DNA of 64,000 bases. It comes from an uncultured Cohaesibacter sp. GTDB taxonomy: Bacteria; Pseudomonadota; Alphaproteobacteria; Rhizobiales; Cohaesibacteraceae. Below, in pieces: positions 1-64,000 of this stretch (positions are counted from its first letter, which is position 1; each line of letters begins with the position of its first letter). The position numbers and the translations under genes are program-made. The stretch spans positions 868,001 through 932,000 of the forward strand of contig NZ_OY781114.1 in NCBI RefSeq assembly GCF_963676485.1, given 5' to 3'. The notes under the pieces were generated by a model. The model did no database searches. It was not told the DNA's origin and saw only the letters and a program-made list of their open reading frames with translations.

Positions 1-645
1 GCCATCAAGAGTGGCTTTTGAGAGCGGATCAGGCAGGAACGGACAGCCCTGTTCGGCATGGAGGCGCATGCGCTGATGAAAGATCTGGTCAGCCAGCCCG
101 CGCGCCGCCATGAGCGACTGGATTTCAAGAGAGGTCTGGCAAATAATGGCGCAAAGAAGCAAGGCATTGCTGGAAAAGTCGCTGCCCAGATTGCGCAGCA
201 ACTCGCACACCACTTCATTTTGCCCGCGCGACATCAGCGCATCCACGACTGGTTCAGGCACCCGCTGACGGCGTGCAATGGCGCGCAACACGCTCTCGCT
301 GCGTTCCCGCGCTGCCTGCAGCAGGGTTTCCTGACTGAGCATGGGCGAATATTCATAAAGGGTCGTGACCAACTCGTCATTCTCACCCGCCAACTTTTCT
401 GCCAGAGGCGTCGAGATATGTCTGGTTCGCGCCAACAAGGTAATGATGTCGCGACGCACGGATAGGTCGATCTGATCGTAAAGATCCAGCACAAGCGAAG
501 AGAAGAGCTCCCGTTCAGTTTCGGTCGGCTCATGCCCTGTTCTGCGCACATATTCAGCCGCCACCTTGCGTACCAGCAAGGAGCGAGCCGAGGGATCTTT
601 TTCCCGTGCCAAAGTCTGAAATTGATCAACGATATTTTCCGTCAT
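1..645 (-). CDS. DUF2336 domain protein, 5' part (runs off left edge)
   Basis: The frame starts with ATG at 645, five bases after a GGGGAG ribosome binding site, and stays open to base 1, so only the first 215 codons are seen. The translation is almost wholly alpha-helical with HEAT-like pairs (for example LVRKVAAEYVRR, ALLLCAIICQTSLEIQ) and has no signal peptide or membrane segment. The helical pattern and composition match the alphaproteobacterial DUF2336 family, whose function is unknown. It is transcribed away from the NUDIX gene across a shared intergenic region. The family call is from memory of the pattern, so moderate; the reading frame itself is clear. Confidence 0.75.
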   Translation of the reverse strand, partial: MTENIVDQFQTLAREKDPSARSLLVRKVAAEYVRRTGHEPTETERELFSSLVLDLYDQIDLSVRRDIITLLARTRHISTPLAEKLAGENDELVTTLYEYSPMLSQETLLQAARERSESVLRAIARRQRVPEPVVDALMSRGQNEVVCELLRNLGSDFSSNALLLCAIICQTSLEIQSLMAARGLADQIFHQRMRLHAEQGCPFLPDPLSKATLDG

Positions 646-783
646 GAACTCCCCACAAGCATGCCTACGCCCGGAAGGGCCTGCACCCTATTCCCGAAGC
701 TCCAGACTCAGACCTGCTTATTTCACTGGTACCATCGTGCGCAAGTGATTGCACACAGCAAGAGCATAGAAGCAATTTCTTAA

Positions 784-821
784 GGAGATCTCCATATTGG
801 GTTAAATTGTTGTTACAATTT
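784..821. promoter_or_regulatory. Two palindromes in the DUF2336/NUDIX divergent intergenic region
   Basis: The gene-free stretch 646-1018 holds a perfect 10-base palindrome GGAGATCTCC at 784-793 and, ten bases on, a 7-bp inverted repeat AAATTGT-TGTT-ACAATTT at 804-821. There is no T-run typical of a terminator. Their place between two divergent genes suggests operators or a small hairpin; which regulator would bind is unknown. Nothing else recognisable lies in this stretch. Confidence 0.35.
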
Positions 822-1018
822 GAATTTTCCTGATTTGAGCACCCTTCCAACGATCAATGTTTCAAAGCCATCCCTTGTAAAGCCGACAGGTGTCCGCAAT
901 TTTGGGGCATGGTTGTTTTTCTGCCATAATAATGGCACACGGCTTGATGCCAGAGTGCGCATCTTTTGATAGCCTTAAACCAAACGAAATTGATTTTAAA
1001 ACCGAGTTGATTGATCCG

Positions 1019-1582
1019 ATGAAAATGAAAAGTGACAAGGAAATCGTCCGGCTTTCGCGACGCACGGTCTATCAGAACCGCTGGATGCAGGTGAATGAGG
1101 ACAAAGTGCGGTTCCCCGCCGGTTTCGAAGGGATTTATGGCGTCGTTGAAAAGCCGCCCTTCGCCATCATCATTCCGGTCCATTCCGATGGCCGCATCCA
1201 GATGGTTCAGCAATTTCGCTACCCCATAGGCCGGCGCTGCTGGGAGCTACCGCAAGGATCATGGGAAGACACCCCTGAGAGCACTCCGGAAGCATTAGCG
1301 CGTGGCGAGTTGGCCGAAGAAACCGGCTATCGCGCCCAAAGCATGCAAAAGATCGGCGAGATGTTTCCTGCTGAAGGCCTTTTGAATCAGTTATGCCACA
1401 TATTCGTCGCCCATGGTCTGGAGGAAGGGGAGACCAGCCGCGAGGCAACGGAAACCGACATGGAAACCGCCTCCTTCAGCATGGAAGAAATTATGGCAAT
1501 GTTTGAAAATGGCGAAATGCCGGATGCCAATTCCATGGCAGCTCTGGGCTATTGGAAAATGAAGGCAGGGTTTGGTCTATAG
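1019..1582 (+). CDS. NUDIX hydrolase (ADP-ribose pyrophosphatase-like)
   Basis: Protein of 187 residues (start MKMKSDKEIVRL) with the layout of ADP-sugar pyrophosphatases: an N-terminal beta domain, then FAIIIPVHSDGRIQMVQQFRYP and a NUDIX segment with ELPQGSWEDTPE followed by GELAEETGY. The family hydrolyses nucleoside diphosphates linked to another moiety, using Mg2+ held by the glutamates of the NUDIX box. Here the usual Arg of the REUxEE core is Gly (GELAEE) and the first half of the box is stretched by about two residues. No good ribosome binding site is visible; ATG at 947 or 1025 are alternative starts. Substrate is not determined. Confidence 0.85.
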   Translation: MKMKSDKEIVRLSRRTVYQNRWMQVNEDKVRFPAGFEGIYGVVEKPPFAIIIPVHSDGRIQMVQQFRYPIGRRCWELPQGSWEDTPESTPEALARGELAEETGYRAQSMQKIGEMFPAEGLLNQLCHIFVAHGLEEGETSREATETDMETASFSMEEIMAMFENGEMPDANSMAALGYWKMKAGFGL

Positions 1583-1656
1583 AGCTGCCTTGTCCGGCCA
1601 GCCCGATTTGCATGTGTTTGCATCGGCCTACTATTGGCGCGTGTATTGGTGCGTGC

Positions 1657-2148
1657 CTAGCCTTTCTTCTTTTCCTTTTCGCGCAGCATGCCGGAAACGA
1701 CCTCGACTGTCCGTTCCAGATCGGCTATGGCCTGATCCACATCGGCCCTTTGCTGGCGCAGGATATTGATATGCAGGCTGAAGCGGTCCAATGCTGCGCG
1801 CAACTGTGGTACCTGCCCGTCGCGCAGATCATAAAGATCGAGCATTTCCTTGATTTCGGTAAGAGAAAAGCCGACTTTTTTACCCATCAACACAAGCTTG
1901 AGCCGGGCCCGGTCGCGCCGACTATAAACCCGGTTCACGCCATCCCGGCGCGGGTTGAGCAGATTTTTGTCTTCATAAAAGCGTAAGGTACGCAGCGTAA
2001 CGCCGAATTCACTGGCGAGATCTCCGATGGAATAGGAGAGAGGGCCAGACTGGTTGGTGGCCGCGCTGAGTACATCCTTGCCTTCATCCTTGCCGACATC
2101 TGCGGCAGGTGTGGGCGCTTTTTCCTCTTTCAAAACCATCTCCCCCAA
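1657..2148 (-). CDS. MerR-family transcriptional regulator
   Basis: Protein of 163 residues. After a disordered leader of about 37 residues comes a MerR winged helix-turn-helix (YSIGDLASEFGVTLRTLRFYEDKNLL, with the R-FYE-GLL-type core) and then a coiled-coil dimerisation helix ending in a lysine-rich tail. No metal-binding cysteines of the classical MerR/CueR type are present, so it is not a metal sensor by sequence. It resembles the alphaproteobacterial LiuR-like regulators of branched-chain amino acid or acyl-CoA catabolism, but no such genes are adjacent here. Divergent from the podJ-like gene; a palindrome overlaps its predicted promoter. Confidence 0.88.
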   Translation of the reverse strand: MGEMVLKEEKAPTPAADVGKDEGKDVLSAATNQSGPLSYSIGDLASEFGVTLRTLRFYEDKNLLNPRRDGVNRVYSRRDRARLKLVLMGKKVGFSLTEIKEMLDLYDLRDGQVPQLRAALDRFSLHINILRQQRADVDQAIADLERTVEVVSGMLREKEKKKG

Positions 2149-2202
2149 GACCGGCTGATATCAATCCGGTCTCCTTCTCTACTTCCATTTCCTGTCGTGA
2201 GC

Positions 2203-2240
2203 TTACCCGTGGGTAAACCACCCTGCACCCCGACTGTCAA
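2203..2240 (-). promoter_or_regulatory. Predicted merR promoter with overlapping palindrome
   Basis: On the minus strand TTGACA (2235-2240) and TTTACC (2212-2217) are 17 bases apart and about 65 bases upstream of the MerR start. A perfect inverted repeat TTACCC-GT-GGGTAA at 2203-2216 overlaps the -10 element. MerR-family regulators bind such dyads in promoter spacers, and LiuR-type sites have the form TTACGT..ACGTAA, so autoregulation is a reasonable inference. Confidence 0.45.
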
Positions 2241-2362
2241 CGCTCCGTTCGAATAGACACCTCTTGATTGTGCACAGAAGCACTGAACAACCTGAAGAAA
2301 TCGAAGAAATATGGTGAGCAAATGATTAAAGCGGTCAGTATTTTTTGCAATACGCATCAGGA

Positions 2363-2378
2363 TTAACGCGTTATTTAC
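2363..2378 (+). promoter_or_regulatory. CtrA-like box upstream of podJ-like gene
   Basis: The sequence TTAA-N7-TTTAC at 2363-2378 differs by one base from the CtrA consensus TTAA-N7-TTAAC and lies about 105 bases before the start of the podJ-like gene. PodJ is a cell-cycle-controlled polarity factor in alphaproteobacteria, which makes CtrA control plausible. The rest of 2149-2481 shows no other strong signal, and no GANTC (CcrM/GcrA) site was found. Confidence 0.4.
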
Positions 2379-2481
2379 CCTAACTTATCACAGTACTCTG
2401 GGAAAAGACCGTTTTCGCGGGGGTTCGGGTGCCCGCATTGCGTAGCGGATACCGAGAACCGCAAAGAGTTGAGCCAGTAGT

Positions 2482-5400
2482 ATGATTGATGACACATATA
2501 ACACCGATCGCGATGTAGGCGAATATATAGAAGGTCTTCGGGGCACTGATCGCAACAGGCGTGCGCAGGGTCGCATTCGTACTGCTGCATCCAAAGGTCG
2601 GCCCCAGCAAGATTCGGCTCTTCTGGACGCTATCGAAGATATTGAAGCTCAACTCCATGCATTGGCGGGGGAAGCCGCTCAGGCTCCCGACATGGCTTAT
2701 GACCGAAACCAAGCCCCACAAGAATATCGCACGTCCCGTACCCGTCGGGAAGCAAGAGGAGACCTTGGCTCATCTCCTCGTCGTGGCGGATCACGTGGCG
2801 CGCCGTCCCCTCTGGATCAGGCCAACTATGGCAACGCTCTTGAACGCATAGAAGCTCAGTTGCAACGCGTGGATCAGGCGCTGGAGAAAAAGGGCAGTAG
2901 CCAATTGGCTCGGTCCCGCTCTGGTCTGCATTCTGGTCAGAGCCCGCTGCGTGCCGGGTATTCCGCAGCGGCAAGGCCAGACCATGCCGCAGTCCGCGAG
3001 CAGGAGCCCTACTCCCACTATCAGGACCGCTTTTCGGCCCAGAGCGGAACCGCAGGCCCGAACGCGTCTCTTGATACAGCCATGCGTCAGATGCTTGATT
3101 GCGGCCAGGCGCTGAATGAACAGGTTGCTCGCAGGGCAGAGGCCTCCGTTTCCGAAGTGACGCGCACGGCGCAGAGCGCCTTGAGCGCAGCACAGGAATC
3201 CCAAGGCACATACCGCGATGCACTCGACAAATTGGCCAAACTGCAGGCTCAGGATGACAGCCTCACGATATTGCGTGACGATGTGACCTCCCTGCGCAGG
3301 CTGATCGAAGAAGCCAATTTGACGGGCGCCTCCGATCAGGTATTGCGCGAAATTGCCAGCCTGTCGGGCCGCATCGAGCAATTGTCGACAGCCATTTCCG
3401 AAACCCGTGAAGATCCCGCTATTCTCGAAACGATGCGCGATGTGCGCGCATTGCTCGACCGTTCGGCGCAGGATCCGTCCATCAATGCCCAGTTCGATCG
3501 CATCCTCGCAAGGCTGGATGATATGGATACTGGCAAGCATGAGGAAGATTTCGCCAAATTGTCCGAGCAGATGGACCATTTGCGCGAAATTCTCGCCACC
3601 CAGCCCGATATGCAGCATCTTTCAAGCATTTCCGGCCAGATGAATGAATTGATCGAGCGCCTCGCCACACTGGAAAATGACGTCAAGCGCGTCAACGCGT
3701 CTGATTCGAATTTTGCCGAGCAGAATGGCCTTGAGCAGCGCCTTGCCCAGATGCAGGCTCTGATTGAGCGCCTTGATCCCAATGACAGGCTGAACAGCCT
3801 CGAAAGCCAGTTGGCTTCTCTGGCGGATCGTCTGGAAAATGCTTCCGATCACGCCAGCATTCATAAGCCGCTTGAGGCTCTTGCCCGTCAGGTGGAGAGC
3901 CTTGTGGAATTGACCGATCAGAGCACCCATCGCGACCAGCTGGATATTCTGGCAACATTGGCCGAACGGGTAACCAATCTGGATCAGTTTGTGCGCACCG
4001 AGCAGGCTCCGGCAGTGTCCGAGCGTCGGTTTGATCAGGTTGAGCAAACCCTTGCACGCATTGACGATATGCTCGCCAACAAGATGGAAAGCTCCGATTT
4101 GGGCGCGCTTGAGCGCAGCCTTTCGCGGCTTGCCGACCGCATGGAAGCGCAGGAAGACATTCTGCGCAGCGCGCCTCAGGCTGCCGTTGCGGGCAATAGC
4201 TCCGGCCTTTCCAGCGGCGTTATATCGCAGCTTGAAAGCCAGATCATCGATCTTGCCCAGCGCCTTGACACTGCCAATCAAGTTTCCGACGACCATCAGT
4301 TCTTCGAGATGCTGACGGAACGGCTGGACACACTGGCTGCAGAATTTTCGCGCACGCAGACCCGCTTCGATGCCGTTGACCGCATCGGCGAGGATATTCG
4401 CAAGCTTGCATCGAACAACAGCTTGGGCGGCTCCAACACCGCCAAGGTAGCCGAGCAGGCAGCGATCAAGGCCCTGCAGCAGGTTGGTCCCATTTCCGGT
4501 GGTGGCAACGATGCCGCGCTGGAAGCCATTATCGATGGCCTCAAGGATGATCTACACGGCTTGCGCCGCTTCGCCGAGACCAGTGAGACGGCTACTCAAC
4601 AGAGCCTGAACGGCGTCAGCTCCATGCTCAATGCGATTGTTGATCGCCTTGGCAAGCTGGAAGAACAGGTGCGCGCAGAGGAGCAGAAACCACAGGCCGC
4701 CCTGCCTGGCGCCCCTTTCGAACCGGTCGCAGAGCCCATTGCCAAAGAGCCTAAAGGGCGGGGTCTGGGGAACATCCTGCGCCGCCGGAAGGAAAAAAGC
4801 GAACCCGAAGCATCTCAGGCAAGCCCACAAGCGCCAGAAGGTCGCCCCTTAAGCGCCAGCGAGCTGCTGCAGAATCGCGGCAAGCAGCCATCTCGTAGGC
4901 AACAGGCAGACACGACCGCTACGTCAGCCCCTGCGCGAAGCAGCACGGCTGCCCCCAGAGCTCCTCAACAGGGAACGCCTGCCGCTGCCTCTGCCGGAAC
5001 CGCGGCTCCCGCTGCTGCTTCTGACGAAACCAGACAACCCGGCATCTACCTCTCAGGCAAGGCAGTTAGTGTCTCCAAAGCACAGGCTAATGCAGGTGCA
5101 GCGCGCCAGCCCGGCGAGAGCGCCGCAGCCCAGCATCAGGTCACGGGCAATGTTGCCCTTAAAAATACCGAGCAGGAAGCCCCTGTGGTCAAGCCGAGAA
5201 CCGCTCGTATCGTGCAAGGTGCTCAGGGCTCCCAGTCTGCCCAGGCCGCAAGAAGCGGGTCGCAGCGCGATCAGGGACAGTCCAAAGCCGACTTTATTGC
5301 AGCTGCGCGACGCGCTGCGCAGGCCGCCGCGCAAGAAAGCGCTCAGGTCGAGAAGGAACAGGGACAAGCCGGCAGCTTCCTTGCCCGCTTCAAAGGCAGC

Positions 5401-7119
5401 AAGAAAACCTCTGCAAACACAGAGGCGGAAGCGCAGACGTTAGCCGCAGACCAAGCAGACAAAAGCAAAGGCATGAGCCGCAAAGAGCGCCGGGCAGCCA
5501 TCAAAGAAGCCGCCCGAATGGCCAAGAAAATGCAGAAGGAAACCGCAAGCGACCCCGCCAATGCAGCTATGATTGAGGAAAGCGCGGTTCAATTGCTGGA
5601 AAATGAAGAGGCCAGCAACAGCCTGTTCGCCAAACTTGGCCAGACCTTCTCGCGTCACAGTCGCCCGCTGCTTATGGCCGCGGCAGCCATTCTGCTTGCC
5701 ATCACAACCATCCAGTTGGTGAAGAATCCTGATTCGAGCCTTTATGGCCTGTTCAATGCCGACACCACGCAAACAGAGGGCGTCGAGCAAGGCAACAAAG
5801 CCAATGGAGATATACCTGCTCCAGCAGGAGCGTCTGAGCCTGTTCAAAGCGAACCGCAAGCCTCCGAGCCCGCCGAGCAGCCAGCAGCTTCTAACGATCA
5901 GTCCAGCATCACGCCTTCCTCTGGCAGCGTTACGCCGAATATGAGTGATGAGGATGCCTCGCGCGCCATTGCCTTCTCCCAGCCCACCCTTGCGCAAGAC
6001 AAGCTTGGTGGTCCGCGCGTCAGCAAGCCCGCCGCACAGCCGCTTTCCCATGAGGCGGCGATGGCAAAGGCCAAGGCCTTGCTCAGTCAGCCTGGCAATC
6101 AGGGTATCGACCTGACGCCTACGAGTTCCGTACCCAAAGGCACCAAGCTTGGCGCCTATAAGGCCTTGCAGCAGGAAGCCAAGTCGCAGCCGATGCCTCC
6201 GGTTGTCTCCGAGGACAATAACAGCCCATCGAGCGCCAGCCTTGGCAATGACGTTGGCAGTGAAGAGCAAACGCCCATCATGCAGGCAGCCTCCAGCGGC
6301 AATGTTTTGGCGCAGTTTGAACTTGGCCGCCGCTACACAGTGGGCGAAGGGGTGGAGGTTAATCTCAAGGAAGCAGCCAATTGGTTCGAGAAAGCCGCCA
6401 ACCTCAATATGCCACAGGCGGAATACAGCCTGGCCAATCTTTATGAAAAGGGCCAAGGGGTCAAAAAGGACCTGCAGGTTGCCCGTCTCTGGTATCAACG
6501 CGCCGCCGATCAGGGCAATGTGAAGTCCATGCACAATCTTGCGGTTCTGTATGCCGAGGGCGGCTTGGGCAAACCCGATTTCAAACAGGCGGCCCAATGG
6601 TTCCTCAAGGCAGCCGATCATGGCCTCAAGGATAGCCAGTATAACCTCGCCATCCTGTTTGCTCGCGGCATGGGCGTTAAGCAAGACCTGTTGCAGAGCT
6701 ACAAATGGTTTGCCATTGCAGCCAAGCAGGGCGACAAGGGCGCTGAAGCCAAGCGCGATGAAATCCTGCGCGTCCTCAAGGGGCCACAGCAGAAGGCTGC
6801 AAAGGCGCTGGTGGCAGCCTGGGTGCCCAAAGTGGCCAAGGCATCAGTGAACCAGCTTTCGGCGCTACCGCCCGAATGGGTGGCCACGACACCGGAACAA
6901 TTGGCCAAAGCCAACAAACGGCTCGGAGCAGACCCGCGAGTGATCGCCAAAGCCCAGTCGATGCTTGGCGCTCTGGGCTATAACGCCGGACCGGCCGACG
7001 GCCAGATGGGACCTCGTACACGCACAGCGATCCGCAATTTCCAGGAAATTGCCGGATTGAAGGTGACAGGGACTATCGACGCAGCCTTGCTTGAGGCGCT
7101 GGCACAGCGGGTTATTTGA
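2482..7119 (+). CDS. podJ: PodJ-like polar localisation protein (coiled coil, TM, Sel1 repeats, PG-binding domain)
   Basis: A 1545-residue bitopic protein. Residues about 100-740 are heptad-rich coiled coil rich in Gln, Glu, Leu and Arg; about 740-1050 is an Ala/Pro/Gln/Ser-rich basic linker; a single membrane helix (PLLMAAAAILLAITTIQLV) lies near 1058-1077. The periplasmic part has a disordered stretch, about four Sel1-like repeats (about 1270-1425, for example GEGVEVNLKEAANWFEKAA) and a C-terminal peptidoglycan-binding domain (about 1483-1540, with ALGYNAGPADGQMGPRTRTA). This order is that of PodJ, which marks the new pole and organises polar complexes in Caulobacter and Agrobacterium. The extreme N-terminus lacks the MerR-like start seen in many rhizobial PodJ proteins. 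No strong ribosome binding site precedes the ATG. Confidence 0.85.
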   Translation: MIDDTYNTDRDVGEYIEGLRGTDRNRRAQGRIRTAASKGRPQQDSALLDAIEDIEAQLHALAGEAAQAPDMAYDRNQAPQEYRTSRTRREARGDLGSSPRRGGSRGAPSPLDQANYGNALERIEAQLQRVDQALEKKGSSQLARSRSGLHSGQSPLRAGYSAAARPDHAAVREQEPYSHYQDRFSAQSGTAGPNASLDTAMRQMLDCGQALNEQVARRAEASVSEVTRTAQSALSAAQESQGTYRDALDKLAKLQAQDDSLTILRDDVTSLRRLIEEANLTGASDQVLREIASLSGRIEQLSTAISETREDPAILETMRDVRALLDRSAQDPSINAQFDRILARLDDMDTGKHEEDFAKLSEQMDHLREILATQPDMQHLSSISGQMNELIERLATLENDVKRVNASDSNFAEQNGLEQRLAQMQALIERLDPNDRLNSLESQLASLADRLENASDHASIHKPLEALARQVESLVELTDQSTHRDQLDILATLAERVTNLDQFVRTEQAPAVSERRFDQVEQTLARIDDMLANKMESSDLGALERSLSRLADRMEAQEDILRSAPQAAVAGNSSGLSSGVISQLESQIIDLAQRLDTANQVSDDHQFFEMLTERLDTLAAEFSRTQTRFDAVDRIGEDIRKLASNNSLGGSNTAKVAEQAAIKALQQVGPISGGGNDAALEAIIDGLKDDLHGLRRFAETSETATQQSLNGVSSMLNAIVDRLGKLEEQVRAEEQKPQAALPGAPFEPVAEPIAKEPKGRGLGNILRRRKEKSEPEASQASPQAPEGRPLSASELLQNRGKQPSRRQQADTTATSAPARSSTAAPRAPQQGTPAAASAGTAAPAAASDETRQPGIYLSGKAVSVSKAQANAGAARQPGESAAAQHQVTGNVALKNTEQEAPVVKPRTARIVQGAQGSQSAQAARSGSQRDQGQSKADFIAAARRAAQAAAQESAQVEKEQGQAGSFLARFKGSKKTSANTEAEAQTLAADQADKSKGMSRKERRAAIKEAARMAKKMQKETASDPANAAMIEESAVQLLENEEASNSLFAKLGQTFSRHSRPLLMAAAAILLAITTIQLVKNPDSSLYGLFNADTTQTEGVEQGNKANGDIPAPAGASEPVQSEPQASEPAEQPAASNDQSSITPSSGSVTPNMSDEDASRAIAFSQPTLAQDKLGGPRVSKPAAQPLSHEAAMAKAKALLSQPGNQGIDLTPTSSVPKGTKLGAYKALQQEAKSQPMPPVVSEDNNSPSSASLGNDVGSEEQTPIMQAASSGNVLAQFELGRRYTVGEGVEVNLKEAANWFEKAANLNMPQAEYSLANLYEKGQGVKKDLQVARLWYQRAADQGNVKSMHNLAVLYAEGGLGKPDFKQAAQWFLKAADHGLKDSQYNLAILFARGMGVKQDLLQSYKWFAIAAKQGDKGAEAKRDEILRVLKGPQQKAAKALVAAWVPKVAKASVNQLSALPPEWVATTPEQLAKANKRLGADPRVIAKAQSMLGALGYNAGPADGQMGPRTRTAIRNFQEIAGLKVTGTIDAALLEALAQRVI

Positions 7120-7125
7120 CCCGCT
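7106..7125 (+). terminator. Hairpin over the podJ stop codon
   Basis: Perfect 7-bp stem AGCGGGT / ACCCGCT with a 6-base loop (TATTTG) that includes the TGA stop region. No T-run follows, so it could be a weak or Rho-assisted terminator, or an mRNA 3'-end stabiliser. Confidence 0.35.
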
Positions 7126-7572
7126 CCGTCAGCTCCAACAGCCCTTCATTCGATGGCGCTTAGGACGCCCTTTTACGCTTGGATCGACTTATTGCAGACT
7201 GGTGCTCATCCATAGATCATAATGGCCTGTTCTGGTTGCTCCATCATGCGTATAGAACCCTAACGGGATAAACACCGAGTAAGCAGGCATAAACGCGTCT
7301 CTTTCCGTCAAGGTAGTGCAATTTAACGTTATTTACGAGATGTCTCGTTGACACCGGGGCGCTCTATATGGGATGCATGAAAGCATATATCTTGTGTTTG
7401 GAGCGACGCATGAACGGCGCTTTGAAATAGACAAAAACGCAAATAGCCTATCGGGCCACACCTTGAGCAGGCAAGGCTTGAGGCAATTTGTTCTTGAGCA
7501 ACTTGCCGCGGAGGTCAGGGATAGATTTCCTGACAATCGGCAGAACTGGCGGCTGGAAAACAGGAGTAGCGC
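7126..7572. other. Non-coding stretch with inverted repeat at 7335-7348
   Basis: No convincing gene lies between podJ and the TSUP permease. The one structured element is the inverted repeat ACGAGA-TG-TCTCGT at 7335-7348, directly before a TTGACA-like hexamer at 7348-7353. It is a candidate operator for the permease/TIGR02186 pair. The small frames here have no recognisable domains. Confidence 0.35.
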
Positions 7573-8496
7573 GTGGAGCTCTACCTGCCTATCGCTGAAA
7601 TGCCTGTCAATATCTTTGTCATCCTGGGCATGGGGGGCACGGTCGGGTTTCTCTCGGGCATTTTCGGGGTTGGCGGCGGCTTTCTCCTGACGCCTTTGCT
7701 TATTTTCTACGGTATTTCTCCCGCTGTTGCGGTCGCCTCGGTGACAGCCCAGATCACGGCCTCATCCACGACCGGCGCGCTTGCCTATCTCAGGACAGGC
7801 AATCTGGACCTCAAGCTGGGAACGGTGCTCTTTACAGCCGGCATAACGGGGTCGACAATCGGGGTCTTCGTTTTCAAGCAGCTGCGTGCGCTTGGACAAT
7901 TGGATTTGATCATCTCCGTCTCCTATGTAACCTTTCTTGGTGCCGTTGGCACTTTGATGGTCATGGAGAGCGTGCGCGCCATCGTCAAAGCGCGCAAGGG
8001 CGTCGTCACAACTCGGAAACCGGGCCAGCATAACTGGATTCACGGGCTGCCGCTCAAGATGCGCTTCAAGAAATCCAAGATCTATGTCAGCATTCTGCCA
8101 GTCATCGCCATTGGCGGCATCATCGGATTTCTGGGCACCGTTCTTGGTATTGGCGGCGGCTTCATGCTGGTTCCTGCCCTGATCTATCTGTTGCGCGTGC
8201 CCACCGCCGTAGTGATCGGCACATCGCTCTACCAGATTCTGGTGACCATGGGAGTTGCGACCATTCTGCATGCCACGACCAACCATTCGGTCGATATCGT
8301 GCTGGCGCTCATCCTGATGGTTGGCGGCACCATCGGTGCCCAGTTTGGTGCCCAGATCGGACAGAAGATGAAGGGCGAACAGTTGCGCGCCCTGTTGGGC
8401 ATTCTTGTGCTCATGGTCGGCATGCGGTTTGCCGTGGATCTGGTTCTCGAACCGGCTGATCATTACAGCACCGAGGTGATGGAGGCAAACAGATGA
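7573..8496 (+). CDS. TauE/SafE (TSUP) family sulfite/organosulfur permease
   Basis: An integral membrane protein of 307 residues built from two homologous halves, each opening with the family glycine signature (GFLSGIFGVGGGFLLTPLL near residue 20 and GFLGTVLGIGGGFMLVPAL near 185). TSUP proteins move small anions such as sulfite, sulfoacetate or taurine-derived ions across the inner membrane. The start is GTG at 7573, preceded by an AGGAG ribosome binding site. Its stop overlaps the start of the next gene (ATGA at 8493-8496), so the two are translationally coupled. The substrate cannot be read from sequence. Confidence 0.9.
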   Translation: MELYLPIAEMPVNIFVILGMGGTVGFLSGIFGVGGGFLLTPLLIFYGISPAVAVASVTAQITASSTTGALAYLRTGNLDLKLGTVLFTAGITGSTIGVFVFKQLRALGQLDLIISVSYVTFLGAVGTLMVMESVRAIVKARKGVVTTRKPGQHNWIHGLPLKMRFKKSKIYVSILPVIAIGGIIGFLGTVLGIGGGFMLVPALIYLLRVPTAVVIGTSLYQILVTMGVATILHATTNHSVDIVLALILMVGGTIGAQFGAQIGQKMKGEQLRALLGILVLMVGMRFAVDLVLEPADHYSTEVMEANR

Positions 8497-9296
8497 TCCT
8501 GTTGCGCCTCTCAAGAGCAATCTTCGGGGCCAGATTGCTGCTCTGGCTTGGCGTATGCATGGGTTTTTCCATCAGCGCCGCCCATAGCGAGCGCATCGTG
8601 GCAGATCTCTCCGAGCGGGTGATCAAGATTTCTTCCAATTTCACCGGATCGGACATCGTTGTTTTCGGAACGATCGAACGCGATCAGGCAACCGTGTCTC
8701 GTGGCGAGCCCTATGATCTGGTGGTCATCGTGCGCGGCTGGGACCAGACTCTGGTCTCTCGTCGCAAGGCACGCACCTTTGGTATCTGGATCAATCAGGA
8801 CCGTAGGCTCTACAGCAATGCACCCAATTTCTATGCCATGTCGACCACACGCAAGCTTGCCGATATTGCACCCCCGACGCTTCTGGCAAAAATGCAGATC
8901 GGCACACGCTATCTGCTGCTACCGCCAACATTCGACCCGCAAGGCCGATTTGCCACTTTCGACCCGTTCCGCGTGGCTGCCTTGAGGAAAATGCGGGAAA
9001 AGGGCCTTTATACTGATGATCCCTCCTCGGTTACCTTCCTCAGCAAGTCCCTGTTCCGCAGCACCATCCCCATTCCATCCAATGTGGAAGTGGGCGAATA
9101 TGAGGTCACGGTTCATCTCTTGCGGGGCGGCGCATTGTTGCATTCGTCGACGCAAAAGCTGCATGTCACCAAAACGGGCTTTGAGCAACATGCCTTCACG
9201 CTGGCGCGGGATCATGAATTCTTCTACGGGTTGGCCTGCGTATTGATCGCTCTTTTCACCGGTTGGCTCACCGGTGTGGTCTTCCGCAAGAATTGA
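8493..9296 (+). CDS. TIGR02186-family membrane-anchored protein
   Basis: A 267-residue protein with an N-terminal signal sequence (LLLWLGVCMGFSISAAHS), a beta-rich extracytoplasmic body beginning RIVADLSERVIKISSNFTG, and a C-terminal membrane helix (FYGLACVLIALFTGWLTGVVF). It fits TIGR02186, an alphaproteobacterial family of unknown function usually encoded right after a TSUP permease, as here with a 4-base overlap. The inferred role is an accessory periplasmic subunit of that permease. No enzymatic motif is visible. Confidence 0.85.
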   Translation: MILLRLSRAIFGARLLLWLGVCMGFSISAAHSERIVADLSERVIKISSNFTGSDIVVFGTIERDQATVSRGEPYDLVVIVRGWDQTLVSRRKARTFGIWINQDRRLYSNAPNFYAMSTTRKLADIAPPTLLAKMQIGTRYLLLPPTFDPQGRFATFDPFRVAALRKMREKGLYTDDPSSVTFLSKSLFRSTIPIPSNVEVGEYEVTVHLLRGGALLHSSTQKLHVTKTGFEQHAFTLARDHEFFYGLACVLIALFTGWLTGVVFRKN

Positions 9297-9330
9297 TCTT
9301 TCCCTCTCAATTCAGCAGTTCAGATGTCCG

Positions 9331-10143
9331 CTATCTTCTGCGTCTTGAAGAGGATCTGGGCACTGAGATGCTGACATCATGCATCGCAAGTGTCTGACGT
9401 CCGATCACCAGCAATCTGGCATCCTCCGGCACATAAGGCGCGAACGCCTCGTCACACAGTTCCAGCCCGCCGGTAAAGCTACCATAGGCGGGCATGATGA
9501 TGCGTTCTTTGGCCAAGAGGAAGCATTTGCGGCGCATCGTGCGGCCTCGCGCAGGAATTCTCGCGACCGGATGCATATGCCCGCAAATCTCCAGACTATG
9601 CTCCAGAAGGGTGGCGCTCTCAGCCGCAGGTGACGCCACCGAAAGGGCCTTCTTGCTTTCTCCGGGTTCATGGCACAGGATGACAGGGCATTCAGCCCCT
9701 GCGAAGTTGCGGGTTTCGCCCCGCTCTCCGCCCAGATCGGCGGGAATGACGGGATCATGATTGCCGGTCAGCCAGATCCACTCCTGCTTTCCGATGAGCT
9801 CATTGAGGAGCTGGGCAACATCCGGCGCCATGCGGGCGGCTCCGCCTATATCATGAAAACTGTCGCCAAGGCACAGGACACGCGCTGGCTGGAAATGGTC
9901 AATATCGGCGGTCAGCAGGGACAGGGTCTGATGGCTGTCATAGGGAGGGAGAAACTGTCCGCCACGGGCAAAGGCAGAGCCTTTTTCCAGATGCAGATCC
10001 GCAACCAGCAGCGCTTGATGACGTGGCCAGTAAAGAGCGCCCGTCAGGCTTGCCTCAAAGGCCTCCCCGCGATGGGTAAATGCATAGATGCTGCGGGACT
10101 TTGCCGCCCCTTTACCTTGTTGCAGGCGCGTTTGCCAGTTCAT
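9331..10143 (-). CDS. pdeM: Ligase-associated metallophosphoesterase PdeM
   Basis: A 270-residue calcineurin-like phosphoesterase with the metal ligands in order: LLVADLHLEKG, LCLGDSFHD, WLTGNHDP and a late CGHMHP histidine pair. The arrangement and length match PdeM, the nuclease/phosphoesterase of the ligase-associated DNA damage response module (TIGR04123), which is usually encoded with an Lhr-like helicase, an exonuclease and an ATP-dependent ligase. Here it follows the helicase gene by 66 bases; the ligase and exonuclease are not in the window. The C-terminus is a basic Ser/Arg tail. Convergent with the TIGR02186 gene. Confidence 0.9.
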   Translation of the reverse strand: MNWQTRLQQGKGAAKSRSIYAFTHRGEAFEASLTGALYWPRHQALLVADLHLEKGSAFARGGQFLPPYDSHQTLSLLTADIDHFQPARVLCLGDSFHDIGGAARMAPDVAQLLNELIGKQEWIWLTGNHDPVIPADLGGERGETRNFAGAECPVILCHEPGESKKALSVASPAAESATLLEHSLEICGHMHPVARIPARGRTMRRKCFLLAKERIIMPAYGSFTGGLELCDEAFAPYVPEDARLLVIGRQTLAMHDVSISVPRSSSRRRR

Positions 10144-10178
10144 GGGTCAAGCCTCTTGGGTCAAGCCTCTTGGGGTCA
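10144..10178. repeat. Tandem 14-base repeat in the lhr-pdeM gap
   Basis: GGGTCAAGCCTCTT occurs twice head to tail (10144-10157, 10158-10171) and a partial third copy GGGGTCA follows. It lies exactly over the region before the pdeM start on the minus strand, where the ribosome binding site would be (reverse complement AAGAGGCTTGACCC). It probably arose by replication slippage and may alter pdeM translation. Confidence 0.7.
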
Positions 10179-10209
10179 GATCTCTATCCTGACAGAATGC
10201 ACAAAGGGG

Positions 10210-12831
10210 TTACAGGCCCATTTCTTCGGCCGCTTCCAGCAGCATTTCATCCTCCGCTTCGCCATAGATCGGCTCTTTGCCGATTTCCAGCAACACCGGA
10301 ATGGCAAGCGGGGACGGACTGTCCAGAGGAGCGTGTATGATTCGGCCCTTGATGCGCTGGAGCATAGCGCCAAGGCGCGCGATATCCAACAGACCACCGG
10401 CTGCATCATCCCATGTGGCTTTCAGCAACAGGTGGTCGGGCTCGTGATCCTTGAGCACGTTATAGATGAGATCTGACGACATGGTGATCTGGCGTCCGGA
10501 TTTTTCCATTCCCGGATGGCGGCGCTCGATCATGCCGGAAATAACGGCGCATGTGCGGAAGGTGCGCTTGAGCATGGCGGATTCGGCCAGCCAGCTTTCC
10601 AGATCATCTCCGAGCATGTCTTCGTCAAAAAGCTGCTCGAAGCTCCAGCCGAGCTCTTCCTCCAGTTTGGCCATGTCCCTCAGCCCCCAGATCATCAAGG
10701 CATAGTCGGAGGCAACAAAACCAAGCGGGCGGGCACCTGCCCTTTCCAGCCTTCGGGTGAGCAACATGCCCAGAGTTTGCAGCGCAAGCCGCCCTTCAAA
10801 GGCATAGAGCGCAAGATAGAATTTGCCAGACCGTGGGAAGGTTTCGATCAGCATCTGATCGGCAGAAGGAATGATCGAATGCAGCTTTTGCAGCGCCAGC
10901 CACTGTTGCACTTGTTCGGGCAGTCTGGACCAGCTTTCCTGATCGGCCAGCATGGCCCTGACGCGAGAGGCCAGATAGGTCGAGAGCGGGAACTTGCCAC
11001 CATTATAGGCGGGAACCTTGGGCTCCCTGTGCTGGGTTCTTGTCACCAGGGCTGAATTTTCATCCAGCCGCTCGAAGCGCAAAACCTGTCCGGCAAACAG
11101 GAAGCTGTCCCCGGGTGCAAGCCCTTCGATGAAGCCTTCCTCCACCTCGCCGAGCACACGTCCGGAGCGGCCCAGACGCTTCTGCTCACCGCTACCGCCC
11201 TTCCATGAAGTAAGGCGCACCTTGATCATGGCTTCCTCGACAATGGTGCCGATATTGAGCCGATATTGCTGCGCCCGTTTGGGGTGAGAGAGACGCCAGA
11301 GGGTGCGCCCTGTTTCCTTGTCCTTCATGGGTTTGAGCTTGGCAAATTGCTCATAGGCCCGCATGGCATAGCCGCCCGTGGCAACGAAATCGATGGCCTG
11401 TTCAAACAGCTCCCAAGGCAGCGTCCGATAAGGATAGGCTGCAGTGATCTCGCGATAGAGATCCAGCGGATCAAAGGGACCGGCGCAGGCCCGCCCCAGA
11501 ATATGCTGCGCGAGCACATCGAGCCCACCCTTGCGCACCGGCGGTGTGTCCTGATCGCCGATATAGTTGGCATCAAGCGCTGCGCGGCATTCCAGAAGTT
11601 CGAAGCAGTTGGAGGGCACGAGAATGGCCTTTGAAGGCTCATCAAGGCGATGGTTGGCTCGCCCGATGCGCTGTGCCAGACGACTTGCCCCCTTCGGAGC
11701 GCCGATATTGATCACCAGATCCACGTCGCCCCAATCGATGCCAAGATCTAGGGTCGAGGTGCAGACCACCGCCTTGAGGCTCCCACCTGCCATAGCCGCT
11801 TCCACCTTGCGGCGCAGGCTCACATCAAGCGAGCCATGATGGAGCGCAATGGGCAAGGTGTCATCATTGATGGTCCAGAGGGACTGAAACAGGAATTCGG
11901 CCTGCGAGCGGGTATTGACGAATAGCAGTGTGGTCTTGTGTGCCTTGATCAGGGCATAGAGGTCGGGCAACGCGTAGCGTGCGCTATGGCCAGCCCATGG
12001 AATGGATTCTTGAGATTCCAGCACCTCGATATCCGGGCTCGTACCGCCCTTTAGCTGGATGATCTGAGGTTCAAGCTGCGGCTTTCCATCAGCATGGGGC
12101 ACCAGCCAGTGGCCCAGCTCCAGCGGATCGGCCACGGTCGCCGAGAGGCCCACAGGACGGGCATTGGGCGCAAGGCCGCGCAGGCGCGCAAGGCCCAGGC
12201 TGAGCAACTCGCCGCGCTTTGACGTGACCAGAGCATGCAACTCGTCCAGTATGATGGTCTTGAGAGAGGCAAACAGAAGCTCCGCCTCCCGCGAAGCCAG
12301 CAACAGGGCCAATTGCTCTGGTGTCGTCAACAGGAAGTTAGGCGGGCGCTGCTTTTGCCTTTGGCGCTTATCGGCAGGAGTGTCGCCAGTGCGCGTCTCG
12401 ACAGAGATATCGAGCCCCATCTCGGCGATCGGCGTTTCCAGATTGCGCGCGATATCCACGGCCAGCGCCTTGAGAGGAGAGATATAGAGGGTGTGCAATT
12501 GTTCGTGCCATTTGCCCTCCCCCTCTTCTTGCCTGTCCCTTTCCAGTTCGATCAGCGAGGGGAGAAAGCCCGAGAGGGTCTTGCCCGCACCAGTGGGGGC
12601 AATCAGCAGTGTCGGCTGCCCTTCGGACTGCGCAGCCAGCATCGCCTTTTGATGCGGGCGCAACTGCCAGCCCTTGCTCTTTAGCCAATCGGAAAAGATG
12701 ACAGGAAGATGCGTCCCGGCCTCGTCGGCGCAAGGCAAGGCAAAACGCGTGACCAGCTGCCCCATGGGGTCGGGGATCAGGGCACTTTCTGGCTGATTGG
12801 GAGCTGTATCTTTAAGCGGCATCTGCGTCAT
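10210..12831 (-). CDS. lhr: Ligase-associated DEXH-box helicase, Lhr family
   Basis: An 873-residue superfamily 2 helicase. It has motif I LLIAPTGAGKTLSGF, a DELH box (IILDELHALVTSKRGE), a HHGSLDVSLRRKVE segment, CTSTLDLGIDWGDVDLV and motif VI QRIGRANHR, followed by a long C-terminal Lhr core. Length and the DELH box match the bacterial ligase-associated helicase (TIGR04121), a 3'-5' DNA translocase thought to act in DNA repair. The pdeM partner is immediately downstream, and a diguanylate cyclase gene lies 45 bases upstream on the same strand, so the three may share a transcript. No truncation or missing motif was seen. Confidence 0.92.
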   Translation of the reverse strand: MTQMPLKDTAPNQPESALIPDPMGQLVTRFALPCADEAGTHLPVIFSDWLKSKGWQLRPHQKAMLAAQSEGQPTLLIAPTGAGKTLSGFLPSLIELERDRQEEGEGKWHEQLHTLYISPLKALAVDIARNLETPIAEMGLDISVETRTGDTPADKRQRQKQRPPNFLLTTPEQLALLLASREAELLFASLKTIILDELHALVTSKRGELLSLGLARLRGLAPNARPVGLSATVADPLELGHWLVPHADGKPQLEPQIIQLKGGTSPDIEVLESQESIPWAGHSARYALPDLYALIKAHKTTLLFVNTRSQAEFLFQSLWTINDDTLPIALHHGSLDVSLRRKVEAAMAGGSLKAVVCTSTLDLGIDWGDVDLVINIGAPKGASRLAQRIGRANHRLDEPSKAILVPSNCFELLECRAALDANYIGDQDTPPVRKGGLDVLAQHILGRACAGPFDPLDLYREITAAYPYRTLPWELFEQAIDFVATGGYAMRAYEQFAKLKPMKDKETGRTLWRLSHPKRAQQYRLNIGTIVEEAMIKVRLTSWKGGSGEQKRLGRSGRVLGEVEEGFIEGLAPGDSFLFAGQVLRFERLDENSALVTRTQHREPKVPAYNGGKFPLSTYLASRVRAMLADQESWSRLPEQVQQWLALQKLHSIIPSADQMLIETFPRSGKFYLALYAFEGRLALQTLGMLLTRRLERAGARPLGFVASDYALMIWGLRDMAKLEEELGWSFEQLFDEDMLGDDLESWLAESAMLKRTFRTCAVISGMIERRHPGMEKSGRQITMSSDLIYNVLKDHEPDHLLLKATWDDAAGGLLDIARLGAMLQRIKGRIIHAPLDSPSPLAIPVLLEIGKEPIYGEAEDEMLLEAAEEMGL

Positions 12832-12876
12832 GCAAAGACTATGGGACAGGCGCTGCGCATTGTCTATCCGTTTGCG

Positions 12877-13725
12877 TTATGCAACATGTCCGGTTGAGCC
12901 ATGCTCATCGTTAAACATAACATCCTGCTCGAAAGCAGGCACGGTTTCCAAGTGAGACCGCATAAGATGAACCCGATTGCGGCCTGCCGCCTTGGCCAGA
13001 TAAAGCCCCTTATCCGCACGCTCGACCATGGCTTCCAGACTATCGCCTTCATGGGTCCATTCTGTAACGCCGGCGCTGATGGTCAGGCACAATGCCTTGT
13101 CTTTCCAGAAGAGTGGCGTCTTGGCGATCTTTTCCCGCAGGCGCTCGCCCCAGATTGCCGCCCCTTGGGCGTTGGCATCGGGCAAGATGATCGCAAATTC
13201 TTCTCCGCCCCAACGGGCAACCACATCCCCGTCGCGGCAGATCTGGCGCAGAATGTCAGAAAGATGCCTGAGGGCCATGTCACCAGCAGTATGACCACGC
13301 GTGTCATTGATCGTTTTGAAGTGATCCACATCGAACATGATCATGGACAAAGAGGACACTTCGCGCTCGGCTTTTATGGTGAGATTGCGCCCCCTGCGCA
13401 GGAAGCCGGCACGGTTGACCAGACGGGTCAAATCATCCCGCTCGGCAATCTCCCATAGATATTCATTTCGCCTATGTACTGTGGCAAAGCCGCGGATAAG
13501 CAGAAAGCTCGACACAAACACCAGAGAGAAAGGCAAGATATAGGATAGGATCTTGACCAGGGGTTCGACGGAAGAGCCAACAAACACAAAAATCAGGTGC
13601 GTGCTGAATAGAGATAGAAAACTGGAAATGGCGGCAAACAACCCGGCGGCAAGAATCATGTGGCGTGTGGTCTTGATCCTGCCAAGATAGCGGCAAAAGC
13701 TATCTGAAAATTCTTCACTCATCAT
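12877..13725 (-). CDS. Membrane-bound diguanylate cyclase (GGDEF)
   Basis: A 282-residue protein with two N-terminal membrane helices (about 22-42 and 55-80) and a GGDEF domain. The active-site motif is GGEEF, with an intact RxxD inhibitory site (RDGD) five residues before it, so it should make cyclic di-GMP from two GTP and be product-inhibited. FDVDHFKTIND and the final DKGLYLAKAAGRN are typical family blocks. There is no sensor domain beyond the membrane segments. The start could be either of two adjacent ATG codons (13725 or 13722). Confidence 0.93.
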   Translation of the reverse strand: MMSEEFSDSFCRYLGRIKTTRHMILAAGLFAAISSFLSLFSTHLIFVFVGSSVEPLVKILSYILPFSLVFVSSFLLIRGFATVHRRNEYLWEIAERDDLTRLVNRAGFLRRGRNLTIKAEREVSSLSMIMFDVDHFKTINDTRGHTAGDMALRHLSDILRQICRDGDVVARWGGEEFAIILPDANAQGAAIWGERLREKIAKTPLFWKDKALCLTISAGVTEWTHEGDSLEAMVERADKGLYLAKAAGRNRVHLMRSHLETVPAFEQDVMFNDEHGSTGHVA

Positions 13726-14015
13726 CGTGCCCGGTGCCCCCGCTCTTCAGCGCGCTCCAAACGGTGCGGAGCAATCTCATGCTGATGTCTAGACTCAGCC
13801 TTATGCCTCTTGAGAGAGGGAAATACACCTGCATAGAAGTTGTTTCTAAGCATTTCTACGCCCTCTTATAGCCCGAATTCAAGCTATATGCTTAATCAAA
13901 GGTTGAAGCTGCCTTTCAAGTTGCCTACATGCACTTCTAAGATGTCACTGTCGGGGCGAACACCCTTTAAAGGAATGTCAATCTTGCAGATTTTCAGGAT
14001 ACAGGGAGAAATACT

Positions 14016-14294
14016 GTGACCGATTCGAAATTTTCCCGCTTTTTCGGCGGCTCGCCCGGCCCTGTCATATTACGACTGATCGGCCTTTCTGTTGTGGTTG
14101 GCATCGTGCTCAGCGCGCTCAATCTCCATCCCCGGCAAGTCCTTACTTATCTTTCCAGTCTTGTACAGCATATCTATTATATGGGCTTTGATGCAGTGCA
14201 TTGGGCCGTGGAATATTTTCTGCTCGGTGCACTGATCGTCTTCCCAATCTGGTTGATCATGCGCCTGCTCAAGATCGGGCGCAGAGAGGACTGA
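14016..14294 (+). CDS. Small inner-membrane protein (DUF6460-like)
   Basis: A 92-residue protein with GTG start at 14016 after a GGGAG ribosome binding site. It opens with a conserved-looking FFGGSPGPVILRL segment, then has two hydrophobic helices (about 19-40 and 65-85) and a short basic tail. It resembles the alphaproteobacterial DUF6460 family of unknown function. It stands alone, divergent from the diguanylate cyclase gene, with a 290-base gene-free stretch before it in which no further element was recognised. Confidence 0.7.
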   Translation: MTDSKFSRFFGGSPGPVILRLIGLSVVVGIVLSALNLHPRQVLTYLSSLVQHIYYMGFDAVHWAVEYFLLGALIVFPIWLIMRLLKIGRRED

Positions 14295-14802
14295 TCCGGT
14301 TCACTCGCCCATGCCTTCTGGCGAACCTTTCCAAGACATTACACATGTTTAAGATGACATACCCAACCGGCTGAGCAATACTTATTCCAACAGCAATGAT
14401 CCTGGAACACAGGAAGCCATCTGATCTTTCAGGCGGCGTTTTGGGATCACTTGAGAGGCGGTTTCTCCGGTCTAACCAACTCTCTAGCCAGAGTGCCTGT
14501 CCCCGGCCCATCCCCAGTACCTTTTATTGGTAGGACCTGAGATTTGACACTGCAAATCAACCGTCGCGCGAATGGTCCCCGTGCGGCGGTTGATTGTTTT
14601 CAGGCGTGCTCCATTGCCTTGCCGCTGTTAGCCTTTCCTTACCTCCTCATTTTCTTCCTGCCCGTCCCTTGCCACCGGGCGTTTATCATCTTAGCGCTTT
14701 TCATGCCTTTCTTCTGATGCTAGAGGAAGGTTTCGCGCTACGCATGGCGTAGTCCCTTCCAATTTTCTTCCCGGACATTCCGGCATCACTGGATTGCTTT
14801 CA
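14295..14802. other. 508-base gene-free stretch with hairpins
   Basis: No coding region is convincing here. A 41-base hairpin lies at 14555-14595: AATCAACCG-T-CGC pairing with GCG-G-CGGTTGATT, 12 bp with one mismatch. A smaller GCCCG/CGGGC hairpin followed by GTTTATC lies at 14670-14696. The first may be a small RNA or leader structure of the downstream MATE gene; it lacks the T-run of a clean intrinsic terminator and matches no riboswitch I know. Confidence 0.35.
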
Positions 14803-16140
14803 ATGGACATTGCGCCAGCAGACAACAAGCGTGCTTTTTCTGTCACCCATAGGCTGGTTTTGGAAATTGCGGTGCCGATGACCCTTGGCCTCATCACAGT
14901 GCCGCTGGCGGGTATTGTCGATATGGCCGTCATCGGCCAGTTGGGGAGCGCGGCTCTGATGGGGGGCATCGCTATCGGATCATCGCTGTTTGATATCGTG
15001 GCGTCCTCGTTCAATTTTTTGCGCATGGGAACCACAGGGCTCACGGCGCAGGCGCTTGGCGCAGACGATACGGTTTCCCAACGAGCTGTGGCTTATCGCG
15101 CTTTGGTTATCGCGCTGCTGCTTGGACTTCTAACCATCATCGTCGGCCCGTTGGTAACCCCTTGGGCTCTGACTGCAATGGGTGGCTCAGAAGCCGTGAA
15201 CGAGGCGGCAAAAACCTATTTGTTGATCCGGCTTTTTGCGATGCCTTTCACTCTGGGCAATTTTGCCATTTTCGGCTGGCTCTTCGGCCTTGGAAAATCA
15301 CGCCAGGGCATGACATTGCTCATCCTGCAGAATAGCATCAACATCATTTTGACAATCTGGTTCGTGCTCGGTCTCGATCTTGGCGTTTCTGGCGCAGCCT
15401 ATGGCTCGGTTGCCGCCGAAGCAATGATGACGCTTATCGGGCTTGGCATGATGGCGCACCATTTGCGGGCAGATTGGCGCGTGCCTCTGCCACGGCTTTT
15501 CCATAGGGAAGCCTTTGTTCGTTTCCTTGCTGTGAACAGCGATATCTTCATCCGCTCCATGGTGATGCTGTTCACCTTCACCCTGTTCACGGCACTAAGC
15601 GCCCGGCAGACAGACAACATTCTGGCAGCCAACGAACTGCTGATGAAATTCTTCATTTTCGGCGGTTTCTTTCTGGATGGGATCGCCACGGCAGCAGAAC
15701 AGCTCGGCGGACGGGCCATCGGCGCGCGCTATCGTCCGGCCTTTGAGCAGACCGTGCGGCTGACCCTGCGCTGGGGGCTCGGGCTCGGGCTGGGCCTGAG
15801 CCTGATCATGCTGCTGCTTGGCCCCGCAATCATCGATGCCCTGACCACGGCTCCCGAGGTCAGGGCACTGTCAAGGGTCTATCTCATCTGGGTTGCCATG
15901 ACGCCGCTGATTGCCACCATCGCCTTCCAGCTCGACGGTATCTACGTGGGCGCAACATGGTCTTCAACCATGCGCAATGTCTCCATTCTTGCGACCAGCG
16001 TGTTTTTCGTCGTGCAATATCTGGCCATGCCGTCTCTGGGCAATCACGGCCTGTGGCTTGGACTGATCTGCTTCCTCGCCGCACGCGGCATCTGCCTTGG
16101 CCTGATGTTGCCCCGGCGGATGGCGCGCGCATTCGCTTGA
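14803..16140 (+). CDS. MATE-family multidrug/toxin efflux transporter (DinF-like)
   Basis: A 445-residue polytopic protein with twelve predicted membrane helices in two halves, typical of MATE transporters, which export organic cations or other toxic compounds using a Na+ or H+ gradient. Family signatures include PMTLGLITVPLAGIVDMAVI near the N-terminus and FRMGTTGLTAQALG-type loop 1-2 residues (here FLRMGTTGLTAQALGADD). It is closest to the DinF branch. The chosen start is ATG at 14803; a TTG three codons upstream is possible. It ends in a strong bidirectional terminator shared with arsC. Confidence 0.92.
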   Translation: MDIAPADNKRAFSVTHRLVLEIAVPMTLGLITVPLAGIVDMAVIGQLGSAALMGGIAIGSSLFDIVASSFNFLRMGTTGLTAQALGADDTVSQRAVAYRALVIALLLGLLTIIVGPLVTPWALTAMGGSEAVNEAAKTYLLIRLFAMPFTLGNFAIFGWLFGLGKSRQGMTLLILQNSINIILTIWFVLGLDLGVSGAAYGSVAAEAMMTLIGLGMMAHHLRADWRVPLPRLFHREAFVRFLAVNSDIFIRSMVMLFTFTLFTALSARQTDNILAANELLMKFFIFGGFFLDGIATAAEQLGGRAIGARYRPAFEQTVRLTLRWGLGLGLGLSLIMLLLGPAIIDALTTAPEVRALSRVYLIWVAMTPLIATIAFQLDGIYVGATWSSTMRNVSILATSVFFVVQYLAMPSLGNHGLWLGLICFLAARGICLGLMLPRRMARAFA

Positions 16141-16163
16141 GCTCTCGCAGCACCCAAGACACA

Positions 16164-16194
16164 AAAAGGGGCCGCATATCATGCGCCCCCTTTT
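16164..16194. terminator. Bidirectional intrinsic terminator between MATE gene and arsC
   Basis: AAAAGGGG-C-CGCAT, 3-base loop ATC, ATGCG-C-CCCCTTTT: a 13-bp stem with one C-C mismatch, flanked by A-run and T-run so that it works on both strands. It lies between the converging MATE and arsC genes. Confidence 0.9.
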
Positions 16195-16260
16195 GATAAA
16201 AGTGTTTCCCGTGTTCCGCTTCAGACTTTGACGGCCAAAATGTTGACACTGCTCTCAATA

Positions 16261-16605
16261 TCAGAGAATCTCGAGCACAGATTCCGGTGGGCGGCCAAGG
16301 CGGGCCTTGCCATTCTTGATCACGACCGGGCGCTCGATGAGCTTGGGATTGTCAACCATGGCCTTGATCAACGCTTCATTATCGGAAACATCTGCAAGTC
16401 CCAGCTCTTTGTAAAGCGCTTCCTTGGTGCGCATCAGTGCACGTGGCTCAATCCCCAGAAGCGCAAGAATTTCGCGAATTTCCTCAGCGCTTGGCGCATC
16501 CTCAAGATATTTACGAATAGCTGGCTGTTCGCCCTTTTCTTCAAGAAGTGCCAGCGTCTCACGCGATTTCGAGCAGCGCGGATTGTGCCAAATGGTCGTA
16601 CTCAT
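16261..16605 (-). CDS. arsC: Arsenate reductase (glutaredoxin type)
   Basis: A 114-residue thioredoxin-fold protein of the ArsC family. The catalytic cysteine is in NPRCSKSR (Cys11), and the three arsenate-binding arginines of the R773 ArsC type are present (RTKE, ERPVV, RLGRPPE). It reduces arsenate to arsenite with glutathione and glutaredoxin. It is the last gene of a DUF952-pyrD-arsC run with 17-base gaps, with no arsB, acr3 or arsR nearby, so it is a housekeeping copy rather than part of a resistance operon. Confidence 0.93.
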   Translation of the reverse strand: MSTTIWHNPRCSKSRETLALLEEKGEQPAIRKYLEDAPSAEEIREILALLGIEPRALMRTKEALYKELGLADVSDNEALIKAMVDNPKLIERPVVIKNGKARLGRPPESVLEIL

Positions 16606-16622
16606 GCTTTATCTCCCAATCT

Positions 16623-17723
16623 TCAGGCCAACGGATGCTTGGCCCAGTCATCGCAGCTCTCGCCGCGGATTTGATCCAGATGCGAAATGCCACGCTCCGC
16701 AAGAATGGCCGACATTTCCATCACCATCAGGCTGACCATGGAGACACCTCCATAGACCATGGAGGAATAGAACTGCACGAGATTGGCACCGGCCCTGATC
16801 TTCTCGATGGCAGAGATGGCGTCTGATACCCCCCCAACCCCCACCAAGGGCATGGTTGGCCCCACGCGCTTGCGGGTTTTGGCCAATGCAATGGTTGACT
16901 TGTCAAACAATGGCTTGCCGGACAATCCACCAGCTTCGGCCAATTGCTTCTGGCAAGCAAGGTGATTGGGCCTGTCAAGCGTGGTATTGGAGACGACCAT
17001 ACCATCGACGCCCCGGGCAACAGCCACTGCGCATATGTCATCAAGACCAAATTCGTCAACATCCGGTGCGATCTTGAGCAGAATAGGCACGGAACGTCCG
17101 ACCCATTTCGTCTGGGTATTGCGTTCTTCCAGCACACGGGCCAACAGGTTGTCCAGAGCATCCCTAGCCTGCAGGTCGCGCAATCCCGGCGTGTTGGGCG
17201 ATGAAATATTGATCGTGAAGAAGGACGCCACGTCAGCAAAGGCTGCAATCCCCTTCACATAGTCCTGAATGCGGTCTTTGCTATCCTTGTTGGCGCCGAC
17301 ATTCACGCCGATGATACCCTTTTTCGATTTACGTGCAGCCAGCCGCGCGTGGGCTGCAGCATGGCCCTCATTGTTGAAGCCCATACGGTTGATAACTGCG
17401 TCATCCTCGATAAGACGAAAGAGGCGCGGCTTTGGGTTCCCACTTTGAGGCAGCGGCGTGATGGTGCCGATTTCAGTAGCGCCAAAGCCCAGAGCCAATG
17501 TCGCATCAGGCACTTCGGCATTCTTGTCAAAGCCTGCGGCCATGCCCAAAGGATTGGGAAATTCCAGATCCCAAAGCTTGATCTTGAGAACCGGATCATC
17601 GGGCAATTGGGGTCCGCGCACGAGCCCTGTCTTCAGCGCCAGAATGCCCATTCTGTGCGCGAGCTCAGGGTTCAGAGTGAAGAGGGCCTTGCGCGCCAGC
17701 GTATCGATAAAGGGGTTGGACAT
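16623..17723 (-). CDS. pyrD: Dihydroorotate dehydrogenase (quinone), class 2
   Basis: A 366-residue class 2 enzyme that oxidises dihydroorotate to orotate, reducing ubiquinone, in pyrimidine synthesis at the inner membrane. Visible are the N-terminal amphipathic helix region (ALFTLNPELAHRMGI), GMAAGFDKNAEVPD, the FMN site FTINISSPNTPGLRDLQ with the catalytic serine, KIAPDVDE, and the late GVGGVSDAISA phosphate-binding block. Length is standard. It lies between DUF952 and arsC genes on the same strand, an arrangement common in Hyphomicrobiales. Confidence 0.97.
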   Translation of the reverse strand: MSNPFIDTLARKALFTLNPELAHRMGILALKTGLVRGPQLPDDPVLKIKLWDLEFPNPLGMAAGFDKNAEVPDATLALGFGATEIGTITPLPQSGNPKPRLFRLIEDDAVINRMGFNNEGHAAAHARLAARKSKKGIIGVNVGANKDSKDRIQDYVKGIAAFADVASFFTINISSPNTPGLRDLQARDALDNLLARVLEERNTQTKWVGRSVPILLKIAPDVDEFGLDDICAVAVARGVDGMVVSNTTLDRPNHLACQKQLAEAGGLSGKPLFDKSTIALAKTRKRVGPTMPLVGVGGVSDAISAIEKIRAGANLVQFYSSMVYGGVSMVSLMVMEMSAILAERGISHLDQIRGESCDDWAKHPLA

Positions 17724-17740
17724 GGTCGTTTGCTCTTATT

Positions 17741-18103
17741 CTATTCTTCTTGTTGCAACTGCGGAAAGCGATGATATCCGTCACTATTCATAGGTAGGGC
17801 ACGCTTATCACTCACAGCCTCTAGCGGCATGCTGTGATAGAGATGCGGGAACAGGGCTCCACCGCGTGATGGCTCCCATGTCACCGGGCCGGCGCTGCTC
17901 TCCAGCTTTTCGACAGAAACGGTAAGCAGCAGAAGATCATCAATGCCCTTGAAATGCTTGGCCGCGGTCTCTTCTACCTGATCCGCAGTCGAGAAATGAA
18001 TGAAGCCATCCGCCAGGTCAACGGGGGCCCCTTCAAAGACTCCCTTGGCGTTTGCCTCGTTCCATTGGGCTCTGGTAACCAGTTTGTAGATCAGTTTTGC
18101 CAT
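17741..18103 (-). CDS. DUF952 family protein
   Basis: A 120-residue protein beginning MAKLIYKLVTRAQWNEANA and containing DGFIHFSTADQVEETAAKHF and a late GALFPHLYHSMPLEAV block, the DUF952 pattern. The family is distantly related to tRNA 2'-phosphotransferase/ART folds; its activity is unproved. An upstream ATG at 18172 would add 23 unrelated-looking residues, so the start at 18103 is preferred. It heads the DUF952-pyrD-arsC operon, 17 bases before pyrD. Confidence 0.85.
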   Translation of the reverse strand: MAKLIYKLVTRAQWNEANAKGVFEGAPVDLADGFIHFSTADQVEETAAKHFKGIDDLLLLTVSVEKLESSAGPVTWEPSRGGALFPHLYHSMPLEAVSDKRALPMNSDGYHRFPQLQQEE

Positions 18104-18374
18104 AGGACATTTGCTCCGAGAAAGACCGTTCGCTCTCCTCGACATCGCCTTTGGGGCCCTTAATGCTGCCAAATGTCCAGAGCCGAACTCATCGGAGTTC
18201 TAATAGCAGCCGGTCGCCAAGGTTGAAAGTAGCAATATTCCTTCACGCGCAGCTGTGCGAAAAAGGCTTAACAGCAGTCTGCCTGAATATAGGATTGTCA
18301 ACAATAGACCCGGTGCCCTTGTGTAAAAAGACAACTATTGATTGTATTTTTTATTTTTCCCCCTATGGTTTAAT

Positions 18375-18387
18375 TCATTCAGAATGA
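18375..18387. promoter_or_regulatory. Palindrome before the LexA-like regulator gene
   Basis: TCATTC-A-GAATGA is a perfect inverted repeat 18 bases before the ATG at 18406, within an A+T-rich stretch (18330-18400). Position and symmetry suit an autoregulatory operator. The remainder of the 302-base gap 18104-18405 shows no other clear element. Confidence 0.4.
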
Positions 18388-18405
18388 GTTTATTGAGAAT
18401 CACCA

Positions 18406-19113
18406 ATGCTATCTCACAAACGCCTATGGCACGCCATAGATGCGCTAGCGGCCAGGGAGGGGGTCTCAACCTCCTCCCTGGCTCGTATGGCAGGGTTGGA
18501 TGCCAGTATCTTCAACCGCTCCAAGCGGTTCCAACCAAATGGGCGCCCCCGCTGGCCATCAACCGAGTCTATCGCCCGCATTCTGGATGCTACGCATTTG
18601 TCGGTAGAAGCCTTCTTCGTGCAATTGCTCTGTGAGAGACGCAGCGTTGTCTGGTCCTATCAAGACATCCTTGAGCAGAAGGCTGCAGGCGATATCCCCA
18701 CTCTCGGTCATACGGCTCTTGGTCAGCCCCGGCTAGGAGGGCTTGAAATAGACGCATTGAATGGCACCACCCCGCATCAAAGCCCAGATCCAGAGGCCAC
18801 GGCAGCGCTTATGCGAGAGGCCTTGTCGCCAGATGAGCGCGTTTTCCTGCTCCGAATAGAGGAAGACCGCTTCAAACCATTCTACAAGGAAGGGGTGACA
18901 CTTCTGCTGGGCCTATGCTGTCCACTTGTGGAGGGAGACCGTGTCATTTTCTTTTGCCCCAATGCCGAGAAGAGCGCTCCCATCGTGGGAGACATATCCA
19001 TCGATAGCAAAGGCGCATTCTCTTTAGTGCCTCTGAACCAAACCGAAACGGCGTTGCCTGTTACCGATGACAATAAGGTACATATCGCCAAGATCCTGTG
19101 GGCCAGCCAGTAA
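18406..19113 (+). CDS. HTH regulator with degenerate S24 (LexA/CI-type) peptidase domain
   Basis: A 235-residue protein: an N-terminal XRE-like helix-turn-helix (VSTSSLARMAGLDASIFNRSK, then GRPRWPSTESIARIL) and a C-terminal S24-like domain from about residue 140. The pattern matches a family found across Hyphomicrobiales. In the S24 domain the motif that normally reads D-S-M-x-P-T with the nucleophilic serine is here DRFKPF (residues 154-159), so serine is replaced by Arg155 and self-cleavage is not expected. It may be a non-cleavable repressor or sense a ligand in the fold. A palindrome just upstream may be its own operator. Confidence 0.8.
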   Translation: MLSHKRLWHAIDALAAREGVSTSSLARMAGLDASIFNRSKRFQPNGRPRWPSTESIARILDATHLSVEAFFVQLLCERRSVVWSYQDILEQKAAGDIPTLGHTALGQPRLGGLEIDALNGTTPHQSPDPEATAALMREALSPDERVFLLRIEEDRFKPFYKEGVTLLLGLCCPLVEGDRVIFFCPNAEKSAPIVGDISIDSKGAFSLVPLNQTETALPVTDDNKVHIAKILWASQ

Positions 19114-19283
19114 TCCCCAATAGGCTCGAACGCTGGGAACAAAGAAAAAGTCCTTATCAGAACTGCCGCCTTTAAATCTCATTTATTGAGGTTATATTCT
19201 CCCATGTCTGCGTTCTGGGCTCCTCCATGGCAGGCAAGGCAGAAAGCCGCGTAAAAACCAGCTTGTTGAGTATAATCAGGGTC

Positions 19284-20408
19284 ATGGGCAGAAAAAGGCG
19301 AACAATTGGCAAACCGGCGGACGATCACTATGCTGCCCGTCAACCGGCTCCCGAGCGCTCCTGGCTGGGTAAGCTTTTAGGCAATGTGATGCTGGTTGGT
19401 GCCGCTTTTGCACTAACGGCACTTGTCTTTTATCTCTTCTGGTACTGGCAAGGGGCTCCCTCCTCGCCGCAGGATGCCTATCTCTCCACGCAGGAACGCA
19501 AGAAGGCCGATGAGCAAAGCGCCGCCAAGAGAGCGCCCCGGAAATCCACACAGATCCCCAAGACAGAGCCAACAGACGAAGCCGCCTCAAATATGCAAGT
19601 GCTGCTGCAAGGCCCTGAGGCAGGTGATCTGGTTGCCCCTCCCAAGCGCAATGTGACGCCAGACTTTGCCCTTTCGCCCTATTATCAGGCAGCTCCCCTT
19701 GAGCGCGAACAGGGCATGCCCCTGCCCCCGGAACCCGAGCCGGAACCACTGCCAGAGATCTTCCGGCGTGTTGCGGTGCAAACGCCCACCAAGCTTACGC
19801 TAATGGTCAGCAAATATCGTGAGGTGGATATCAAGCTCGCCCATCTTCAAGCCCTTGATAGCACCAAGGATTGCTGGATGGCTGGCAGGGCTGCCAAATG
19901 CAACAAGCTGGGCGCCACCGCACTCAAGCGCTTCATCCGCGCCCGCGCCGTGCGCTGCGACTGGATCGGAGAAGACGGGGCAAGCAATGACGAGAAAGCC
20001 AAGGAAGGGTCGGATCGCGCAACCTGTTATCTTGGACCGGGCATCAACAAATTCAAGGCAGGTGAGACACCGGTCAATGTGACCGATCTGGCCAGCTATA
20101 TCGTGCGCCTTGGCTGGGCCAAGCCTGAAGAGGGCTATTATCAAGACGAGCTTTTTGAAGCCAAACAGGCAAAGCGCGGCCTTTTCGCCACCAAGGCCAC
20201 AGCGAGCAGCAGCGCTATCATAGCTCGGCAAAAGGAAGCTGAGGCGCTTTCCTCCTCGCTCAATGCGCAATCGCAGGATATCGGGCTGATTACCGCGCCA
20301 GATCTGCTTTCCGGAGCCAATGCCGGAGCGCTGTCCATCATGACGCCGCCAAGCGAGCCGGAAGTGGAAAAGGAGCTGCCGCTGCCACCCGGCTTTGAAA
20401 TGCGCTAA
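19284..20408 (+). CDS. Membrane-anchored SNase-like (thermonuclease-fold) protein
   Basis: About 374 residues from the ATG at 19284, which has an AGGG ribosome binding site; ATG at 19227 would add 19 residues. A membrane helix (VMLVGAAFALTALVFYLFWYW) follows a basic N-terminus, then a Pro/Glu-rich linker, then an SNase-like region with CWMAGRAAKCNKLGATALKRFIRARAVRCDW and a late VNVTDLASYIVRLGWAKP and AKQAKRGLF. The spacing is of the thermonuclease family, but the catalytic Arg/Glu/Arg set is not clearly retained, so nuclease activity is doubtful. It faces the periplasm by topology. No operon partner; convergent with the exported hydrolase gene. Confidence 0.65.
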   Translation: MGRKRRTIGKPADDHYAARQPAPERSWLGKLLGNVMLVGAAFALTALVFYLFWYWQGAPSSPQDAYLSTQERKKADEQSAAKRAPRKSTQIPKTEPTDEAASNMQVLLQGPEAGDLVAPPKRNVTPDFALSPYYQAAPLEREQGMPLPPEPEPEPLPEIFRRVAVQTPTKLTLMVSKYREVDIKLAHLQALDSTKDCWMAGRAAKCNKLGATALKRFIRARAVRCDWIGEDGASNDEKAKEGSDRATCYLGPGINKFKAGETPVNVTDLASYIVRLGWAKPEEGYYQDELFEAKQAKRGLFATKATASSSAIIARQKEAEALSSSLNAQSQDIGLITAPDLLSGANAGALSIMTPPSEPEVEKELPLPPGFEMR

Positions 20409-20452
20409 CACAGCAATCCTGACATTTGCCAGCTGCGAGGATAACCAACGCT

Positions 20453-21928
20453 CTATTTTTGGGCCTGTTGCGGGGTCAGCAGGAATGAAAGCTCCGCATG
20501 TTGTGCACACGCAGTATCCAGCTTTTCCGGCTCGGAGCCTTCAAGGAACGCACCGGCCAGTTTCCGTGCACAAGGGTTGACGCTGAGCACGTCATGGCCG
20601 GCAAATGGCAGCGTCACCCACGAAGCATTGGTAAAGAAGGGCAAGCTTTCAGCGACGGCATCGGGATAAACGATGGTGTCATACTCTCCGTTCAGAATGA
20701 GCGTCGGGCGCGCCGTTTTGCTCGCCTTGTCCCACCCTTGCGCGAGCTTTACCGTATGGGATGTTACCTGCCGGATGCGATCACAGGCCTTGCGGTAAAA
20801 GCGCATGGTCAGAGGTTGCTGCAAATCGAGCTCCGATTGATCAGCAAGCGGTGCAATCTCTTCGGCGCAGGCTACAGCGAAATGCATGAGCAGGCTGATC
20901 CGCTTCATGGATTGCGGTAAAGGATCTGGCGGGGTCCAGATGGCGTCATCGGCCAAAGCCTTGTCCACGCTTATAACCGTGGCGGCGATATCGGCAGGCA
21001 CAAGCTGAGCCTTGCTGCGCGCCAATAGGGCGTTGAGCCTGCTCTGGTAGAAATAGGGCTGCGCTTCTGCAGGATAGGCTTCATCTTCGGGCAGCTTCAC
21101 CTTGCGCATGGCAAAGGGAAGACGCTGATAATCCCAATAGAGATCGGGGAAGGCATCGCGACAGGCTTCATCTTCGTTGCAGGCGTCGATGAGTTCGTCT
21201 GTTTTCTCGTTCGGCTGCCAGTCAAACAAGCGGGTTGCCAGAAATAGCGGCCCGTTGAAAAGAATACGATCGATGCCCTCATTGTCGCGACGTACCAGCC
21301 CTTGAGCCACCCGCGCTCCGTAAGAGCTTGCTATGATTGCCCATTTGTCAATCTTGAGGGCATAGCGCAGGGCACGATAATCCTCGACAGCAAAGGCTGT
21401 GCGATAATCGGAAAGTCGCAGTCCGGCTGCATCTGCCGCTTTGACGCAGGCGACAAGCGCATCGACTTCAATCGCTTCCCCTTCGCCAAGCGCTTCCGGA
21501 CACTGCATATTCTCAGCCAACGGCCCTGTGCCGCGCTGATCCATGAGAATGATCTCGCGCTGCTGGCGCAGATAGGCAAGATTCTTGACGATCTTTTTCT
21601 GAAGAGTGATGGTCGATTGCCCAGGCCCGCCAGCCAGAATGAGCAGCGGCGGCTTGCTCGCTTCCGGCCCCAGCGGCGCAAAGCGCATAACCGGCAATTC
21701 CATTGGGCGATTGGAAATATCATTCCAATCAGAAGGCACATGAAAGAGGAAGCAGACCACATCCTCTCCCTCGGCAGCCCCGGCCGGACAATCAATGGGT
21801 TCAAGCGGGACATGGCTGTCTTCAGCCCGTGCATCAGGCATGATTGCCAACAGGGCCAGAGCAGCGAGAGCCGCTAAAAGAAAAACCGGCAGAAGAAGGC
21901 GTGTCTGTCTCTTGCTGCCGGTTTTCAT
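20453..21928 (-). CDS. Exported alpha/beta hydrolase (proline iminopeptidase / TAP-like)
   Basis: A 491-residue secreted serine hydrolase. A signal peptide (RLLLPVFLLAALAALALLAI, cleaved near DARAEDS) is followed by an alpha/beta fold with the oxyanion segment LILAGGPGQST, DQRGTGPL, nucleophile Ser in IIASSYGARVAQG, and late LILNGEYDTIV and FAGHDVL carrying the Asp and His. This is the tripeptidyl/prolyl aminopeptidase branch (S33). The start at 21928 is chosen because AGGAGC lies about 8 bases before it; an upstream ATG at 21958 lacks one. Four or more cysteines suggest periplasmic disulfides. Substrate unknown. Confidence 0.87.
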   Translation of the reverse strand: MKTGSKRQTRLLLPVFLLAALAALALLAIMPDARAEDSHVPLEPIDCPAGAAEGEDVVCFLFHVPSDWNDISNRPMELPVMRFAPLGPEASKPPLLILAGGPGQSTITLQKKIVKNLAYLRQQREIILMDQRGTGPLAENMQCPEALGEGEAIEVDALVACVKAADAAGLRLSDYRTAFAVEDYRALRYALKIDKWAIIASSYGARVAQGLVRRDNEGIDRILFNGPLFLATRLFDWQPNEKTDELIDACNEDEACRDAFPDLYWDYQRLPFAMRKVKLPEDEAYPAEAQPYFYQSRLNALLARSKAQLVPADIAATVISVDKALADDAIWTPPDPLPQSMKRISLLMHFAVACAEEIAPLADQSELDLQQPLTMRFYRKACDRIRQVTSHTVKLAQGWDKASKTARPTLILNGEYDTIVYPDAVAESLPFFTNASWVTLPFAGHDVLSVNPCARKLAGAFLEGSEPEKLDTACAQHAELSFLLTPQQAQK

Positions 21929-21963
21929 ATATTTCGCTCCTAGTGGCGGTTCATGCAATCAGA

Positions 21964-23586
21964 CTAAGCGCTCAGCAATTCGCCCTTCAAGCCTTTTTCG
22001 ATCAGTGCGATGGTATTCTCAACCCCGTAAAGCGCAATGAAGGAGCCAAAGCGCGGGCCCTGATCCTGCCCCAGCAGGACCTGATAGAGCGCCTTGAACC
22101 AATCCCGCAGATTGCCGAACTCGTAGGCATTGCCAACCGCGAAGACCTCCGTTTGCAGCTCTTCGGCGTCGGTCACATCCGTCATGCCAGCAAGGCGGGT
22201 TGCCAGATCCTGCATGGCGGTCGCTTCCATCTCGGTCGCTGCGCGGAACACCTTCTTGGGTTTGACAAAATCTTCGAAATAGCGGATCGCATAACCGACC
22301 AGTTCGTCAAGCTTTGGATGGGTTTCAGCGCTGGCACCGGGTACATAGCGAGAAATGAAGCCCCAGAGGACATCTTTATCCTGCGCGTTGGCGGCGCTCA
22401 CCAGATTGAGCAGCAGTGCAAAACTGATGGGCATATTGACCTTTGGCGGATTGCCAGAGTGAATATGCCATGTCGGGTTGTTCAGCTGCTTGGTCAGATC
22501 TTCCTTCTCGATGTTGCCAAGGAAGGTGAAATATTCGTCCACTGCCTTCGGGATCACGTCGAAATAGAGCTTCTTGGCCGTTTTGGGCTTCTGATACATG
22601 TAGAGCGACAGGCTTTCCGGCGAGGCATAGGTCAGCCATTCCTCGATGGTGAGGCCGTTGCCTTTGGACTTGGAAATCTTGGCGCCCTGATCATCAAGGA
22701 AGAGCTCGTAAGACAGGCTTTCCGGCTGTGGTTTGCCAAGAGCACGACAGATCTTGGTGGAGAGCTTGACGCTGTCGATCAGATCCTTGCCGCTCATTTC
22801 ATAGGCCACATCAAGGGCTGCCCAGCGCATGGCCCAGTCGGCCTTCCACTGACATTTGACGGCGCCGCCGGTGACAGGCACTTCCATCTTTTCATTGGTT
22901 TCAGGGTCCATATAGACCACTGTGCCCTTGGAGACATTCCGATCAATCATCGGCACCTGCAACACCTTTCCGGTGCGCGGGCAAACCGGCAGGAAGGGCG
23001 AATAGGTTGCCTGACGTTCCTTGCCCAGTGTCGGCAGGATGATGTCCATGACCTTGTCATAGACTTCCAGCATTTTCAGAAGGGTCTCGTCAAACCGGCC
23101 CGAGGTGTAATAGTCGGTCGAGGAAACAAATTCATAGTCGAAGTCGAACTGGTCCAGAAAGGCGCATAGACGCGCATTGTTATGCTGGGCGAAGCCTTCG
23201 TGGATGCCGAACGGATCAGGCACCTTGGTCAGCGGCAAGCCAAGATGCGCCGCCAGCATTTCCTGATTGGGCAGGTTGGTCGGCACCTTGCGGAAGCCGT
23301 CCATGTCATCGGAGAAGCACAACAGGCGAGTCTTCACTTCATCCCTTGTCAGGGCGCGAAAGGCCGTGCGCACCATGGATGTGCGGGCCACTTCACCGAA
23401 GGTACCGATATGCGGCAGGCCCGAGGGGCCATAGCCGGTTTCAAACAGCACCTCATCGGGCATGCCGGATTTCTGATACCGTTTGACCAGCTTTCGCGCC
23501 TCTTCAAACGGCCAGGCCTTGGACGTTGCAGCTGCTTCGACGAGGTCATCGGAGAGCGCGAGCGAAAGGGCGGTTTGCGAAGTCAT
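21964..23586 (-). CDS. lysS: Lysyl-tRNA synthetase, class I
   Basis: A 540-residue class I (archaeal-type) lysyl-tRNA synthetase, the form normal in alphaproteobacteria in place of class II LysS. It charges tRNA-Lys with lysine using ATP. The HIGH-type motif is [17 protein letters not shown] and the KMSKS-type motif is [11 protein letters not shown]; the family block [16 protein letters not shown] lies between. The start MTSQTALSL at 23586 is preferred over a 38-residue extension to 23700 that has no family character. The upstream leader contains a strong hairpin. Confidence 0.95.
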
Positions 23587-23979
23587 AGTCAGATTCCTTG
23601 AGTGTCCTTGATAATCAGGCAGCAGGCCATCAACGGCCAGCTTTTTGCCAGATCCCAGAATGGCAGCATATCGCATGCATACCGGATGAAGTTGCGACAA
23701 TAAACAGCTGACGGCCCACCGTCCGGGCAGGCCGTCAGCGCTGTTCTAGCTGATAGACAAGCCCAAGAAAAGGGACTTTTTAGCCTCGCTCCCAGCCATT
23801 GGCTATGGAGGCCGCAATTGGCGGGGGTGATAGCCGGCAAGAGATCGCTGCCCACAAGAAAGGCCCGCACCAAAGCTTGATCCGAACGCCTTTGATGCAT
23901 AAGTTCAAAAAGAGTTGATGAAAAGACAGGCAACTGTGCCCTTTTGCGCGACTTTTGCGCCCGAAACAGGAAAAGAAGA
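23587..23979. other. lysS/terB divergent intergenic region with 10-bp-stem hairpin
   Basis: This 393-base gene-free stretch holds a perfect inverted repeat GCTGACGGCC (23707-23716) / GGCCGTCAGC (23730-23739) with a 13-base loop; the outer bases AACA/TGTT extend it to 23703-23745. It lies 120-150 bases upstream of lysS on the minus strand. No T-run follows on either strand, so it is not a plain terminator; it could be a leader structure or a small RNA. Confidence 0.45.
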
Positions 23980-24390
23980 ATGACCAAGATCGTCTCGCCT
24001 GAAGAAGCCCTGATCTATGTGATGGTGTCCACATCTGCTGCGGACCGGACCATGACGGACTCAGAACTCATGAAAATCGGAGAAGAAGTGCAAACCCTGC
24101 CGGTTTTCTCGGATTTCGACCATGAACGCCTCGTTACGGTGTCTCGCGATTGCTCGGACCTGCTTGCTGAAGGCGGTGTTGATCTCGTTCTCAAGGTCGT
24201 CCATGCCAGCTTGCCGATCAAACTGCGCGAGACAGCCTATGCGCTGGCCATCGAAGTGGCTGCTGCGGATTTGCGGGTGGAACAGGATGAATTGCAGTTT
24301 CTGCTGCTGCTGCGCGATGAACTGGAATTGGACCGGCTGCATGTCGGCGCTATCGAACATAGTGCCCGCGTTCGCTACCGCCGCATATAG
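23980..24390 (+). CDS. TerB-family (tellurite-resistance-like) protein
   Basis: A 136-residue all-helical cytoplasmic protein starting MTKIVSPEEALIYVMV after an AGGAAAAGAAG ribosome binding site; a start 12 codons upstream is less likely. Two TerB-like repeats carry the acidic metal-binding pattern (ADRTMTDSELMKIGEEV and AADLRVEQDELQFLLLLRDELELD). TerB-like proteins bind Ca2+ or similar ions; most stand-alone members have no proved link to tellurite. Here it stands alone with no ter genes nearby, so a resistance role should not be assumed. Confidence 0.82.
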   Translation: MTKIVSPEEALIYVMVSTSAADRTMTDSELMKIGEEVQTLPVFSDFDHERLVTVSRDCSDLLAEGGVDLVLKVVHASLPIKLRETAYALAIEVAAADLRVEQDELQFLLLLRDELELDRLHVGAIEHSARVRYRRI

Positions 24391-24840
24391 TGGCTCATGC
24401 AAATACCCCCATCACGCAGCGCGAGATAGACTCACGATGCAAGAGCGGCGTGATGGTTCCTGATTGATTGGCTCACGCATTCGGGAACCGTATATGTTCG
24501 GCCACTGGCAATGAAAGCACACATAGAGGGTGCCCGGTTGGATATACCGCTTGATGTGTCCGCGATGCATCAAGCCGCTATTTGTTTGAATTAAGTCTGA
24601 ATAACCATGCTTCTTTGGCACTACCTTTGTTCATCTGGTGCCATTTTGTCTGGCATGTCATCTATTTGTTGCAAGTTTGATCAATTCAATCAGCCTTGAT
24701 GATGACAGATTTGTTCGTTCTATGAATGGCCTCCGGCCAATATGAGAAACGGCAAGCACGATATAGCAAGGCATGGCCCTCTGGGGGCAAAGCCTGTTTG
24801 GCGCGCAGAAGCGCCCGGCATATCAAGGGGGATATGAGCT
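24391..24840. other. 450-base gene-free stretch
   Basis: Between the TerB-like gene and the acyltransferase gene I see no convincing gene, tRNA, terminator or repeat. A minus-strand frame of 69 codons (24412-24621) has no ribosome binding site and no recognisable domain. The stretch is moderately A+T-rich in the middle and presumably holds the acyltransferase promoter. Confidence 0.4.
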
Positions 24841-25803
24841 ATGGGGGAAACTCTGACACGGAAGTCCATGCGCGTCATATATGATAGGGTGAGCAAGGCT
24901 CAGTCTTCTCTCGCCGATCGCCAGACCCGTCGCCAAATGGAACGCACCGCCCATATCACAGATGATGTCCGGGAACTGGTGGACTGGTATATTGAAGTCC
25001 GCGCCCGCCATCTGGTAACGGGCCGCTTCGGGAAGGCCTATGCGCCGCTGATCCGCAAGGCGGTGCGCTATGACAATCTCTGCCGCCTGGTTTCTGGCTG
25101 GCGCTACAATGAATCCGGCTATGAAATGGCCGAAGCCATGCTGGCTCTGATGCAACCACGCGTGACAACGACCGGACTTGAAAAACTGCCCCAAGAGGGG
25201 GGATGTCTGGTCGCCACCAACCATCCCACCGGTCTGCCCGATGGTCTGGCACTGTTTGATCAGGTGCGCCATGTAAGGCAGGATCTGGCGCTGTTCGTCT
25301 TTGCCGATCTGCTCTCGATCAATCCCAACGCCGCCGATCTGATGATCCCCGTTGAATGGCGCCCCAATCTGCGCGACCGCTCGGCCATGCGCCGCACCAT
25401 GTCGATTGCGGCCCAAGCCTTCCGCAATGATCGCTGCGTGGGCATTTTCCCCTCGGGTCGCCTTTCCTATTGGAACGGTGTCGGCCTCAAGGAGCGGCCA
25501 TGGAATTCAAGCTTCCTGCGCATGGCCAAGAAACACAAGATTCCCATCATTCCGGGCCATATAAAGGCACGCAATTCTCTCACCTTCTATGCACTCAGCC
25601 AGATCTCTACCGAATTGCGGGATATCCAATCCATCCGCGAGCTGCAGAATAAATATGGCGCCAAGTTCCACATCACCTTCGGTGAGCCCATTGATCCGGA
25701 CAGCCTGCTGGGCGATCAGGATGAGATGGCAACCAAAATGCAAGCTTATGTAGAGCGCGTTCTGCCCAAGAATCCCGATGAGGCCTTCGATCCGAAGGCC
25801 TGA
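24841..25803 (+). CDS. Lysophospholipid acyltransferase family protein (PlsC-like)
   Basis: A 320-residue acyltransferase. The catalytic motif region is VATNHPTGLPDGLALFD (a variant of HX4D with the usual proline) and the second family motif is GIFPSGRLSYW; conserved WNSSFLRMAKKHKIPIIPGHI follows. Such enzymes transfer acyl groups to lysophospholipids or ornithine-type lipids at the inner membrane. There is no membrane helix; the N-terminal 100 residues are helical and basic. The ATG is preceded by a G-rich ribosome binding site. Its exact lipid substrate is not evident. A hairpin with a short T-run follows the gene. Confidence 0.85.
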   Translation: MGETLTRKSMRVIYDRVSKAQSSLADRQTRRQMERTAHITDDVRELVDWYIEVRARHLVTGRFGKAYAPLIRKAVRYDNLCRLVSGWRYNESGYEMAEAMLALMQPRVTTTGLEKLPQEGGCLVATNHPTGLPDGLALFDQVRHVRQDLALFVFADLLSINPNAADLMIPVEWRPNLRDRSAMRRTMSIAAQAFRNDRCVGIFPSGRLSYWNGVGLKERPWNSSFLRMAKKHKIPIIPGHIKARNSLTFYALSQISTELRDIQSIRELQNKYGAKFHITFGEPIDPDSLLGDQDEMATKMQAYVERVLPKNPDEAFDPKA

Positions 25804-25826
25804 TGCGAAAGCCCCTATTGATCCTC

Positions 25827-25850
25827 CGGCCTATCGGCAGGCCGATTTTC
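25827..25850 (+). terminator. Intrinsic terminator-like hairpin after acyltransferase gene
   Basis: CGGCC (25827-25831), 8-base loop, GGCCG (25840-25844), then ATTTTC. The stem is short (5 bp) and the T-run only four bases, so a weak terminator. Confidence 0.5.
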
Positions 25851-25960
25851 GCGCCCCTCATCCACATCTACAGCCACGGGATGACCAGTCCCCTTGCATA
25901 TTGGCACAAGCGGATTTAGCAACAGACAACCCCTTTTGATTGCGAAAAGACGATTCCCGC

Positions 25961-26596
25961 ATGGCCAAGCTCTATTTCACCTATTCGGCAATGAATGCAG
26001 GCAAGTCGACCTTGCTGCTGCAAGCTTCCTATAACTATGCCGAACGAGGTATGCGAACCCTGCTCTACACCGCAGCACTCGACAATCGCACCAAGGTGGG
26101 GGAGATTTCATCCCGCATCGGGCTTGGTGCCGAGGCCTTCATATTCGCGCCGGAGACGGACCTGTTCGAGCATATCTCCAAGCAATTCAACGTGGAAACG
26201 GATGAGAAGAAGCCAGACTGCATCTTTTTCGATGAGGCGCAGTTCCTATCAGAAGATCAGGTGTGGCAGCTCTGCAGAGTGGCGGACATTCTGCACATTC
26301 CCGTCATGTGCTACGGCCTCAGGACTGATTTTCAGGGCAACCTGTTCCCCGGTTCAAAATGCCTTTTGGCATGGGCCGATGAATTGCGTGAGGCGCGCAC
26401 CATCTGCTGGTGCGGACGCAAGGCCTCCATGGTGGTGCGTATCGACCATGACGGCAAAATCATTGATGAAGGCGATCAAGTGGTAATCGGCGGCGAGGAA
26501 AGCTATGTTTCCCTTTGTCGCAAACATTGGGCCGAAAAGGATCTGGGGGATGCCGACCGCTCCGATCCACAGGGAGATCTGCCATTTGACGCATAA
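25961..26596 (+). CDS. tdk: Thymidine kinase
   Basis: A 211-residue type II thymidine kinase, which phosphorylates thymidine to dTMP in salvage. The P-loop is [14 protein letters not shown], the Walker B region is [18 protein letters not shown] with the catalytic Glu, the lasso region has [15 protein letters not shown], and zinc-binding cysteines are visible in ICWCGRKA and SLCRKHW. The start MAKLYFTYS at 25961 is preferred to a TTG seven codons earlier. A terminator hairpin follows. Complete and normal in length. Confidence 0.96.
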
Positions 26597-26654
26597 GGCC
26601 ATGCTGTTGCCACAGGCCGGTTGTATAGGCACGCTGATACGTTCTCTTATAGGA

Positions 26655-26704
26655 AAAAAGGCCGCGGGGATTCGGCTGACCTTGCCGAGAACGGCCCTTT
26701 TCAG
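26655..26704 (+). terminator. Terminator-like hairpin after tdk
   Basis: AAAAAGGCCG at 26655-26664 pairs with CGGCC-C-TTTT (26692-26701), with an inner TCGGC/GCCGA stem; flanking A- and T-runs. It separates tdk from the DUF930 gene, whose ATG is 15 bases downstream. Confidence 0.65.
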
Positions 26705-26715
26705 CGAGCCGGACC

Positions 26716-27393
26716 ATGCGACCATGTGAGCCAAACAAACCTGAAAGCTCCGGCTATGGAGGCGTTGTTGCCTCTACTCTCCTGCACGGACTTTTCCTGT
26801 TTGCACTCATGACCATCGCCCCCAAGCTGCTCCCCTCCCTGCCACCGGAAGATCCGATTTCGGTTGAAATCATAGTGCCCCCTCCTCCGCCGCCAAAACC
26901 AGCAGCATCTCCAGACACGCCTTCTATCGCCCCCGCTCTGTCTTCCCCATCCGAGCAAGCGCCCCCCGAGCCAAAAGTCAGTCCGAAACAGGATAGCCCG
27001 GATGATGGCATGATCCATTCAAGCCAGATCTATTCGGGGCGCGTTCTGGCGCGCGCGGGCAACGAAGAGGCGCTCCATGACTATCGCAATCTGACCGGGG
27101 ACGAGCAGCGCGAGCAGCTCTGCGCACTGGAAGTTCTGGAGCAAATCGCTGCCTGGAACACCGCATACAAGCCTGAAAGGATGGTCACCTATACTTTCCA
27201 AGAGGTACGCTATGAGGGCAGCCATATGATCGCGGACGGGGCGGTTTTCTGGAGCCACGACAATTGGCATCGGGTCAAGTTCGATTGCGAACTCTCCCAC
27301 GACCAAAGCACGGTGGTCAATCTTGCCTTTGCTGTTGGCACCATCGTGCCAAAGAGCGATTGGGAAGACTATTATCTCACGAAATACAAATAG
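26716..27393 (+). CDS. DUF930 domain protein with TonB-like N-terminus
   Basis: A 225-residue protein. One N-terminal membrane helix (VASTLLHGLFLFALMTI) is followed by a Pro-rich linker (VEIIVPPPPPPKPAA) like that of TonB/TolA, then a C-terminal DUF930 domain (about 100-225) with two conserved cysteines (REQLCALEVLEQI, VKFDCELSHDQ) and the aromatic block SHMIADGAVFWSHDNWHRV. DUF930 occurs mostly in Hyphomicrobiales; its function is unknown. Topology puts the domain in the periplasm. Convergent with the hydrolase gene 25 bases on. Confidence 0.82.
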   Translation: MRPCEPNKPESSGYGGVVASTLLHGLFLFALMTIAPKLLPSLPPEDPISVEIIVPPPPPPKPAASPDTPSIAPALSSPSEQAPPEPKVSPKQDSPDDGMIHSSQIYSGRVLARAGNEEALHDYRNLTGDEQREQLCALEVLEQIAAWNTAYKPERMVTYTFQEVRYEGSHMIADGAVFWSHDNWHRVKFDCELSHDQSTVVNLAFAVGTIVPKSDWEDYYLTKYK

Positions 27394-27418
27394 GACAGGA
27401 AAGACGCAGCCCTAGGCG

Positions 27419-28186
27419 TTATGCATCGTCTTCGTCGTCCTCAAAATCGTCAACCGGCTGATCGGGACCGAAATCCATTTCCAGAATCGGCGGATTGGCA
27501 GCGAAGTCAGCAGCAACGCGGGCGGCATACAGCATGTTGCTCTTCATGGTCGCTTCGGATTTACCCGTCGGGCCAAGATCGTGGCTGCCATTGGTGATCC
27601 ATTCAAGGGTCACTTGCGGGGGAAGGTCGATTGCATCCACTTCGTCCCACCAGCCGAAATCGTCGCGTTCACCCTGACAGATCAACACCGGCAGCAGGCT
27701 CTTTTCAAGGGGCTCAAGACGCCAGTTTTCCGGCTCGGATTTACCGATCGGATGGAAGGGATACCCCAGAACCACTACGCCCTTGACCGCCAGATCCAGA
27801 TCTTCGTCGCACGCAAGCATTGCGGCCACACGGCCCCCCATGCTCTTGCCACCGATCAGCAATGGCAGGCCATCCCATGCGCAATTCCAGCTTTCACCCT
27901 GCAGCAATTCTTCCACTGCGCGGAAATAGTGGTGCGTCCAACGCTCAGCGCGGCCAGCCGGGCGGCGTTTGCCATCAACGCGACGACGCGCCATGTAGGA
28001 AAATTCAAACCGTACCACGACAATGCCATTTTCTGTCAGCATGGCCGCAATCCGCTCCATGAAGGAGGCATCCATTGGCGCACCAGCCCCATGGGCGAGC
28101 ATCAAAACCGCACGCGAGCTCCCCTCCGGCTCGTTGATGAGAAAATCAAATGGGCTGTCGGCGGTGATCGGTGCGGGAGTGGACAT
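27419..28186 (-). CDS. Alpha/beta hydrolase, KANL3/Tex30 family
   Basis: A 255-residue cytoplasmic alpha/beta hydrolase with LMLAHGAGAPMDASFMERIA near residue 28, the family-typical FSYMARRRVDGKRR basic loop, nucleophile Ser115 in IGGKSMGGRVAAML, a GERDDFG acidic turn and NGSHDLG carrying the histidine. This is the KANL3/Tex30-type dienelactone-hydrolase-like family; substrates are unknown. The protein ends in a very acidic tail (DDFEDDEDDA). The following gap 28187-28508 (322 bases) up to the next gene holds no recognisable element. Confidence 0.85.
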   Translation of the reverse strand: MSTPAPITADSPFDFLINEPEGSSRAVLMLAHGAGAPMDASFMERIAAMLTENGIVVVRFEFSYMARRRVDGKRRPAGRAERWTHHYFRAVEELLQGESWNCAWDGLPLLIGGKSMGGRVAAMLACDEDLDLAVKGVVVLGYPFHPIGKSEPENWRLEPLEKSLLPVLICQGERDDFGWWDEVDAIDLPPQVTLEWITNGSHDLGPTGKSEATMKSNMLYAARVAADFAANPPILEMDFGPDQPVDDFEDDEDDA

Positions 28187-28508
28187 GGTGCAATCATCTT
28201 TGGTTCGGTTGGCGTGAGGGGCTTTCTATCAGTTTCCATGCAAAAGGCAAAGGGAATCTGCAGATGGGAACGCTGGTGAAGCTTGGCGTTTGCCCGATTT
28301 CCCCACTCGATTACCCCTAGGCAGATTGGCGCTTGTCATAGTCTCTCCCATCCCGAGCACTGCGCTTGCGTCACGACAAAGTGAGAGGCTACGACCAACT
28401 TGCAATTTGCGCAAAAGGTCACTTCTGGCTATAGATGCAAAAAAGCAAAACTATGTCTCGCACCTTGGCATGGCTGGTGGCGAGGCGAGCAACATCTGAA
28501 GGTACACG

Positions 28509-29327
28509 ATGGAAACCGACGGTCTCTTTTCCCTTTTCGGGCTCAGCGAGAGCAGTCTACGGCTTGTGGTGTTCCTGTCGGTTTTTGTCATCATGGCGCT
28601 GGCCGAGTGGGGGCTACCCAAGCGGGATCGCACCATGATGCAGGGGCGTCGCTGGGTGACAAACTGGGGTATTGTCATTCTGGATAGCGTGGTGACGCGG
28701 CTTGTCATGCCGATCCTGCCTATCGGAGTGGCCATCTATGCCACGGATCAGGGCTGGGGGCTGCTCAACTGGATTTCGCTGCCAACTTGGCTTTCCATAC
28801 TCCTTGCCTTTCTCATTCTGGATTTTGCGATCTGGCTGCAGCATCTCCTCTCTCACCGCATTCCGCTGTTCTGGAAATTGCACAAGGTGCATCATGTGGA
28901 TCGGGATATCGATGTCTCAACGGCCCTGCGTTTCCACCCGCTGGAGATCCTGTTGTCGCTGATTTACAAGATGGTCTGGGTGCTGGTGTTTGGTGCTCCA
29001 GCGATTGCCGTGTTCCTGTTTGAAGTGGTGCTCAATGCAGCAGCCCTGTTCAACCATGCCAATGTGCGCCTGCCGGAGACAGCTGACCGGCTGTTGCGAT
29101 TGCTGGTGGTCACACCCGATATGCATCGGGTGCATCATTCCAACCGCCCACGGGAAACCCATTCCAATTTCGGTTTCAATCTTTCCATCTGGGACAGGAT
29201 GTTCCGCACCTATGTGGCCCAACCACAGGACGGGCATGAAGGCATGACCATCGGGCTGGATCCTTATCAGGATGAAAAGCCCAGCCAGTTTTTCTGGTCG
29301 CTACTGCTGCCCTTCTTTCGTCGCTAA
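28509..29327 (+). CDS. Sterol desaturase / fatty acid hydroxylase family protein
   Basis: A 272-residue membrane protein with four or more hydrophobic helices and the di-iron histidine clusters of the family: HLLSH, HKVHHVDRD, FNHANV, and HRVHHSNRPRETHSNFG. Such enzymes hydroxylate or desaturate lipids, sterols or carotenoids with O2. Start at ATG 28509 after AGGTACACG. It stands alone; convergent with a solute-binding protein gene. The lipid substrate cannot be deduced from the sequence. Confidence 0.9.
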   Translation: METDGLFSLFGLSESSLRLVVFLSVFVIMALAEWGLPKRDRTMMQGRRWVTNWGIVILDSVVTRLVMPILPIGVAIYATDQGWGLLNWISLPTWLSILLAFLILDFAIWLQHLLSHRIPLFWKLHKVHHVDRDIDVSTALRFHPLEILLSLIYKMVWVLVFGAPAIAVFLFEVVLNAAALFNHANVRLPETADRLLRLLVVTPDMHRVHHSNRPRETHSNFGFNLSIWDRMFRTYVAQPQDGHEGMTIGLDPYQDEKPSQFFWSLLLPFFRR

Positions 29328-29358
29328 GCGGCCCATCAGTACAGCCCGCGGATCTGAT

Positions 29359-30417
29359 TTAGTAGGTAGCGTAGACATCAAAGGCAAAATGCCTTGCATA
29401 AAGCTCGGCCAAGCGGCCGCTCTGGGCTAGTTTTTGCAGCCCGAAATTGAGCAGGTTGCCCATGTCACCCCGGCCCGCCTTGTAGGCAAAAGCCATGCCA
29501 TCCCCAAAGAAATGATCATCATAATAGGGCTCACCGACAAAGCTGAAAAGTCCATTGCGTTGAGCGGCGATGGGCAGAAGCTGGAAAGCGTCTCCAAAGA
29601 TCGCCACCACCTTGCCCTCTTCCAGCAGATCCCGCGCAGCTCGCAGATCATTGACGGGCACACGGTTGGTCTCCTCAAAATAGGCCCGCAAAAAGGCCTC
29701 ATGCGCCGAGCCCCCGATGACGGCAACCGGCTTTCCTTGCAGGGCTTGCTTATCCGCACGCAAGGGGGTGTCTTTCAGATGCAAAAACCGACCTGGGCGC
29801 TTCAGGAATACATTTGAAAAGGAGACCTTCCCCTGTAGGTCCGGATGGCGCACAAGGCCGGCAAGCGCGGCGTCTGCCTGATCACTCTCCAGCAGATCGG
29901 GAATGGAATCAAACGGCACCACCTTCATGGTACAAGCGATATTGAGCTGCTCACAGAAGGCGCGCGCCAACTCTACATGATAGCCCACCGGTGCACCGGA
30001 TTTATTGCGATAGTTGAAGGGTGGAAAATCCGGAGCGGTAAGAAGGCGCAAGCCATTGTCCATCACCGTCTCGCTGGGCTGTCGCAGGCGCTGGTGAATA
30101 TCGATGAAGCCGTAAAAATCAGCTTTGGCCCAATCTTCGCTTGTTACGGGCTCATCCTGCGTAGGCGAGCGGGCTATGCGTGTCGTTTCCACATCCGCTG
30201 TAGCTCCGTTCGCGCCCTCGCCTGTGGGAGCCTGAGCCACACCCTCCGTCACAAAGGAAAACACCAAGAATAGCATCAAAGCAGGTAGCAAGCTCAGTTT
30301 CAGGCCTTTCCAGAGACCGTTCTTGGTGGCCAAAATACCAGACCATATGCGGCAAATGCTCGCACCGCGCAAAATTTTATCAATTAACAGTGGATTTAAA
30401 GCGGTTGCACAATCCAT
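29359..30417 (-). CDS. Family 3 extracellular solute-binding protein (amino-acid type)
   Basis: A 352-residue protein with an N-terminal membrane anchor or long signal (about 38-60: LKLSLLPALMLFLVFSFV) and a periplasmic binding domain from about 115. Family 3 features are DNGLRLLTAPDFPPFNYRNKSGAPVGYHVELARAF (seen in two parts), LESDQADAALAG and the C-terminal GRGDMGNLLNFGLQKLAQSGR. It would bind an amino acid or similar ligand. No permease or ATPase is adjacent, so it may be an orphan or act with the divergent glycosyltransferase gene; that is speculation. Divergent promoter gap is only 80 bases, A+T-rich. Confidence 0.85.
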   Translation of the reverse strand: MDCATALNPLLIDKILRGASICRIWSGILATKNGLWKGLKLSLLPALMLFLVFSFVTEGVAQAPTGEGANGATADVETTRIARSPTQDEPVTSEDWAKADFYGFIDIHQRLRQPSETVMDNGLRLLTAPDFPPFNYRNKSGAPVGYHVELARAFCEQLNIACTMKVVPFDSIPDLLESDQADAALAGLVRHPDLQGKVSFSNVFLKRPGRFLHLKDTPLRADKQALQGKPVAVIGGSAHEAFLRAYFEETNRVPVNDLRAARDLLEEGKVVAIFGDAFQLLPIAAQRNGLFSFVGEPYYDDHFFGDGMAFAYKAGRGDMGNLLNFGLQKLAQSGRLAELYARHFAFDVYATY

Positions 30418-30497
30418 TTTATGCTCTTTTTGATCTAGTCTAATTCAAATAGTTTTCTGATTTTTATTTGATATAAAATTATTGATCCACCTTTGTC

Positions 30498-33400
30498 ATG
30501 GACTTTCTGAACAAAGCCCCAGATCCGGCACCTCTTGAAGCGGCGGCTATTGAACAAACCGCTCTCGCCTTTGGCGCGCAGGACAGAGATTGTCAGGATA
30601 GGCCGCAGCCCGCAAAACCGGTTCAGCCCTCAGGGCCCGGACCGTCATCACGGTTGCCCTTTCATCTTTCCATTCTGCAATCCTTGCAAAGCTTCGATAA
30701 CCCCTCCTTGCATCAGGCCCTTAAGAGAGCGGCACAATCGGGCGACCCTCTGATCGAACGCTGGACACGTGAGGGGAAACTGGATGAAACACTTTATTTT
30801 GCATGCGCGGCAAAAAAGCTGGGGGTTCCCTTTGTCGCGCAGCCATCCAGCTTTGGCGTTTACCCCCTACCTGATAATTGGCCGATAGAGAAACTGCATG
30901 ATCTATCGTGGATCTTGATCAGGCCGTTTGCGACACTTGGTCATGCTCCGCCTGTGTTCGATAGCCTTTATCTTTGCGCGCCACATGGCAAAGAGCTTGA
31001 TGCTCTTGCGGAAAAGATGGCGTTGGATCCGCAGTTCAAGGAACGCGTGCGGATAACCACCCCCCGGCAGTTGAGGCGCCTGCAGCGGGCTTCAGCCTCA
31101 CAAGCGGCGATGGACAAGCATGTCTTCCGGCTCAAAAAGGAAATGCCGCATCTTTCGGCACACGGCAAGTTCAGGCCGTTCCATTCCTATTGTCTCGTTA
31201 TTATTATCATAGCGCTTGTGGGCAGCAGCCTCGCTTTGTCACCCGTCGGTGTCCTGTTCAATCTGCTCACCATCATGTTGTTCCTGACAATGAGCATTTT
31301 GCGGCTCATATCCGTCTTCTGTTTGCCCCAAACCCGCACAACGCAAGCCTCTCGCATCCGCCCCTTGTTTGATGCGAGGAGAAAGACCAAAAATCCTTCT
31401 GACTGGCCGAGCTACTCGGTGTTTGTGCCCCTGTTTCGGGAGGGGCGCGTGGTGCCGGATTTGATCCATTCGCTCTGCAAGCTCGACTATCCGCGTGAAC
31501 GCCTCACTTGCTATCTTCTTCTGGAAGAGGAGGATGAGGAAACCAGAGCTGCACTTGCCAAAGTCACGCTACCGGCCTTTATCGAGATGGTCGACATTCC
31601 CAAAGGAGGCCCGCAAACCAAACCCAAGGCGCTCAATTATGCGCTCTCCTTTGTTCAGTCGGATCTCACTGTCATCTATGATGCCGAGGACCGGCCAGAT
31701 CCGCATCAGCTCAAGATCGCCGCCCTGCATATGCTGAGCGGGCCACCATCCCTTGCCTGTCTGCAAGCCCAACTGGCCGTAGACAACGCGCGCACCAACT
31801 TTTTAACGCGGCAATTTGCGGTGGAATATTCTGCGCTCTTTGATGGTCTCTTGCCATTTCTTGCCTTCGATCAGCTGGTCGTACCACTGGGCGGCACGTC
31901 AAACCATTTCAGGACCCGCGTGCTCAAGCAGATCGGCGGATGGGATCCGTACAATGTGACGGAAGACGCCGATTTGGGCTTGCGTCTTGCCCGCTTTGGC
32001 TATCGGATCGAAACCATCAGAAGCGATACATGGGAAGAAGCGCCGGAAAGCTATGCTGCTTGGCTCAAGCAGCGAACCCGCTGGTTCAAGGGCTGGATGC
32101 AGACCTGGATCGTACATATGCGCCAACCCCGCTATCTCTATAGAAAACTGGGTAGTGATCGCTTTTTCTCCTTCCATATCATGATCGGCAGCATGCTGCT
32201 GTCAACGCTGGTGCATCCCCTCTACTTTCTCACTTTCGGCATTACGGCCTGGAATCTGGCCCTCTATGGCAGCCAGAACGGATCCTTTTTCTTTGTGCTG
32301 TTGGCCATCAATAGCCTCAATTTGGCGCTTGGCTATGGAGGTGTCATGGTGTTGGGGCGCATATGGGCTGGCAAACGCTATGGCTTTGGCTGGCGGACCA
32401 TATTGGAAATGCCGCTATACTGGCTTTTCATGACGCCTGCGGCTTGGCGGGCTCTGTATCAACTGATGCGCAACCCGCACCATTGGGAGAAAACCGACCA
32501 CGGGCTGTCTTCAACGCGCACCCGGTTGCCACATGCCAAGGTTAGCTCTGGCAAAATGGCATCCAATATGGCAATTTTGCCCAAACTTGGCAGCCATTTC
32601 AAACGGAGACTTTTTTCCATGCGCCGCGATCCCTCCACACCCAAAGGCACCCTGCAAACCATCACCATTTCTTCCAAGGCACTGAAGAATAATGTGCTGG
32701 GTGACAGTTGCGAACGCGAGGTTGTCATCTATACGCCCCACGGCCATGACGGAGCCGGATTGCCTCTTTTGGTCGATCTTGTTGGCTTTACCGCCGGAGG
32801 TCCTGCCCATGTGAACTGGAAGAATTTCGGCGAGAATGTCCCCGAGCGGCTTGATCGGCTCATCGCCTCGGGCGAGATGCCCCCCGCCGTGGTGGCATTT
32901 CCCGATTGCTTCACCCGCCTTGGTGGCAACCAATATGTCAATTCTGCTGCATTGGGCAATTGGGAGGATTTCCTGATCGAGGAAATGACCCCGACCATCG
33001 AAACGCAGATCGGCTGTGGGGGCCCGGGCAAGAGAGGACTGTTCGGCAAATCTTCAGGAGGGTACGGCTCCATTCTCCATGCGATGAAGCATGCCGATTT
33101 CTGGTCGGCAGCGGCCTGCCTTTCTGGCGACATGGCTTTTGAGCTTTGCTATCTGCCCGATATGCCAAACTTGTTGCGTATACTGGCAAAAAAGAAGAAT
33201 TCCATCGAGACTTTCCTTACCGAGTTTGAGCAAGGCCCGAAATATGACGGCAAGGATATTCATGCCCTGATGACGCTGGCCATGGCAGCCAGCTATGATC
33301 CCGATCCTGACGCCTTCTGTGGTATTCGCCTGCCAGTCAATATGCATGATTGCTCACTGATCGAAGAGCGCTGGGCAAGCTGGCTCGAGTGGGACCCTGT

Positions 33401-33635
33401 TATTCTGGCCGATCAACCCGAGGTGATTGCCAATCTCAAGTCCATGAAAGGGCTCTGGCTCGAATGCGGCTATGTGGATCAATATAATCTGGTTTACGGT
33501 GCCCGCCGTTTGCACAGCAAGCTGGAAGCCTCTGGCGTTGCGCATATCTATGAGGAATTCCCGGACAACCATTCCTCAATCGATTATCGCATGGATGTCT
33601 GTTTGCCCTATCTGGTGCGTTCACTGGAGAAATAA
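30498..33635 (+). CDS. Fusion: membrane GT2 glycosyltransferase + C-terminal alpha/beta esterase
   Basis: A 1045-residue protein. Residues 1-220 include a GspE-N-like helical region; two helices lie at about 229-275; a family 2 glycosyltransferase domain follows (about 300-550) with VIYDAEDRPDP, TEDADLGLRLARFGY and the processive-type QRTRWFKGW motif, then three or four membrane helices to about 665. From Met708 (MRRDPSTPKGTLQ) a complete esterase of the S-formylglutathione hydrolase/Fes type begins, with nucleophile Ser852 in GKSSGGYG and a late histidine in PDNHSS. The frame is continuous. Met708 has its own GGAG ten bases upstream, so the esterase may also be made alone. A polysaccharide-making and deacylating pair is the likely role. 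Confidence 0.82.
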   Translation: MDFLNKAPDPAPLEAAAIEQTALAFGAQDRDCQDRPQPAKPVQPSGPGPSSRLPFHLSILQSLQSFDNPSLHQALKRAAQSGDPLIERWTREGKLDETLYFACAAKKLGVPFVAQPSSFGVYPLPDNWPIEKLHDLSWILIRPFATLGHAPPVFDSLYLCAPHGKELDALAEKMALDPQFKERVRITTPRQLRRLQRASASQAAMDKHVFRLKKEMPHLSAHGKFRPFHSYCLVIIIIALVGSSLALSPVGVLFNLLTIMLFLTMSILRLISVFCLPQTRTTQASRIRPLFDARRKTKNPSDWPSYSVFVPLFREGRVVPDLIHSLCKLDYPRERLTCYLLLEEEDEETRAALAKVTLPAFIEMVDIPKGGPQTKPKALNYALSFVQSDLTVIYDAEDRPDPHQLKIAALHMLSGPPSLACLQAQLAVDNARTNFLTRQFAVEYSALFDGLLPFLAFDQLVVPLGGTSNHFRTRVLKQIGGWDPYNVTEDADLGLRLARFGYRIETIRSDTWEEAPESYAAWLKQRTRWFKGWMQTWIVHMRQPRYLYRKLGSDRFFSFHIMIGSMLLSTLVHPLYFLTFGITAWNLALYGSQNGSFFFVLLAINSLNLALGYGGVMVLGRIWAGKRYGFGWRTILEMPLYWLFMTPAAWRALYQLMRNPHHWEKTDHGLSSTRTRLPHAKVSSGKMASNMAILPKLGSHFKRRLFSMRRDPSTPKGTLQTITISSKALKNNVLGDSCEREVVIYTPHGHDGAGLPLLVDLVGFTAGGPAHVNWKNFGENVPERLDRLIASGEMPPAVVAFPDCFTRLGGNQYVNSAALGNWEDFLIEEMTPTIETQIGCGGPGKRGLFGKSSGGYGSILHAMKHADFWSAAACLSGDMAFELCYLPDMPNLLRILAKKKNSIETFLTEFEQGPKYDGKDIHALMTLAMAASYDPDPDAFCGIRLPVNMHDCSLIEERWASWLEWDPVILADQPEVIANLKSMKGLWLECGYVDQYNLVYGARRLHSKLEASGVAHIYEEFPDNHSSIDYRMDVCLPYLVRSLEK

Positions 33636-33836
33636 AGTCTCAAGGGCTATCCGAGAGAAAGCTTGAGGCAAACAGCCTTTCGCCAGATGTGTAAGCGAAA
33701 CAGATGCTCTGAAGGGTGTAACCAAAAGGGCGCTCTTCACAGCATCACTACACTGGCAACAATTCGGTTTACCAAAGCGTTGCAAATCAGATACGGTCGC
33801 ATCAACCCTTTCACCAACTGAAAATTCAACGCCTTT

Positions 33837-35765
<1,929 letters not shown>

Positions 35766-36009
35766 CCGGCATCTATTCCGCCTATATGCCCCGCGGCCCG
35801 AAGCCGCAAGCTTCTGAAATTGCCACAAATCTAGCCTGAAGAGCCTTTGGCACCCCCTTCATCACATCCTGTCAAACTCCCGTGAGACGCCCCATTCCGA
35901 CGAGACATTGCCGCATTCTGATGCCACACTCATCAGAACAAGGCTACCTATTGCCCATTTGGCAGAACGCCCAAGGATCTATCCTGTCTCATGTTTCTGG
36001 AGGAACAAG

Positions 36010-36630
36010 ATGTTTGCCCACGCTCTCAAGTCCGCCCTGCTTGCCTTGTGTCTCATAGCAAGTTCCGCTCTGGTTCAAGCGAAAGAAGCGCCCAAAACTG
36101 CGATCTTTGCTGGCGGCTGCTTCTGGTGCGTGGAGAGCGACTTTGACCATGTGCCAGGTGTGTTGGAAACCGTATCCGGTTATTCAGGCGGCCACACGAC
36201 CGAAAATGTAACTTATAAGAATCACACCGCAGCGGGCCATCGCGAAGTGGTGCGCATCACCTATGACAGCAACAAAATCAGCTATAAAAAGCTGCTCGAC
36301 ATCTTCTGGCGCTCGGTTGATCCGACAGATGCGGATGGTCAATTCTGCGATCGCGGCCATAGTTATACCACCGCAATCTATACCCTGAATGACGAACAGG
36401 CGAAAATCGCGCAGGCTTCCAAAAAGGCGTTGGAGAAAAGCGGAAAACTGGGGGCACCGATCGCAACCGAGATCAGTCCGGCCGGGCCGTTTTTTGTCGC
36501 CGAAGACTATCATCAGGATTATCACGACAAAAATCCCATTCGTTACACCTACTATCGCTTTGCCTGCGGGCGCGATGCCCGCGTGGAAGAGCTCTGGGGA
36601 GATGAAGCCATGATGGGCATAAAGAAATAG
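36010..36630 (+). CDS. msrA: Periplasmic peptide-methionine (S)-S-oxide reductase
   Basis: A 206-residue MsrA with a signal peptide (LKSALLALCLIASSALVQA, cleaved before KEAP), so it repairs oxidised methionines in periplasmic proteins. The catalytic motif GGCFWCVESDF is intact, with the family blocks GYSGGHTTENVTY, GHREVVRITYD, FWRSVDPTDADGQFCDRG and YHQDYHDKNP. The start at 36010 follows GGAGGAA; a 34-residue extension would hide the signal peptide. No MsrB domain is fused. A 9-bp hairpin with a long loop lies just downstream (36644-36688), a weak terminator at best. Confidence 0.95.
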   Translation: MFAHALKSALLALCLIASSALVQAKEAPKTAIFAGGCFWCVESDFDHVPGVLETVSGYSGGHTTENVTYKNHTAAGHREVVRITYDSNKISYKKLLDIFWRSVDPTDADGQFCDRGHSYTTAIYTLNDEQAKIAQASKKALEKSGKLGAPIATEISPAGPFFVAEDYHQDYHDKNPIRYTYYRFACGRDARVEELWGDEAMMGIKK

Positions 36631-36739
36631 CATCACCCAGCAGCAAGGCCCGAATATCTCTTTCCTCTTGTTTGGGCTTTGCCTAGTGTTCTGGCCGATG
36701 ATTTGTTGATTCCCTCTTGGACAGAAGGATACGGACGCC

Positions 36740-37084
36740 ATGAAGCTATTCGGCATCAAGACATGCGACACGTGCCGCAAGGCGCTCAAAGCGCTGGAAG
36801 GGGCAGGCAAACCGGTAACATTTGTGGATTTGCGAGGTGACGACTTTACCAGCCGCGATCTCGATCGCTGGCTTGCCGCTCAAGGCTGGGACACATTGCT
36901 CAACCGTCGCTCCACATCCTGGCGTGCGCTGGACGATGCCGATAAGCAGGATCTGGATGAAGCAAAAGCCCGCGCGCTCATGCTCGCAACGCCCACGCTT
37001 ATCAAGCGCCCCGTGATTGAAACGGATCATGCCATCATCGTGGGCTTTGGCAAGCCCCAGCAAGATGCGCTCCTCAAAAGCTAG
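36740..37084 (+). CDS. ArsC-like (YffB/Spx-type) thioredoxin-fold protein
   Basis: A 114-residue thioredoxin-fold protein starting MKLFGIKTCDTCRKALKAL, with a CxxC rather than the single Cys of true arsenate reductases, and a late PTLIKRPVIETDHAIIVGF. This is the YffB/Spx-like branch of the ArsC family; YffB-type members have weak glutathione-dependent reductase activity and no proved arsenate role. The stop overlaps the stop of the converging diguanylate cyclase gene by four bases (37081-37084). Confidence 0.88.
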   Translation: MKLFGIKTCDTCRKALKALEGAGKPVTFVDLRGDDFTSRDLDRWLAAQGWDTLLNRRSTSWRALDDADKQDLDEAKARALMLATPTLIKRPVIETDHAIIVGFGKPQQDALLKS

Positions 37085-38607
37085 GCTGTTTTGGCGAGCA
37101 GGGTCTTGAGCTGCTGGCTACGCCGGTCGGCTTCTTTCGGTGTCAGGTCCTTTGGCGCCACATCCTGCTGAGAAGCGAAGGTGACTTGCCCCCGGCCATT
37201 TTGCTTTGATGCATACAGAGCTTCATCGGCACGGCGCAAAAGGGATTTCACCGCAAGCGCATCTTCGGGCCAGCGCGCAACGCCTATGGATGCGCCCACT
37301 TCTGCGATACCGCCGGGCACCAATACAGGAATGCTCACTGCCGCAATGAGATCCGCGCACAAAGCCTCAAGCTTGTGCTGCTCAAGGCCATCATAAAGCA
37401 GGATGCTGAACTCATCGCCGCCGACGCGTGATGCCAAGCCTGATGAGCCCAAACGCTCCGAGATACGATTAGAAACAGAAGACAAAACCCTGTCGCCAGC
37501 CTCGTGACCGAGACTGTCATTGACGGATTTGAAGTGATCCAAATCGAGGCTGATAATGGCGCACTGCATCTGTTTTTTCTGTAAAATCGCCTCTTCAAGC
37601 GCCCGATCAAAGAAGAGGCGGTTGGGCAACCCCGTCAAAGCATCATGAAGCGCCAGAAACCGATTTTGCTCCTCACTCTTTTGCAATGCACGCAACATGA
37701 AGCTGAACCGCCAGGCAATGACGACAAGAGCAAGCGCTGTGATCACGAAAGGAATAACCAGCACTGGCAGGGTCTCCGCCCATATGGTTTTGGAGGGATC
37801 ATCCGGCGTCCAGCGCGCGTGAACGATGCGCCCATTCGGCAAGGCAACGAGCGGAAGATAGCCTGTTTCGTTTATCTCCTTGTCGAGAAAATCAAAATGA
37901 AGGTCCTCGACAGCCAGCTTTTCACTGACGGAGGAGAGATATTCTTTATTGATCTGCTTGACAGTAAAGAGAATGTCGGGCTCATGATTGCCCAAAGCCT
38001 TGGCGCGATCAGGCGCAATGGCTTGGGCAATAACATAACATAGACGACCATTGATGGAACGGATGGACCAAGCGAAGCGCCCTTCATCCGGACCAGCCAG
38101 AATATCCCTGATCAGCTGGGCTGCAGGCAAAGGCTTGTCCAAGGTGAATTCCTTTTGGAATTTCATCCGCGCTTCGTCAACAAGATCAATATTTTCCTGA
38201 ATGATATATTCGCCCTGGCCAGCCTTGAGCCGCGTCTCTTTGAGAACCGCGACTTTGGTTTTATTGGCTGGCGAGACGACATAGGTCATCAGAATGCCGA
38301 AATCACTCCACAACCAGTCAGTGATATTGTCGAAAACAAAGCCATCATCGATCTCCCCCATGAAAGCATCATAGGAGGCATCCCAATCGGAAATCTGCGC
38401 TTGAGCCTGCGCAAACAGCACCAGGAAATTCTTCAGCTCATGGTCGACAAGCGTGCTCTCTTGTTCATGGCGTACCTTATTGGCGATGTCACCGGAACGG
38501 TTCAGCAGGAAGGCATTGGAGAAGGTTAAAACGAGAAACACACCAAGGCAGGCCGCAATAACCATTGCGCCAAAATTCATTCTCACACGACCTGATGCGA
38601 CACCCAT
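37081..38607 (-). CDS. CHASE4-GGDEF diguanylate cyclase
   Basis: A 508-residue sensor cyclase: membrane helix (MVIAACLGVFLVLTFSNAF), periplasmic CHASE4-type sensor (about 40-260, with DWDASYDAFMGEID), second helix (LPVLVIPFVITALALVVIAW) and a GGDEF domain with LHDALTGLPNRLFFDRAL and an intact RVGGDEFSILLYDG. No RxxD lies five residues before GGDEF (the stretch is SSGLASRV), so product inhibition is not expected, unlike the other cyclase in this window. The start at 38607 has AGGGA seven bases upstream; ATG at 38652 would add 15 residues without a binding site. Confidence 0.92.
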   Translation of the reverse strand: MGVASGRVRMNFGAMVIAACLGVFLVLTFSNAFLLNRSGDIANKVRHEQESTLVDHELKNFLVLFAQAQAQISDWDASYDAFMGEIDDGFVFDNITDWLWSDFGILMTYVVSPANKTKVAVLKETRLKAGQGEYIIQENIDLVDEARMKFQKEFTLDKPLPAAQLIRDILAGPDEGRFAWSIRSINGRLCYVIAQAIAPDRAKALGNHEPDILFTVKQINKEYLSSVSEKLAVEDLHFDFLDKEINETGYLPLVALPNGRIVHARWTPDDPSKTIWAETLPVLVIPFVITALALVVIAWRFSFMLRALQKSEEQNRFLALHDALTGLPNRLFFDRALEEAILQKKQMQCAIISLDLDHFKSVNDSLGHEAGDRVLSSVSNRISERLGSSGLASRVGGDEFSILLYDGLEQHKLEALCADLIAAVSIPVLVPGGIAEVGASIGVARWPEDALAVKSLLRRADEALYASKQNGRGQVTFASQQDVAPKDLTPKEADRRSQQLKTLLAKTA

Positions 38608-39193
38608 GAATAGTCCCTTGCGTTGCCCCTGAACAACAAGTCTATTCCGCATAACTTAAAGGGCAGGTTATAAATGATAGTTAATATTGAATTAAGACAA
38701 CAATAAATCACTTAACTCACAAATTTTTTGGCCTAAAAAAAACAAAAATCACAACCTGAGATAGCTATACAACCCTAACTTTTCATAGAAAATATTTAGA
38801 CCTTCAACAATACTATGAAAAGGCACTTCTTCACTACCTTTACCACAAATATCTGCTATTTTCAGAGATAAATTCTGGTTGTATTGTCCTCTATATTTCA
38901 ATCCAAAGCGTTAGCCGTCGCATTGGGGCTTTTGGCCGGCAATGAAGAGTAAACAAGCCATGGGCGTCAGTCTTCCGCATTGAGACCTGTCTTCCCCATC
39001 GGTCTATTCCACTTGGCGACGATGGTCTGCATAGCATTGCAATCCTTACCGGAATGGAAAGAGGCTTGGTCCGTTCAATACTATGCGACAATCAAGCGCG
39101 GACTATCTATGCCACGCCGCCCTCTTGGTACCACAGCAATCCCCTCTCCTTTATGATCTCATCAAATCGGAGATGATGGTGCCACTGCCGCCA
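38608..39193. other. 586-base gene-free, partly A+T-rich stretch with 10-bp inverted repeat
   Basis: 38650-38890 is markedly A+T-rich. It contains a perfect inverted repeat CTTTTCATAG (38779-38788) / CTATGAAAAG (38813-38822) separated by 24 bases. There is no convincing frame or tRNA. It may be the promoter region of the CHASE4 cyclase, a small RNA, or a relic of lost DNA. The 38890-39193 part is of normal composition and shows nothing I recognise. Confidence 0.4.
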
Positions 39194-40441
39194 TCAATTC
39201 TGATTGCTTTGCCCTGCAACCTTCAAAACGGAATGAAGCAGAACATCGGCGCCAGCGGCTGCCCATTCGGGCGAGATGGCTTCAGCTTCATTATGAGACA
39301 GGCCATCGACGCAGGGGCACATGATCATGGCAGCGGGCGCCACTTCGGCAATCCAGCAAGCGTCATGGCCGGAGCCAGACACCATATCCATATGTCCGTA
39401 GCCCAACGCCTCGGCAGAGGAACGCACCGCATTGACCAGTTCAGGCGCAAAGGTGACCGGATCAAAAGAGCCCACTTCTTCCACCTTACAGCCAACGCCC
39501 AATTCCGCGCAGATCTTTTCTGCTCTTTGCCAGATGGTGTCATACATGCGCTGCAATTTGTCACCATCCACGGTGCGGATGTCGATGGCAAAGAGCACAG
39601 TGGATGGCAGCACGTTGGGCGAGCAAGGCGAATAGACCATCTTGCCAATTCCGGCCACAGCGTTGGGCTGCTCGGCCATGGCAACCTCTTGCACCACCTC
39701 TGTGATGCGGGCTGCGGCGAGCCCTGCATTGACGCGCATATGCATCGGGGTCGAGCCGGTGTGCACTGCCTTGCCGGTCAGGGTATATTGCGGGCGCTTC
39801 ATGCCCTGACAATGGGTTATGACGCCGATTTCTTTGCCTGCAGCTTCCAGCACCGGCCCCTGCTCGATATGAAGCTCGAAATAGGCCTGTATCTTGCGGT
39901 TTCCGGGTTCTTCTTCCCCCGCCCAGCCGATGCGCCTCAACTCATCACCAAAGCGCTTGCCATCCATATCCTCGCGCGCATAGGCAAAGGCGATATCCTG
40001 CTTGCCAATGAACACGCCCGAGCCGAGCATGGCCGGATGGAACCGGGCGCCTTCCTCATTGGACCAGTTGACCACGACGATCGGATGTCTGGTGCTGATC
40101 TTGTTGTCATTGAGTGTACGCACCAGTTCAAGCCCGGCCAAAACCCCGAGCACGCCATCATATTTGCCGCCTGCAGGCACGGTATCCAGATGTGAGCCGA
40201 CATAAACGGGCAAGGCGTCGGGGTCCGAGCCCGGACGCATCATGAACATGTTCCCGACCTTGTCGACAGACATGACAAGGCCTGCCCCCTTGCACCATTC
40301 AGCAAAGAGGGCACGGGCCTCGCCATCGGCGTCTGTCACGGTCTGGCGATTGTTCCCCCCCGCCACGCCGGGGCCGATTTTGGCCATGTCGGCAAGGCTC
40401 TGCCACAGGCGTTCGGAATTGATATGGATATTGCTTGTCAT
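39194..40441 (-). CDS. M20-family N-carbamoyl-L-amino acid hydrolase / allantoate amidohydrolase
   Basis: A 415-residue M20 metallo-amidohydrolase. Metal ligands and family blocks: VGSHLDTVPAGGKYDGVLGVLAGLE, NWSNEEGARFHPAMLGSGVF, YFELHIEQGPVLEAAGKEIG and the late SGHDACWIAEVAPAAMI. This subfamily removes carbamoyl or ureido groups from N-carbamoyl-L-amino acids, allantoate or ureidoglycine; which one cannot be told by eye. It is the last gene of the eight-gene operon that starts with the ABC binding protein at 47699, with 21 bases to the upstream deaminase-like gene. Confidence 0.9.
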   Translation of the reverse strand: MTSNIHINSERLWQSLADMAKIGPGVAGGNNRQTVTDADGEARALFAEWCKGAGLVMSVDKVGNMFMMRPGSDPDALPVYVGSHLDTVPAGGKYDGVLGVLAGLELVRTLNDNKISTRHPIVVVNWSNEEGARFHPAMLGSGVFIGKQDIAFAYAREDMDGKRFGDELRRIGWAGEEEPGNRKIQAYFELHIEQGPVLEAAGKEIGVITHCQGMKRPQYTLTGKAVHTGSTPMHMRVNAGLAAARITEVVQEVAMAEQPNAVAGIGKMVYSPCSPNVLPSTVLFAIDIRTVDGDKLQRMYDTIWQRAEKICAELGVGCKVEEVGSFDPVTFAPELVNAVRSSAEALGYGHMDMVSGSGHDACWIAEVAPAAMIMCPCVDGLSHNEAEAISPEWAAAGADVLLHSVLKVAGQSNQN

Positions 40442-40462
40442 GATCTATTGCCTATCGTCCGA

Positions 40463-42304
40463 TTACCAGACCACCGGATGGGTTTGCCCTGTGGCCACAT
40501 TGACAAGCCCCTCGGGGATGCCCTCAGCTGGCGCAACCAGCACCCAACGCCATGGCGCGCATGTGAGCGTGGCAAAGGCCAAGCGCTCGGGGAAGCCTGC
40601 CCACCAACGCGGTGAGGAGGATGGCTCGAACATCCAGTCGATCTTTTCGCCTTCTGCATAGAGCTTCTGCATATCTGCATCCAGCGCTTCTGCCGGGCGG
40701 GAAGACATCAGACCGGCGACTTCATAGCGCACTGTGGCAACGACCTTGTTGTCACGCACCAAGGCCCAGCCACCACCGATTTCAGAAAGGGCATTGACGG
40801 CCGTGGCCATCGCCTCATCAGACGAGCCAACGCACCAGACATTGTGTTTGTCATGAGCAAGAGAGCTGGCAAGAGCGCAATCGGGCGTGCTCGGCCCTGT
40901 GCCTGCCCAAAACATTTTCGAGATGGATTTGGCGCCAGAAAAGCGGTCGACAATGGCAAATTTGGTGATGTTGCGGCTCACATCCCGCTGCACCAGCCCA
41001 TCCTTGACCGGCAGTTCATAGGTGAGGAATTCTTCCTCCCAATGGAACGGGCGCAGCACCGCCGCTGTCATCGTCTGACGTCCTGCCTCGGCAGGAATGG
41101 CGAAGTCCTCGGCGGAAAGCGCACCACCGACTTGCACCGTATTGCGCGCCCAGTCCGGCCAGTTGATTTCGGGCACAGGATCGGTGAAGCGTTTGCCTTC
41201 AGAAATCTGCCGTCCATCGGCCCAAACTTCGGCAATCTCGAAGTGCTCCAGGTCAGACAGCAGCACGATATCGGCAAAGCGCCCCGGCGCAAGAGAGCCG
41301 ACCCATGGGGTCAGGCGCATATGGCGAGCGGGGTTGATCGTCACACACTGAATCGCGATTTCCGGCTTGAGGCCGGATTGGATGGCGAGGCGCACGTTGT
41401 AATCTGTCGCGCCTTTTTCCAGCGTTTCAGAGGCCGAGCGGTCATCCGTGGTGAAGGCGATCTGGGACCAGTCTTCAAGCCCCTTTTCCATCAGGCCTTT
41501 AAGAACCTCAGGCATGGAATGGGGGCGTAATTCGATGAACAGGCCGTGGGTCAGCTTGTCCCAGAATTCCTCAGCCGTCCATGCCTCATGATCCGAGGCG
41601 AGCCCTGCTGCAGCAAAGGCATTGATGGTGGGCAGATCCTTAAGACCTGCCGCATGGCCTTCGACCACGCCACGGGCTTCAAAGGTCGCCTCGATCATGC
41701 CCCAGAGCCGCTTGTGGGAGGCATTCTCCGGGTTCCAGACTGCGGGCCAATCCATCACTTCATCCAGACCGGCCACCATCATGGAGTTGCCAATGAAATC
41801 TTTCTGCTCGTCATAGCCGAGATATCCGCCGCCATGCTCATAGGCTGTTGGCGGCACCGCAGAGCCGGGCAACGGAAAGATCTTGAGCGGTGAGCCCTGC
41901 TTGCGGGCCTCAAGCCAGAACTCCACGGTGCGTGCCCCGCGCACGTTGGAAAATTCATGGCTCGCCTCGCAAGTCCATGTATTGCCGCGCGGCAATACAA
42001 GGGCGGCCTCCCATTCCGGGGTCAGGTGAGAGCTTTCGATATGCTTATGCACTTCGCCAAGCCCCGGTATGGCCATCAGATCGGGGCGCTTGACGATGGT
42101 GTCGCAAGAGCCCGGCCAAGAGCCGACCGGCCCGACATAGGCAATCCGGTCTCCCTTGATGACGATTTCCTGTTCGCTCGCCCATGTACGTGTGGCGGTA
42201 TCAAGCAGTTTGCCCACATGCAGCACCAGATCGGCAGGCGCTTTGCCCAGCGCGACAAGCGTCAACTGCTGGCGGATTTGAACTTCGGATTTTGCTGTGA
42301 TCAT
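40463..42304 (-). CDS. Adenine-deaminase-family amidohydrolase
   Basis: A 613-residue metal-dependent amidohydrolase of the adenine deaminase type. The metal site motifs are PGLGEVHKHIESSHLTP (HxH), VEGHAAGLKD, LASDHEAWT and FTTDDRSAS, and the C-terminal third resembles the adenine deaminase C-terminal domain. In place of the family's D-A-H-V-H it reads EVHKH. Adenine to hypoxanthine is the default activity, but members of this branch act on other purines or cyclic amides, and the operon partners (two carbamoylases) suggest a ring-opening substrate. ATG overlaps the regulator stop by four bases (42301-42304). Confidence 0.85.
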   Translation of the reverse strand: MITAKSEVQIRQQLTLVALGKAPADLVLHVGKLLDTATRTWASEQEIVIKGDRIAYVGPVGSWPGSCDTIVKRPDLMAIPGLGEVHKHIESSHLTPEWEAALVLPRGNTWTCEASHEFSNVRGARTVEFWLEARKQGSPLKIFPLPGSAVPPTAYEHGGGYLGYDEQKDFIGNSMMVAGLDEVMDWPAVWNPENASHKRLWGMIEATFEARGVVEGHAAGLKDLPTINAFAAAGLASDHEAWTAEEFWDKLTHGLFIELRPHSMPEVLKGLMEKGLEDWSQIAFTTDDRSASETLEKGATDYNVRLAIQSGLKPEIAIQCVTINPARHMRLTPWVGSLAPGRFADIVLLSDLEHFEIAEVWADGRQISEGKRFTDPVPEINWPDWARNTVQVGGALSAEDFAIPAEAGRQTMTAAVLRPFHWEEEFLTYELPVKDGLVQRDVSRNITKFAIVDRFSGAKSISKMFWAGTGPSTPDCALASSLAHDKHNVWCVGSSDEAMATAVNALSEIGGGWALVRDNKVVATVRYEVAGLMSSRPAEALDADMQKLYAEGEKIDWMFEPSSSPRWWAGFPERLAFATLTCAPWRWVLVAPAEGIPEGLVNVATGQTHPVVW

Positions 42305-42942
42305 TTTTTATCCAGATTTTTTGTCAGCAGGTCGATGGTATCGGCGGAGCATATGGACAGGATGCGCCCTGTCTTCGGGCCCACGGCATAAAAGCTATGG
42401 GGCTGGGCGGCATCAAAATAAACCGAGTCGCCGGTCGACATCAGGGTCGGGGCGTAGGGTTCCATCTCGAAAATAACGTCCCCGTCGAGCACATAGACGA
42501 ATTCTTCGCCAGAGTGAGAGCTTTTAGGCGTCGGCTGTCCGCTCACGCGCGGATTGACCTCGATGACCATGGGTTGGAGCAATTTGGCCGCAAGCTCGGT
42601 TGAGAGCAATTCATAAAGGCCCATGTCATTGGAGAGCTTTTTGCCCTCTCCTGCCCGGCTGATGGTACGGGCAGCACCGACACAGCGCTGTCTGGGCGCT
42701 TCCGCTCCCACCAGTTCGGCAAAATCGACATTGAGGCCAGAAGCCAGACGGGTCAGGACGCTATAGGCAGGTTGGCTCTGACCGTTCTCGATTTTTGACA
42801 GCGAGGATATGGAGACACCGGTCCGCTTTGACATTTCGGCCAGGGTCCAACCATTTTTCTTGCGCAAGTCCGAGATGATCTGAGACACGGAAGATTGTCT
42901 GTCCTCCGGTTTCTCAAGTGACCTATCGTTGTCTACGGGCAC
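42301..42942 (-). CDS. XRE-cupin transcriptional regulator
   Basis: A 213-residue regulator: an XRE helix-turn-helix (about 18-75, TLAEMSKRTGVSISSLSKIENG) and a C-terminal cupin sensor (about 120-200, SGEEFVYVLDGDVIFEMEPY and DSVYFDAAQPHSFYAVG). Start is GTG at 42942 after AAGGGA. Such regulators (PuuR-like) bind a small metabolite in the cupin and repress catabolic genes. It sits inside the operon, between the nitrilase and the deaminase genes, so it most likely controls that operon; the TGCACA palindrome at 47771-47786 is the best candidate site. Confidence 0.9.
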   Translation of the reverse strand: MPVDNDRSLEKPEDRQSSVSQIISDLRKKNGWTLAEMSKRTGVSISSLSKIENGQSQPAYSVLTRLASGLNVDFAELVGAEAPRQRCVGAARTISRAGEGKKLSNDMGLYELLSTELAAKLLQPMVIEVNPRVSGQPTPKSSHSGEEFVYVLDGDVIFEMEPYAPTLMSTGDSVYFDAAQPHSFYAVGPKTGRILSICSADTIDLLTKNLDKK

Positions 42943-42983
42943 GGTGATATCCCTTCCTGCCGGATCATGAGATCCATCTTCCC

Positions 42984-43931
42984 TCAGACCGCTTCATCAT
43001 CGCTGATGATCGGCCCTTTTGTCTTAGTTATGATGTCATAATGCTTCGGTTCGCGATGACGGGCAAAGTCGAAGATGGTCCGCCGGTAGAGCGCAGCCAT
43101 ATCGAGGTCACATCGCGCGGTGATCACCTCATCCCCTGTGCCCAGCGCCATGGCTGCGATCTGGCCAGAGGGAGCAACGATCATTGATTGCCCAATCATA
43201 TTGGAGCCTTCCTCTAAACCGGCCTTGGCGGTTGCCACAACCCAGATGGAATTCTGGTAGGCGCCGGCCTGAATGGAGAGTTGATTATGGAACTCGGTAA
43301 GGCTGTCAAAGTCATAGACACCGGTATGATCAATGGGGGTGTTATAGCCCACAAGGATCATTTCCGCGCCCTTGAGGGCCATCACACGGTAGGTCTCCGC
43401 CCAGCGCCGGTCATTGCAAATGCACATACCAATACGGGTGCCCATAGTCTTCCAGACCTTGAAGCCAAAATTGCCCGGCTTGAAGAAATATTTCTCCAGA
43501 TGTTGCGCTTCCAGATCGGCTTGCGGCGCGTCCCAGCCGGGCAGATGAACCTTGCGATATTTGCCAACAATTCTGCCTGATCGATCCACCAATATGGCCG
43601 TGTTATAGTGGTTCGTCTCCCCATCTTCCACGGCGATTTCAGCGTAACCGAGATAAAAGCCGATGCCCAGCCGCTTGGCAGCGTCGAACAAGGACTGCGT
43701 TTCGGGGCCCGGCATCTGCCTTTCATAAAAGGCGTCAATTTCTTCCCTGTCGGTCAGGTGCCAACGGGGAAAGAAGGTGGTTAACGCCAGCTCGGGAAAG
43801 ACAACCAGTTCAGCCCCCCGACTTGCAGCTTCTTCCAACAGTGCGATGAGGCGCTTGACGACCGACTTGCGATCATCACTGCGCTGAATTGGGCCCAGTT
43901 GCGCGGCTGCAGCAACAATGGAACGAGACAT
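42984..43931 (-). CDS. Nitrilase-superfamily N-carbamoyl-D-amino acid hydrolase
   Basis: A 315-residue nitrilase-fold amidase very like the Agrobacterium D-carbamoylase. The catalytic triad falls at the same numbers as in that enzyme: Glu47 (VVFPELALTTFFPRW), Lys127 (KYRKVHLPG) and Cys172 (CICNDRRWAETYRV). The reaction is N-carbamoyl-D-amino acid to D-amino acid, CO2 and NH3. The start at 43931 is one base past the end of the ABC ATPase gene; an extension to 44006 would overlap that gene and is rejected. Pairing with an L-type carbamoylase in the same operon is unusual. Confidence 0.9.
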   Translation of the reverse strand: MSRSIVAAAAQLGPIQRSDDRKSVVKRLIALLEEAASRGAELVVFPELALTTFFPRWHLTDREEIDAFYERQMPGPETQSLFDAAKRLGIGFYLGYAEIAVEDGETNHYNTAILVDRSGRIVGKYRKVHLPGWDAPQADLEAQHLEKYFFKPGNFGFKVWKTMGTRIGMCICNDRRWAETYRVMALKGAEMILVGYNTPIDHTGVYDFDSLTEFHNQLSIQAGAYQNSIWVVATAKAGLEEGSNMIGQSMIVAPSGQIAAMALGTGDEVITARCDLDMAALYRRTIFDFARHREPKHYDIITKTKGPIISDDEAV

Positions 43932-43932
43932 A

Positions 43933-45000
43933 TCAAGTCTCCTCCACTGGCAGGATGCAGCAATGCTCGAAATTGAATTTAAGATTGATGGTGCCGCCCT
44001 CTTCATGCAACTGCGTCAGTGGGGCGTTGGCAATCAGAATGCCGGTCGGGGTGTCGACCTTATATTGATAGGATCGGCCCAGATAGGAGCGGGTTAGCAG
44101 CTTGCCTGCAATGGCGTTGGATGGATCTGATGAAAGCTCGATGCCCTCGGGGCGGGCTCCAACCACAAAGCGATCTTCCAGCGGGCCGGTTTCTGCTTGC
44201 GAGAGGGTAATCAATGCCCCACCCTCGACTTCTGCTGTCACCAGATCGCCTTCGCGTTTGACGACAGTCATCTCAATGAGATTGTCAAAGCCCACGAAGC
44301 GGGCAACAAAGGCGCTATTGGGGCGACGATAGAGCACTTCGGGAGTATCGAGCTGGACGATGCGCCCTGCATTCATGATGGCCACCCGATCGGAAATGGA
44401 GAAAGCCTCTTCCTGATCATGGGTTACATATATGGCGGTGCGGCCATTGGCCTTTTGCAGCTCGCGGATCTCCACGCGCATATCCACACGCAGCTTGGCA
44501 TCAAGGTTTGAAAGCGGCTCGTCAAACATCAAGAGCGGTGGATTGATGGCAAGCGCACGCGCAAGGGCCACACGCTGGCGTTGGCCGCCCGAAAGGGCCG
44601 CTGGCAGGCGATCGGCATAGTCAACAAGACCGACGCGTTCCAGCATGGCATCAACGCGTGTCTTGCGCTCCGGCGCGGGAACCTTGCGTTGCTTGAGCCC
44701 GAAGCCGACATTCTCTGCCACTGTGAGATGGGGGAAAAGGGCGTAATTCTGAAACACAATGCCCGCGTCGCGCTTGTGCGGCGGCAATTTGGTGACATCC
44801 TTGCCCGCAACGGTGATCTGTCCACTGGTTGGCTGAAGAAAGCCGGCCAGCAGGCGCAAGGTTGTTGTTTTGCCACAGCCACTGGAGCCAAGCAGGGAGA
44901 CCAGCTCACCCTCGGCTATGGTCAGGTTAAGCCCGTGCAACACCTGCGTCGGGCCGTAATGGGCAACAAGATCTTGAAGGATAACGGCGTTCTGTGCCAT
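43933..45000 (-). CDS. ABC transporter ATP-binding protein, polyamine type (PotA-like)
   Basis: A 355-residue ATPase. Walker A LLGSSGCGKTTTLRLLAG, Q-loop IVFQNYALFPH, signature ALSGGQRQRVALARAL, Walker B PPLLMFDEPLSNLDAKLR and the H-loop YVTHDQEEAF are all intact, followed by a TOBE domain (about 280-350). This is the PotA/FbpC branch that energises uptake through PotB- and PotC-like permeases. Twelve bases from the upstream permease gene and one base from the nitrilase gene, in the same operon. Substrate is inferred from the partner enzymes to be a nitrogenous small molecule rather than necessarily a polyamine. Confidence 0.94.
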   Translation of the reverse strand: MAQNAVILQDLVAHYGPTQVLHGLNLTIAEGELVSLLGSSGCGKTTTLRLLAGFLQPTSGQITVAGKDVTKLPPHKRDAGIVFQNYALFPHLTVAENVGFGLKQRKVPAPERKTRVDAMLERVGLVDYADRLPAALSGGQRQRVALARALAINPPLLMFDEPLSNLDAKLRVDMRVEIRELQKANGRTAIYVTHDQEEAFSISDRVAIMNAGRIVQLDTPEVLYRRPNSAFVARFVGFDNLIEMTVVKREGDLVTAEVEGGALITLSQAETGPLEDRFVVGARPEGIELSSDPSNAIAGKLLTRSYLGRSYQYKVDTPTGILIANAPLTQLHEEGGTINLKFNFEHCCILPVEET

Positions 45001-45011
45001 TTCAGCTCCTG

Positions 45012-45803
45012 CTATTTAATCGTCTTGGACAGGCCCAGACTGCGCTCGATGAGAGCCATGACGCCAATGGTCACAGCCATGAGCAGCACGGACACAGCGC
45101 TGACGGTCGGATCGAAAAACTGCTGAACATAGGTGAAGACTTCAATTGGCAAAGTGGAAACTCCCGGTCCGGTAAGGAACAGGGCCACCGCCATATCGTT
45201 CAGCGAGGTAATGAAGGCAAGCACGGTGCCCGCAATGACGCCGGAGCGGATATTGGGCAGCACGATGGACCAGAAGGCCTTGACCGAATGCATGCCAAGG
45301 CTGACCGCGGCTTCCTGAATGGAGAAATCAAAGCCTGCAAGGCTCGCCCCGATGACACGCACCATATAGGGCAGACACAGAATCGCGTGGCCCAGCATCA
45401 ACGAGGGGAGAATCGGCAGATCAAACTGCACGATCAACGTCTTGAGCATAGAAAAACCGAATACGATCTCTGGAATAAAAAAGGGCAGGAAGAAGATGGA
45501 CCCATACCAACCGGGCAGCCGCATTTTATACCGCGACAAGGCATAGGCAGCAGCAAGGCCTACGACCAACGCAATCATCGTGCCCCCAAACGCCACTTCC
45601 ATGGACGTGATGAAGCTATCGACAAAATTGTTGAGCTCGAAAACCTTGTGATACCATTTCAGCGTGAAGCCATGCGGCGGAAAGGCCAGAAAAGGCGTAT
45701 CGCTTACCGAGGTTCCGATCACGATGATGATCGGCCCGGCAAGATAAAAGACCACCAGCCAGCCTGCGAATTTGGAGAGAGGATTGATCTTTCTGGCGCT
45801 CAT
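45012..45803 (-). CDS. ABC transporter permease (PotC-like)
   Basis: A 263-residue inner-membrane permease with six helices and the cytoplasmic EAA loop (FDFSIQEAAVSLGMHSVKAF...PNIRSGVIAG). It pairs with the PotB-like permease. The start at 45803 overlaps the stop of the upstream permease gene by four bases (ATGA), indicating translational coupling; a start at 45860 would lie deep in that gene. Confidence 0.93.
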   Translation of the reverse strand: MSARKINPLSKFAGWLVVFYLAGPIIIVIGTSVSDTPFLAFPPHGFTLKWYHKVFELNNFVDSFITSMEVAFGGTMIALVVGLAAAYALSRYKMRLPGWYGSIFFLPFFIPEIVFGFSMLKTLIVQFDLPILPSLMLGHAILCLPYMVRVIGASLAGFDFSIQEAAVSLGMHSVKAFWSIVLPNIRSGVIAGTVLAFITSLNDMAVALFLTGPGVSTLPIEVFTYVQQFFDPTVSAVSVLLMAVTIGVMALIERSLGLSKTIK

Positions 45804-46645
45804 CGCATTTTCCTCCCTGCGGCAATCCGATTGGCCAGCGCCCCCATGGCAATGACGCATGTGATGGTGATGGCCATCATGATCGCAGCAATGGTATTGG
45901 CTGAAGCCCAGTCAAATGAAATCATAGCTTTGCGATACAGCAGGGTGGACAGGGTCATCTGTTGTTCACCGCCCAGCAGAACGGGCGTGACAAAGGTTGC
46001 CAGACTACCGGTGAAGACAAGGATCGAGCCAACGATCATACCCGGAACGGCGAGTGGCAGCGTCACCTGGAAAAAGACGCCAACCGGACTTGCCCCGAGC
46101 GATCCCGCAGCGGCATAGAGGTCATCATCGATATTCTCAAGCACACCAACCAGCGACAGGATCATCAGGGGCGTGAAAAGATAGGCAAGACCGGCCACCA
46201 CCGCCCCTTGAGTGAACAACAGCTCCAGCGGCTGGTCGATGAGCCCGATTTTGAGAAGCAGTGTGTTGATCACGCCATTCCGCCCGAGGATCGCCATGAA
46301 AGAGAAGGACCGCACAACGACGCTCGTCAGCAGCGGGAAGACAGACAGGATCAGCAACACACGCTTGAGATTTGGCGAGGCATTGGCAATCATATAGGCC
46401 CCAACAAAACCCGCCACGAGCGAAACAATCGTCGACATGAAGGCAATGCGGAAGCTGCGGACCAAGACAACTCGATTGAACTCATCGGCGAAAAAAGCCT
46501 GATAGTTGGCCCATAGGCCACCAGACGCGCCATCAAAGCTCTCCTTGAGCGTGCCGGCTACAGGCAAGACCAGAAGCAGAAAAAGCAACATGGTTGCTGG
46601 CAGAACCAGCAACCATGGGCCCAAAGCGGCTATGCGCTTTGTCAT
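45800..46645 (-). CDS. ABC transporter permease (PotB-like)
   Basis: A 281-residue permease with six helices and an EAA loop (DLYAAAGSLGASPVGVFFQVTLP). The start MTKRIAALGPWLL at 46645 lies 19 bases after the stop of the binding-protein gene; an upstream ATG at 46774 would run through that gene. With PotC-, PotA- and PotD-like neighbours it forms a complete importer. Confidence 0.92.
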   Translation of the reverse strand: MTKRIAALGPWLLVLPATMLLFLLLVLPVAGTLKESFDGASGGLWANYQAFFADEFNRVVLVRSFRIAFMSTIVSLVAGFVGAYMIANASPNLKRVLLILSVFPLLTSVVVRSFSFMAILGRNGVINTLLLKIGLIDQPLELLFTQGAVVAGLAYLFTPLMILSLVGVLENIDDDLYAAAGSLGASPVGVFFQVTLPLAVPGMIVGSILVFTGSLATFVTPVLLGGEQQMTLSTLLYRKAMISFDWASANTIAAIMMAITITCVIAMGALANRIAAGRKMR

Positions 46646-46664
46646 TAAAGAATATGCAGACAAA

Positions 46665-47699
46665 TCAGAACCCGAACGTTTTGTTCCAGCGTTTTTCCCA
46701 GTCGTCGTTGACTTCCAGAAGTTCCTTGTTTGGCGTCGCTTGCATTTTTTCGACCGTATCCTGACCATAAACAAGGCGAGACGCCTGCTCTTTGGTCAGC
46801 TTAACGGTCTTGTTGATCGGGCCAGACCCGCCGCCCAGTTCGATGGCACCGTCTTTCTGCACCTGCGCAGAGATCGAGAAATCGATGAATTTCAGCGCCA
46901 ATTCCTTGTTTTTGGAATTCTTGGGAATGTTGTAGGTGTTCATCATGCGGAAGTCGCCTTCCTTCAGCTCAGCCCAACCGATATTCGGGTTGGCCGCCTT
47001 GATGGCCGGGAAGGCATAATCCTGTGACAGGCCAATGAAGGCTTCGCCAGTGGACAGCAGATTGGTCAGCTCGGAACCGGAAGAGAAGGTCTTGACGATA
47101 TTCGGCTTCAGTTCGGCCATTTTCGCAAATGTGCCGTCCGGATCCTTGAAGGCGTCGGTGCCTGCGCATTTTGCTGCCATCATGATGGTGAGCGGTGCCC
47201 CCGTCGTATTGAAGGCAGGCATCGCGACAGAGGATTTGAAATCTTCGCGCCACAAATCGCACCAGGATGTGATCGGCTTATCTGTGCGGGTCTTGTCATA
47301 AACAATGCCATAGCGACCGAAGGTGTAGGCCGGACCATATTCACCCTGCGGATGCTTGGCCACTTCATAAAGTTCGTCGAGATGGGTCAGCTTGGAAGAA
47401 TCAATCTTCTCGAAAGCGCCCTGATTGATACCGATTTGGGAAAATTTGTCGGTCAGCAAGATGACGTCGACACCGCCGCGGATGCGGGCCTTGTTCAAGC
47501 GCTCCGGAGCGCCACCGCTTTCGGTGATGATCTTGACATTATGGGCTTTCTCAAATGGCTCAAATACGAAGGGCTGGTAGAAATTGTTCGAATAGCCCCA
47601 GTTGGAGACCACCAGAGTATCTTGCGCATGCGCGAAAGCAGGAAGCGTCAGTGCGATCGCAACAGACGCTGCGCGAATGGAAGAAGGAAAAGACAGCAT
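46665..47699 (-). CDS. ABC transporter substrate-binding protein (PotD/PotF-like)
   Basis: A 344-residue periplasmic protein with signal peptide (RAASVAIALTLPAFAHA, cleaved before QDTL) and the extracellular binding domain starting VVSNWGYSNNFYQPFVFEPFEKAHN. It is the first gene of the eight-gene operon and captures the substrate for the PotABC-like importer. The start at 47699 has AGGAAC upstream; a 23-residue extension to 47768 would run into the promoter. Residues that mark polyamine binding cannot be judged by eye. Confidence 0.92.
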   Translation of the reverse strand: MLSFPSSIRAASVAIALTLPAFAHAQDTLVVSNWGYSNNFYQPFVFEPFEKAHNVKIITESGGAPERLNKARIRGGVDVILLTDKFSQIGINQGAFEKIDSSKLTHLDELYEVAKHPQGEYGPAYTFGRYGIVYDKTRTDKPITSWCDLWREDFKSSVAMPAFNTTGAPLTIMMAAKCAGTDAFKDPDGTFAKMAELKPNIVKTFSSGSELTNLLSTGEAFIGLSQDYAFPAIKAANPNIGWAELKEGDFRMMNTYNIPKNSKNKELALKFIDFSISAQVQKDGAIELGGGSGPINKTVKLTKEQASRLVYGQDTVEKMQATPNKELLEVNDDWEKRWNKTFGF

Positions 47700-47759
47700 A
47701 GCGGGGGATGTTCCTGTTTTTTCGAGCTGGAAAAGAATTTTCCTGTAGGAAATACTGAG

Positions 47760-47814
47760 TAAATACAAAATGCACAGAATTGTGCAAGCGTTGATTTTGA
47801 CTAAATCCTGTGCA
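47760..47814 (-). promoter_or_regulatory. Operon promoter with palindromic operator TGCACA-N4-TGTGCA
   Basis: A perfect 16-base palindrome TGCACA-GAAT-TGTGCA lies at 47771-47786, and a further half site TGTGCA at 47809-47814. On the minus strand TTGCAC (47782-47787) and TATTTA (47760-47765) are 16 bases apart and form a likely promoter for the eight-gene operon; the palindrome covers the -35 and spacer. It also lies upstream of the divergent nucleoside hydrolase gene. The XRE-cupin regulator of the operon is the likely ligand-responsive binder (inference). Confidence 0.55.
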
Positions 47815-47915
47815 AAGTAGCGCTGCTGGCCTTGCTATGTCCGTCTTGTCATTTCACGAATTGGGAAGATGGAGGGATGTGCCAGTAGACGATTTCTAGC
47901 TGGGATTTAACTTCA

Positions 47916-48824
47916 GTGAAACTGATTATTGATACGGACCCGGGCATCGATGATGCCTTGGCCATTGCCTATGCTGCTCTGCATCCAGACATCGAATTGG
48001 TTGGTCTGACCACGATTTTTGGCAATGTGACCACTGCGCAGGCAACGCGCAACGCGCTCTATCTTGCGGAAAAAATGAACCTTTCCATCCCCGTTGCATC
48101 CGGCGCGGAGAAGCCGTTGGTGCTTCCCCCCTTTGCTCCCAAAACACAGGTGCATGGCCTTGAAGGGCTGGGTCATCTGCCCGCTCCCGCCCCTGTCGGC
48201 AAAGCCAGCTCTCTCGCTGCGGCTGAATTTTTATGCAATATGGCAGAGCGCTATCAGGGCGAATTAGTCGTTTGTCCCATCGGACCAATCACGAATATTG
48301 CGCATGCTCTCCAATTGGATACAAACTTTTCACAAAATGTGGACAAGATTGTTTTCATGGGTGGAGCACTGGATGTGCGCGGCAATGTTTCACCTTATGC
48401 GGAAGCCAACGCATTCCACGACCCGCACGCGCTGGACTTCGTTTTGGCGTCTGGTGCGGACGTCACCATGGTTGGTCTGGACGTGACCTTGCAAGTGCTT
48501 CTTGACGAACAAGACTTCAACCAGATTGCCTCAAGGAAGAACCCGATTGGCGGTTTTCTCAAAGAACTCGGGCGCTTCTATCTGGATTTTTACAAGAGCA
48601 TTGGCTTATCCGGTTGCGGCCTGCATGACCCTATGGCGATCATCGCAGCCCTCTACCCAGACCTTTTCACAATGGAATCCATCCCTCTTGAAGCCATCAC
48701 GGAAGGGAAAGCCAGCGGCCGAACATGCCGCAGTCAATCCAAGACGCGCACGCCATCTCTCGTCACCCTTGGCTGTGATGCAGAGGCGATTCGGGACACA
48801 TTCTTCTCCATATTTGACCGCTAA
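47916..48824 (+). CDS. Nucleoside hydrolase (inosine-uridine preferring type)
   Basis: A 302-residue ribonucleoside hydrolase that splits nucleosides to base and ribose. The Ca2+-binding signature DTDPGIDDALAIAYA is at the N-terminus, with TIFGNVTTAQATRNAL, FMGGALDVRGNVSPYAEANAFHDP and a late GLHDPMAI. The start is GTG at 47916. It faces away from the ABC/amidohydrolase operon across a 216-base region with the palindrome, so the released base may feed the operon's enzymes. Length and motifs are normal. Confidence 0.93.
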   Translation: MKLIIDTDPGIDDALAIAYAALHPDIELVGLTTIFGNVTTAQATRNALYLAEKMNLSIPVASGAEKPLVLPPFAPKTQVHGLEGLGHLPAPAPVGKASSLAAAEFLCNMAERYQGELVVCPIGPITNIAHALQLDTNFSQNVDKIVFMGGALDVRGNVSPYAEANAFHDPHALDFVLASGADVTMVGLDVTLQVLLDEQDFNQIASRKNPIGGFLKELGRFYLDFYKSIGLSGCGLHDPMAIIAALYPDLFTMESIPLEAITEGKASGRTCRSQSKTRTPSLVTLGCDAEAIRDTFFSIFDR

Positions 48825-48997
48825 GGCCCATCCCGAACGATCTCCGTCCAAAGGCCTACTGAAGTGGCAGTGATACAGCTGGGAGGGTGGGAAAAGGCCG
48901 GCGGGATGTAAAACTCATTTATATTGCGCAAGAAGTTCCACTATCAGTGCCCAAGCCTTCGATGCGCTATTGCCATGTTTGAATTTACCGCCTAGGT

Positions 48998-50206
48998 ATG
49001 ATTTTGCTGACCACGTCACGACAATTTAGAGAAATGTGTTCGGCGCAGTATTCTAGGCAATCCGCCTTCGAGGAGATATCGAGCGGGCTATCGAAACAAA
49101 AGGGGATAGAAGTGAATTATCCGTTTCGAGTTCAATATCATCGCACTCGCAAGAAAATTGCGTCTTCTATTGATCGTATGTGGCCTTCCCTTCCATTTTT
49201 AGATCAAGTTGAAATCCTGCACCAAGAACATCGGCCTCCATATGATTTTGGCCTTCCGACACCTCTGCCAGATCAAGCCCGCGTTTTTCTTAGCCAATGG
49301 CAAACAAGATCAGACCTCGAGGCCATCTACAAAGTCAAAGAACCTTGCACCATCGATCCCAAGATGGGAATTGTATTTTCAAACAAGAAAGTGCTCTGGG
49401 GCTCCAGCGATCTGCCTTACCGTGAGCGCAATCCGAAGTTTCTGTCGCATCTGAGAAAGCCTGATCGATACCTTGAAAAGGCAATTTCGCTTCATCATGT
49501 TCACGGCGACAATTACTTCCATTTCTTCATGTTTGTTGTTTGCAAAGTAATGGCCTGCCGTACGTTTGGTTTACCGGACTCTATACCTTTTCTTGTCAAT
49601 GAGCAGACAGCGAACACCCCTTTTTTCAAGCAAGCGATTTCGTTGGGGCTTTTTGGAAAACATGAAATTGTCGTTCAGCCACGCAAAAAAGTGTTCGGCG
49701 TTAAGGAATGCTATCTTGTAAGAACCTTTGCTGTTCACGACCCCTATTTTGACCAAATCTGCAAGGCAATGGGACTTGAGGAAGACCCTGCTGACGGCCC
49801 TCCAATCCTACTAGTGCGAGATGAAACAGCGCCCAATGGGCGGACTTATCGCAATCAAGCAGAATTAAGTAATTTCGCTAAGGATAGGGGATTTCAGGTT
49901 TTCGATCCCGGTCAGTTGCCAATCATTGATCAGGCCCGGATTTTCAACCGATCTCCTCTTATTATATCGCCACACGGCGCTGGCTTGACCAATATTATTT
50001 TCCGAAGAAAAAAACCAAGTCATTTGATTGAGCTATTTAACCCGGGAATGGGATCCGGTCACTACTATCTTATCGCAATGGAAAAGGGCTTTCATTATGC
50101 AAGTCAGATGACCATCAATCCCGTCGGTACGTCATTTACAGCGAACACAGAAGTGGACCTTTCTGCCCTGAAAGCAAGAATAGACCCCTTGATGGATCAA
50201 CTTTAG
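48998..50206 (+). CDS. Glycosyltransferase family 61 protein
   Basis: A 402-residue GT61 (DUF563) enzyme with the family's C-terminal signature IISPHGAGLTNIIFRR and the earlier YFHFF block of HHVHGDNYFHFFMF. GT61 enzymes add sugars such as xylose or GlcNAc in surface polysaccharides. There is no signal peptide or membrane helix. The gene is visibly A+T-richer than its neighbours, and the preceding bases show no operon partner, which suggests horizontal acquisition. ATG at 49034 is an alternative start. It faces the GT4 gene. Confidence 0.88.
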   Translation: MILLTTSRQFREMCSAQYSRQSAFEEISSGLSKQKGIEVNYPFRVQYHRTRKKIASSIDRMWPSLPFLDQVEILHQEHRPPYDFGLPTPLPDQARVFLSQWQTRSDLEAIYKVKEPCTIDPKMGIVFSNKKVLWGSSDLPYRERNPKFLSHLRKPDRYLEKAISLHHVHGDNYFHFFMFVVCKVMACRTFGLPDSIPFLVNEQTANTPFFKQAISLGLFGKHEIVVQPRKKVFGVKECYLVRTFAVHDPYFDQICKAMGLEEDPADGPPILLVRDETAPNGRTYRNQAELSNFAKDRGFQVFDPGQLPIIDQARIFNRSPLIISPHGAGLTNIIFRRKKPSHLIELFNPGMGSGHYYLIAMEKGFHYASQMTINPVGTSFTANTEVDLSALKARIDPLMDQL

Positions 50207-50384
50207 AATTTTCTCTCGATCTCGAGGAGGAATTTCTGGCCTCATGCCAATAGTCTTACACTGGGCTGCGATGGTCTTGAAGTCCCTAGGCGTGTTCTGC
50301 GCCTAACTTGCGGACAAGGTGCCTATCTCTCTGGATATTCACCTTGTTTGAAAGCTGAGACGCGATACGGAACTGTGCTCCAAG

Positions 50385-51650
50385 TTATCTGTGTTTTGCC
50401 TCGCCCCGCGCTTTATTTTTTAGACTCTTGAGACCTATCTTCAAGATATTCTTGGCGTGACGTAAGGCCATCAAAATCTTCGAACCGTGAAGGCTCAAGT
50501 GCGGGGGATTGCTTTCAATGTGTTGGTCGCCGGAAACAATCTTGTCGATAATCTGTTGCCAGCGAAGTAGTGTTTCCGGTGTTCGGTTGGCAAACCCATG
50601 GGCGACAGAGATAGATCTGTTGGACATTTCCTCGTATCTTTGAGAGTTTTCCGTCAGCCATTTGAGCTTATCGACTATTTCAAATGGAGATTTCAAGCTT
50701 AACTCCGGAAAGTAACGCATTGCATCAGCCATGCCAAAATCATCAGATGCAATGACCGGAACCCCCATAGACATGCATTCAAGTGGCGTTGCGGGAAACG
50801 CTTCCGTTCGTCCGGTAGGATTGAGTATAGCGACATGGCTGTTCTTTATGATGTCTGTTTTCTCTTTTCCGAGATTACCGTGAAACGTCACCCTTCCTGT
50901 TTGCAAGTCATTATCGGGTATGTGACTGCGAATAAGATCTGCATAGGCTTTCGTCGTCGGAATTATGGGATCTTGGCTCTCAACTCCATGCGTTTCTGAG
51001 CCTCCAATAACATGCAGTTCGGCATTGGGAAATGCAGCAACAATCTCACGCCATTGCCGGGACAAATGGTGGAAGCCCTTGCCGTGAGACAAGGCACCCA
51101 TATAGACCAATTTCAGCGGCTGGTTGCTCGAAGGTAACTGCCGCACATTGGCTTTTCTTTTGCAAAAGGCAGGGAGAAAGAAGAGATTTGAAATATGCCA
51201 GTGAGGCCGATACAAAAGCTTGTTGGAGTGATACTGGTAATCGCCGACTGAAACGAAAACAGGGAAGCGCAACCTCAACAAATCAGGCGCCTTGTGGAAT
51301 GGATGATGGATCCAAGGCACAATGCGAGAAATTTGTTCGTCACTGAGGTTGGAATTCAGTGCTCCCATTTGACAGATCATTATAGAATCGGATGATGAAA
51401 GAATGCCGCCCTGCAAGGCATCTTGAAGAGACAAATAATCCAGTTGGTCCAGATTTTTTGGACACTTTTCAATGTTTACAGCACTCTGATTCAAAAGAAA
51501 TATTTCATAATCCGGCCTTTGGCGCGCTAGCGACAGCGCCAACATGATGGTTACAAATTGTGTGCCACCAACTCCGGGATTAATACCATCATCGGAAAAT
51601 GTTTTGCCGATGATATTTTGCGCAAAAAGCGGGAAGTAAACTTTAGTCAT
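50385..51650 (-). CDS. Glycosyltransferase family 4 (GT-B) protein
   Basis: A 421-residue GT-B enzyme (start MTKVYFPLFAQNIIG at 51650, with AAGG upstream; a start at 51716 adds 22 non-conserved residues). It has the N-terminal GGT loop (NPGVGGTQFVTI), LVYMGALSHGKGFHH at the domain hinge, and the C-terminal nucleotide-sugar site NPTGRTEAFPATPLECMSMGVPVIASD. The C-terminal 60 residues are basic. The sugar is unknown. Like the GT61 gene it is A+T-richer than the rest of the window; a 178-base gap between the two holds no recognised gene. Confidence 0.88.
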   Translation of the reverse strand: MTKVYFPLFAQNIIGKTFSDDGINPGVGGTQFVTIMLALSLARQRPDYEIFLLNQSAVNIEKCPKNLDQLDYLSLQDALQGGILSSSDSIMICQMGALNSNLSDEQISRIVPWIHHPFHKAPDLLRLRFPVFVSVGDYQYHSNKLLYRPHWHISNLFFLPAFCKRKANVRQLPSSNQPLKLVYMGALSHGKGFHHLSRQWREIVAAFPNAELHVIGGSETHGVESQDPIIPTTKAYADLIRSHIPDNDLQTGRVTFHGNLGKEKTDIIKNSHVAILNPTGRTEAFPATPLECMSMGVPVIASDDFGMADAMRYFPELSLKSPFEIVDKLKWLTENSQRYEEMSNRSISVAHGFANRTPETLLRWQQIIDKIVSGDQHIESNPPHLSLHGSKILMALRHAKNILKIGLKSLKNKARGEAKHR

Positions 51651-51762
51651 TTGGATTGACCTTAGTATTTTGTCTCTTTCGACGGGAACATAGCTGAAAA
51701 TCAGAACGGTATCCATGTCGCTCTATCATTATTGACTAACATATAAGATAAGCTTTTCAGGC

Positions 51763-52073
51763 GATCAGGCCACTGAAGTTGCCCGTGATCGTGCAGACTG
51801 AAGGCACTGACCTCCGAGGCTCCGTCCGGAAGGTGTCTCGTTATTTTTCATACAGCTGTGCTGAACTCTGTCTCACCGGAGGTGCAAAAGGAATTTGCGG
51901 TGCTCGTGAAAGATCTTGGAGCAGAGAGGCAGGCCAATGGAGGCGTGCTTACGCTCCCCGCTGTTGCTCCCGCCGCAAGGCCTAAAGCTCATCCGGGCGC
52001 CTTCGTCTTCAACCGCAAGGGTCGAACGATTGCTCACACCGGTTCGCATGGCCAGTTTGTGGCGTGGCTGTGA
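51763..52073 (+). pseudogene. 3' remnant of a DUF2332 gene, frameshifted
   Basis: In one frame from 51789 to the TGA at 52071-52073 the translation reads LVIFHTAVLNSVSPEVQKEF, later GGVLTLPAVAPA and finally PGAFVFNRKGRTIAHTG, HGQFVAWL. This is the C-terminus of DUF2332 proteins (VVFHSAVLAY.. then G-x-F-x-L-x-R-D-G-R-P-x-A-x-T-G-x-H-G-Q-x-x-x-W-L). An in-frame TGA at 51786 closes it, and the preceding codons (DQATEVARDRAD) continue in another frame, so a frameshift is present. The remaining 200 or more N-terminal residues are missing, replaced by the glycosyltransferase region. It is therefore a decayed gene of normal-composition DNA. Confidence 0.65.
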
Positions 52074-52118
52074 TCTGGACGACTATGCTGGTTTTTGTTT
52101 GATGGGGAAGAGCGCTGT

Positions 52119-52192
52119 TGGAGCGGGTGAAGGGAATCGAACCCTCGTCTTAAGCTTGGGAAGCTTCTGCTCTACCATTGAGCTACACCCGC
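52119..52192 (-). tRNA. tRNA-Gly (anticodon CCC)
   Basis: The minus strand folds as a 74-base tRNA with encoded CCA: acceptor GCGGGTG/CACCCGC, D arm GCTC-AATGGTA-GAGC, anticodon arm GAAGC-TTCCCAA-GCTTA, T arm GAGGG-TTCGATT-CCCTT, discriminator T. The anticodon loop TTCCCAA gives CCC, reading GGG. The 27-43 pair is G-A, as I recall in related alphaproteobacterial tRNA-Gly(CCC). A DUF2332 fragment and two acquired-looking genes end near its 3' side, a common attachment place. Confidence 0.96.
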
Positions 52193-52236
52193 CTTCTGGC
52201 AACGGCCCAATTAGGTCATTGCTTCAGGATAAAGTG

Positions 52237-52264
52237 TATCTATCACACTGAGCCATTTGCTCAA
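52237..52264 (-). promoter_or_regulatory. Predicted tRNA-Gly promoter
   Basis: On the minus strand TTGAGC (52259-52264) and TAGATA (52237-52242) are 16 bases apart, with the -10 about 44 bases before the mature tRNA 5' end. The rest of 52193-52480 shows a direct repeat-like TTTTTTGTCAGTTTTTTGAC at about 52277-52300 but no gene. Confidence 0.4.
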
Positions 52265-52480
52265 GATGGCAAAGCTGCTTTTTTGTCAGTTTTTTGACGG
52301 TGCGAACAGTTTTCTTTCCCGTCCTTAATTTGGTCGCTGATCAGGGCTGATGCGATGGCATTTAGCATGCCATTTGACAAACAGCACCCGCTTATGCATG
52401 AAACTACTTATCTCCACCTTGAATTCTCTATTCCAGCCCCCAATTTCTGGCGGTTAACCCTTTTGATTCTTCAAACTGAA

Positions 52481-53314
52481 ATGGCTTTGCGACAGGATTT
52501 CATTCGTATGTTGGACCGCATCAAATCAATTCTGGGCTCTCGAACCTTCGAACTTGGCATCACCGGACTTATCGTTCTGAATGCGATTACTCTGGCATTG
52601 GAAACATGGCCCGCCGCGGAAACCCGTTTCGGTGGTTTGTTCCATATCGTCGATCGTACTATTCTCGTCGTCTTCGTGGTGGAGATAACCATGCGACTGC
52701 TGGTCCATCGGCTGCGCTTTTTCACCGATCCGTGGTCCCTGTTCGATTTCACCGTGGTTGCCATTTCCCTGTTGCCGACAACCGGTGCGCTCTCGGTGTT
52801 GCGCGCCTTCAGGGTGCTGCGTGTTCTGCGGCTCATCAGTTTCGTTCCCTCGCTGCGGCGTGTGGTTGGGGCCTTGCTGGAGGCGCTTCCCGGGTTGGGC
52901 TCGATCACTCTGCTCTTGGGGCTGCTCTATTTTGTATTTGCGGTGATGGCGACCAAGCTTTATGGCGCCGAGTTCCCCGACTGGTTCGGCAGCCTTGGTG
53001 CATCAGCCTATACGCTGTTTCAGGTGATGACACTGGAGAGCTGGTCCATGGGTATCGTGCGGCCGGTGATGGAATCCCATCCCTATGCCTGGCTCTTCTT
53101 CGTGCCCTTCATTCTGGCGACATCCTTTACCGTTCTGAACCTCTTTATCGGCATCATCGTTTCGGCGATGCAGTCCGAGCATGAAGCCACAGCAGAGGCC
53201 GACCGTGCGGCCCTGCATTTGGAAACAGAAGGGGTCATGGCCGAAGTCAAAGCCCTGCGCACCGAGATTTCCGAGCTGCGGGCCTTGATCAGGGCACAAG
53301 GTACCGGCAAGTAA
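52481..53314 (+). CDS. Bacterial voltage-gated sodium channel (BacNav/NaChBac family)
   Basis: A 277-residue six-helix channel subunit that tetramerises. S1-S3 include GITGLIVLNAITLALETW; S4 carries arginines every third residue (LRAFRVLRVLRLISFVPSLRR); the pore loop holds TLESWSM at residues 184-190, identical to the Na+ selectivity filter of NavAb; S6 is LATSFTVLNLFIGIIVSAM. A C-terminal coiled coil (AEVKALRTEISELRALI) follows. BacNav channels affect motility and pH or salt responses in marine and alkaliphilic bacteria. The start is uncertain: 52481 (MALRQDF), 52508 (MLDRIKS) or farther upstream to 52355. Confidence 0.93.
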   Translation: MALRQDFIRMLDRIKSILGSRTFELGITGLIVLNAITLALETWPAAETRFGGLFHIVDRTILVVFVVEITMRLLVHRLRFFTDPWSLFDFTVVAISLLPTTGALSVLRAFRVLRVLRLISFVPSLRRVVGALLEALPGLGSITLLLGLLYFVFAVMATKLYGAEFPDWFGSLGASAYTLFQVMTLESWSMGIVRPVMESHPYAWLFFVPFILATSFTVLNLFIGIIVSAMQSEHEATAEADRAALHLETEGVMAEVKALRTEISELRALIRAQGTGK

Positions 53315-53448
53315 AGGACAATAGAGTCGGCCCGGAAGGCAGGCAGAAGCAACAGGCTTTTCACATTCTGTCCAGGCGCAGTCATTTTGCTGCCTTGATT
53401 GGAGGCTTTGGTCGGCAAATCTTCCACAATTCGGGATTTAGAACCAGA

Positions 53449-54126
53449 ATGCCTAGCTCCAATATTCTTCCCATTCTCTATTCCTTTCGACGCTGCCCCT
53501 ATGCCATGCGTGGACGAATGGGGTTGTTTGCTTCTGGCGTCGTTGTGGAACTTAGAGAGATTGTCCTAAGGAACAAACCGGCCCATATGCTGGAAATTTC
53601 CCCCAAGGGCACGATACCTGTTTTGCTGCTGCCCGACGGGACGGTCATCGATGAAAGCCTTGACATCATGCTCTGGGCCCTCAAGCAGAATGATCCTTGG
53701 GACTGGCTTTCTCCTGAAGAAGAAACACTGGACGACATGTTGGCGCTGATCGACGAGCTGGATGGCTCCTTCAAGCACCATCTGGATCGCTATAAATATT
53801 CCAGTCGATATGAGAATGCCGACGAGGTGGTGCACCGCTCCATGGCCATGGTGGCGCTGGCCTCGCTGCAGGCACGTCTGGAGCTTTCGCCCCATTTGTT
53901 CGGCTCACGCCCATGTCTTGCTGATATCGCGCTCTTTCCCTTTGTGCGGCAATTTGCCAACACCGACCGAGATTGGTTCGACACCAATGCGCCTATTGCC
54001 TTGCGCAAATGGCTTGTCGGGTATGAAACATCCGAGCTGTTCATGAATATTTTTTGCAAATGGCCCGTATGGCAGGAAGGTGATCCGGTCACCCTGTTTC
54101 CAGCCCTCAAGCAAGAGCAGGAGTGA
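53449..54126 (+). CDS. Glutathione S-transferase family protein
   Basis: A 225-residue protein with an N-terminal thioredoxin-fold domain (LYSFRRCPYAMRGRMGL, with a CPY motif like GrxB/omega-type transferases; GTIPVLLLPDGTVIDESLDIM as the glutathione-binding cis-Pro and Glu-Ser block) and an all-helical C-terminal domain ending LADIALFPFVRQFA...GY. The Cys-type N-terminal site suggests thiol transfer or deglutathionylation. ATG 53449 is chosen; a TTG at 53395 would extend it by 18. Its stop is 26 bases from the end of the converging acetyltransferase gene. Confidence 0.87.
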   Translation: MPSSNILPILYSFRRCPYAMRGRMGLFASGVVVELREIVLRNKPAHMLEISPKGTIPVLLLPDGTVIDESLDIMLWALKQNDPWDWLSPEEETLDDMLALIDELDGSFKHHLDRYKYSSRYENADEVVHRSMAMVALASLQARLELSPHLFGSRPCLADIALFPFVRQFANTDRDWFDTNAPIALRKWLVGYETSELFMNIFCKWPVWQEGDPVTLFPALKQEQE

Positions 54127-54151
54127 GAGCAAAAGCGCGCGCTTTATGCGG

Positions 54152-55240
54152 TCAGGATACCCAGCGACGCAAACGCTCGGATATCGGGGTCCGGTTCATG
54201 GCCTCAGCGACCGTCAGGCCGACATTGCCAAGCACGGAATGGGTGTGCCAAAGCGTGAAGATCGGCATTTTACGCGTGCCGAATTTGAGCTTGTAGGGCT
54301 CGTCCCCCACCGTGAAATCGAAGATCTGCATGCCTTCCTTGATGCATTCCTCAATCAGGTCTTCTGTCATCAGCAAGCCGGGGGAATAACGCCCCACCCG
54401 TTCGAAATCGAGCCCCATCATCAACATCAGATACCGGCCGTTATGCTCAATGGCATATTGCACGGCGACGATCTGATCGTCATAGGTGAATTGATACAGG
54501 CGCACATAGCCGCTTGCTGCATTCTCGATTGCCAGATTGACATAAAAATCGAAAGTGACTGGTCTCTGGATGAGGTCCTCACCGGGGCGATCCTTGTAGC
54601 GTTCCTTATGGAAGGTGCGCAGTTGATCCATGGCCACGCGGATGGGCTCTTCATCAACAAGGCGATGCATTTGCCAATTGCCTTCACGCATCATGGCTCG
54701 CCGCTTCTTGTCGCGATGCTTTCGCTCACTTTTGGAAATATTGGCAAGACGCCATTCCTGATAGTCCGGAACGAGATCCGTGACATAGGCTGAAAAGTCC
54801 GCACGCTGGAAATTACCCGAAGGGAAAAGCCGCAAGACAGCGGGGTCATTGAAAGGCATATGCTTGACGCGCAGCACGTCATAAGCTCCCAGCGTTTCCA
54901 GCAGGCGCTTGCTCAGATAATCAGGGTCTGGAATCCAGCTTCCAATATCCTTGTGCATCGTGGGGAGCGCATAGTCGACCAGAGACATGTTGGCATATTC
55001 GAAGATCGTGGCTCCCAGCTTTTTACGGGCGATCAGCGGAAAAAGACCGACAAGGCAGCCGGACTTCTTGCAACGCATTTGCAACGTACGCTCTTCGATA
55101 TCGGGAAAATTCTTGAGATATTGCTGCATCGCATGATGCCAGACAGGATGTTGGAAAGCAGTTACATCAGCCTGTTCAAACAGCGCCTTATACTCTTCGG
55201 AACGAAAATCGAAATTAGAACATACGCTCAAATCAAGCAT
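54152..55240 (-). CDS. GNAT acetyltransferase (BioF2/FemAB-like fold)
   Basis: A 362-residue cytoplasmic protein of two GNAT-like halves, as in BioF2-like / CelD-type enzymes. Visible: FPLIARKKLGATIFEYANMSLVDY in the first half, SKSERKHRDKKRRAMMREG basic helix at about 170-190, and VAVQYAIEHNGRYLMLMMGLDFERVGRYSPGLLMTEDLI and FDFTVGDEPYKLKFGTR in the second. Proteins of this type act in polysaccharide or lipid acylation and are often found with cellulose/exopolysaccharide genes; here none is adjacent. The gap 55241-55414 is A+T-rich with an AAGTAT/ATACTT repeat. Confidence 0.84.
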   Translation of the reverse strand: MLDLSVCSNFDFRSEEYKALFEQADVTAFQHPVWHHAMQQYLKNFPDIEERTLQMRCKKSGCLVGLFPLIARKKLGATIFEYANMSLVDYALPTMHKDIGSWIPDPDYLSKRLLETLGAYDVLRVKHMPFNDPAVLRLFPSGNFQRADFSAYVTDLVPDYQEWRLANISKSERKHRDKKRRAMMREGNWQMHRLVDEEPIRVAMDQLRTFHKERYKDRPGEDLIQRPVTFDFYVNLAIENAASGYVRLYQFTYDDQIVAVQYAIEHNGRYLMLMMGLDFERVGRYSPGLLMTEDLIEECIKEGMQIFDFTVGDEPYKLKFGTRKMPIFTLWHTHSVLGNVGLTVAEAMNRTPISERLRRWVS

Positions 55241-55414
55241 ATCAAATTGCCTGCAACTTTTTGGTCAATGAGAAGTGTTACGACATAACCATTTCATAGA
55301 GAAGATAAGCAATCGTGAATCGCCCTCACAAAAAAGCACCTGAAAGCCCAATAACAAGTATTTTATATACTTATTATGTAAGGCATCGCGCCAGATTCAT
55401 TCTCATCGCCCCCA

Positions 55415-55990
55415 TCAATATAAATTCAGCTCATGCATGAAGTCATCCATGCTTTCTATGGTGGCTTCAGGCCCTTCGAGCAGAATGTCAACACCGGCTT
55501 CATGATAGCTGCGGTCCAACACCGATAGCTGCAACAGGGCGATTTTCCGCTCTATTTCGCTGGTCTGCTCAAACCGGCCCGTCACAGTCTTCCGAACAAT
55601 GCGTTGCCAGGGGACCAGTGTCGCGGCGTCAAGCGCCATGGACGCCACGCCGGAATAGGCCCGGGCCAATCCGCCGGCCCCCAATTTGGTGCCGCCGAAA
55701 TAGCGCACAACAATCACGCCGCAATTGATGATGTCGCGCCCGATCAACACCTTGAGCATCGGCATGCCCGAGGTTCCTGCCGGTTCCCCATCGTCCTTGG
55801 CGCCTTCCTCGATATGATCGTCTTCATGAATGATGCGGAAGGCTGTCACATGATGGCTGGCCTTGCGATGCTCAATGCGCAAGGCCTCAAGACGGGCTTC
55901 GAATTGCTCGATTGGCACAAGGAAAGCCAGAAATTTGGACTTCTTTTCCTCAAGCTCGGCGAAGAATTCAGCTTCGACAGTTTTCAGCAT
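55415..55990 (-). CDS. yigZ: YigZ/IMPACT-family protein
   Basis: A 191-residue protein beginning with an acidic strand (VEAEFFAELEEKKSKFLAFL) and the family blocks ASHHVTAFRI, DDGEPAGTSGMPMLKVL and VVRYFGGTKLGAGGLARAYS, then a C-terminal ferredoxin-like DUF1949 domain. The family includes yeast Yih1 and bacterial YigZ; a role in translation/stress response is suggested for eukaryotic members, unproved here. It follows the dCTP deaminase gene by four bases, so the two are probably co-transcribed. Confidence 0.92.
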   Translation of the reverse strand: MLKTVEAEFFAELEEKKSKFLAFLVPIEQFEARLEALRIEHRKASHHVTAFRIIHEDDHIEEGAKDDGEPAGTSGMPMLKVLIGRDIINCGVIVVRYFGGTKLGAGGLARAYSGVASMALDAATLVPWQRIVRKTVTGRFEQTSEIERKIALLQLSVLDRSYHEAGVDILLEGPEATIESMDDFMHELNLY

Positions 55991-55994
55991 GGCC

Positions 55995-57095
55995 CTATGC
56001 CATCCGGAAATGCTTGGATAGCTTCAGCCCCTGCGCCTGATAATTGGAGCCGATGCCTGCACCATAGAGTCTGGACGGACGGGCACGCATCCGTTCATAG
56101 GCAAGCCGTCCGATCAACTGACCATGTTCCACGATGAAAGGCACCTCATGGCTGCGCACTTCAAGCACAGCGCGGCTGCCTTTGCCCCCTGCCTCGGAGG
56201 CGCCGAACCCAGGGTCGAAAAAGCCCGCATAATGCACGCGGAATTCCCCCATGAGCGGATCGAATGGCACCATCTCGGCAGCATAGCAAGGCGGAACATG
56301 CACCGCTTCACGGGAGACCAAAATGTAGAACTGATCCGGGTCCAGAATAAGCGCATTCTTGCCGCGCCCCGCGATGGGTTCCCAAAAATCCAGCATGTCG
56401 AGAGCATCGCGCTTGTCGACATCGATGACGGCACTGTGGCGCTTGGCGCGATAGCCAATGATGCCCTCCCCTTCCAGATCGATGGAAACCGCGATGCCGT
56501 TGTCGATGAAGGGATCATCGGGTGCGATCACGAGACTGTCGCTGTTATGAAGCGATAAATGCTCGGCATCGCTGAGGCGCGAACGCCCCTGCCGGAACCG
56601 GATTTGCGTCAGGCGGCTCCCTGCGCGCACCACAATGGGGAAGGTGCGTGGGCTGACTTCCAGAAAGAGTTGGCCGCTATAGCCGGTGGGAATCGTATCA
56701 AACTGGCGGGATCGATCGGCAATAACGCGGGTAAAGATGTCCAACCGTCCGGTGGAGCTCTTGGGATTGGCCGCCGCCTCGATGAAATCGGGCAAAGCAA
56801 GGCTTTCCATTAGCGGGACAATATAAACACAGCCTGTTTCCAGCACCGCCCCTTGGGTCAGATCGATCTGATGAAGCTGCAACCGGTGCAACTTCTCTTC
56901 AACCGTTTCATTGGGGCCGGGCAAAAAGGAGGCACGGACACGGTAAGCCGTGGTGCCAAGGCGCAAATCCAGACTGGCGGGCTGGATTTGGTCGTCATCG
57001 GGGGGACAAGCAAACCGGATGCCCTCACCTTCAACCAGTTGGGCAATATCGGCGTCATTGAGAATGCCGCTTCCGGAAAAGGAGAAATCAGTCAT
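55995..57095 (-). CDS. dcd: 2'-Deoxycytidine 5'-triphosphate deaminase, long two-domain form
   Basis: A 366-residue enzyme of the dUTPase/dCTP-deaminase superfamily. Members deaminate dCTP to dUTP for dTTP synthesis. The alphaproteobacterial form has two related domains, twice the usual length of about 190. Visible blocks include RFACPPDDDQIQPASLDLRL, AANPKSSTGRLDIFTRVIAD, GYSGQLFLEVSPRTFPIVV, GSRLTQIRFRQG, and the second set ending in AYERMRARPSRLYG and GSNYQAQGLKLSKHF. The start at 57095 follows GGAG. A perfect 8-bp hairpin lies just upstream. Confidence 0.93.
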   Translation of the reverse strand: MTDFSFSGSGILNDADIAQLVEGEGIRFACPPDDDQIQPASLDLRLGTTAYRVRASFLPGPNETVEEKLHRLQLHQIDLTQGAVLETGCVYIVPLMESLALPDFIEAAANPKSSTGRLDIFTRVIADRSRQFDTIPTGYSGQLFLEVSPRTFPIVVRAGSRLTQIRFRQGRSRLSDAEHLSLHNSDSLVIAPDDPFIDNGIAVSIDLEGEGIIGYRAKRHSAVIDVDKRDALDMLDFWEPIAGRGKNALILDPDQFYILVSREAVHVPPCYAAEMVPFDPLMGEFRVHYAGFFDPGFGASEAGGKGSRAVLEVRSHEVPFIVEHGQLIGRLAYERMRARPSRLYGAGIGSNYQAQGLKLSKHFRMA

Positions 57096-57436
57096 GCGTA
57101 GGCCCGTTCATTAGGTTTTGATGTTGTTTATCAGGGATAGCATCCCTGAGCAACCAGACAGAAAAGCGACAATAAAAGGAGCCGCTCCTTCGCCACGCGC
57201 ATGCAGGAAAAGCAACACTCTGACTTTATTCATTTGGGAGTTATTCCGGAAATGCATAGAAACAAAACTAGTTGTGCACAAATAGCCGGTTCTCTCGAAT
57301 TTTATCTATTATTTTTACTGCAGAAACAGAGATATCTACTAATATTGTTCACGAGTCGACAGAAGGTGTCTGGCCAAATCTGGCCCCCGAACCAGGCGCC
57401 ATTGCTATATGGTCACCCGGAACAATAGTGTCTTAA
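57096..57436. other. 341-base gene-free stretch with hairpin at 57131-57149
   Basis: TCAGGGAT-AGC-ATCCCTGA (57131-57149) is a perfect 8-bp stem with a 3-base loop, extended by outer GTTG/CAAC pairs, 36 bases before the dcd start on the minus strand; a candidate operator or leader hairpin. Farther right (57250-57430) the sequence is A+T-rich and leads to the exported-protein gene at 57437. No terminator T-run follows the stem. Confidence 0.4.
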
Positions 57437-58105
57437 ATGAAAAAGCTTTTAGCAGTTTGCGTTTTAACGGCTTGCTTTATCGCGGGTATCATTCTGACCT
57501 ACGAGACCCCTGCAAACTCTAACCAGCTGAATGGGACACGTCTGACTTCAGCGGAAAAACGCGAAGCCGAGAGCAAGATCGAGTCCTTTCTTGAATCGAA
57601 CATGGCCTATTTCGATCCCTTCAGCGATCAGGTTAAGGTCAACAATTGCAAGATCACCTATCGTTTGAATAGGGCTGGCGATTGTAAAAGATCGCCGACA
57701 GCGCGCTACAACGAGTTTCAGATTGATCTGAAAGATGTGCGCAAGGTGCGCATTTTTGAGAATTCACACCGCGGCACGGGCGCTGCTGGTGCCATCCGGT
57801 TTGAATTCACCCAAGAAGTGCAAAAGCGATTTGACCGCGCCAAGCACCTGTTCGAACGCTATAATCAGGACAATACCGGCTATACTGGGTCCATGTGGGC
57901 GCAGGAAACCTATGCAGCAGAACAGAATGCGGTGAAAGGCGCAGGCCTTTCAAATATGAGCAGCTATGCCAAAACCCAGAATTGCTCGCGTAGTATCCAG
58001 CGGTTCCATCTTCCCAAGACGCTGGGCACCATAACCTTGTCAACGGTGGACCGTGGCGCAGCCCACAGCCTGAAAAGCTATCACGCCAACTGTATCGAGA
58101 GCTAA
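57437..58105 (+). CDS. Exported protein of unknown family, paralogue 1
   Basis: A 222-residue protein that I do not recognise. An N-terminal signal or anchor (LLAVCVLTACFIAGIILTY) is followed by a soluble, basic, mixed alpha/beta domain. Cysteines at 71, 83, 183 and 219 (KVNNCKITYRLNRAGDC, TQNCSRS, KSYHANC) are shared in spacing with the next gene's product, as are the C-terminal blocks HLPKTLGTITL and LKSYH. Two disulfides in the periplasm are likely. No catalytic motif is visible. It starts ATG 57437 in an A+T-rich stretch. Confidence 0.75.
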   Translation: MKKLLAVCVLTACFIAGIILTYETPANSNQLNGTRLTSAEKREAESKIESFLESNMAYFDPFSDQVKVNNCKITYRLNRAGDCKRSPTARYNEFQIDLKDVRKVRIFENSHRGTGAAGAIRFEFTQEVQKRFDRAKHLFERYNQDNTGYTGSMWAQETYAAEQNAVKGAGLSNMSSYAKTQNCSRSIQRFHLPKTLGTITLSTVDRGAAHSLKSYHANCIES

Positions 58106-58307
58106 GAGTTCCTCGGGTGGTTTGGTATAGCGCTTTGCGGAGTTTTGTACGTCTTGTTAAAACTACCTAAACCCTAGATTGATATTCTCCACATCAATCG
58201 CAAGATAGATTCAATTTTAATCTTCAAGCTATGTGCATTTAAAACAGTTTCGTTCAAAATAGCTCTTCGTTGAACGCCTCCACCAGACAAAGCCATTCCA
58301 CGGAAAC

Positions 58308-58985
58308 ATGAAAAAAAAAATTATCGTTTTAACCTCTTTATTCTCGGTGATCATTGTTGCCATCTGTTTTATGGCGCTTTTCGAAGAGAAGAGCTTTGCC
58401 AGAATAAAGCCGCTCTTTAGCAAGCAAGAGGTCGCTCGGATGGAAGGCACCATCCAGAAAGCGCTCTCGGAGACGTCCAATGTGGCTTATGGCAGCGAGT
58501 TGGTCGTGAATGATTGCACCATTGTCAATCGCGTTGAAGCGGCACGCAATTGCTCGGACCCCTATGCGCTTCGCCTGCAGGAATTTCGCCTCGATATCAA
58601 GGAGACAACATCCGTCACCCAGTCCAGTCTTGTTTCCAGCAAACCGGGGCGACAAACCCTCGTGAAGTTCAATTTCAAGCCGGAAATCGCACACAAAGTG
58701 CAGAGCGCCAAACAGCAGATGTGGGACTATGTGAGCGAAAAGCACGGTTTGCGAGGGGTCGCCTGGAGCGAATTTGCAGAAACTGCCGAGCAGCACCTCG
58801 TAAAGCAATATGGCTTTGACAAACTGGGCAGCTATGATGTCACCCAGACATGTGGCTCCAGCAAGAAAATGCGCCATCTGCCAGAAAAACTCGGAACCTA
58901 TATTCTGAACGGCGAAACCAGAGATCTAGTCCGGGCGATCAAATCCTATCACCAATATTGTGTGACATCCGGTTCCTCAAGCTGA
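58308..58985 (+). CDS. Exported protein of unknown family, paralogue 2
   Basis: A 225-residue protein, clearly related to its 222-residue neighbour. Signal or anchor helix IIVLTSLFSVIIVAICFMAL, then a soluble domain with cysteines at 70, 82, 182 and 218 (VVNDCTIVNRVEAARNC, TQTCGSS, IKSYHQYC), identical spacing (12, 100, 36) to paralogue 1, and HLPEKLGTYIL. Most other positions differ, so the duplication is old. The two genes lie on the same strand with 202 bases between, so each may have its own promoter. ATG is followed by a run of AAA lysine codons. Confidence 0.75.
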   Translation: MKKKIIVLTSLFSVIIVAICFMALFEEKSFARIKPLFSKQEVARMEGTIQKALSETSNVAYGSELVVNDCTIVNRVEAARNCSDPYALRLQEFRLDIKETTSVTQSSLVSSKPGRQTLVKFNFKPEIAHKVQSAKQQMWDYVSEKHGLRGVAWSEFAETAEQHLVKQYGFDKLGSYDVTQTCGSSKKMRHLPEKLGTYILNGETRDLVRAIKSYHQYCVTSGSSS

Positions 58986-59085
58986 TACCCGTAACTTGGT
59001 GCTGGGCGGATGGCGTTGTCCGGACGCAGGCATCCACTGCCGCGCCATTGACAGTTGGCATCTTTCGGCGTACAGAATGTCGCAC

Positions 59086-59146
59086 TTGTGGTCATTTGAG
59101 CCGACCGGCTTGCCGCCACGTAAAAGAATGTTGCTAAAAGGTCGGG
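59086..59146 (+). promoter_or_regulatory. SAM-II riboswitch (metA element) of metZ
   Basis: The sequence GGTCATTTGAGCC (from 59090), GGCTTGCCGCCACGTAAAA and TTGCTAAAAGG (59131-59141) matches the SAM-II consensus. P1 is TGTGG (59087-59091) with CCACG (59116-59120). The pseudoknot is CCGACC (59101-59106) with GGTCGG (59140-59145), a perfect 6-bp match. SAM-II aptamers bind S-adenosylmethionine and repress methionine biosynthesis genes in alphaproteobacteria; metZ, the typical target, starts 146 bases downstream. Confidence 0.9.
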
Positions 59147-59200
59147 GATGAAAAACAGTCTATCCCGGCCATACTAACCAATGTTGCCGGGTTTTATTTT
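59140..59200 (+). terminator. SAM-dependent terminator/antiterminator of the metZ leader
   Basis: CCCGGC (59164-59169) and GCCGGG (59186-59191) form a stem followed by TTTTATTTT, an intrinsic terminator. Alternatively GGTCGGGGAT (59140-59149) can pair with ATCCCGGCC (59162-59170), 9 bp with one G-U and one bulge, which would destroy the terminator. The same 59140-59145 bases are the 3' strand of the SAM-II pseudoknot, so SAM binding should favour termination and its absence read-through. Confidence 0.8.
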
Positions 59201-59291
59201 GCCCAAAATCCGGTCTTCACAAAGAATGAGCCCAAGCGTCTGCGGTGTTCTGCTCCAAAAGGCGTGGGCAAAGCAAGAACAGGATTGTGCC

Positions 59292-60488
59292 ATGTCTGAG
59301 ACCAAAAAGCCCGAAACCGGTTACCGCCCCGCTACCGAAATGGTCCATGGAGGCGTTATGCGTTCGCAGTGGGGGGAAACTTCCGAAGCGCTTTTCATGA
59401 CGCAGGGTTATGTCTACGACAGTGCTGAAGCTCAGGAGGCCCGCTTCAATGGCGAGGAACCGGGCTATGTCTATTCGCGCTATTCCAATCCGACCATCTC
59501 AATGTTTGAAAATCGCATGGCGCTGCTGGAAGGCGCAGAAGGCGCTCGTGGTACAGCCTCCGGTATGGCGGCTGTTTCCTCGGCCATGCTCTCCTGCGTC
59601 AAGGCCGGTGATCATGTGGTTGCCGCTAGCGCGTTGTTCGGCTCATGCCTTTACATCGTCTCCGAGCTGCTGCCCCGCTTCGGCGTCGAATGCACATTGG
59701 TCGATGGCACCAATCTGCAAGAATGGAAAGCCGCGATGCGGCCCAACACCCGCGCCTGTTTCCTTGAGAGCCCGACCAACCCGGTATTGTCTGTGATCGA
59801 TATTGCCGGTGTGGCTGCAATCGCCCATGAGGCCGGCGCCAAGCTGGTGGTCGATAACGTCTTCGCAACGGCCATGTGGCAAAGCCCGCTGGCACTGGGG
59901 GCCGATGTGGTCATCTATTCGGCCACCAAGCATATCGATGGCCAGGGCCGCTGTCTGGGTGGCGTCGTCTTGTCGAGCGAACAGTTTCTGGAAGAAGAAT
60001 TCAAGGATATCCATCGCCATACCGGCCCGTCCCTGTCTCCTTTCAATGCATGGATCATGCTCAAGGGGCTGGAAACCTTCCCGCTCCGTGTCAAGGAACA
60101 GACCCGCAGCGCGGGCATTCTCGCTGACCGTCTGGCAAAACACAAAGCCATCGAACGCATTTTCTATCCTGGCCGAGATGACCATCCGCAGGCTGACATC
60201 TGCAAGAAGCAGATGCGCGGCGGCTCGACCATGATTGCGCTCAATGTTGCAGGCGGCAAGGAAAAGGCCTTCCAGTTGGAAAATGCGCTCAAGGTCATCA
60301 AGATTTCCAACAATCTGGGCGATGCCAAGAGTCTGATCACTCATCCGGCCACCACCACACACCAGCGCCTCACCGATGAACAGCTGGCTGATGCCGGGAT
60401 CGGTCAGGGCACGCTGCGTTTCTCGGTCGGCCTTGAAGATGTGGAAGACCTCTGGGAGGATTTCGAGCAGGCTCTGGCGAGCCTCTAG
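59292..60488 (+). CDS. metZ: O-succinylhomoserine sulfhydrylase
   Basis: A 398-residue PLP enzyme of the Cys/Met metabolism family that joins O-succinylhomoserine and sulfide to give homocysteine in methionine synthesis. Blocks: YSRYSNPTISMFENRMALLEG, ASGMAAVSSAMLS, ESPTNPVLSVIDI, VVDNVFATAMWQSPLALGAD and the PLP lysine in SATKHIDGQGR. The start MSETKKPETG at 59292 replaces a longer frame from 59181, which would include leader RNA. A SAM-II riboswitch precedes it, and a terminator follows. MetZ versus other sulfhydrylases is judged from overall resemblance and the riboswitch. Confidence 0.94.
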   Translation: MSETKKPETGYRPATEMVHGGVMRSQWGETSEALFMTQGYVYDSAEAQEARFNGEEPGYVYSRYSNPTISMFENRMALLEGAEGARGTASGMAAVSSAMLSCVKAGDHVVAASALFGSCLYIVSELLPRFGVECTLVDGTNLQEWKAAMRPNTRACFLESPTNPVLSVIDIAGVAAIAHEAGAKLVVDNVFATAMWQSPLALGADVVIYSATKHIDGQGRCLGGVVLSSEQFLEEEFKDIHRHTGPSLSPFNAWIMLKGLETFPLRVKEQTRSAGILADRLAKHKAIERIFYPGRDDHPQADICKKQMRGGSTMIALNVAGGKEKAFQLENALKVIKISNNLGDAKSLITHPATTTHQRLTDEQLADAGIGQGTLRFSVGLEDVEDLWEDFEQALASL

Positions 60489-60520
60489 TCTTCACCAGAG
60501 ATCACCGATTGATCAATTTG

Positions 60521-60545
60521 GGGGTGCTTTTTCCAAAAGCACCCC
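60521..60545 (+). terminator. Intrinsic terminator after metZ
   Basis: GGGGTGCTTTT, 3-base loop, AAAAGCACCCC: a perfect 11-bp stem 33 bases after the metZ stop. A T-run lies within the stem and the following bases are TATTGCTTT, so a strong hairpin with a modest tail. Confidence 0.8.
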
Positions 60546-60623
60546 TATTGCTTTCCCGATGCCTTGAAGCTGTCCCCTTTCCTCGCATAGACTGGGGCCA
60601 TCACGTCCAAAAGGCAAAGATAA

Positions 60624-61064
60624 ATGTCTCAAGATTCTTCCGCTGAAAAAGACCCGACCACGCCCTATGACATGCCTATCAAGGTTCTGCCCTCCGATAT
60701 CGACATGATGGGGCATGTCAACAACACCATCTATTTACGATGGGTGCAGGAAGCGGCCACCGAGCATTGGGATCAGGTTGCCCATGAGGATGACCATGGT
60801 CAGATGGTATGGCTCATCACCCGTCACGAGATTGATTACAAGCGCCCCGCTTTTGAAGGCGACAAGCTGATAGCCCGCACATGGGTGGGATATTATGAGC
60901 ATCATAAATGCGAGCGCTTCACCGAGATCATCCGGGAGAGTGACAACCGCATTCTGGCCAGCGTCAGAACGCTGTGGTGCCCGATCAGTCTGGAAACAAA
61001 ACGCACGGTGCGCCTCACCGAGGAGCAGATCGGGCGCTATTCCAAGGGGCGCAAGCCTACCTGA
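60624..61064 (+). CDS. Acyl-CoA thioesterase (4HBT hotdog fold)
   Basis: A 146-residue 4-hydroxybenzoyl-CoA thioesterase-like protein: VLPSDIDMMGHVNNTIYLRWVQEAATEHW holds the hotdog helix with the D-x-x-G-H-V-N catalytic pattern, followed by HEIDYKRPAFEGDKLIARTWV. It hydrolyses acyl-CoA or acyl-ACP thioesters; chain length preference is unknown. Monocistronic. Start ATG 60624. Confidence 0.92.
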   Translation: MSQDSSAEKDPTTPYDMPIKVLPSDIDMMGHVNNTIYLRWVQEAATEHWDQVAHEDDHGQMVWLITRHEIDYKRPAFEGDKLIARTWVGYYEHHKCERFTEIIRESDNRILASVRTLWCPISLETKRTVRLTEEQIGRYSKGRKPT

Positions 61065-61091
61065 TCTCTCCTTATTGCCGATCTTCCCGAT

Positions 61092-61121
61092 AAAAAGCCC
61101 GGGCGAACCTGCCGCCCGGGC
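61092..61121 (-). terminator. Intrinsic terminator of the rhodanese-YeeE operon
   Basis: On the minus strand GCCCGGGCG, 7-base loop, CGCCCGGGC (stem 61097-61105 with 61113-61121) is followed by TTTTT (61096-61092): a textbook terminator for the operon ending at 61151. On the plus strand it also lies 33 bases past the thioesterase gene, without a T-run there. Confidence 0.9.
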
Positions 61122-61150
61122 CATGCTTGCCACCAGTCTAGCTTACATAC

Positions 61151-61339
61151 TCACTTTTTGGGCGGAACCAGAGCACAAAAGGCCCCGCTGGCGGCCTCAT
61201 CGGAACCCAACATGATTGCGGCTGGCGCCTGATATGGGTTCAGCGGCTGGCTTGTCTGCAGATCGAAGATCAACAACGCCCCGAGCGCCAGCAGGGTTAG
61301 TGAGGCGGGTAGCGCCCGACTTGTGAAAAATCCTTCCAT
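61151..61339 (-). CDS. Small single-helix membrane protein
   Basis: A 62-residue protein starting MEGFFTSRALPASLTLLALG, with one hydrophobic helix (about 9-28) and a short tail. The ATG has GGAGGGG upstream and is only five bases past the YeeE stop, and the gene ends 30 bases before the operon terminator, so it belongs to the rhodanese-YeeE operon. No family is recognised. It may be an accessory membrane subunit of the transporter. Confidence 0.75.
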   Translation of the reverse strand: MEGFFTSRALPASLTLLALGALLIFDLQTSQPLNPYQAPAAIMLGSDEAASGAFCALVPPKK

Positions 61340-61343
61340 CTTT

Positions 61344-62483
61344 CTACCCCTCCAGCCCCAGCGGCTTACGCAAACGGATGCCAACCCAAGACCCGGCAAA
61401 TGCGGCCACGAACCAGGCCCAACCATGTAGGCTTCCGGTCGAGATGCCTGAGAAGAAGGCACCAACATTACAGCCCAGCGCCAGACGGGAAGAATAGCCG
61501 AGCAGGAAACCCGCCACGATGGCCGCAATCCATGCCCTTGCTGGCAGAGAAGGCAGTTTCGCCTTAAGGCCGGACCGCCAGACAGCCACGATAAAGGCCC
61601 CCAGAATAATCCCGAGATCGGTCAGCGATGTATAATCGGTCAGCAGGCTTGCTGCGAGCCGCTCCTGATGAGCGGCACTCGCCCAATAGGGAGAGGCAGA
61701 CAGATCCGTGCCAAGGGCGCTGGTGACTTTTGCACCCCACAGTCCGAGCCCATAGACAACGCCCCAAGGCTGACCGGCCACGACAAAGTTGGCCACCGCC
61801 AGCGCTGCAATCAACAAGGCAGCCATCACAAGGCGGCGTGGAATCCTGCGGGCCTGTTTGGGGGCAACGCCAAGCGCAACGAGGCCCACGGCTACGAGCC
61901 CCAGAATGGTGATGCCAAGACCGGTTGTTCCCTCAAGAACCACCAATGGCAGTTGGCCCAGTTCCGTCCACCAGAGCAGATGGTAAGATCCGGCAAAGGC
62001 TCCGATGATGAAGAAGGGGAGCGCAATCACGCTCACCGGATTGCCGCTGCCTGCATTGACCAGCGTACCGGAGCCACAGCCGAGCACCAACTGCATCGCG
62101 GCACCGAAGACGAAGGCTCCGCCCACCATGGCCCAACCGATGGCGGCATGCGCCCCGATCAACTCGGGGTGATCTCCCGATAGAAGCGGGAAGGCGACCC
62201 CAGCCACCAGTGCTATAGCGAGGAGCTGGGCAAGGAGCCCGGCTGGTTCGCGACGCAAAATCATGGCCCGCCATGGTCCGGCAAAGCCGAACCGCAGACC
62301 TTCAAGCGTCAGTCCGAAGCCAATACCAATGGCCAGCAGCAGCCCGTAACGAACGCCAGCTGCGGCAATCAGGACCAGAATGGCTGCAAGGGTCACCCCG
62401 ATCAGGGCACCCTTCGTAAACAAGCGAGACCCCTTGGAAGGGGTCTCAAAAGAAGCGCTGATATCAGTCACTGGATTAGCCAC
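61344..62483 (-). CDS. YeeE/YedE-family sulfur transport protein
   Basis: A 379-residue polytopic inner-membrane protein with the two cysteine-bearing repeats of thiosulfate transporter YeeE: LVLGCGSGTLVNAGSGNP and LALGCNVGAFFSGISTGSLHGWAW. YeeE imports thiosulfate (or related sulfur compounds) through conserved Cys positions. The start is GTG at 62483, overlapping the rhodanese stop by eight bases, with AGGTAA upstream. Together with rhodanese upstream it indicates uptake and processing of thiosulfate-like sulfur. Confidence 0.92.
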   Translation of the reverse strand: MANPVTDISASFETPSKGSRLFTKGALIGVTLAAILVLIAAAGVRYGLLLAIGIGFGLTLEGLRFGFAGPWRAMILRREPAGLLAQLLAIALVAGVAFPLLSGDHPELIGAHAAIGWAMVGGAFVFGAAMQLVLGCGSGTLVNAGSGNPVSVIALPFFIIGAFAGSYHLLWWTELGQLPLVVLEGTTGLGITILGLVAVGLVALGVAPKQARRIPRRLVMAALLIAALAVANFVVAGQPWGVVYGLGLWGAKVTSALGTDLSASPYWASAAHQERLAASLLTDYTSLTDLGIILGAFIVAVWRSGLKAKLPSLPARAWIAAIVAGFLLGYSSRLALGCNVGAFFSGISTGSLHGWAWFVAAFAGSWVGIRLRKPLGLEG

Positions 62484-63420
62484 CGGTTACCTGTTTGATG
62501 AGGGTCTGGAAGAGGCCGGGCGTGTTGGCCAGCTCATAGCCTGCGTTGGAATAACCAACCACAGATTCGGGATAAAGCTTCACATTGTCCAACTCGGCAA
62601 GTTCGGAAAGGGCAAACCAGTTGGTTGCAGCCCAATGACCAGTATTGCAAAAGCTCACAAGCTCTTCGCCCCCTTTAAAGCCAGCTTCATTGGCCAGTTG
62701 TTTGACCTTTGCCGCGTCGGCAATCACGGGCTTGTTGTCAAACCAGCTCGAATGCACGAAATATTCAGACTGAGGCAAAGTGCCCGGTTTGGCTGCGGCT
62801 GGATGCTTCTTCTCGCCTTTCCAGAATGCTTCCGGACGAGCATCGACCAGACGCGCTTTCTCTTCGCCATGAACGATTTTCAGGATCTCTTCACGAGAGG
62901 CACGCCATTCATCGGAGAAAGATACATCAATGGTGGTTTTCTGGGGCGTCACCGAACCGGTTTCAAAGGAAAGGCCCTGTTCCTGCCAGTTGTTCAGGCC
63001 ACCATTGAGGATGGCTATGTCGGTAAAGCCGGCAGATTTGAGCGTCCAGTAGACACGGGCCGCCGCGCCGAAATCGGAAATATTGGCGCCTTGATAGGCG
63101 ATAACCGTGGCGCGATCTTTAGTCGCCCCGATCTCACCGAGCACTTTCTCCAAATGCTCTTCTGTTACCAGCTGCCCCGGATTTTCCTTGGGTCCACGAA
63201 ACTGCGCATAAGGCGCATTGACCGACCCTGCGATGTGGCCCTGTTCAAAGAGGCTTGCGCCGTCCTTGTTGTTGCCGCGGATGTCAATGATCAGGGGTTT
63301 GTCCGCCTCAGCGACCGCGTTGAGTTGCTGAGGGGAAACCAGAGGGCCGAAGGTTGCCGCAAAGGTCGGGGTTACCAAGAGCCCGAATGCAACGAAGGCC
63401 TGGAATAGTGTTTTCTTCAT
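62476..63420 (-). CDS. Exported two-domain rhodanese (thiosulfate sulfurtransferase)
   Basis: A 314-residue periplasmic rhodanese. Signal peptide (QAFVAFGLLVTPTFA) is followed by two rhodanese domains; the active cysteine is in the second domain's loop ELVSFCNTGHWAATNWFAL, while the first domain has no Cys at the equivalent position (VIAYQGANISDFG), as usual. It transfers sulfane sulfur from thiosulfate to an acceptor. The start at 63420 follows GGAGACAC; it heads the rhodanese-YeeE-small protein operon. Confidence 0.93.
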   Translation of the reverse strand: MKKTLFQAFVAFGLLVTPTFAATFGPLVSPQQLNAVAEADKPLIIDIRGNNKDGASLFEQGHIAGSVNAPYAQFRGPKENPGQLVTEEHLEKVLGEIGATKDRATVIAYQGANISDFGAAARVYWTLKSAGFTDIAILNGGLNNWQEQGLSFETGSVTPQKTTIDVSFSDEWRASREEILKIVHGEEKARLVDARPEAFWKGEKKHPAAAKPGTLPQSEYFVHSSWFDNKPVIADAAKVKQLANEAGFKGGEELVSFCNTGHWAATNWFALSELAELDNVKLYPESVVGYSNAGYELANTPGLFQTLIKQVTGG

Positions 63421-63601
63421 TAGTGTCTCCGAGTGAGCCAATTCGGTCTATGAGCGCCGCTGCATTTGCGAATTGTTAGAACCAGATGGTTTAAGCAGCC
63501 AGAAGCCTCCCCGGCCCCGAGCAGTTTTTGTTCAAGTCGTTTTTGTTGCGGCTATTGTGCTTTCTCGGGTCATTTTTACAAGAAAGAGGATCTTAAAGTT
63601 C

Positions 63602-63660
63602 ATTTTCAAATTAGAATATCCTGCGCGCTCATCGGCATATCTTGACAAATTATACCATTC
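63602..63660 (-). promoter_or_regulatory. Predicted promoter of the rhodanese operon with SqrR/BigR-like half palindrome
   Basis: On the minus strand a perfect -10 TATAAT preceded by TGG (extended -10, 63649-63657) lies about 230 bases before the rhodanese gene. ATTT-N8-GAAT at 63602-63617 differs by one base from the ATTC-N8-GAAT operator reported for SqrR/BigR persulfide-sensing repressors that control rhodanese-type genes. The rest of 63421-63788 has no gene; a CCTAGTAGG element occurs near 63712. Confidence 0.4.
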
Positions 63661-63788
63661 CCCTTGTTCAAACTCGCAAACAGAGAAAATTCCTTTTCCA
63701 GTATAGAGACTATCCTAGTAGGAAAATCGCAGCAGGAGGCTGCTTTATCATCATCGCCTGACATCACTATCTGGCTTGGAGGACATGC

Positions 63789-64000
63789 ATGGACCCGCGG
63801 CTATCACTGGTCACCCTTGGTGTGACAGATCTTGAAAACTCTGTGCGCTTTTATCGCGATGGCCTTGGCTGGCCCACCGGTTATGCATCCGGCGATGGTG
63901 TTGCCTTCTTCAAGACATGGGGCACGGTGTTCGCCCTCTATCCGATCGACAAATTGGCAGAGGAAATTCCCGGAGGGGCGTTCAAACCACAAGCGGGAAC
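63789..64000 (+). CDS. VOC-family (glyoxalase/dioxygenase fold) protein, 5' part
   Basis: The frame starts ATG at 63789 after GGAGG and is open to the right edge, so 70 codons are seen. The beginning (PRLSLVTLGVTDLENSVRFYRDGLGW, seen in two parts) is the VOC-fold start of glyoxalase-like proteins, with the metal-ligand-type residues only partly visible. Function is not determinable from the part shown. Confidence 0.85.
   Translation, partial: MDPRLSLVTLGVTDLENSVRFYRDGLGWPTGYASGDGVAFFKTWGTVFALYPIDKLAEEIPGGAFKPQAG

Follow-up and report, generated by a model that had tools for sequence, protein, structure and literature searches.

The leader of metZ in the window (by which we mean the whole 64,000-nucleotide stretch of DNA that was analyzed) very probably carries a SAM-II riboswitch that controls this gene by SAM-dependent termination of transcription, where we infer both the SAM dependence and the kinetics from the sequence and from fold models. 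The basic metZ switch is of a known, ordinary kind and adds one member to a known class. The sole part of it for which no description was found, in titles, abstract openings, and parts of the cited papers, is a conserved strand located behind the terminator.

According to the proposed mechanism, which is formulated here with five RNA strands numbered 0 to 4 in the order of their synthesis, transcription would begin a few bases 5′ of the P1 hairpin of the aptamer. If SAM is bound while the leader is being made, helix P2 (0:1) would lock strand 1, leaving strand 2 free for pairing with strand 3, and RNA polymerase would release a transcript about 115 nt long. With little SAM present, strand 1 would pair with strand 2 first, which gives the antiterminator, and the polymerase would pass. 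In the group of loci to which the window belongs, strand 4, lying just 3′ of the U-tract, would then form pairs with both strand 3 and the U-tract, and the read-through mRNA would settle as 1:2 plus 3:4 without a return to the terminator fold.

SAM-II aptamer, promoter, and metZ

A cmscan search revealed that positions 59078–59157 of the forward strand match the family RF00521 (SAM_alpha, that is SAM-II) with 59.6 bits (gathering score 36, E = 7.3e-11). This bears out the earlier note on this DNA, which had claimed a SAM-II element here and had named an Infernal search with RF00521 as the check. The match is the single one in the genome at E ≤ 0.001, no second riboswitch reached its Rfam gathering score within the 64-kb window, and all five related loci that were re-scanned matched RF00521 as well. 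In the cmscan alignment, the P1 hairpin extends over 59087–59120 (+), with strands at 59087–59092 and 59115–59120. The perfect CCGACC/GGTCGG pseudoknot that had been claimed was confirmed in the sequence: strand 0, the 5′ strand of P2 (CCGACC), lies at 59101–59106 (+), and the 3′ strand (GGTCGG) at 59140–59145 forms part of strand 1 (59140–59149, +), which is at the same time the 5′ strand of the antiterminator. Hence, the covariance model match, the P1 and P2 strands, and the position before a gene of methionine/SAM synthesis, by which SAM-II elements are recognized, were all found together.

The gene metZ itself (59292–60488, +) encodes an O-succinylhomoserine sulfhydrylase of 398 aa (NF005696, 690.6 bits, cut-off 675; TIGR01325, 544.3 bits, cut-off 510.05), and the nearest proteins among eight named loci are those of Cohaesibacter marisflavi (96%), C. 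haloalkalitolerans (95%), and C. celericrescens (86%), which places the window in a Cohaesibacter. The metZ start codon at 59292 lies 91 nt past the U-tract, in agreement with the earlier claim that metZ follows after about 90 more bases of leader, and it is preceded by a probable Shine-Dalgarno sequence, AGGA (59281–59284, +), within a region (59278–59291) in which 13 of 14 columns are invariant among nine loci. A longer reading frame of 435 aa, starting in frame at 59181, was rejected: as judged by eye, a stop interrupts this frame in L012, and in L013 the ATG is replaced by GTG.

Several further features were seen around the gene. A protein similar to the sulphur transporters YedE/TsuA is encoded near metZ on the reverse strand (61344–62483; PF04143, 152.5 bits), scoring under the NCBIfam cut-offs for named transporters, and a strong hairpin of 13 pairs about 30 nt past metZ (60519–60547), with a short T-run, is likely the end-of-gene terminator. 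Two adjoining proteins of 222 and 225 aa (57437–58105 and 58308–58985), sharing 29% mutual identity, form a tandem pair; their start is hydrophobic, as judged by eye, and neither Pfam nor NCBIfam gave a match for them at E 0.001.

On the 5′ side of the aptamer, a −35 element TTGACA (59048–59053, +), invariant in the nine loci of the window's group, is followed after a 17-nt spacer by a probable −10 element TACAGA (59071–59076, +; five of six columns invariant in nine loci), which was absent from the list of a generic promoter scan. From this arrangement, transcription would be expected to start near 59084, just 5′ of P1. The motif TTGAC was present 34–48 nt 5′ of P1 in 123 of the 139 loci sampled (see below), including 19 of 19 in the family, compared with 2.35 expected from shuffles, and the same placing of the promoter is described for SAM-II in parts of PMC1273637.

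Terminator, antiterminator, and the course of folding

The CCCGGC/GCCGGG terminator claimed in the earlier note is indeed present, with its 5′ arm at 59164–59169, a 16-nt loop, its 3′ arm GCCGGG (strand 3) at 59186–59191 (+; six of six columns invariant in nine loci), and, behind it, the U-tract TTTTATTTT at 59192–59200 (+; nine of nine columns invariant in nine loci). It was absent from the output of a generic scan, which takes loops of 3–8 only. Strand 2, the 3′ strand of the antiterminator (59162–59170, +; eight of nine columns invariant in nine loci), overlaps the 5′ arm of the terminator and can form nine pairs with 59140–59149, one G·U among them, with G59147 bulged. Both strands share bases with P2 or the terminator, as the note had described for this mutually exclusive pairing, and the antiterminator is therefore incompatible with P2 as well as with the terminator. 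The leader thus holds two features of a terminating riboswitch, an intrinsic terminator between aptamer and ORF and an antiterminator exclusive of both P2 and that terminator. The fold of 59160–59200 reached −12.2 kcal/mol (z −2.79; 1 of 200 shuffles equally good), and longer stretches, folded without pseudoknots, were ordinary in comparison with shuffles (59140–59200, z −0.73; 59078–59203, z 0.17).

The leader was folded at growing lengths in two states, one free and the other with P1 enforced and the strands of P2 kept from pairing elsewhere, the latter being a stand-in for SAM binding; the fold model is thermodynamic, and both pseudoknot energy and kinetics lie outside it. In the free leader ending at 59175–59185, when the 3′ arm is not yet made, the antiterminator had a probability of 0.89–0.90. 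The earlier proposal of a switch in which SAM sequesters 59140–59145 fared unevenly at ends 59192–59200: it is supported by a predicted terminator probability of 0.99 with P2 engaged, whereas the equilibrium of the free leader also favors the terminator (0.94–0.96), with P1 down to 0.02–0.03. Given this preference of the free leader at the U-tract, antitermination has to be decided by kinetics; in the model, the antiterminator is the earliest fold that can form, and it has to last, kinetically, until the U-tract has been passed. When the transcript had grown to 59216, the free leader was predicted to contain the antiterminator at 0.91, hairpin 3:4 at 0.96, and the terminator at 0.00, and the corresponding values at 59310 were 0.80, 0.80, and 0.13. 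With P2 engaged and the end at 59216, the terminator was still at 0.92 and 3:4 at 0.07. With the 22 nt past the U-tract masked, upstream pairing of the window's arm had a probability of 0.97. The fold of 59200–59310 was no more stable than those of shuffles.

At E 0.001, RF00521 matched 19 of the 20 genomes searched in the family, 111 of the 150 in the order, and 141 of the 289 in the class; the numbers with a score above the cut-off were 19, 109, and 124, respectively. Our sample of 139 loci, which is a part of all matches, was composed of 19 loci from the family, 30 from the order, and 30 from the class (best matches first), together with 60 hand-picked order regions; it was not de-duplicated and holds several near-identical loci (e.g., L021–L023), and L080–L087 were not counted. 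A terminator-like hairpin occurred within 170 nt in 109 of the 139 loci (18/19 family, 67/90 order, 24/30 class), and at least L030, L089, and L108 among the 30 loci scored as terminator-free seem, by eye, to have one with a short stem or a long loop. These counts speak against a premise of the earlier note, namely that SAM-II elements are mostly described as translational, and so does a published survey, seen in part, in which terminators are the commonest association of SAM-II; putative terminators between P2 and the ORF are likewise noted for many SAM-II representatives in parts of PMC1273637. The premise may stem from a 2024 review (PMC10907184), which, in the part considered here, lists SAM-II among riboswitches that directly occlude the ribosome site, and the basic metZ switch corrects it.

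Two other readings of the leader were weighed against SAM-controlled termination. In one of them, which we regard as highly improbable, the terminator would be a plain attenuator or the end of an sRNA, free of SAM control. The equilibrium of the free leader at the U-tract, which favors the terminator, fits such an attenuator; against it stands the finding that strand 1, half of which belongs to P2, complements the terminator 5′ arm with a duplex of ≤ −9 kcal/mol in all 18 family terminators, as it does in 96 of the 109 terminators overall (54/67 order, 24/24 class). Compared with shuffles of the arm, p 0.05 was reached by 57 of the 109 only (18 family, 32 order, 7 class). In 65 loci, the duplex score was 17.2 for the own arm, 17.0 for swapped arms, and 12.3 for shuffled ones, strand 1 being nearly constant, and, as arm swaps leave the score unlowered, we speak of conserved complementarity and not of demonstrated covariation; in L002, L033, and L078, GACCGG in strand 1 goes together with CCGGTC in the arm, as judged by eye.

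The other reading, also very unlikely in our judgment, holds that the aptamer acts on translation, with AAGG at the start of strand 1 serving as a Shine-Dalgarno sequence for the AUG at 59148, and that the terminator escapes SAM control. The ATG, 6 nt past AAGG, indeed opens a frame of nine codons, MKNSLSRPY (59148–59177), and parts of PMC9373788 report for metA of S. meliloti that a Shine-Dalgarno sequence inside the riboswitch is needed for translation starting 74 nt downstream and that the metA terminator has no predicted SAM response. However, the frame is not conserved: an ATG occurs at the place equivalent to 59148 in 9 of 19 family loci, of which seven have the nine-codon frame, one has a stop as the second codon, and one runs on. 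Furthermore, metZ owns the conserved AGGA region, and strand 2 complements strand 1, as an antiterminator requires. MKNSLSRPY was rejected as a conserved leader peptide too, because the peptide sequence varies among loci. As a separate observation, the ATG...TAA frame overlaps the strands of both the antiterminator and the terminator, and nine codons are kept in seven of nine loci of the window's group. We retain SAM-controlled termination as the preferred reading of the metZ leader.

A conserved strand behind the U-tract

Strand 4 (AAAATCCGGT, 59205–59214, +), for which a latch function in hairpin 3:4 is proposed, complements 59186–59195, that is, the terminator 3′ arm and four U. For its analysis, the leaders of 17 same-genus loci were compared by eye, with no tree, and the loci sorted into about four groups of related sequences: A (L001, which is the window, and L012–L019), B (L004, L005, L011), C (L006, L009), and D (L003, L007, L010). 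The same-genus counts exclude L002 and L008, which represent the remaining two genera of the family; in L008 the scan finds no terminator, and its sequence contains an N. In the nine loci of group A, strand 4 is invariant in nine of its ten columns, and the remaining column holds T or C, so that a G·U or G–C pair is kept, while the leader behind it (59215–59277) has 9 of 63 columns invariant and an identity of 32–54% between subgroups. In group A, the stretch of leader from strand 4 to the Shine-Dalgarno sequence is long and changes fast, and the other same-genus leaders are shorter. A second terminator past strand 4 was considered and rejected, there being no T-run behind strand 4 in the window.

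When a 46-nt stretch was folded to its minimum energy, at least five of the six arm bases were paired downstream in 17 of 17 same-genus terminators (6.7–6.9 expected), a pattern that was spotted first and tested afterwards (post hoc) on sequences that are related. Outside the genus, the counts were 17 of 67 in the order (27.4 expected) and 6 of 24 in the class (8.8 expected), and the sister-genus locus L002 had no 3:4 pairing (0/1). When the duplex of the arm with downstream sequence was compared with shuffled downstream sequence, the mean z was −2.12 for the 18 family terminators, L002 included (12 of 18 below 0.05), 0.06 for 23 order terminators, and −0.06 for 24 class terminators. Position 3 of the 3:4 helix is C–G in 11, U–A in 4, and U–G in 2 of the 17 loci, and by total hairpin energy, only 3 of the 17 beat shuffles at p 0.05. 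When arms were swapped between groups, the mean favored a locus's own arm in groups B, C, and D (in group B, via L011 alone), and in the window's group A the own arm was not favored.

For group A, the predicted equilibrium flips from the terminator to 3:4 in all nine loci at +16 and +22 nt, and in eight of the nine at +32 and +45. At a threshold of 0.5, the flip was seen among the eight other same-genus loci in one at +16 (L005), one at +22 (L003), and none at +32 and +45, and outside the genus in 3–4 of 67 order and 1–2 of 24 class loci. Because the flip is found in group A and rarely elsewhere, a latch is credible for that group, and for the other groups 3:4 is a possible pairing.

Based on these fold models, we tentatively suggest, as an idea that we hold to be rather doubtful, a switch made of a five-strand chain that settles as 0:1 plus 2:3 (SAM bound, terminated) or as 1:2 plus 3:4 (read-through), with a latch acting after the decision. 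Strand 4 would exist solely in RNA that has passed the termination point; it is made after the termination decision and therefore has no part in it. The escaped mRNA would hold the ON fold and resist late refolding, and a kinetic decision would in this way be turned into a stable state. Holding the escaped mRNA in the ON fold would be the likeliest role of strand 4, the alternatives being stability or processing. It is quite possible, if short of probable, that strand 4 serves a different purpose, for instance in the stability or the processing of read-through mRNA or through an influence of the downstream DNA on termination, and that hairpin 3:4 is incidental. Its conservation is silent on which partner matters, its CCGG is self-complementary and can, by eye, also pair with the aptamer strand near 59103–59108, and a SAM-linked change in metZ mRNA stability, namely stabilization under high SAM, is reported for S. 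meliloti in parts of PMC9373788. On the other hand, the AAAA of strand 4 specifically matches the U-tract, and partner changes across groups preserve the pairs at helix position 3. If true, the latch would be an element added to SAM-II specifically in the Cohaesibacter lineage and a testable case of a riboswitch that stabilizes its own decision past the terminator; strand 4 bears on the question of how riboswitches whose outcome is set kinetically are kept from refolding once the mRNA is complete.

Comparison with known systems

The switch shares with the SAM-II elements with intrinsic terminators (PMC1273637, PMC2258182) the terminator between P2 and the ORF and the switching by a pseudoknot, and it differs from them in its post-terminator strand, of which the parts of these papers considered here make no mention. 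The SAM-II/SAM-V tandem, as presented in parts of PMC9481103, also has SAM-II followed by a terminator; in contrast, the window has no second riboswitch at the gathering score. A candidate terminator/antiterminator leader before metX or metZ is likewise known from the metXZ RNA element of beta-proteobacteria (parts of PMC4239095), which is, however, a separate RNA element from another bacterial class, whereas the window matches RF00521. In Gluconobacter oxydans, gene and aptamer are alike, SAM-II preceding O-succinylhomoserine sulfhydrylase, and the RNA-seq coverage of the 5′-UTR was 20-fold over that of the ORF, which the authors read as termination (PMC5756330, in part). The metZ gene of S. 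meliloti with its sRNA RZ resembles the window in the gene, the aptamer class, and the terminator predicted upon SAM binding, and it differs in that no strand past the U-tract is mentioned in the parts of PMC9373788 considered here. According to the same parts, SAM-driven termination is predicted there, and with high SAM the RZ sRNA goes up and metZ mRNA goes down; RZ has a size of about 100 nt, compared with about 115 nt for the terminated RNA predicted here.
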